From positions 1-20,431 of the IMG/VR virus record IMGVR_UViG_3300046387_000186: 20,431 nt of DNA. One strand, 5' to 3'. A model generated the notes under the pieces. It worked only from the letters and a program-made list of their open reading frames with translations, ran no database searches and was not told where the DNA came from. The position numbers and the translations under genes are program-made. The DNA comes from a virus. Below are positions 1-20,431 of the stretch, piece by piece. The first letter of the stretch is position 1. Each line of letters begins with the position of its first letter.

Positions 1-405
1 CCGATTCAATAAGTTTTTAAAACCAACGCGCGCCGAACTGAAAAAAAACGGACGCGGCGGCAAATTCACCTTTCGGCCGGTTTTGCCTCTGAATTGTTCG
101 GCATAACTTGGCGGAATCCCCAAACGCAACATATCGTCTAAATCAACGTCGTCACCGGTGCCAAATTCAACATAAGGCGAATATTTTGCATTGGCGACAA
201 TGTTAATTGTTTTGCCGCTTTTTTGTGCGCTGATTGATTGGCGGAGCGTACCCTTATCAACCGGCGCCGCACGTTTTGCAAGTCTAACAATTTCCAGGCC
301 CGTTTTTCCTAATTCATTTGAAACCTTTTGAGATTCAAACGCGCGCAATTTATCTAACTTTTTGTTAAGTTTTGACAAATCGGATTGATTTATTTTTATA
401 TTCAT
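1..405 (-). CDS. HK97 gp10-like tail completion protein (partial, C-terminus cut by window edge)
   Basis: I translated 135 codons from the ATG at 405 to the window edge without a stop. HK97 gp10-family proteins sit at the head-tail interface and complete the tail end of siphoviruses. Family hallmarks are visible: APVDKGTLR at residues 47-55, YVEFGTG at 78-84 and PPRPFF at 117-122, near the usual C-terminus, so probably only a few residues are missing. The ATG directly follows the TAA of the head closure gene without a spacer, as expected for translationally coupled connector genes. In related phages the next gene is the major tail protein, which would lie beyond the left edge. The family call is from motifs I recognise, not from a search. 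Confidence 0.88.
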   Translation of the reverse strand, partial: MNIKINQSDLSKLNKKLDKLRAFESQKVSNELGKTGLEIVRLAKRAAPVDKGTLRQSISAQKSGKTINIVANAKYSPYVEFGTGDDVDLDDMLRLGIPPSYAEQFRGKTGRKVNLPPRPFFFSSARVGFKNLLNR

Positions 406-732
406 TTAACTTGATTTTGTTGCTAAAAGTTTTGTATAAAAATCCAAATCAAATTCAAATTTGTCGTTTATTCTATATTTTTGAGTTTCGCCCTCTAATG
501 TAAAGACGTCGCCCAATTGAATCAAATCCGCGGTCTTTTTACGCATTGTTAATTCAATGTCGATGTCTTGTTGCCTTTTGCCGAATTTGTCCTTAATTTC
601 GCCCTTTAATTGCGTTAAATTGCACCAAACCGTTGCAATGGTTGACAGCGTTGAATTAAAACCACCAAAACCGTCCGCAACCTTTGAGAAACGTTTTATT
701 GTTATTTTAGAATCTAATTTTCCGGCTTGCAT
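406..732 (-). CDS. Head closure / head-tail adaptor protein (SPP1 gp16-like)
   Basis: This 108-residue protein fits the length of head-tail stopper proteins, which form a ring between the gp6-like connector and the tail and close the DNA channel. Supporting motifs are the N-terminal basic beta strand KITIKRF (residues 9-15), DGFGGF at 20-25, TVWCNL around 34-39 and GDVFTLEGETQKYRI around 74-88, the usual succession in this family. Its ATG overlaps the stop of the upstream connector gene by one base (TAATG), and its own stop abuts the gp10-like start. The order gp6-like, gp16-like, gp10-like is the standard siphovirus connector order and strengthens the call. Confidence 0.85.
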   Translation of the reverse strand: MQAGKLDSKITIKRFSKVADGFGGFNSTLSTIATVWCNLTQLKGEIKDKFGKRQQDIDIELTMRKKTADLIQLGDVFTLEGETQKYRINDKFEFDLDFYTKLLATKSS

Positions 733-1244
733 TAAACAAACATTGATTTAAAGGACGTTAATATTTTTTTTGTACTTGTTGTAATTTCGTTTAAATTTAC
801 GCCCGTGACAAAATCCGCGCGGTTGTCGTAATATGTTGAAATCAATTGAAGCATTGCTTGTTTTATTAATGAATTGTTGATCCCGGTTGTCACATAGGTA
901 ATTAAAACGCGTTCGGCCGGTCCTTGGTCCAATTCAATTGTTTCATTGTCCAAACCTAAAATTTCAAAATCTGTTGTGGCCGTTCCTTTGATTGTGATTT
1001 GTGAAATGCTCGCAACCGGCCCAAATGGCAAATCAAAAATTCCGTTTGTTTCGTCTAAATAATAACTTCGATTTTTGGCGACAATATCGCGCGAAATATA
1101 ATTTTCGGACCAAATCCGCGCTTGTGTGATCATTTCACCAATCAACGCATCATCGGCGGTTGTATCAATCCGGACGTAATCTTTGACGTTTTGGGTTGTC
1201 AATAATTCGGAACCGGTTGTTGTATTGATTTTAATTTGTCGCAT
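732..1244 (-). CDS. Head-tail connector protein (phage gp6-like)
   Basis: This is a 170-residue protein of the gp6-like connector family, which forms the ring docked under the portal. The N-terminal region has the family pattern: a strand, then LTTQNVKDYVRID (around residues 15-27) followed by DDALIGEMITQARIWSENYISRDIV, a helical pair typical of these proteins. The middle is beta-rich and the C-terminal half has a long helix (around 127-142) ending in YYDNRADF. The ATG lies 14 bases inside the preceding small gene, so the two probably share a transcript. Position between capsid and head closure genes agrees with the role. No unusual feature was seen. Confidence 0.82.
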   Translation of the reverse strand: MRQIKINTTTGSELLTTQNVKDYVRIDTTADDALIGEMITQARIWSENYISRDIVAKNRSYYLDETNGIFDLPFGPVASISQITIKGTATTDFEILGLDNETIELDQGPAERVLITYVTTGINNSLIKQAMLQLISTYYDNRADFVTGVNLNEITTSTKKILTSFKSMFV

Positions 1245-1437
1245 TGTCTTTTGTTTCTTTGGATTCGATTTTCAATTCCTTTGTTTCAATCTTTGCTTTG
1301 CTTTGCTTTTTATTTATTGGCGAAGCGTAACCCCTGGAAATCCAAATTGTTGCAATATGGGCCGGCAAATCTATTTTGTCGCCGTTTTCATATCGTTTGC
1401 CGTCCCTTAAAATTGAAGTTTTGATTTTTAATTCCAT
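1231..1437 (-). CDS. Small conserved connector-region protein, 68 aa
   Basis: The open frame extends upstream to 1521, but the upstream part runs through a terminator and a promoter-like element. I therefore place the start at the ATG at 1437, which gives 68 residues. Residues 4-45 follow a pattern seen in small phage proteins between capsid and connector genes: a beta strand, RDGKRYENGD, then an Ala/Ile helix and RGYASP. I recall such proteins only as conserved and uncharacterised. The tail from about residue 45 is Lys/Glu/Thr rich and probably disordered. The gene starts the connector operon: a TATCTTTA element lies just upstream and the 3' end overlaps the gp6-like gene by 14 bases. Exact function is unknown. 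Confidence 0.68.
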   Translation of the reverse strand: MELKIKTSILRDGKRYENGDKIDLPAHIATIWISRGYASPINKKQSKAKIETKELKIESKETKDNATN

Positions 1438-1452
1438 TATAAAATATTTTTG

Positions 1453-1460
1453 TAAAGATA
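1453..1460 (-). promoter_or_regulatory. Promoter -7-like element TATCTTTA for the connector operon
   Basis: The minus strand reads TATCTTTACAAAAATA, a TAnnTTTG-type -7 element with the final G changed to A, beginning at the last T of the preceding terminator. It lies 16 bases upstream of the ATG at 1437. No TTTG -33 element is present, because that position falls in the terminator hairpin. It belongs to a set of four similar TAnnTTTACAAAAA sites in the window. Confidence 0.45.
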
Positions 1461-1491
1461 AAAAAAAAGCGCCACATAAATTGTGACGCCT
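1461..1491 (-). terminator. Rho-independent terminator after the 1521-1883 gene
   Basis: On the minus strand GCGTCACA (1489-1482) pairs with TGTGGCGC (1476-1469), 8 bp including one G-U pair and a 5-base loop. A run of eight T follows. It ends the transcript of the PD-(D/E)XK-like gene before the connector operon. Confidence 0.85.
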
Positions 1492-1520
1492 TTTCCGAAT
1501 GAAAACAATATGAAAAAACA

Positions 1521-1883
1521 TTAAAGTAGTGCAAAGTTATTAAAATTTTTTGAATATTTTTCCATGCCAAGCGTAAACGATTTTAAAATCCCGTCGTTTT
1601 TTATAATAAAAAAACCGTTTCGTTGTTTTGAATAAATGGCGAAAAATTGAACGTCTGACGTTTTATAAAAATTGTCGTTTCGATCGCTTAAAATAATTCG
1701 TTTTCGCGTTCGGTTTGATTCGTCAATTGCTTTTATCTGAATTTTTGACAATCCGTTCGGGGTGTCAATAATACAATCATAAACCGAAGTGTGAAGCAAA
1801 GGAAATGAAACCAAAAGATTGTTTTTCATCGCCTCAACAGCAAAAAGGTATTCCGCGAAACAACCAAAACGACTTGCATCCAT
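1521..1883 (-). CDS. PD-(D/E)XK-like nuclease, 120 aa, in a moron-like cassette
   Basis: The protein has the layout of a small restriction-endonuclease fold: an N-terminal helix with Glu11 in FGCFAEYLF, a strand with YDCIID (Asp36, Asp40), then the strand KIQIKA (Gln49, Lys51). This gives E...D-x12-QxK, the Q-x-K variant seen in Mrr- and resolvase-like members. The C-terminal half (VQFFAIYSK, GFFIIK) gives further strands typical of the fold. It is transcribed separately from its surroundings: a -7-like TAACTTTA lies four bases before the ATG and a terminator follows 30 bases after the stop. A nuclease between capsid and connector genes has no obvious structural role, so anti-host, superinfection or anti-defence roles are possible. 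Fold assignment is by eye. Confidence 0.65.
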   Translation of the reverse strand: MDASRFGCFAEYLFAVEAMKNNLLVSFPLLHTSVYDCIIDTPNGLSKIQIKAIDESNRTRKRIILSDRNDNFYKTSDVQFFAIYSKQRNGFFIIKNDGILKSFTLGMEKYSKNFNNFALL

Positions 1884-1887
1884 TTTA

Positions 1888-1895
1888 TAAAGTTA
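1888..1895 (-). promoter_or_regulatory. Promoter -7-like element TAACTTTA abutting a start codon
   Basis: The minus strand reads TAACTTTATAAAATGG, where the last ATG is the start at 1883. Only four bases separate the -7-like element from the start codon, so a transcript from here would be leaderless or nearly so. It follows the T-tract of the preceding terminator directly. No TTTG -33 element is seen. Confidence 0.4.
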
Positions 1896-1896
1896 T

Positions 1897-1925
1897 AAAA
1901 AAAAGCGCTTAAATTAATAAGCGCC
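1897..1925 (-). terminator. Rho-independent terminator after the small-gene cassette
   Basis: On the minus strand GCGCTTA (1924-1918) pairs perfectly with TAAGCGC (1911-1905) across a short A/T loop, followed by eight T. It closes the transcript of the four small genes 2547-1951. Confidence 0.82.
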
Positions 1926-1950
1926 TTTTCAAACTAACCAATAAATAAAA

Positions 1951-2103
1951 CTAATCACCGTTGTAAAGGGCCAACGATAAACCCAAAAAGAAAAGGAACA
2001 ACGTTCCAATAATATCGTTATACAGAAACATTTGACGCGTTGCAAACACGAAAAATAAAATTGTTAAAACAAAGTTAATAAAATTTTTATAATTGGTCTG
2101 CAT
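1951..2103 (-). CDS. Small two-segment membrane protein, 50 aa
   Basis: From the ATG at 2103 the frame encodes 50 residues with two hydrophobic segments: about 9-22 (INFVLTILFFVFA) and about 31-47 (IIGTLFLFFLGLSLALY), joined by the short polar stretch TRQMFLYND. This predicts a membrane hairpin. A GTG at 2139 would add 12 residues, but it would overlap the upstream zinc-knuckle gene by 53 rather than 17 bases, so I prefer the ATG. It is last in a four-gene cassette and is followed by a terminator. Size and topology would permit a holin or a superinfection-exclusion membrane protein, but no lysin is nearby and nothing decides between these. Function unknown. Confidence 0.6.
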   Translation of the reverse strand: MQTNYKNFINFVLTILFFVFATRQMFLYNDIIGTLFLFFLGLSLALYNGD

Positions 2104-2212
2104 AAAAACATTGATTGCAACAATAATATTTGTCTTCACTTATTGGCGCCTGACAAACCCGGCATTCAAATTCGGGTTCGTCGCCTGGAAAATAATCTAA
2201 ACCCCAAGCCAT
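2087..2212 (-). CDS. Miniature zinc-knuckle protein, 41 aa
   Basis: This short frame (ATG at 2212, TAA at 2087) encodes 41 residues beginning MAWGLDYFPGDEPEFE. It carries a four-cysteine zinc-ribbon-like arrangement: CRVC (residues 17-20) and CCNQC (31-35), that is C-x2-C-x10-C-C-x2-C. The N-terminal third is acidic and aromatic. It overlaps the upstream 52-aa gene by 16 bases and the downstream membrane-protein gene by 17 bases, each in a different frame. Such interlocking and the regular cysteine spacing argue that it is a real gene despite its size. Zinc binding is inferred from the cysteines. Its target is unknown; protein-protein or nucleic-acid binding are both possible. Confidence 0.7.
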   Translation of the reverse strand: MAWGLDYFPGDEPEFECRVCQAPISEDKYYCCNQCFYADQL

Positions 2213-2355
2213 GACGCAATATTTAAAGGTTTTAAAATCTTATTGAAAAATTTATTGAATTTCGTTTGTGATTCAAAATTTTCTATTTCTTTTTTTGTGT
2301 ACACATTGACGCGTTTTCCGTCGTGTATTATAGTCAATCCGGTTGTTGTTTTCAT
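2197..2355 (-). CDS. Small hypothetical protein, 52 aa
   Basis: ATG at 2355, TAG at 2197. The N-terminal half (TTGLTIIHDGKRVNVYTKKE) suggests a small beta hairpin followed by a helix rich in Lys and Glu. The C-terminal half (residues 32-50) is an amphipathic Phe/Lys/Leu helix, FNKFFNKILKPLNIASWL, which could lie on a membrane or mediate dimerisation. It overlaps the zinc-knuckle gene by 16 bases. It is preceded by a GC-rich hairpin that separates it from the 48-aa gene. I do not recognise a family. The evidence for coding is the compact head-to-tail arrangement and the ATG AAA ACA start shared with several other genes of this phage. Confidence 0.6.
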   Translation of the reverse strand: MKTTTGLTIIHDGKRVNVYTKKEIENFESQTKFNKFFNKILKPLNIASWLGV

Positions 2356-2365
2356 TTGTCTAAAA

Positions 2366-2390
2366 TTGTGGCCGAGTTGCCCCGGCCGGT
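2366..2390 (-). terminator. GC hairpin, weak terminator or attenuator
   Basis: On the minus strand GGCCG (2387-2383) pairs with CGGCC (2374-2370) around an 8-base loop, 14 bases after the stop of the 48-aa gene. The sequence after it (ACAATTTTAG) is a poor T-tract. It probably causes only partial termination or affects mRNA stability inside the cassette. Confidence 0.4.
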
Positions 2391-2400
2391 TAATGTTTTT

Positions 2401-2547
2401 TTATTTACAAAGAAATTGAATTAATAATGTTCTTAATTCGTCTTTGCTTAATGACATTAAATAGTCAGTTGTGCCTTCTGAATCGGTCATGTTTCTTTGT
2501 ACTGATTTTACAATTTGTTCTTTGGATATTTTATTAAATGTTTTCAT
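2401..2547 (-). CDS. Small hypothetical protein, 48 aa
   Basis: ATG at 2547 and TAA at 2401 encode 48 residues starting MKTFNKISKEQIVKS and ending in LSKDELRTLLIQFLCK. Two helices are likely (about 8-20 and 33-46) around a polar turn with TDSEGTTDY. The ISKEQIVKS and LSKDELRTL segments each begin with Ser-Lys-Glu/Asp, a helix-cap pattern. It is the first gene after the capsid terminator. A TATATTTG promoter element lies about 32 bases upstream of its ATG, and an A-rich leader precedes the start. I do not recognise a family. With the three genes after it, it forms a cassette between the capsid and connector operons. Confidence 0.6.
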   Translation of the reverse strand: MKTFNKISKEQIVKSVQRNMTDSEGTTDYLMSLSKDELRTLLIQFLCK

Positions 2548-2578
2548 AATTGTTTTATTTTATTGTTTTTGTTCCCTA

Positions 2579-2586
2579 CAAATATA
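2579..2586 (-). promoter_or_regulatory. Promoter -7 element TATATTTG for the small-gene cassette
   Basis: TATATTTG on the minus strand fits the Bacteroidota -7 consensus TAnnTTTG and lies 32 bases before the ATG at 2547. No TTTG is found at the -33 distance, where the sequence is all T. The direct repeat CACTTTTT (plus strand 2590-2597 and 2618-2625, 28 bases apart) lies just upstream and could be a regulator site. The rest of 2548-2680 is A/T-rich with nothing else convincing. Confidence 0.5.
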
Positions 2587-2682
2587 TAACACTTTTTATA
2601 ATTAAAAAAATATTTTCACTTTTTTTTGAAAGTTTTTTTTGTTTTTTTTGTTTCTTATCTGTTGAGCGCCATAAAATAAAAG

Positions 2683-2718
2683 CATAAAAAAAAGGCCCGG
2701 AATAAATCCAGGCCCTTT
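2683..2718 (-). terminator. Strong terminator after the major capsid gene
   Basis: On the minus strand AAAGGGCCTGG (2717-2707) pairs with CCGGGCCTTT (2700-2691), about 10 bp with one bulged G, followed by a T-run. It lies 23 bases after the capsid stop and ends the head operon. Confidence 0.88.
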
Positions 2719-2740
2719 AAATTGATTGATTTGCGTAAAA

Positions 2741-3913
2741 TTACGGCGTTTCTAATGCAGCTTTTGCAGTTGCAAAATCACCTTTTACAAACGCGTTAGG
2801 CAAATAATTTGTAAGTGCAATCCTTTCAGAAACGCGGACCGTTACAAAACCGTCACGAACGTTTGTTCCGTCTTCTTTAAAGAATTCAACATTGATTCCG
2901 TCACGGACCCAAAGTTGCGTTCCAACGCCAAAGTTTCCAATTAAGAAATTACCGGCGCTAATTGCGCTATTTAAAACAACCTTCACGCCCATGAATACGG
3001 GTTGAAGACCGCTGTAAACTTGGTCTTTTAAATAATTGTTTTGCGTATCTTTTAATAATAGTATTTTGTGAAAATCTGTTGGATTTAACAAAATTGTATC
3101 GGCGTTGTAATTTGCCAATGCTAATTGATTTAAAGACGCAACAATTACGTCAAATTCATTTGCGTTGTCAACGGCGTCGGCTAGTGATCCGGCGGCGAAT
3201 ACAGTTGCAGAATTTTCAATACCGCCCAAAGTGTTACCACTTAAAACGTGAGCATCTTCAACGTCCAACAATTTTTCGGGCGCACGGCTTGACAAATATG
3301 ACGTCAATTGTGCGGTGTCGGCCAACATTTCCTCGGAAATTCGGAAATAAGTTCCGATTTTCTTCACATTGGCGTCCGTCGCAGTCATGTCAAAATCGGA
3401 TTGCGTAAACGTCGCGCCTTCGGCTGTAATGTCGGCGCCGTTGCTGTATCCACTTTCTTTGACATAGCGAACAACGTCCGATGTTGTTGAACCTTGGGCC
3501 AATAATTCGCGAATGTGTTGCGGTCTTGTTGGATCAAATTTATATCCAGGAACGCGATCCGCTGCAATAACTGAACCGGTGAAATCGGCGCCGGTGGTCA
3601 TATCCGCTTTAATTTCAAACGCTGCGCTTCTTGAATGGCCTTTTGTCAATTTTTCAATTGCGCCATTTTCAAACGCTTCATTTAAAGCGCCTTTAAACGT
3701 CATTCGTTTTTTAGCGTTGAATTGCTTTTTGTTTGCAACCTCAATCGCGTCCAAACGCTCATTTAATTTTGTTGCCATTTCGGTAACTTCATTTTTTACA
3801 ATGTCGTTAGCTTTCAATACAACAGTTTCAACCACCTCGTGATTGGATTTTTCGATTTTTGAATCAATGGCCGTGTTAAATTGGTCCAATTGATTTTTGA
3901 TATTTTCTTCCAT
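2741..3913 (-). CDS. Major capsid protein (HK97 fold)
   Basis: This 390-residue protein has the size and layout of an HK97-type capsid precursor. Residues 1-65 are a charged coiled-coil segment resembling the scaffolding delta domain, so no separate scaffold gene is needed. The segment to about 110 (KKRMTFKGALNEAFENG) is the linker where the adjacent protease probably cuts. The shell domain follows, with RPQHIRELL around 130-138, YVKESG..ADITAEGA, KKIGTYFRISEEMLAD around 185-200, LSGNTLGGI, then a C-terminal part with LLNPTDFHKILLLKD, GLQPVFMGVKVV and VRVSERIALTNYLPNAFVKGDF. These are the usual landmarks of the family. It starts four bases after the protease stop and is followed by a strong terminator, as expected for the most abundant product. 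Confidence 0.93.
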   Translation of the reverse strand: MEENIKNQLDQFNTAIDSKIEKSNHEVVETVVLKANDIVKNEVTEMATKLNERLDAIEVANKKQFNAKKRMTFKGALNEAFENGAIEKLTKGHSRSAAFEIKADMTTGADFTGSVIAADRVPGYKFDPTRPQHIRELLAQGSTTSDVVRYVKESGYSNGADITAEGATFTQSDFDMTATDANVKKIGTYFRISEEMLADTAQLTSYLSSRAPEKLLDVEDAHVLSGNTLGGIENSATVFAAGSLADAVDNANEFDVIVASLNQLALANYNADTILLNPTDFHKILLLKDTQNNYLKDQVYSGLQPVFMGVKVVLNSAISAGNFLIGNFGVGTQLWVRDGINVEFFKEDGTNVRDGFVTVRVSERIALTNYLPNAFVKGDFATAKAALETP

Positions 3914-3916
3914 TTT

Positions 3917-4606
3917 TTATTTTTTTATGGAGTTAATAATATAATTTAAGATTTCGGAATCATTGTTTTTTGCTTCAACATTCGGCAAAGTGATTTCATC
4001 AACCGGCTTTGTGAATTCAACAAATAATGATTTTAGTTTTAATAATTCCGCTTCGATTGCAAATCCCATTTCGTCGGAAATTGAACCTTTGCGAATTAGT
4101 TTAGATAAATTGTCGTATCTCTTTGACAATTTATTGACGTCAATATTTCCTTTGACATCTAAAATTTTTGCCTGATCATTAGCGGCTAAAGTAACGGCGC
4201 TAACTTCATACAATTTGACCTCTGTAATTTCGCGGTAATTGTCTTTATTTTGTTTTTGAATTGGCATAATACCGACAGAATTTTCGGTAATGACGCCGGT
4301 TTTCATTAATTCAACAACGTCCATTCCCAATTGTGTTTTGGCAATTTCTGCGGTGAATACTAAACCTTTGTCGTCCTCATATAATTCAACCATTTTTCCA
4401 ATCGGTTGATTCATATCGTGTTGATATAAGTATTTGACCCGGTCGCCATTTTCGGCGATTGTCTTTTTATATGCGCCTTTCATTATTACGTCATTGTCGG
4501 AATCTTTGTTTCCGAAATAGCTTCCATAACCTTTAATAATTCCGGCCTTTTCGTCGGCGTCAATTAATTCACCAACGGGCGCCGCTTTATATAGAATCGT
4601 GTTCAT
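3917..4606 (-). CDS. Prohead protease (HK97 family)
   Basis: At 229 residues this fits the HK97 gp4-type serine protease that cuts the capsid delta domain during maturation. Landmarks are GYGSYFGNKDSDNDVIMKGA at 26-45, the probable catalytic His63 in YQHDMNQPIG, Ser110 in ITENSVGI, and KLYEVSAVTLAAN at 131-143, which supplies the acidic third position (probably Glu134). The C-terminal 80 residues are helical and charged and may anchor the protease inside the prohead until it is degraded. It lies between the minor head protein and the capsid gene, the normal place. A TATATTTACAAAAA promoter-like element sits 8-21 bases upstream of its ATG. Confidence 0.92.
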   Translation of the reverse strand: MNTILYKAAPVGELIDADEKAGIIKGYGSYFGNKDSDNDVIMKGAYKKTIAENGDRVKYLYQHDMNQPIGKMVELYEDDKGLVFTAEIAKTQLGMDVVELMKTGVITENSVGIMPIQKQNKDNYREITEVKLYEVSAVTLAANDQAKILDVKGNIDVNKLSKRYDNLSKLIRKGSISDEMGFAIEAELLKLKSLFVEFTKPVDEITLPNVEAKNNDSEILNYIINSIKK

Positions 4607-4619
4607 AAGAAAATTTTTG

Positions 4620-4627
4620 TAAATATA
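4620..4627 (-). promoter_or_regulatory. Promoter -7-like element TATATTTA before the protease gene
   Basis: The minus strand reads TATATTTACAAAAATTTTC and then reaches the ATG at 4606. It lies in the 27-base gap after the minor head gene. It could give extra transcription of protease and capsid, although no clear -33 TTTG is present. Confidence 0.4.
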
Positions 4628-4633
4628 CGATTT

Positions 4634-5470
4634 TTAAAAATTAGTAAATCCGCCTGCAGCAACGCCCAATCCAATGTTTTGAATTTCTTCAATGGTTTGC
4701 GCCCCTTCTTTTGGAATGTGAGCAATTGAACAACGGCAATTAATCACTTCGCTAGCCGGCGCGCTTGGATCGCCCGGAAACATCATTTGTGAACCACCAA
4801 CCAAAAACGCCGCGTTTTGATCAACAATTTGTCCGTCCGCGTCTGAATGCGTATCGCGGACCCTATCGTCAAAACTTGCAATCCATTCCTTTTGTAATTG
4901 ATCGCCCGGAAAAATCGTTGTTGCGGCCGCTGATGTCGCAAAATTAGCCGCCGCAGTTGCTTCGGTGCGGACCAATCGTTCGGCCTGGAATTGTGAATAT
5001 CTGTTGAATTGGTTGCGTAAAATACGCCCCTTTTCAATGGCGCCCAACGTCATGAATTCGGGATCGGACATCAATCGTTGTGTTATTCTAATAAGAGTTT
5101 GTTTTGCAGTACCCGAAACCAATGTGACGCGTTGCGAACCGACAGCGACGCCCAACGCTGCAAATCGTGCGGCCCAAATATCATTTAAATTTGTTGTATC
5201 AATTTTTTTTGTCAAGTAGTTTTCAAAAGTTTTTGCGTACCAATTAGCAAATCGGATTCCTATATTTATATATAAATCGGAATAAATTTTCAACAATGGT
5301 TTGTTGTCAAAAAGGTTTTGAAAATTGGTTTGACCGTCCGCAATAAACGATTCAATGCCTTTGTTGTATTCGCTTTTATAAAAACGTTTTACAATTGCAA
5401 TTTGTTTTTTTTCGGAAATGTCCAATTGCTTTTCAAAATCCGTTTGCCATTTGTCGCGATCTAATTTCAA
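4634..5470 (-). CDS. Minor head protein (Mu F-like / SPP1 gp7-like)
   Basis: This 278-residue protein has the C-terminal signature of Mu F-like head morphogenesis proteins: RTEATAAANFA at 168-178, KEWIASFDDRVRDTHSDADG at 194-213 and SEVINCRCS at 240-248, with the Cys-Arg-Cys end. Such proteins enter the prohead with the portal and help in DNA delivery or assembly. The N-terminal 160 residues are mainly helical. The only usable start is a TTG at 5470: an in-frame TAG lies three codons upstream and the first internal ATG would remove 133 residues. The TTG follows the portal TAG after a single base, so it is probably translated by coupling. Confidence 0.88.
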   Translation of the reverse strand: MKLDRDKWQTDFEKQLDISEKKQIAIVKRFYKSEYNKGIESFIADGQTNFQNLFDNKPLLKIYSDLYINIGIRFANWYAKTFENYLTKKIDTTNLNDIWAARFAALGVAVGSQRVTLVSGTAKQTLIRITQRLMSDPEFMTLGAIEKGRILRNQFNRYSQFQAERLVRTEATAAANFATSAAATTIFPGDQLQKEWIASFDDRVRDTHSDADGQIVDQNAAFLVGGSQMMFPGDPSAPASEVINCRCSIAHIPKEGAQTIEEIQNIGLGVAAGGFTNF

Positions 5471-5471
5471 C

Positions 5472-7706
5472 CTAATCGTCTATTTTGTCCAAAGTTTTAT
5501 TAACCCAATTTCTCATTGCAGTTCCGCCCCAAAGATTCCAGGAAACAAAACCATTGTCGCGCCAAGGCGTGTCCTTAAAACGGTCCGCAACAATTTCGTT
5601 GCCTTCATGACGTGCAAAAAATGATTTGATTCGATTAAGCATTTCTAACGTAAGCGGATCGCGGTTTGCAATCATACGGGCGCGGCGCCAACCGGTCATT
5701 GTTCCGGCCGTCACTTCATCGCCGTATTTTTCGCGAAATTCCAACATTCGTTTGGCGTTGTTGGTTGCGGTTTGCGGATAGTCTGAAAATGTTTCGGCCT
5801 TTTCTGTTGGTTTGTCTTTGCTGCTCATTGGGTGGCCTTCTGGCAATAAATCGGTGTCGTGTTTTCCGCTTCTAAATTTTCCGTTTTTAAGCGCGTATAA
5901 ATAAGAATTGACGCGCGCCATTGCCCATTGTTGCGGTGATGATACAGACGGCCGAACGCTTTGGGGGTTTGTTCTATATGCACCGATTCCGCGTTCGTAA
6001 ACTTTAAAAAGCGTTGGAACGTTTGTTTTTTTACTTGCGGCGTTATTTACGGCCTCATTGTGGTCGTCAGCTTTTTTTTTTAAGGCTTTTCGCAAACGTG
6101 CGGAAATTTGTTTTTTGTCGTTTTCGTCTTCATCGTGCGGTTTGCCGTAATGATATTTTTGCGCCTCAATCGCGGCTTCATATTCTGAATGTGAATCAAA
6201 AGGCATAAACACTTTTTCGCCGTCAAAATTATGTTCGTGGTGACCGGATCCATTTAATTCGGCGGCGCGTGCCTCTGCTTCATCAACAGTTGTGAAAACG
6301 TCCGTCATTCCCGGAACCAATTTTTTGCTTAAAAATTTATTGACATCAACGTCAACCGATTCCATTGGTATTTCAACGTCGTTTGATTTTACCGGAATAA
6401 GATTCGCCGGCACAAAGTAATCATCTAACTCCGGCGTTTGTTCGTCTTTTCCGTAGTTCATAGCGGCGCGCTTTTCGTTTGGTGTTATCCACCAAGCCTT
6501 TGTAAGTTGGTCAACCACTTTGTCGGTCTCCTCTTGGAGTTCTGGAACGACCGAAAAATCAAATTCAATACAAAGTTTGTCGCCGTATTTTGGCGCCAAC
6601 CATCGATTCAATTCGTCTTTTATTTTTAACAATTCCGGAATGACGCAATTTTGATACAATGCCTTTTTTGCTTCCTTCATATTGTTATATGACGCGGATT
6701 CGGTATTGTTTAGTAATTGGACCGGGACGTTGTAAATATTACATAAGTCTTTTATTGAAGCGTTATATTGTTCAATCAATGAAACGTCCGCGGCGTTCAA
6801 TCCAAAATTAACCCATGACAATTTTTTCGGCGTGATGATAACGTCGCCGGCATTGTCTGATCCTTGGAATTGTTTGCGAAATTTGTCTTTTAATTGTTGC
6901 GCTTGGACCTCGTTGATGTCGCCTTCATCGGACATCAATAAACCGCGCGCCGTTTGATTTTGTAAGTATTTAACTCCCGTTTGTGTTGCCTCGTTATTTG
7001 TTGTCAATGATCGCATTCCGGCGCGCAATGGTGATTGTCCATAAAGGTGTGAACCGGTTCCGTCATAGTACGGGTTAAAGTCTTTAATGTGACATATTTC
7101 GTCGGCGTCAATCTCAAACGTTCCGTTGTATTCAACGCGATATTTTGAAACGGGTTCCATTATGCCATTGGAAACAATTTCCATTATTTGCGACGGCATT
7201 ACATAAAGTTCCGTATATTTTCCAACATTGGCCCCGGTGTCCGGTCCTATGCCGTAAATATAACGGTTGCCGGTTAATTTACCGAATGCAATCAATTCCG
7301 AAATAAATGAATTGTAAGATTGCGCCGGATTTGGGCGTTCCAATACTTTATGCAATTCGGTGTCTTGTAATTCAACCATTGACCGCTTTTGTAAGATTGC
7401 GGCTTTGTGAATCGTTGAAGCGTCAAACGTTCCAGATGTAAGCGCCGAATAACGTTTGTAATTATTTTCGTTTGTCTTTTCGTAAACTTGAAACGGAATT
7501 GTTGTTGCGGCTTTTGTTATTATATTAATAAGCGAATAAATCGTCGCGTTTTTTCTATAACCTTCGGTTATATACGAATCATCATTTTCGGCGTTCCAAA
7601 CAATTGAATTTCCGATATAGTTATAAATCGCGCGGTTGTATTGTTGCGCGGTGTTTTGTGAATTTTTTATCAATAGGGATTTGAAGCGGTCAAAAATAGA
7701 AGCCAT
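5472..7706 (-). CDS. Portal protein with long C-terminal extension (DUF5824-like plus second module)
   Basis: The protein has 744 residues; HK97-family portals usually have 400-500. Residues about 40-435 are a standard portal, with YSLINIITKAATTIPFQVY at 57-75, LERPNPAQSY at 122-131, the ELYVMPSQ strand, DEICHIKDFNPYYDG, YGQSPLRAG at 222-230, NFGLNAADVSLIEQY and KEAKKALYQNCVIPEL. After a histidine- and acid-rich linker (about 487-532) follow two more modules. Residues 560-625 contain ERGIGAYRTNPQSVRPSV and QQWAMARV, which I associate with DUF5824. Residues 641-740 contain YPQTATNNAKRML, SFFARHEGN and FVSWNLWGG, a module I know from other phage proteins, where it occurs alone or fused, but cannot name. 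The reading frame is continuous through all parts. Confidence 0.9.
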   Translation of the reverse strand: MASIFDRFKSLLIKNSQNTAQQYNRAIYNYIGNSIVWNAENDDSYITEGYRKNATIYSLINIITKAATTIPFQVYEKTNENNYKRYSALTSGTFDASTIHKAAILQKRSMVELQDTELHKVLERPNPAQSYNSFISELIAFGKLTGNRYIYGIGPDTGANVGKYTELYVMPSQIMEIVSNGIMEPVSKYRVEYNGTFEIDADEICHIKDFNPYYDGTGSHLYGQSPLRAGMRSLTTNNEATQTGVKYLQNQTARGLLMSDEGDINEVQAQQLKDKFRKQFQGSDNAGDVIITPKKLSWVNFGLNAADVSLIEQYNASIKDLCNIYNVPVQLLNNTESASYNNMKEAKKALYQNCVIPELLKIKDELNRWLAPKYGDKLCIEFDFSVVPELQEETDKVVDQLTKAWWITPNEKRAAMNYGKDEQTPELDDYFVPANLIPVKSNDVEIPMESVDVDVNKFLSKKLVPGMTDVFTTVDEAEARAAELNGSGHHEHNFDGEKVFMPFDSHSEYEAAIEAQKYHYGKPHDEDENDKKQISARLRKALKKKADDHNEAVNNAASKKTNVPTLFKVYERGIGAYRTNPQSVRPSVSSPQQWAMARVNSYLYALKNGKFRSGKHDTDLLPEGHPMSSKDKPTEKAETFSDYPQTATNNAKRMLEFREKYGDEVTAGTMTGWRRARMIANRDPLTLEMLNRIKSFFARHEGNEIVADRFKDTPWRDNGFVSWNLWGGTAMRNWVNKTLDKIDD

Positions 7707-7730
7707 AAATTAACGCGTAAATAAATTTTT

Positions 7731-7739
7731 GTAAAAATA
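7731..7739 (-). promoter_or_regulatory. Promoter-like element TATTTTTAC before the portal gene
   Basis: The minus strand reads TATTTTTACAAAAATTTA in the 51-base gap between TerL and the portal, about 25 bases before the ATG. It resembles the TAnnTTTACAAAAA elements before three other genes. There is no TTTG at -33. Confidence 0.38.
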
Positions 7740-7757
7740 CAAAATTTAAAATAGTTT

Positions 7758-8936
7758 TTATACTACAAAAAATTCGGTTCGGTTTTTATATTTTGAATAA
7801 ACGGCGTAACGCAAGGCATCGCACAAATGGTTATTGGCATCTTGTGGTTTGTTAATGATTGTATTGTCTTTTAAGCGCTGCCAAAAATACGTGTGTTGTT
7901 CGTGTTTAAGGTTTGTTGATTGGTCCGAAACAAATATTTCGTGTTCCTTTAATAAACTAATACCGGCGTTTATTGATCCGGGGCCTTTTGTTGCAGCTTT
8001 TGCCAATACGCCCATTTGTCGCAATTCAACAATTGATTTTGGTTCGGCCGAATCGCAATAGGCCAACACGTCAGCTTTGCCTATATCTTTTAAAAAGTTT
8101 GCAATGTCGCGGTTGGTCATTCCTTTTTTGTACATTAGTTCGTTAATATAAAGTTTGTCGCGAATTTTACCGACTTCAAGAATCGCCAATTCGTCGTTTG
8201 TAAATCCAAAATCAATACCTAAAATTGTTTCGTCAAACTCCGGAAATTCGCTTAATGGAATATATTTCCAATTTGTAAATATTTGACGGTCTGAAAATAC
8301 CGCGCGTTGTCCTTCACCATAAACGCGCCAATAATCGGGATCACGTAATTTAATGCGTTCTATTTCCTGGACCAATTCGGACGGCAAAAATTGATTGTCT
8401 TTGTAAGTTGTTATAAATAAATCTGAATCGTCGCGTTCAATCACTTCATTATAAAGCCAATGCACCGGATCGGACGGATTGAAGTCAATAATCAATTGAC
8501 CGACGGTCCGCATATTCAATTGACGAAAATCCTCAAACGTCAATTCGTTGGCCTCATTTAAAAAACAAATATCGTGTTTGGCACCTCGAATCTTTTGCGG
8601 ATCGTCAGTTGACAAAAATTGCACAATGGAACCGTTGTATTTAAAAACGTTTTCCGCTTTGTTGTGTTCGCCTTTATAATAAACCCCCAATTTTGTCGCA
8701 ATGCTTATAAAATCGCGCAAAACCGACCGTTTGAGCGCCGGCAATGTTTTCCGCACAATTGAAATTGTAAGCGGCGTTTTGGTTGTTGTAAGTTTATAAA
8801 TTAAGAATTGGCAAATGGCATAGGTTTTCCCCGAACGCGTCCCGCCTTGATGTACTTTAATTCGAGCCTTTGAATTCAACGTTTGATAAAATTGAACGTT
8901 GCAAAATTCTTTTATTTGTCCTTTGCCGGTGTCCAT
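7758..8936 (-). CDS. terL: Terminase large subunit (PBSX/Terminase_3 type)
   Basis: This 392-residue packaging motor and nuclease is complete. The ATPase half has Walker A GGTRSGKT at 31-38, Walker B DICFLNEA at 122-129 with Glu128 as the probable catalytic carboxylate, and the coupling motif IIDFNPSD at 149-156. The nuclease half has the RNase H-like acidic residues Asp242 in GIDFGF, Asp295 in YCDSAEP and Asp373 in HLCDALRY. The protein cuts concatemeric DNA and pumps it through the portal. The ATG lies inside the end of the small subunit gene (25-base overlap). The portal follows after 51 bases that include a promoter-like element. Length and motif order are normal for the family. Confidence 0.95.
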   Translation of the reverse strand: MDTGKGQIKEFCNVQFYQTLNSKARIKVHQGGTRSGKTYAICQFLIYKLTTTKTPLTISIVRKTLPALKRSVLRDFISIATKLGVYYKGEHNKAENVFKYNGSIVQFLSTDDPQKIRGAKHDICFLNEANELTFEDFRQLNMRTVGQLIIDFNPSDPVHWLYNEVIERDDSDLFITTYKDNQFLPSELVQEIERIKLRDPDYWRVYGEGQRAVFSDRQIFTNWKYIPLSEFPEFDETILGIDFGFTNDELAILEVGKIRDKLYINELMYKKGMTNRDIANFLKDIGKADVLAYCDSAEPKSIVELRQMGVLAKAATKGPGSINAGISLLKEHEIFVSDQSTNLKHEQHTYFWQRLKDNTIINKPQDANNHLCDALRYAVYSKYKNRTEFFVV

Positions 8937-9262
8937 TCAATGATTTTTGATTCAATACCGCCGTCCATTTGTATTTCTTGGCGCTCGATGAATCCGCGTT
9001 TTTTGCCTTTTGTTTTTAAATAAAATATTGTTGCGGTTGTGTTGCCTTCTTTTATTTGTTCGTGCAATTGTGATTCCACAAAATCCAATGTTAAGTCTTG
9101 AAGTTCGTCAACCTTTGCCCGGAACACTTTGTCGTTTTTATAATATTTATAAAACGTTGATCGGTTGCATTTGACTTTTTTGCAAGCGGTTGTCACAATT
9201 CCCAATGATTGTTCCAATGCTTCAATCAAATTGTTTTTTAATATGTTGGTTTTTGTTGCCAT
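8912..9262 (-). CDS. terS: Terminase small subunit
   Basis: This protein has 116 residues with an N-terminal helix-turn-helix: SLGIVTTACKKVKCNRSTFYKYYKND around 19-44, the pattern of phage small terminases that recognise the packaging site. A helical oligomerisation segment follows (VDELQDLTLDFVESQLHEQI around 51-70), then GNTTATIFYLKTKGKKRGF, which is common in Bacteroidota phage TerS proteins. It is the first gene of the head operon and overlaps terL by 25 bases. The start ATG is five bases downstream of the G of a TAAATTTG promoter element, so the message may have no leader. The call rests on HTH content, length and position. Confidence 0.88.
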   Translation of the reverse strand: MATKTNILKNNLIEALEQSLGIVTTACKKVKCNRSTFYKYYKNDKVFRAKVDELQDLTLDFVESQLHEQIKEGNTTATIFYLKTKGKKRGFIERQEIQMDGGIESKIIEWTPAKDK

Positions 9263-9266
9263 GTGA

Positions 9267-9274
9267 CAAATTTA
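9267..9274 (-). promoter_or_regulatory. Promoter -7 element TAAATTTG for the head operon
   Basis: TAAATTTG matches TAnnTTTG exactly and is followed by TCAC and then the terS ATG at 9262. Transcription would start at or within a base or two of the ATG. The -33 region falls in the T-tract of the preceding terminator and lacks TTTG, so a phage activator could be required for late expression. Confidence 0.5.
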
Positions 9275-9292
9275 AACAAAATAAACGAGCAT

Positions 9293-9326
9293 AAAAAAAA
9301 CCCTCTCATTTCTGAAAGGGTTAAAA
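9293..9326 (-). terminator. Terminator of the monocistronic 9381-9629 unit
   Basis: On the minus strand AACCCTTTC (9322-9314) pairs with GAGAGGGTT (9307-9299), 9 bp with one G-U pair and a 6-base loop, followed by a T-run. It separates the single-gene unit from the head operon. Confidence 0.9.
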
Positions 9327-9380
9327 ATGAATAATTGTTTGAGGTTATCTAATTTAAATTATTCCAACGCGTCCGTTGTT

Positions 9381-9629
9381 TTATCCGTTGTATTTTAAAT
9401 ACAATTCATCATTAGTCAAGTTTTGGTCTAAACAATCATTGGCAAATATAGCGTCTTCAATAGCTTGGCCGCTTTGGCTATAGCCGTCCCAACCATTTAA
9501 AGATTGTCTATGTAATGGTGTTGAATTTTTAGGTGCTTTAAACCAATTTTGGTTTAACAACCAATCCTGGTATTGTTTTGGGGTGCTAACAAATTGTTGT
9601 CCTTTGTACTTTCCGAATTTTAATATCAT
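9381..9629 (-). CDS. ExoX C-terminal-like small protein, 82 aa, single-gene unit
   Basis: I start at the ATG at 9629. The frame continues upstream to 9686, but that part is the promoter and leader. The first 28 residues contain LKFGKYKGQQF and YQDWLLNQNWF, the pattern of the ExoX-like C-terminal/DUF3820 domain found in phage and bacterial proteins near nucleases. The rest (GWDGYSQSGQAIEDAIFAND, ELYLKYNG) I do not recognise. The gene has its own full-consensus promoter (TTTG-N19-TACTTTTG) and its own terminator, so it is expressed alone and probably strongly. It lies exactly between the early and head operons. Nuclease accessory, regulator or host-takeover roles are possible; nothing decides between them. 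Confidence 0.75.
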   Translation of the reverse strand: MILKFGKYKGQQFVSTPKQYQDWLLNQNWFKAPKNSTPLHRQSLNGWDGYSQSGQAIEDAIFANDCLDQNLTNDELYLKYNG

Positions 9630-9656
9630 AATTGTTTTTGTTTTATTAATATACCC

Positions 9657-9687
9657 CAAAAGTAAAAAAATTTTTTCAATTACCAAA
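9657..9687 (-). promoter_or_regulatory. Full-consensus promoter TTTG-N19-TACTTTTG
   Basis: The -33 element TTTG (9687-9684) and the -7 element TACTTTTG (9664-9657) are separated by exactly 19 bases, matching the Bacteroidota housekeeping promoter consensus in every defined position. The transcript would have an A-rich leader of about 23 bases before the ATG at 9629. Together with the site at 13258-13288 it is one of two full matches in the window. Confidence 0.8.
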
Positions 9688-9727
9688 CAAAAATAAAAGT
9701 TTTTTTTAATTTTTTTTTAAAAACTAT

Positions 9728-9910
9728 TTATTTTTCAGTGTACCAAACAAACGAAATTCCAATAATAAACAAATGAAATTCAAAACAATGTTCGTCGGCG
9801 TCTTCAATTGGTGAATCAATTACAACGTGGTCCATTGTTGAGTTCCAATAATTAACGCCTAACAAGAAACCATAAATCGGATATATAATTGTATTAAAAT
9901 TTAATCTCAT
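9728..9910 (-). CDS. Small membrane-associated hypothetical protein, 60 aa
   Basis: The ATG at 9910 gives 60 residues; an upstream extension in the same frame to 9955 overlaps the previous gene and promoter-like sequence and is less likely. There are two hydrophobic stretches: about 7-21 (TIIYPIYGFLLGVNY) and about 45-57 (FHLFIIGISFVWY). An acidic loop between them contains SPIEDADEH. A membrane hairpin is therefore likely, with the acidic loop on one side. It is the last gene of the early region and no GC-rich terminator follows, only A/T-rich sequence and then the promoter of the next unit. I do not recognise a family. Confidence 0.55.
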   Translation of the reverse strand: MRLNFNTIIYPIYGFLLGVNYWNSTMDHVVIDSPIEDADEHCFEFHLFIIGISFVWYTEK

Positions 9911-9912
9911 AA

Positions 9913-10131
9913 TCAATAATATTTTTTGTAAAGGTACAAATATAATTCCCAACATTTATTGTTTGCCTGGATTTTGGAATATGTTTCCGGGGACAAAATT
10001 CGGGTGCCGCGATTGTTTATTTCAACGCGCAAGCCTTTTAATGTCGGATGTTGTGATACCTTTATTTCGTTTTTTAAGCACCATTTAAGCGCCTTTTGGT
10101 GTTCTGGTGTTGGTTGTATTGCTTTTGCCAT
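9913..10131 (-). CDS. Hypothetical protein, 72 aa
   Basis: ATG at 10131, two bases after the primase-helicase stop, and TGA at 9913, two bases before the next ATG. This tight fit supports a real gene. It encodes a basic protein beginning MAKAIQPTPEHQKALKWCLK, with GLRVEINNRGTRILSPETYSKI in the middle and a very aromatic end (ELYLYLYKKYY). The strands and the NRGTR turn could form a small beta sheet, but I recognise no family. The codons of the C-terminal Leu/Tyr repeat also spell a perfect TATATTTG and a TACCTTTA element, which could drive the next gene. Confidence 0.6.
   Translation of the reverse strand: MAKAIQPTPEHQKALKWCLKNEIKVSQHPTLKGLRVEINNRGTRILSPETYSKIQANNKCWELYLYLYKKYY
9929..9944 (-). 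promoter_or_regulatory. Tandem -7-like elements TATATTTG and TACCTTTA inside a gene end
   Basis: The minus strand reads TATATTTGTACCTTTACA just before the ATG at 9910. Both halves resemble -7 elements and the second matches the TAnnTTTACAAAAA class. They overlap codons of the previous gene, so coincidence with a Leu/Tyr-rich C-terminus is possible. Confidence 0.35.
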
Positions 10132-10133
10132 AA

Positions 10134-11807
10134 TTAAAACGGTATGTTGTCCTTTATTACCTCAAATTTTTTAGTTTCCAAGTCAATGTCTTTATAGATT
10201 CCGCCATTGTTAAAATCGGGGGCCAAATCAAAATCACCCAATTGGCCGTTTTCTTTTCGTTTGACCTTTTCAATATATATTTTTACAACGTCGGATTTGA
10301 ATTTTGTTCGTTCACCAATACAGCGGTAAACAATCAAACCGTTGTAGGCTTTATTGAAAAAGTCAGCGGATCCGCTTATATCATAAAGAGTTGGTTTTTT
10401 ATACCGTCCGTTTTCGGATTCTATTTTTCGGGGGTGCGCCACTAAAAACAAATGTGTGTTTGTTTGTTGACAAAATTGCGTTATTTCAGAAAGCGCGCGC
10501 CCAATATATGAATGGTCCCGTTGCGCGGAATGGTCTAACATATTCCAGGGATCAATTACACAAACATTGATTCCCTTTTGGAATACTAAATCCCGGAACG
10601 CGTTTAAAATACCTTTTAGCGTTAAATTTTCTAAATCTATTTTGACCCAAAAAAAATGGTCTTGAATGAAATCTTTTGTTTGGTTTAATTGGTCGTTGTT
10701 GCAATTGGTTTCGTTTAATTTATTCGCGATGCGTTTAATATGTCCCTCGTAAGGGAATGATTCCGGCGCAAACATAGCGCAACGCATATCATATTTTAAC
10801 GCCATATTACAACAAATTTGATCCATTACGTCAGATTTGCCCGAATTAGGAATCCCGGTCACAACGGACCATTGTCCCATTTCCATTTTAAAATAATTAT
10901 CGGCGTTTGGCAAACCGATTGAATAATTTTTGACGCCGTTTTCGTTATAAGTTAAAACACTTTGCCAAATATTGTCAAGATTTAAAACGCCTTCCAATGG
11001 AAAGTTTTTAGCGGTTTTAATAACGTTTCGCAAAGTTTCGGCCCCTTTTGTCGTCAATATCTCGTTGGCGTCCTTAAAGTCGCCAAAATCGACGTATTTA
11101 CAACGATAAGCGCCGAAGCGCCGCGCCAATTCATTACGCAATTCAATCCCAGGGTTATCATTATCGGTGCAAAGTATAATTTCTTTTTTGTCTTTAAAGT
11201 ATTCAAAACAATTGTCCAAATATTCCAAACGCTGATTGCCTTTTGACGCGCCGTTTGGAACGGAACAAACGGAATAAATGCCGGCCTCGTGTAATGACAA
11301 CGCGTCAATTTCGCCTTCAACAATAAATATTTTATCCATTGTTTTGATATTGTCAAGGCCGTAAAATATTAACTCCGCGCCCGAAACCATTTTAAAATTC
11401 TTTTGCCCGTCACGATATTTGACATTTACCAATTCATTTTCGCGGTAATAATTAAAATTAATTGCGCGGCGTTTTTTACCTACTTGCGGAAAATATTGCA
11501 ATGATTCGCCAATTTTCCAATGTTGTAGTGTTGGTTCGGAAATGCCGCGATTTACAAACCATTTGACAACGCGTTCGGTCAAATTGACTTTTATTTTTTC
11601 CGGGCGAATGAAGTCTTTTTTCTTTTCAAATTTTGTTGTTCCAGAAAATCCGCAGTTGTGACAATTGAATAAACCTTTGTCAATATCAACGGACAAACAT
11701 TTATCGCGTTTGTTTTTACGTGTGTTGCTGCATTGTGGACATTGGGTTTTAATTTTACCGGTTGTTTTGTTGCCGATATCAATTCCGAAATCGTGAAATG
11801 TTTTCAT
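10134..11807 (-). CDS. Primase-helicase (T7 gp4 / Twinkle-like)
   Basis: This 557-residue protein joins primase and replicative helicase. Residues 23-52 form a zinc ribbon (Cys23, Cys26, Cys49, Cys52), followed by a TOPRIM domain with VEGEIDAL at 163-170 and CTDNDNPG at 213-220, where Glu164, Asp215 and Asp217 are the probable metal ligands. The RecA/DnaB-like helicase begins near 297 with Walker A GIPNSGKS at 318-325, CAMFAPES at 343-350 (H1a-like), Walker B VIDPWN at 417-422, FLVAHPRK at 454-461 and SGSADFFNKAYNGL at 478-491. All landmarks of a functional enzyme are present. It unwinds DNA at the fork and lays down primers. It lies downstream of the initiator and a nuclease in the early operon. 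No phage DNA polymerase is visible, so the host polymerase may be used. Confidence 0.92.
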   Translation of the reverse strand: MKTFHDFGIDIGNKTTGKIKTQCPQCSNTRKNKRDKCLSVDIDKGLFNCHNCGFSGTTKFEKKKDFIRPEKIKVNLTERVVKWFVNRGISEPTLQHWKIGESLQYFPQVGKKRRAINFNYYRENELVNVKYRDGQKNFKMVSGAELIFYGLDNIKTMDKIFIVEGEIDALSLHEAGIYSVCSVPNGASKGNQRLEYLDNCFEYFKDKKEIILCTDNDNPGIELRNELARRFGAYRCKYVDFGDFKDANEILTTKGAETLRNVIKTAKNFPLEGVLNLDNIWQSVLTYNENGVKNYSIGLPNADNYFKMEMGQWSVVTGIPNSGKSDVMDQICCNMALKYDMRCAMFAPESFPYEGHIKRIANKLNETNCNNDQLNQTKDFIQDHFFWVKIDLENLTLKGILNAFRDLVFQKGINVCVIDPWNMLDHSAQRDHSYIGRALSEITQFCQQTNTHLFLVAHPRKIESENGRYKKPTLYDISGSADFFNKAYNGLIVYRCIGERTKFKSDVVKIYIEKVKRKENGQLGDFDLAPDFNNGGIYKDIDLETKKFEVIKDNIPF

Positions 11808-11844
11808 TGTTTATTGTTTTCAATTGCTAAACTAAAAAAATATT

Positions 11845-12378
11845 TTAAATTTTTGGCATATAATAAAATAAATTTTCAATGTTTTTTAGTTTTTTGTTTT
11901 CAATCTCGTAATTATCTGTTTTTATTTTAAATGAAGTTCCGTTTGTTCGGGTTCGTTTGTCGCCTTTTTTATATAATACGGCTAATTTTAAAAGTTCTTT
12001 TTTGCTTAAATATCCGCAAATTGTGAGTTGGTTTTTTTTCTTGTTTAGTGAGCAAAATATATAAATATCACAATCAAATTTTGATTGATGCGCCACGAAA
12101 TTATTGACAAAATGATTCTTGACATCAACGTTGCGACCCATTGTTTTAACGTCTATTTTAAGACCTTTGTAAACCAAATCAAAACCGCCGTCAAATCCAT
12201 TTTTAAGTTCATAATCAAAACCAAACAAACGTTTGATCATTATTTCGCCAATCAATCCAACAAATTGTTGTTCCTTGGTCCCGTTGAATTCAAAGCGGTT
12301 GCCAATATTATTTTGATTGACGAAATGCCAAACATCGTTTTTTAGTTTTTCCGGGATATTGAATTTTTTATAATTCAT
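11845..12378 (-). CDS. PD-(D/E)XK nuclease, 177 aa
   Basis: The core fits the PD-(D/E)XK pattern: Glu45 in VGLIGEIMIKRLF (40-52), Asp67 in GGFDLVY, then Asp76 and Lys78 in KIDVKT (74-79). The spacing D-x8-D-x-K and the Gly before Glu45 are typical of nucleases in phage replication regions. The strand CDIYIFCS (103-110) and the helix SKKELLKL give the rest of the fold. The C-terminal 40 residues are basic. The gene starts 11 bases inside the replication initiator gene and lies just before the primase-helicase. A Holliday-junction or branch resolvase is a reasonable inference because no other resolvase is seen, but a restriction-like or host-DNA degrading role is also possible. Confidence 0.75.
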   Translation of the reverse strand: MNYKKFNIPEKLKNDVWHFVNQNNIGNRFEFNGTKEQQFVGLIGEIMIKRLFGFDYELKNGFDGGFDLVYKGLKIDVKTMGRNVDVKNHFVNNFVAHQSKFDCDIYIFCSLNKKKNQLTICGYLSKKELLKLAVLYKKGDKRTRTNGTSFKIKTDNYEIENKKLKNIENLFYYMPKI

Positions 12379-13252
12379 TCAATACGTATTTTTTTAATTC
12401 CTGGAATTCGTTGGACATCATTAAACCACGGATTTGAAATTCGTGAATATTGCCATTTTTAGTTTTTGCCCCAATTTCTTTTTTTCCGTTGGACTGATTT
12501 TTATATATAAAAAACTCTTTAAGGTTTTTAATTTTTGTAAATCCAACCGGTTTTTGTTTTGACTTTTGCTGCAGCATGAAGCGATCAATATATTTGATCC
12601 CGTTTTTGTCGGTGTTTCTTAATTTTAGAATTGATAAAAAATTGTTTTGCCAAAATTCGTCGTTTCGCAATTCTTTTGAAACGTTGTAAACTTCGCGTAA
12701 ATCGTAACCGTCCAACCTTTGCAATTTGTCCAAACAATCCAACCATTTTATTTTTTGGGTTTCGGATTTGGGGCGATATTTTAAAGGAAATATTTCCATA
12801 AAATGCGGAAATGCGTTTTTGGTTTTTTCATCAAATTGGCGCTTTTCCAATTTTGTGGTATTATCTTTTTTTATTTTATTTATATAGTTATATATATTAT
12901 CCTTTAACTTTTCTTCAAGGGGGGTCTTTAACTTTTTTTCAATACCTATTGAATTTTTCTTAAAGGGGTCCGCAATAAATATTCGGCGCTGTTTTATTTG
13001 TTTTGTGCCGGTGTGATATTTATATTTTATTTTTATAAAGTTGTTGTTTTCCAGGGCTGAAATCCATTTTGAAACGCTTGTTTTTGTAACCCCATAAAGT
13101 TTTGAAAAGTATTCATTTGAAGCGTAACAATAACCGGAATCATTTGCCAAGGCCGTGATTTCGCCATACATTAATTTTGCGTTTGGTTGTAGTTTTTTAC
13201 AATATCGGACCGGTGCCGGAATTACGGCGAAATAGTTTTTTTTGTTTTCCAT
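12368..13252 (-). CDS. Replication initiator (winged-helix, lambda O-like role)
   Basis: The 294-residue protein begins with the HTH_36-type initiator signature: YFAVIPAPVRYCKKLQPNAKLMYGEI (7-32), then CYASNEYFSKLYGVTKTSVSKWISALENN (42-70), a winged-helix domain common in phage and plasmid initiators of low-GC hosts. Residues 95-135 form a Lys-rich, low-complexity linker. The C-terminal half is helical (IKWLDCLDKLQ, LRNDEFWQNNFLSILKL) and could contact the helicase. The DNA for the linker has iteron-like repeats, a palindrome and an A/T-rich run, so the origin may lie inside the gene. A full-consensus promoter ends five bases before the start ATG. The primase-helicase is two genes downstream. 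Confidence 0.85.
   Translation of the reverse strand: MENKKNYFAVIPAPVRYCKKLQPNAKLMYGEITALANDSGYCYASNEYFSKLYGVTKTSVSKWISALENNNFIKIKYKYHTGTKQIKQRRIFIADPFKKNSIGIEKKLKTPLEEKLKDNIYNYINKIKKDNTTKLEKRQFDEKTKNAFPHFMEIFPLKYRPKSETQKIKWLDCLDKLQRLDGYDLREVYNVSKELRNDEFWQNNFLSILKLRNTDKNGIKYIDRFMLQQKSKQKPVGFTKIKNLKEFFIYKNQSNGKKEIGAKTKNGNIHEFQIRGLMMSNEFQELKKYVLNEL
12859..12969. other. Candidate replication origin inside the initiator gene
   Basis: The stretch 12859-12900 has only two G/C bases in 42 and could be the unwinding element. Next to it are direct repeats CTTTAACTTTT (12902-12912 and 12926-12936, spaced 24 bases). TTCTTcAAGGGG and TTCTTaAAGGGG occur at 12911-12922 and 12956-12967. Between them is the inverted repeat TTCAATA-CC-TATTGAA (12938-12953). 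The arrangement resembles lambda ori inside gene O. This is pattern-based inference. Confidence 0.5.
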
Positions 13253-13257
13253 TCATT

Positions 13258-13288
13258 CAAAAGTAAAAATATTTTTTACAAAATCAAA
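13258..13288 (-). promoter_or_regulatory. Full-consensus promoter of the replication initiator gene
   Basis: TTTG (13288-13285), a 19-base spacer and TACTTTTG (13265-13258) match the Bacteroidota consensus. The start codon at 13252 is five bases after the element, so the message would be leaderless or nearly so. The -33 element overlaps the end of the upstream 81-aa gene. The core shares TTTTTACTTTTG with the promoter at 9657. Confidence 0.75.
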
Positions 13289-13521
13289 TTATATTTTATT
13301 CCGTCACAAAAGGAACGCAATTCGTCAAATATTTTTTTAAGCTGATCCAATTGAATGTCTTCATCTTCAAATTTATACCAAAGTAATTCGACAAATAAAT
13401 CAAATTCAACGCGCGTTGATTTGCCAATATAGTTGTAAGAAACCGCAATGTCGTTTGGCGATGATTGCGTAAATCTAATTTTTTGATTTTTATCATCGAA
13501 ATAAATTGTTTTATACTTCAT
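13276..13521 (-). CDS. Hypothetical protein, 81 aa
   Basis: ATG at 13521, inside the end of the VRR-NUC gene (11-base overlap), and stop at 13276. The first half is beta-rich (KTIYFDDKNQKIRFTQ, DIAVSYNYIGK), followed by an amphipathic helical part (EFDLFVELLWYKFEDEDIQ, LKKIFDELRSFCDGI). The protein is acidic overall, with many Asp and Glu in the helical half. I do not recognise a family. The overlap with the nuclease gene and the alternative-frame conservation that this implies support it as real. Its position between a nuclease and the initiator suggests a small accessory of replication or recombination, or a DNA-mimic-like inhibitor; neither can be shown. Confidence 0.65.
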   Translation of the reverse strand: MKYKTIYFDDKNQKIRFTQSSPNDIAVSYNYIGKSTRVEFDLFVELLWYKFEDEDIQLDQLKKIFDELRSFCDGIKYNLIL

Positions 13522-13906
13522 TTTCTGGTTTTATGACTAATTCATTTTTAAAATATTTGTCGATTGTTTCAATACATTGATCCAAATCATTTGACCAAAT
13601 CGCCGCCCAATTGCAGTTTTTAAGCCATTTAAGCCACTTTTTTTGCCTTTCCGTGGGTTTGTTATACTTATATTTTAATTCGAGCGCTAAACCGCTAAAA
13701 TTGGCGTTTGGCGTAAAAATCAACAAATCCGGGATTCCTGGTTTTGTTCCCAAATATTTCATTTTGTATTGTTCAAACGGTGTTCGTTTGCCTTCATTCA
13801 TTGGGTGCGTGAATACCGCGTCCGGGTGTTGCAATTCTAAATAATTAATAACAGCGCGTTGTAATTTGTCTTCACCTTTTAAATATTTAGAATACGGATT
13901 TGCCAT
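13511..13906 (-). CDS. VRR-NUC domain nuclease, 131 aa
   Basis: The first in-frame ATG with a good fit is at 13906; a TTG at 13945 would add 13 residues lying in the promoter region. The motif order is that of VRR-NUC: an N-terminal helix (GEDKLQRAVINYLEL, 11-25) with Glu12, then GTKPGIPDLLIF (53-64) with Asp60, ALELK (74-78) with Glu76 and Lys78, and Gln88 in TERQKKWLKWL. This stand-alone small form is common in phages and acts on branched or flap DNA structures. The gene has its own promoter candidate upstream and overlaps the following 81-aa gene by 11 bases. Participation in replication-fork or recombination-intermediate processing is an inference from family and context. Confidence 0.88.
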   Translation of the reverse strand: MANPYSKYLKGEDKLQRAVINYLELQHPDAVFTHPMNEGKRTPFEQYKMKYLGTKPGIPDLLIFTPNANFSGLALELKYKYNKPTERQKKWLKWLKNCNWAAIWSNDLDQCIETIDKYFKNELVIKPENEV

Positions 13907-13934
13907 TGCTTTATTTTTTACGTTTTTTAAAATA

Positions 13935-13966
13935 CAAATATCCAAAAAAACAAAGCGCTAAACAAA
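13935..13966 (-). promoter_or_regulatory. Promoter candidate before the VRR-NUC gene
   Basis: TTTG (13966-13963), a 20-base spacer and GATATTTG (13942-13935), one mismatch from TAnnTTTG, lie 29 bases or more before the ATG at 13906 in an 87-base gap. The spacer contains the palindrome AGCGCT. Nothing else is seen in the gap. Confidence 0.42.
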
Positions 13967-13993
13967 CCGGGCATGGGTGCAAAATAAACGGAT

Positions 13994-14131
13994 TCACGAT
14001 TTTGATTTTTTATAAACAATAAATCCGTTGTTTTTAAGTATCTTTTGGGCCTCTTTTATTTGCTTCTGTTGTGTTCGGTACGCGTCAAACGTTTCGTTTT
14101 CAATCGCGTTGGTTTGGTTTTTATAATTCAT
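13994..14131 (-). CDS. Small hypothetical protein, 45 aa
   Basis: The ATG at 14131 overlaps the end of the upstream 77-aa gene by 11 bases; an upstream extension in the same frame begins inside that gene and is unlikely. The 45 residues are polar, starting MNYKNQTNAIENETFDAY. A central helix (RTQQKQIKEAQKILKNNGF, about 20-38) is followed by a basic end, IVYKKSKS. No family is recognised. The gene is followed by the 87-base gap with a promoter candidate, so it probably ends a transcription unit, although no GC hairpin is present. Confidence 0.5.
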   Translation of the reverse strand: MNYKNQTNAIENETFDAYRTQQKQIKEAQKILKNNGFIVYKKSKS

Positions 14132-14354
14132 TTTTTTTGTTTTTAAAATTTTTAAAAAAATATTCGTCGGTAAAATCAATATTTTCCAATAATTGCATTA
14201 AATTGGATTTTGTTAAATCTATGTAATCATATTTTTTTGTGTCTATTATTACCGATGATGTTGCAGCAAATTCACATCTTATAAAATCAAAATCGGCGTC
14301 AATAATATCGCAATAAATAGAATGTTTATTTTTTTTCAAATTGTTTTCAATCAT
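14121..14354 (-). CDS. Hypothetical acidic protein, 77 aa
   Basis: The start ATG at 14354 overlaps the TGA of the DnaA-like gene by four bases (ATGA), a strong sign of translational coupling. The 77 residues are acidic, with alternating hydrophobic strands (SIYCDIIDADFDFIRCEF, SSVIIDTKKYDYIDL) and a C-terminal helix with NIDFTDEYFFKNFKNKK. The many Asp residues in the strands might mimic DNA or bind metal, but this is speculation. No family is recognised. Because it is coupled to a protein that looks like a bare DnaA DNA-binding domain, the two may act together. Confidence 0.62.
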   Translation of the reverse strand: MIENNLKKNKHSIYCDIIDADFDFIRCEFAATSSVIIDTKKYDYIDLTKSNLMQLLENIDFTDEYFFKNFKNKKNEL

Positions 14355-14728
14355 TTTGTGTGATTTTTAAGTTGTTTTTTTAAAATGTCGTTTTCAATTA
14401 ATAATGTGTTGTACTTATAAAGCAATGTTTCGGCGGTCATTTTTTCACTTTCGTAATTGCTTAAAACAATCATTTTAAGTGTTTCAAAATCAATGCGGAA
14501 AAAATCATCAAACCGGACCCAATTATCCAAATTGGCCAAACCGTATAAAACCGAAGCGTGATCACGACCAACGGCCGCGCCGATTTTTTTCATTGATATT
14601 TTACAAACATTTTTTGCAAGCCAAAAATAAACCGCGCGCGCCATTACAAGTTCGCGATCGCGTTTGTTTTGTCTGATGTCACAATTAAAATGTTTGTTGA
14701 CTAATTTTATAATTTGTTTTAGTTCCAT
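14351..14728 (-). CDS. Stand-alone DnaA domain IV-like protein, 125 aa
   Basis: Residues 22-69 match the C-terminal DNA-binding domain of DnaA: KRDRELVMARAVYFWLAKN (22-40), then MKKIGAAVGRDHASVLYGL (46-64). The GRDHASV segment corresponds to the DnaA signature GRDHTTV, and the Arg, Asp, His and Ser/Thr that read DnaA boxes are present. The AAA+ domain III and the N-terminal domains are missing. Residues 95-125 form a coiled-coil-like helix (AETLLYKYNTLLIENDILKKQL) that could make dimers. It lies between the RecE-like gene and a coupled acidic protein. It could mark the phage origin, recruit or block host DnaA, or regulate transcription. Confidence 0.85.
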   Translation of the reverse strand: MELKQIIKLVNKHFNCDIRQNKRDRELVMARAVYFWLAKNVCKISMKKIGAAVGRDHASVLYGLANLDNWVRFDDFFRIDFETLKMIVLSNYESEKMTAETLLYKYNTLLIENDILKKQLKNHTK

Positions 14729-14730
14729 TT

Positions 14731-15486
14731 TTATAATATTAAACTTCCATCGTCGTGAAATTCATTCCAGGAATAACCCGAAACAATCCCCGTTTCGCAA
14801 TAAATTTTCCAATCATCAAACGCCCGTTTCCAAGCTTTGCGGCCTTGGTCAATCATTTCGTCGCTCAATGTGTAAACCTCAACCGTGAACGGAAAATTTG
14901 TTTCAACGGCAATAAATTTAAAATTGTCAACGCCGCATTGGTCCATATAAAAAGCCGCTTGCAAGTGATACGCATATTTATACACGTCACGGCGAAAAGC
15001 CGACGGCGCATTGTCTTGGCATGTTTTAACGTCCGAAATAAAACCCGAAACGCGATTCAAACAATCGGGGCGGACCCGAACGTCCAAACCTTCATGTTTG
15101 CCATAGTGCGACAATTCAATTTCGCCCTGACAATATTTTTGCGCCAAATCGTGTTTGCGAAAGTTTTCCAAAATTTTTGTAATTTTTTCGTGATCGTCAA
15201 AAGAAACAATTTTTTTGCCTTCGGCCTTTTTTTGTTCAATTATAAATTGTTCTTTTCCGGCCTTTGTGCGGCGATCAATTTTTGGTATCACGTGAAATTC
15301 TTTGTAATAGAGTTCGGGTTCTAGCATTGCGCAATGGACCGCCGTTCCAAGTGCCATTGCTGACGATTCAAACGGTTTTTGGTTAATGAAATGATAAACC
15401 GATTTTTTATAAATAGCTTTTAAACCCGACGCGCTGATCCCTGGCGTCGAATGATATTTTTCGTTTGTGTCAAATTGTGTTTTCAT
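14731..15486 (-). CDS. RecE/exonuclease VIII-like PD-(D/E)XK nuclease
   Basis: From the ATG at 15486 the protein has 251 residues; a TTG at 15510 would add eight. It fits the PDDEXK family related to the RecE nuclease domain (DUF3799-like): SASGLKAIYKKSVYHF (18-33), GTAVHCAMLEP (47-57) with His51, EGLDVRVRPDCLN (132-144) with Asp141, ISDVKTC (150-156) with Asp152 and Lys154, and AYHLQAAFYMDQ (172-183). These residues form the metal site of an ATP-independent 5'-3' exonuclease that makes 3' overhangs for annealing. The SSB-like and probable annealing proteins are encoded just upstream, which supports a recombination set. Three bases separate it from the DnaA-like gene. Confidence 0.88.
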   Translation of the reverse strand: MKTQFDTNEKYHSTPGISASGLKAIYKKSVYHFINQKPFESSAMALGTAVHCAMLEPELYYKEFHVIPKIDRRTKAGKEQFIIEQKKAEGKKIVSFDDHEKITKILENFRKHDLAQKYCQGEIELSHYGKHEGLDVRVRPDCLNRVSGFISDVKTCQDNAPSAFRRDVYKYAYHLQAAFYMDQCGVDNFKFIAVETNFPFTVEVYTLSDEMIDQGRKAWKRAFDDWKIYCETGIVSGYSWNEFHDDGSLIL

Positions 15487-15496
15487 TTTTATTGTT

Positions 15497-15616
15497 TTAT
15501 TCGTTTTCAATTATCAAATAATTATTTATTTCATCAATTGTTGTTTCGAGTTTGTCAATTTTTTTTTGCATTGCCTCAATCCGCAGTTGTAAATATTTAA
15601 TCATTAATTTTTGCAT
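15497..15616 (-). CDS. Tiny coiled-coil protein, 39 aa
   Basis: ATG at 15616 and TAA at 15497 encode 39 residues beginning MQKLMIKYLQLRIEAMQKKI and ending NNYLIIENE. Hydrophobic residues at heptad-like positions (Leu, Ile, Leu, Ile, Met, Ile, Leu, Ile) predict a short coiled coil over most of its length. The stop lies 11 bases before the ATG of the RecE-like gene, and the start is preceded by an A-rich leader (AATTAAAGAAA). A TAATTTTG promoter element lies upstream, after the SSB terminator. I do not recognise a family. Similar short coiled-coil peptides are frequent in phage early operons. Confidence is moderate because of its size. Confidence 0.55.
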   Translation of the reverse strand: MQKLMIKYLQLRIEAMQKKIDKLETTIDEINNYLIIENE

Positions 15617-15658
15617 TTTCTTTAATTTGTCTAAAATTAAAAATATATTTTCAATTTA

Positions 15659-15666
15659 CAAAATTA
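15659..15666 (-). promoter_or_regulatory. Promoter -7 element TAATTTTG after the SSB terminator
   Basis: TAATTTTG fits TAnnTTTG and lies five bases after the T-tract of the preceding terminator, about 43 bases before the ATG at 15616. It would restart transcription for the coiled-coil, RecE-like and DnaA-like genes. No -33 TTTG is visible. Confidence 0.45.
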
Positions 15667-15670
15667 TTTT

Positions 15671-15704
15671 AAAAAAAAACGGCCTCATATCTGAAACCGC
15701 TTTT
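15671..15704 (-). terminator. Rho-independent terminator after the SSB-like gene
   Basis: On the minus strand CGGTTTC (15699-15693) pairs with GAGGCCG (15686-15680), 7 bp with two G-U pairs and loop AGATAT, followed by nine T. The loop and flanks (TTTCAGATATGAG) resemble those of the terminator at 9293-9326. Confidence 0.85.
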
Positions 15705-15727
15705 CGCTTTGTTTGTCGTTTTGTCGT

Positions 15728-15964
15728 TTAAAACGGCAAATCGTCGGACGTTTCGGCGACCGTTGCCGCTTCTTGTTTGACGTATGGATCGGACAATTTA
15801 ATTGAAAAGAATTTGCCTTTTGCGCCGTCCTTGACCCAAGCGGCGATTTGTTGATTTGTGCCGTCTTGTAATTTAATCGAACCGGAATAATCGGGTTGAT
15901 TGTCGTTTGTTTTGTTGGTGTTTTTAAATAAACTCCCATTTCCATTGTTGTGTTCGTATGCCAT
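15728..15964 (-). CDS. Miniature single-stranded DNA-binding protein with DDLPF tail, 78 aa
   Basis: The 78 residues end in SDDLPF, the acidic tip by which SSB proteins bind their partners. The body has SLFKN (11-15), PDYSGSIKL (24-32), QQIAAWVKDGAKG (38-50) and KFFSIKLSDP (51-60), which suggests four or five beta strands. It is shorter than a classical SSB OB fold of about 110 residues. The SLFKN...PDYSGS...AAW pattern occurs in small phage proteins near recombination genes. Together with the tail it suggests a reduced OB fold that coats ssDNA and recruits host partners. It follows the putative annealing protein after 11 bases and is ended by a terminator. The tail is direct evidence; the fold is inferred. 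Confidence 0.72.
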   Translation of the reverse strand: MAYEHNNGNGSLFKNTNKTNDNQPDYSGSIKLQDGTNQQIAAWVKDGAKGKFFSIKLSDPYVKQEAATVAETSDDLPF

Positions 15965-15975
15965 TTTATTTGATT

Positions 15976-16479
15976 TTATATATTAAATTTTTGCTTTATT
16001 TGTTCGCTGTATTGTTTTTTAATTAAAAAGCCGGCCAATACCTTTTCGGCTTGTTCTTTTGTTGCCTTCATTGTCGCATTGAATTGCGCGTCTGTGAGCC
16101 ATTTTTTGCCCTCTTTTATTTTAGGCTTTGCAGCGCTTTGATTTTTAACGGCGCTTTGTACTTCATTAGCCGAAGCAATTGACGTGTCAATCCCGATCCC
16201 CAAGTAACCCAACGCCCGGCCCAATGCCGAGGTGAAACCGTTTTCAACAAACGACGTTTTGTTTATATATGACGAATCGCGGTACTCCTGCGAATGCGCC
16301 GAGGCAATTTTGACGCCTTTGTTGTCGCTGATTGTGACTTTAAAAATACCTTCCTTTTCGTCAATGTGGATCAATGATTCTTTTATTTGCCAACCATTAA
16401 ATTTTGATATGCTTCTAAAATATTTTAAACGCTCATTAACTGTAATATATTCGCGCCCCTTTATGTTGATTGTTTTCAT
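15976..16479 (-). CDS. Putative ssDNA-annealing / recombination mediator protein, 167 aa
   Basis: I recognise the N-terminal pattern INIKGREYITVNERLKYFR (4-22), a beta region with GIFKVTISDNKGVKIASAH, then SYINKTSFVENGFTSALGRA (70-89) and LGYLGIGIDTSIASANEV (90-107). The Thr-Ser-Ala-Leu-Gly-Arg-Ala-Leu-Gly stretch followed by a glycine-rich turn resembles the core of Rad52/ERF/Sak annealing proteins, in which a helix is followed by a similar Gly motif. The C-terminal 50 residues are basic and helical (WLTDAQFNATMKATKEQAEKV). The gene lies directly before the SSB-like gene and two genes before a RecE-like nuclease, the normal company of annealing proteins. The assignment is inference. Confidence 0.6.
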   Translation of the reverse strand: MKTINIKGREYITVNERLKYFRSISKFNGWQIKESLIHIDEKEGIFKVTISDNKGVKIASAHSQEYRDSSYINKTSFVENGFTSALGRALGYLGIGIDTSIASANEVQSAVKNQSAAKPKIKEGKKWLTDAQFNATMKATKEQAEKVLAGFLIKKQYSEQIKQKFNI

Positions 16480-16500
16480 TCTATTAAATTTTAAGTGTGA

Positions 16501-16689
16501 TTAAATATCCAGGATTTCAGAAACCCCAAAACCGGCGTCGCTTAAAATAGTGACTTCGGCAATTGTGAATGAATCCGGATTTTGTAAACGTGATTTTAAT
16601 GTCGGCATTGTGCAATTAAGTAATTCGCAAACATCGTAACGTTTTAAATTTAAGCGTTTTAATTCCGCTTTGAATTTGTTTTCAAACAT
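16501..16689 (-). CDS. Small HTH regulator, 62 aa, first gene of the early operon
   Basis: Translation from the ATG at 16689 gives 62 residues; a longer frame to 16800 would cross the terminator and promoter. Residues 13-45 (LNLKRYDVCELLNCTMPTLKSRLQNPDS) form a helix-turn-helix of the Cro/CI or XRE type, followed by FTIAEVTILSDAGFGVSEILDI, the usual last helices. At this length it is a bare DNA-binding domain, like Cro. It is the first early gene, and an inverted repeat overlaps its -7 element, so it probably controls its own promoter. It could instead be an activator of later promoters that lack -33 elements. No opposing repressor gene or integrase is seen. Confidence 0.78.
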   Translation of the reverse strand: MFENKFKAELKRLNLKRYDVCELLNCTMPTLKSRLQNPDSFTIAEVTILSDAGFGVSEILDI

Positions 16690-16699
16690 ATTTTTCAAA

Positions 16700-16719
16700 T
16701 TGTATTGACTACAAAAATA
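16700..16719 (-). promoter_or_regulatory. Early promoter -7 element with overlapping operator candidate
   Basis: TATTTTTG (16719-16712) fits TAnnTTTG and lies about 22 bases before the ATG at 16689. The inverted repeat TTGTA-TTGAC-TACAA (plus strand 16700-16714) overlaps its downstream end and covers the probable start of transcription, a position suited to repression by the adjacent HTH protein. No TTTG -33 is present. The operator role is inferred. Confidence 0.45.
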
Positions 16720-16750
16720 AAAAATTTCTTTTAAATAAAAAAAATATTTT

Positions 16751-16791
16751 AAAAAAAACCGCCGCAAATCAATAAAGAAATTACGACGGCC
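16751..16791 (-). terminator. Strong terminator between tail and early genes
   Basis: On the minus strand CCGTCGTAATTTC (16789-16777) pairs with GATTTGCGGCGG (16770-16759), at least 9 bp with three G-U pairs, followed by eight T and then a second T-rich run. It ends the late tail transcript 20 bases after the distal tail gene stop. Confidence 0.85.
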
Positions 16792-16809
16792 GACAAACAA
16801 AGCAAATAT

Positions 16810-19011
16810 CTAACTTATTAACGTTGTTGTTGGAATGTCATCGTCGTCGTTTGGCAAATGCGCGCTAATTTTATAAATATTTTCTTTGACATCAAACTCC
16901 AATTTGTCAATGACTGTTGGTTGTTTGTCAACAATTACGTTTGGAAAATTAAACCATAAACGATTGTTTATTGATAGCGGTTTTCTGTTTAAATTTCTGA
17001 AGCTGCCCGAATATCTGTTGACAAACTCTCGAAAATCGTTTGCGACATTTGCAGCGGCGACCGTATGCGGGCCACGTTTTAGACCACTTGGCGGATTGAT
17101 TCCAAAAAAATCATCACGGGTTCGATAAATATTCCCAACGTTTTCCGCTAAACCAATTTTTTTGAATTTTTTTATTGACGTGTTATTTGCGTTTTGTATT
17201 ATAAGAGTTTTAAAATTTGCTTTGTTGACGTCTTTTGTTTGACCGGTGACAATTATAAAGTTGTCAAAATATGTTGAATTATATCGCGATGAAGTTGTTT
17301 TTGTACAATTCAAACGCGGTTCAAATTCAATACTTGACAACGTGAAACCGGTTCCGCGTTCAATCAAATCCTTTAAAGTGCATTTTACGTTAATATTTTT
17401 ATATTTATTATAATCTGTATTTGTTATAATATTTCTAAAAAATAATTGATTCAACCATTTTTTATTTGTATTGTCCCAAGCGTACAAATCAACGTGATCG
17501 GCGCCGCCGGTTGTATAAGTGATTGTCATTCTAATTTCAAAAATCACTTCAGTTGTGACCGCCGCGGTTGAATCTTTGTCAACGTCAACAAAATAAGTCA
17601 CTTTAAAACCGTGATTTTCAATATCATCAAACGCGTTGATAATTGTCGGCGCTGTTCTTTTTATTAAATTTCTGTTGACTGTTGTTGGCGCGTTATCTTT
17701 TATTTTAAGTGCTTTTTGACCTTTAAAAATGTAATCACTTGAAACCACTTCGGCCTCGTTGTCAATACTATCGTAACCGGTCAAACCGTATTCAAAACCG
17801 GTGTTGAAAAATTCGTCTTCTAAATCGTTGTTTTCGGTGTTAATTTCAATACTTTTTGACGGTTGTAAATATTCAAGTGTTAAATCGTTATTGATTGGCA
17901 ATAAATCACCCGGAACGCTTTTAACATAAGGAATGTTTTTTGTTTCAATGGCCGTTCCGGTGTTTGAAAATTTTAAAGTTTCGTATTTTTCGCCCCCGGT
18001 TGATTGTAGTTGGTCAAAAATTTTGTTTCTTATGCCCGTTATTAATGTACTATTGTTTGTAAGTTCGTTTAAAATTTCGTCTTTAATTGATTTGTCAAAT
18101 ATATTCGTTGATTCTACAATATACCATTGACCAAATGATTGGAAAATCCGTTGATTGTAAAGGGCCAAAATAATTTCTAATTGTTGTTTTGCTGTATAAG
18201 TGTCGAAATCTTTTTTTAATTCCTGAACCCCCGTTTGTGTTCTTATGTATGGAAATTTATTAAAAGCAACGCCCCCAACAGTAACCCCAACCGAATCATT
18301 GGTATCGTTTATAAAATTTAAATTTAAATCCAAATCCAAATTTTGCAAATTTTGCGATATACGTTCCAAGTCAAACAATGAAGTTGTCGCGGTTGTACCG
18401 TCGTAACTTGTGCCAATTGCGCTATCAAATGAATTTAAAGTTCCTAAACCGTCGAACGCGTTTAATTTAATACCAAACGGCGGTGATGTCAATTTTTCTT
18501 TGAAGCGATCAACAACCAAATAACCGGTCCAATATAAATTGTAATTTTTATAAATTGTTTGCGATATTTGATTTTCAATACAATTCAACGCTTCAATTGC
18601 GCCGCCGTCGTCAAAAACTCTTTTTTGATAAAACGTTGTGTTTGTCAAATATTTTGTTTCATTTTCCAAACATGACAAAGCTTCGACCGTTGCGCCGTCA
18701 TTGAAAACCCTATTTTCGTAAGTTTCGGAAATTGGTTCGACGTAAGAAATATTTATTTTATATTCTCGTTCGTCAAACTTATAAAATTCGTCATAAGATA
18801 TTGTGTCGGTTTGAATCAATTCAATTTGACATTTTGATCCAATTAAAGGCTTGTAAAAATCATCTGAAGATTGCCAGGAAATTTTTACCGGATTCGCGCT
18901 GCCAATAATCGGCAAAACATCACCCGAATAATTTTTTTTTAAAATTTCAAGTTTTTTGGGAAATCCTAAAATATTTGAAAATTCCAATCTATATTTTACG
19001 CCGTAACTCAT
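16810..19011 (-). CDS. Distal tail / tail tip structural protein, 733 aa
   Basis: The gene directly follows the tape measure, where distal tail and tip proteins are encoded. The N-terminus YRLEFSNILGFPKKLEILKK (7-26) followed by SSDDFYKPLIGSKCQIELI (48-66), EREYKINISY (81-90), LYWTGYLVVDRF (159-170) and IKLNAFDGLGTL (181-192) is a pattern I associate with large tail proteins of flavobacterial phages. In them the last two segments normally follow EREYKI closely. Here a block of about 60 residues separates them and contains two copies of RVFxDGxxxEALxCxEN (101-117 and 131-147). The middle and C-terminal parts are beta-rich and carry a possible carbohydrate-binding-like sandwich around 420-600. 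Receptor binding or baseplate function is likely but not shown. Confidence 0.75.
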   Translation of the reverse strand: MSYGVKYRLEFSNILGFPKKLEILKKNYSGDVLPIIGSANPVKISWQSSDDFYKPLIGSKCQIELIQTDTISYDEFYKFDEREYKINISYVEPISETYENRVFNDGATVEALSCLENETKYLTNTTFYQKRVFDDGGAIEALNCIENQISQTIYKNYNLYWTGYLVVDRFKEKLTSPPFGIKLNAFDGLGTLNSFDSAIGTSYDGTTATTSLFDLERISQNLQNLDLDLNLNFINDTNDSVGVTVGGVAFNKFPYIRTQTGVQELKKDFDTYTAKQQLEIILALYNQRIFQSFGQWYIVESTNIFDKSIKDEILNELTNNSTLITGIRNKIFDQLQSTGGEKYETLKFSNTGTAIETKNIPYVKSVPGDLLPINNDLTLEYLQPSKSIEINTENNDLEDEFFNTGFEYGLTGYDSIDNEAEVVSSDYIFKGQKALKIKDNAPTTVNRNLIKRTAPTIINAFDDIENHGFKVTYFVDVDKDSTAAVTTEVIFEIRMTITYTTGGADHVDLYAWDNTNKKWLNQLFFRNIITNTDYNKYKNINVKCTLKDLIERGTGFTLSSIEFEPRLNCTKTTSSRYNSTYFDNFIIVTGQTKDVNKANFKTLIIQNANNTSIKKFKKIGLAENVGNIYRTRDDFFGINPPSGLKRGPHTVAAANVANDFREFVNRYSGSFRNLNRKPLSINNRLWFNFPNVIVDKQPTVIDKLEFDVKENIYKISAHLPNDDDDIPTTTLIS

Positions 19012-19014
19012 TTT

Positions 19015-20431
19015 TTAGTATATACGATCCGATGTTTCATTTGCGCGTTCAATAGCAATCAATAAGTCTTGGCCGTCAATTCTTACATTTCCGGTCACGT
19101 TTACATTGCCGCCCCCGGTTCCGCCAATCATTGATTGCAGTTTATTAAGAGGCGCAATAACTTCGGGATTTTGTCGCGCGCCTGGGTATTCACCAACCAA
19201 CCCCATTGTTGGACCGCTAACAATACCACCGGCCGCAAATTTTGAAAATGTCCCGGCAATTAAAGCCGTTGCACCGGCAATAAGCGCGGGCAAAACAAAC
19301 GCCGACGCCGGTCCAAAACTTTTTGCCGTTTCTGTTGCTGCAGCAGTACCGCCGGCCAATGCAATTTTTAAATTGTGACCTAATATTTTTAACGCGTCTT
19401 TTGCGAGCGTTCCAACAAATGCGCCGGTTGCTGATTGTGCGCCGCCAAACATTTGCGTGATTGAATTTCCAATGGCGCCAAAAGATTGATCAATTTGCGC
19501 GCCAATACTTTGCATCAAATCCAATGCGGTTTGTTGATTCATTAAAAAATCTAAAAAACGAACCTTTTTTTGTTCGTAATTTTCGGCCTCTGTTTCGTTT
19601 TGTAATTGATTAAATTCCGCGTTTGATGTGATTTGTTGGTCTTTATCTTGCAAGTCTATTTCTTGCATTTCCAAAACGCTAGCGGCTTTTATTTCTTTTC
19701 TTTTGTTTGCGGTGTCTGCGTCGCTTTGCAAAATTGCGTCGTTATTTGCCAAATGATTTTCTAGAGTTGCGGTATCTGTATCACCTTCGCCGGTTTGTCC
19801 AACCTCAACCGGGACCGTAATTTTTGCAATTTGTTTTTGTTCTAACGCCTCATTGAAATTATCAACAACGCTTGACCCTAAATTTCCGGCTTCGGTTTTA
19901 ATGTTGTCAAACGCGCTCAAAACATTGTTTTTAACGCCTTCAAAAGCAACCTTAAAACCTCTTTTTATTTCGTCGGGGTCCAATGTAAAAATCCCCATTA
20001 TAATCGCGCCAAGGCCTTCCAATGCGCTTACAATATTTTTTGCGGTCAATGTCACAATTGTGAGCAATGTTTTAAAAACAAATTTTCCAACCGCAACCAA
20101 ATTTTTAAATTGCATTATAATAAAATCAACGGCCAATTGTATCGGCAAAGCGTTATTATAAAGGTCAATAAAATAGTTTGATATTTTAATCAATGCGGCT
20201 TTTATGCCGGACCAATTTTTGTAAATAACAACGCCAACGGCCGTCAATGCAGCGACAACCAATCCAATCGGTCCGGTCATAACAGTCAACGCCGTACCAA
20301 TAGCGGGCGCCAATGTTAAAAGCGTTCCAATAATTGCAATAATTGGCCCCAATGCAGCAACAACCCCGGCGAAAATAACAATCACTTTTTTTGTTGTTGG
20401 TGATAATGCGTTAAATTTTTCTGACAAATTA
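19015..20431 (-). CDS. Tape measure protein (partial, N-terminus beyond window)
   Basis: About 472 residues of the C-terminal part are present, and the frame is open to the right edge, so the TTG at 20427 is an internal Leu codon, not a start. The segment FNALSPTTKKVIVIFAGVVA, further hydrophobic segments to about residue 70, and GPIGLVVAALTAVGVVIYKNW are typical of tape measure proteins. A charged coiled-coil part follows (NKRKEIKAASVLEMQEIDLQ region), then Ala/Gly-rich hydrophobic segments (FGPASAFVLPALIAGATALI), and the near-terminal motif FAAGGIVSGPTMGLVGEYPG plus NPEVIAPLNKLQSM. The protein sets tail length and helps DNA enter the cell. Its stop lies three bases before the distal tail gene start. 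Confidence 0.92.
   Translation of the reverse strand, partial: NLSEKFNALSPTTKKVIVIFAGVVAALGPIIAIIGTLLTLAPAIGTALTVMTGPIGLVVAALTAVGVVIYKNWSGIKAALIKISNYFIDLYNNALPIQLAVDFIIMQFKNLVAVGKFVFKTLLTIVTLTAKNIVSALEGLGAIIMGIFTLDPDEIKRGFKVAFEGVKNNVLSAFDNIKTEAGNLGSSVVDNFNEALEQKQIAKITVPVEVGQTGEGDTDTATLENHLANNDAILQSDADTANKRKEIKAASVLEMQEIDLQDKDQQITSNAEFNQLQNETEAENYEQKKVRFLDFLMNQQTALDLMQSIGAQIDQSFGAIGNSITQMFGGAQSATGAFVGTLAKDALKILGHNLKIALAGGTAAATETAKSFGPASAFVLPALIAGATALIAGTFSKFAAGGIVSGPTMGLVGEYPGARQNPEVIAPLNKLQSMIGGTGGGNVNVTGNVRIDGQDLLIAIERANETSDRIY

Follow-up and report, generated by a model that had tools for sequence, protein, structure and literature searches.

Putative Replication Origin Within an Initiator Gene

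Our comparative analysis in silico of a viral DNA stretch of 20,431 bp (hereafter the window; a linear IMG/VR record representing an incomplete fragment) suggests that the phage replication origin lies, very probably, inside the gene of the very protein that would recognize it. We assign a probability of roughly 0.88 to the reading in which the linker of the initiator gene is the phage origin and, together with the domain that binds it, forms a self-matched cassette. In the mechanism we propose, dimers of the N-terminal PF13730 winged helix would bind three iterons of the type ACCCCTA-N5-A-rich6-N5′, with the recognition helix (T58, K62) reading inverted TTGAA arms around an A-tract. Dimers loaded next to one another, at intervals of about two helical turns, would then cause melting of the adjacent AT-rich stretch, after which the C-terminal domain would recruit a helicase, either the phage primase-helicase or that of the host. 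As the binding domain, its sites and the melting region all lie within ~400 bp, they would be inherited and exchanged as one unit. The iterons, their conservation at the DNA level, their clustering in a single place, their covariation with the recognition helix and their exchange as a block can be read directly from the compared sequences; from these we infer physical binding, dimerization, melting, helicase recruitment and origin activity.

Domain Organization and Genomic Neighborhood of the Initiator

The replication initiator gene (12368–13252, minus strand) encodes a 294-aa protein, for which Pfam, PHROG and AF2 analyses delineated a PF13730 (HTH_36) N-terminal domain, a linker and a C-terminal domain. 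HTH_36 was the sole Pfam match above the cut-off (6e-12), with no RepA_N (PF06970) match among the Pfam hits of the initiator, and the comparison with PHROG indicated a replication initiation protein (3e-27). The core of the winged-helix DNA-binding domain was assigned by Pfam and AF2 to residues 20–73 (13034–13195, minus strand). The AF2 model had a mean pLDDT of 61 and was used for domain layout alone. It places helices at residues 23–35, 46–53 and 57–69 and a wing at residues 73–93; the third helix (13046–13084, minus strand) is the recognition helix and carries T58 and K62, the two residues that covary with the iteron arm. Residues 95–136, modeled with pLDDT <50, coincide with the repeats, and a separate C-terminal domain follows beyond them (12371–12844, minus strand). 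This last domain is common to two groups of initiators, referred to here as class A and class B, and gave weak O-like and DnaD-like profile matches. Matches to the O-like PHROGs 391 and 277 fall mainly on residues ~163–213, with weak wider matches to PHROGs 678 and 345. We presume that the C-terminal domain is the helicase-recruiting part of the protein; the likely partner of the initiator is the phage primase-helicase (Toprim and DnaB-like; Pfam, PHROG) encoded downstream at 10134–11807 (minus strand). In structural comparisons by Foldseek, the best PDB matches of the initiator were the pSK41-type plasmid initiators 4pt7, 4pql, 5kbj (a Rep-DNA entry) and 4pta, with E-values from 7e-4 to 2e-2; a PDB sequence search using the family profile returned zero relatives.

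The neighborhood of the initiator gene includes, according to Pfam and PHROG, genes for the primase-helicase, a RecE-like exonuclease, an SSB-like protein and a VRR-NUC protein. The RecE-like exonuclease and the SSB-like protein are encoded, along with a 167-aa PHROG 11717 protein, at 14731–16479 (minus strand), adjoining the initiator, and likely constitute a recombination module, which could assist cassette swaps. A few genes upstream of the initiator, at 14351–14728 (minus strand), there is a gene for a standalone DnaA C-terminal DNA-binding domain (PF08299, 2.5e-14), whose product might imitate host DnaA at DnaA boxes or block it there, or might serve as an additional DNA-binding factor in replication. 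The interval between the initiator and primase-helicase genes is occupied by a 177-aa gene (11845–12378, minus strand) without a convincing family match. The best cellular matches were found in a Flavobacteriaceae MAG (58%) and on a contig of a Rhodobiaceae MAG. The latter contig (NYTN01000016.1) encodes a close class A initiator, has the same length as IMG/VR 2786546945_000001 (19,158 bp), and is probably a free phage contig misbinned into the MAG.

Iterons and AT-Rich Stretch in the Linker

The linker contains three imperfect copies of an iteron, each composed of a 7-bp leader and a 16-bp dyad, followed by an AT-rich stretch (all on the minus strand). Iteron 1 (GGACCCC-TTTAA-GAAAAA-TTCAA; 12949–12971) is the most diverged and the closest to the winged helix, iteron 2 (ATAGGTA-TTGAA-AAAAAG-TTAAA) is located at 12927–12949, and iteron 3 (ACCCCCC-TTGAA-GAAAAG-TTAAA; 12903–12925) adjoins the AT-rich stretch. 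Read in gene orientation, the dyads occupy 12964–12949, 12942–12927 and 12918–12903, which corresponds to steps of 22 and 24 bp. The AT-rich stretch (12859–12902), presumably the unwinding element, keeps its position in relatives; it abuts the iterons inside the coding sequence, between the two domains of the initiator.

The original prediction had described this region as a set of separate repeats. A 42-mer with two G/C bases (12859–12900), the CTTTAACTTTT pair 24 bp apart (12902 and 12926) and the inverted repeat TTCAATA-CC-TATTGAA (12938–12953) were recovered exactly, and both copies of TTCTTmAAGGGG are present (TTCTTCAAGGGG at 12911, TTCTTAAAGGGG at 12957), although spaced by 46 and not 45 bp. 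All of these elements fall, as had been claimed, inside codons ~95–132. They are, however, not independent, but represent two halves and one junction of the three imperfect iterons, the inverted repeat being the junction of copies 1 and 2. AT-richness as such was rejected as evidence for an origin, since the window contains five places with 42-mers of ≤2 G/C.

When scored over three copies, the window array reached 40/48, a value attained by 0/400 codon-permuted linkers and by 9/400 synonymous shuffles, so that taken alone it is moderately significant. That the diverged iterons of the window barely beat the synonymous null counts against the origin reading, as does the incompleteness of the window. 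Such a weak margin is also what could be expected if the repeats were a by-product, devoid of DNA function, of a Lys/Glu-rich repetitive linker peptide and AT-biased codons, an explanation with which the common occurrence of AT-rich runs in the window agrees as well. We find this scarcely credible. Copies 1 and 2 stand in different frames: with a step of 22 bp, the frame changes from one copy to the other, one DNA word is translated into different peptides and the repeat is not one of peptide only. Moreover, the relatives exceed the synonymous null: L005, L008 and L021 scored 44–48/48 with 0/400 in shuffles, and the arrays of L057 and L087 likewise lie beyond 0/400. Conservation of synonymous sites and covariation of the iteron arm with recognition-helix residues (both described below) speak against a by-product too. 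A repeat at the peptide level was rejected on the frame shift between copies and the synonymous conservation.

Conservation of the Array and Its Uniqueness in the Genome

An iteron array was found at the same place in 21 full-length relatives (L002–L021 and L036; 71–98% best-segment identity), and close relatives carry near-perfect iterons, with CCTATTGAAGAAAAGTT present three times. Alignment of homologous initiator genes bore out the expectation that the repeats are conserved at the DNA level: in 11 aligned genes, synonymous codons were identical at 91% for codons 94–120 and at 89% for codons 121–140 (the AT-rich part) vs. 57–72% elsewhere. The copies in the window are less perfect than those in L005–L021. 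One could therefore suppose that the origin has moved and that the window iterons are decaying remnants, another origin being served, for example, by the DnaA-like gene at 14351–14728, whose presence fits such a scenario. We regard this as very unlikely, because L002–L004 and L036 carry the iteron set of the window nearly base for base, and because a perfect DnaA box (TTATNCACA) is absent from the window.

A protein-blind search for the iteron-pair DNA pattern in 2.9 million IMG/VR viral contigs returned ten stretches. All ten are situated at codons 93–95 of a PF13730-type initiator, some of them on contigs absent from our protein-search lists. Five class A relatives (~30 kb) have their iteron sites gathered in the linker; outside it, each of these genomes contains zero or one stray site, with one mismatch, and no iteron sites were present in two class B relatives. 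The linker of a class A homologue (L108) contains an expanded iteron array, with nearly exact direct repeats of great length in which the peptide QYCQNNQDGIDRTVK is encoded twice.

These sites might serve the initiator's own winged helix for autoregulation only, as a roadblock or operator within the gene, with replication starting elsewhere. The covariation described below supports recognition alone and not origin function, which is compatible with this explanation, and GC skew gives the linker origin zero support. In contrast to what the original prediction had anticipated, the skew rises nearly monotonically in seven relatives of ~30 kb, with no minimum at or near the linker, and was judged uninformative as an origin test. 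Nevertheless, we consider a purely autoregulatory role unlikely. The standard layout of an origin is a tandem of sites next to an AT-rich stretch, the iterons of the five relatives cluster solely in the linker, which leaves no second cluster available as an origin, and the precedent genes with this layout are origins (PMC6316719; PMC5703833; PMC8022706).

An Iteron Plan Common to PF13730 Initiators

The putative linker origin of the window follows a plan that recurs in PF13730 initiators of other phages. In a survey of phages of Fusobacterium, Lactobacillus, Staphylococcus, Enterococcus, Flavonifractor and Cellulophaga and of metagenomic phages, the linkers contain ACCCCTA-N5-A-rich6-N5′ units (with inverted arms), 22–24 bp apart, followed by an AT-rich stretch that is often GAGAATAATACAAGTATTAATAATAC. 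The plan is common to PF13730 initiators of Bacteroidota, Firmicutes and Fusobacteria phages. A detector with fixed dyad and spacing was passed by 70 of the 119 clusters (<90% identity), by 2.6% of codon-permuted linkers, by 1/107 downstream segments and by 0/119 upstream segments; ~40% of the PF13730 clusters fail these strict settings. Synonymous shuffles passed in 22% of cases, as in-frame copies repeat the peptide. Both of these last figures weigh against the origin reading.

Covariation of the Recognition Helix With the Iteron Arm

The N5 arm varies between phages, and residues 58 and 62 of the recognition helix vary with it. Of the 33 clusters with Arg62, 30 have C at arm base 5, compared to 2 of the 39 with a non-Arg residue ([[30,3],[2,37]], p=1e-14; 72 clusters). 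A fresh set of 31 clusters, collected once the rule had been seen, gave [[15,2],[1,13]] (p=7e-6). The fresh set comes from the same collection, in clusters of <90% identity, and is not fully independent; a tree-based count served as the guard. When a tree was inferred with the recognition helix left out, 12 of the 15 Arg62 changes coincided with a base 5 change, sharing both its branch and its direction (hypergeometric 3e-11). Of eight plasmid-borne homologues inspected by eye, seven fit, the remaining one (L431) being without a clear array. Arm words were set or corrected by hand for L154, L145, L180 and L168 in the training set; the fresh set contains no such manual words. The Arg62 rule has five exceptions among the clusters (TCCAC twice, TTGAT twice, and ATATG). 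An arginine contacting the G opposite C is ordinary chemistry.

When 95 columns of the N-domain were ranked by the information they hold about the arm, T58 came first and K62 second. In the proposed code, T at position 58 is paired with TTGAA or TTAAA, S or E with TTGAC, V with TTAAA or TTAAC, and K with TGGAA, TCCAC or G(G/T)GAC. Residues 58 and 62 partly explain arm bases 1–3, and the code is partial because bases 1–2 depend also on T56, S61, N46 and other residues. The window combines T58/K62 with TTGAA arms, as do all T58/K62 homologues scored. According to the original prediction, the repeats should covary with the helix-turn-helix, and homologues with the same residues and no linker repeats would speak against it; the covariation was indeed detected, specifically at residues 58 and 62, and no T58/K62 homologue without TTGAA repeats was found among the scored clusters, all of which had a detected array.

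The coupling of residues 58 and 62 with the arm provides the strongest evidence, evolutionary rather than biochemical in nature, that the linker repeats would bind the protein of their own gene. We found no literature on a family-wide PF13730 iteron plan or on a residue 58/62 code in a search that left most subscription journals outside its reach, and the recognition code was apparently undescribed before. It seems likely that, at least in Bacteroidota, Firmicutes and Fusobacteria, the linker of PF13730 initiators of phages and phage-like plasmids contains their own origin, and that a simple, partial code connects protein and origin.

Natural Exchange of the Cassette Between Class A and Class B Initiators

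The proposal that the binding domain and its sites move as one cassette gained support from relatives in which the two have been replaced together. In class B initiators, both the PF13730 winged helix and the linker repeats differ from those of the window, whereas the remaining part of the protein is shared with it: six of them (L023–L028) at 85–87% identity over residues 122–294, and another six (L029–L034) at 75–78% over residues 127–294. Comparison of the initiator neighborhoods of G002 (class A) and G005 (class B) gave identities of 95.7% between positions −3260 and +13 relative to the gene and of 93% between +370 and +4101; the intervening ~360 bp align at only ~56%. Nearly the same boundaries were found for G007 and G006 (flanks of 91% and 93%) and for the window and G006 (85% and 88%). 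Projected onto the window, the G002/G005 limits define an exchanged block at 12883–13239 (minus strand), which spans the winged helix and the iterons and extends into the AT-rich stretch. Such a block swap between phages with 91–96% identical flanks identifies, on sequence comparison, pairs of the G002/G005 type as natural recombinants.

The arrays of class B represent a second iteron geometry within PF13730. Those of L124, L135 and L137 have 15-bp steps and an A4–A5 centre vs. 22–24 bp in class A. A palindrome resembling CGGTAAAAACCG recurs at 15-bp steps in L124 and is present as a single perfect copy each in G005 and G006; no firm motif emerged for the repeats of class B. Behind the initiator, G007 (the L005 contig) carries an insert from +860 to +1760, counted from the initiator start, encoding a 296-aa protein directly after the initiator. 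G006 (the L026 contig) carries inserts at +1446 to +2052 and +3776 to +4380, one of which appeared by eye to be DNA methyltransferase-like. Downstream of the putative origin cassette there may be a hotspot for insertions.

Significance and Comparison With Known Systems

With these results, a loosely defined “probable origin” becomes a rule that can be tested: a widespread family of phage initiators seems to have its own origin built in as a ~400-bp cassette, in which two recognition-helix residues track the DNA word that the protein should bind. If true, origins, compatibility groups and cassette swaps would be readable from metagenomic sequence. The origins of many uncultured phages could then be located without experiments, and it could be predicted which phages and plasmids are able to share or compete for replication. 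The rule would also explain how a single recombination can switch replication specificity while the remaining replication machinery is kept. The match of protein to DNA, if new, would allow origin prediction from sequence.

Both the embedded origin and the movable cassette belong to kinds already known. In lambda O and the 18 genes of P22 and phage L, the origin lies in the initiator gene and each phage has its own iterons (PMC8022706; PMC7466680). As had been suggested, lambda O shares the plan of the window, which holds for the architecture: in the lambdoid phages, too, direct-repeat iterons occupy the central part of the initiator gene and adjoin an AT-rich region. However, the O-like similarity in the C-terminal domain is only weak, and the number, spacing and sequence of iterons differ. 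The same layout of a phage origin-binding protein with an embedded origin is known for SPP1 gene 38/oriL (PMC6316719); SPP1 has also a second origin, oriR. For ORF20 of the staphylococcal phage 80alpha, an origin in its own gene has been suggested as probable (PMC5499656).

In iteron anatomy and N-domain fold, the initiator of the window is closer to the RepA_N/pSK41 initiator than to lambda O. In the pSK41-type RepA_N initiators, whose N-domains are the top PDB matches of the fold search, the N-terminal winged helix binds sites in the central part of the gene; there the ori encodes a linker which the protein can do without, and a separate C-terminal domain follows (PMC5703833). RepA_N iterons were defined as semi-palindromic around a poly-A tract (PMC7145576), a definition that also fits the ACCCCTA-N5-A6-N5′ iterons of PF13730. 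The window differs from the pSK41-type systems in that its N-domain is PF13730, its gene belongs to a phage, and the C-terminal domain and the iterons are different. The chimeric rep of pPR9/pUSA03 joins a PF13730 N-domain to the pSK41 C-domain; in pPR9, the PF13730 N-domain and origin replaced ~500 bp of rep, and the plasmid replicates autonomously and is compatible with pSK41 (PMC5703833). Although it comes from a Firmicutes plasmid, the pPR9 rep constitutes an experimental precedent for the cassette proposed here.
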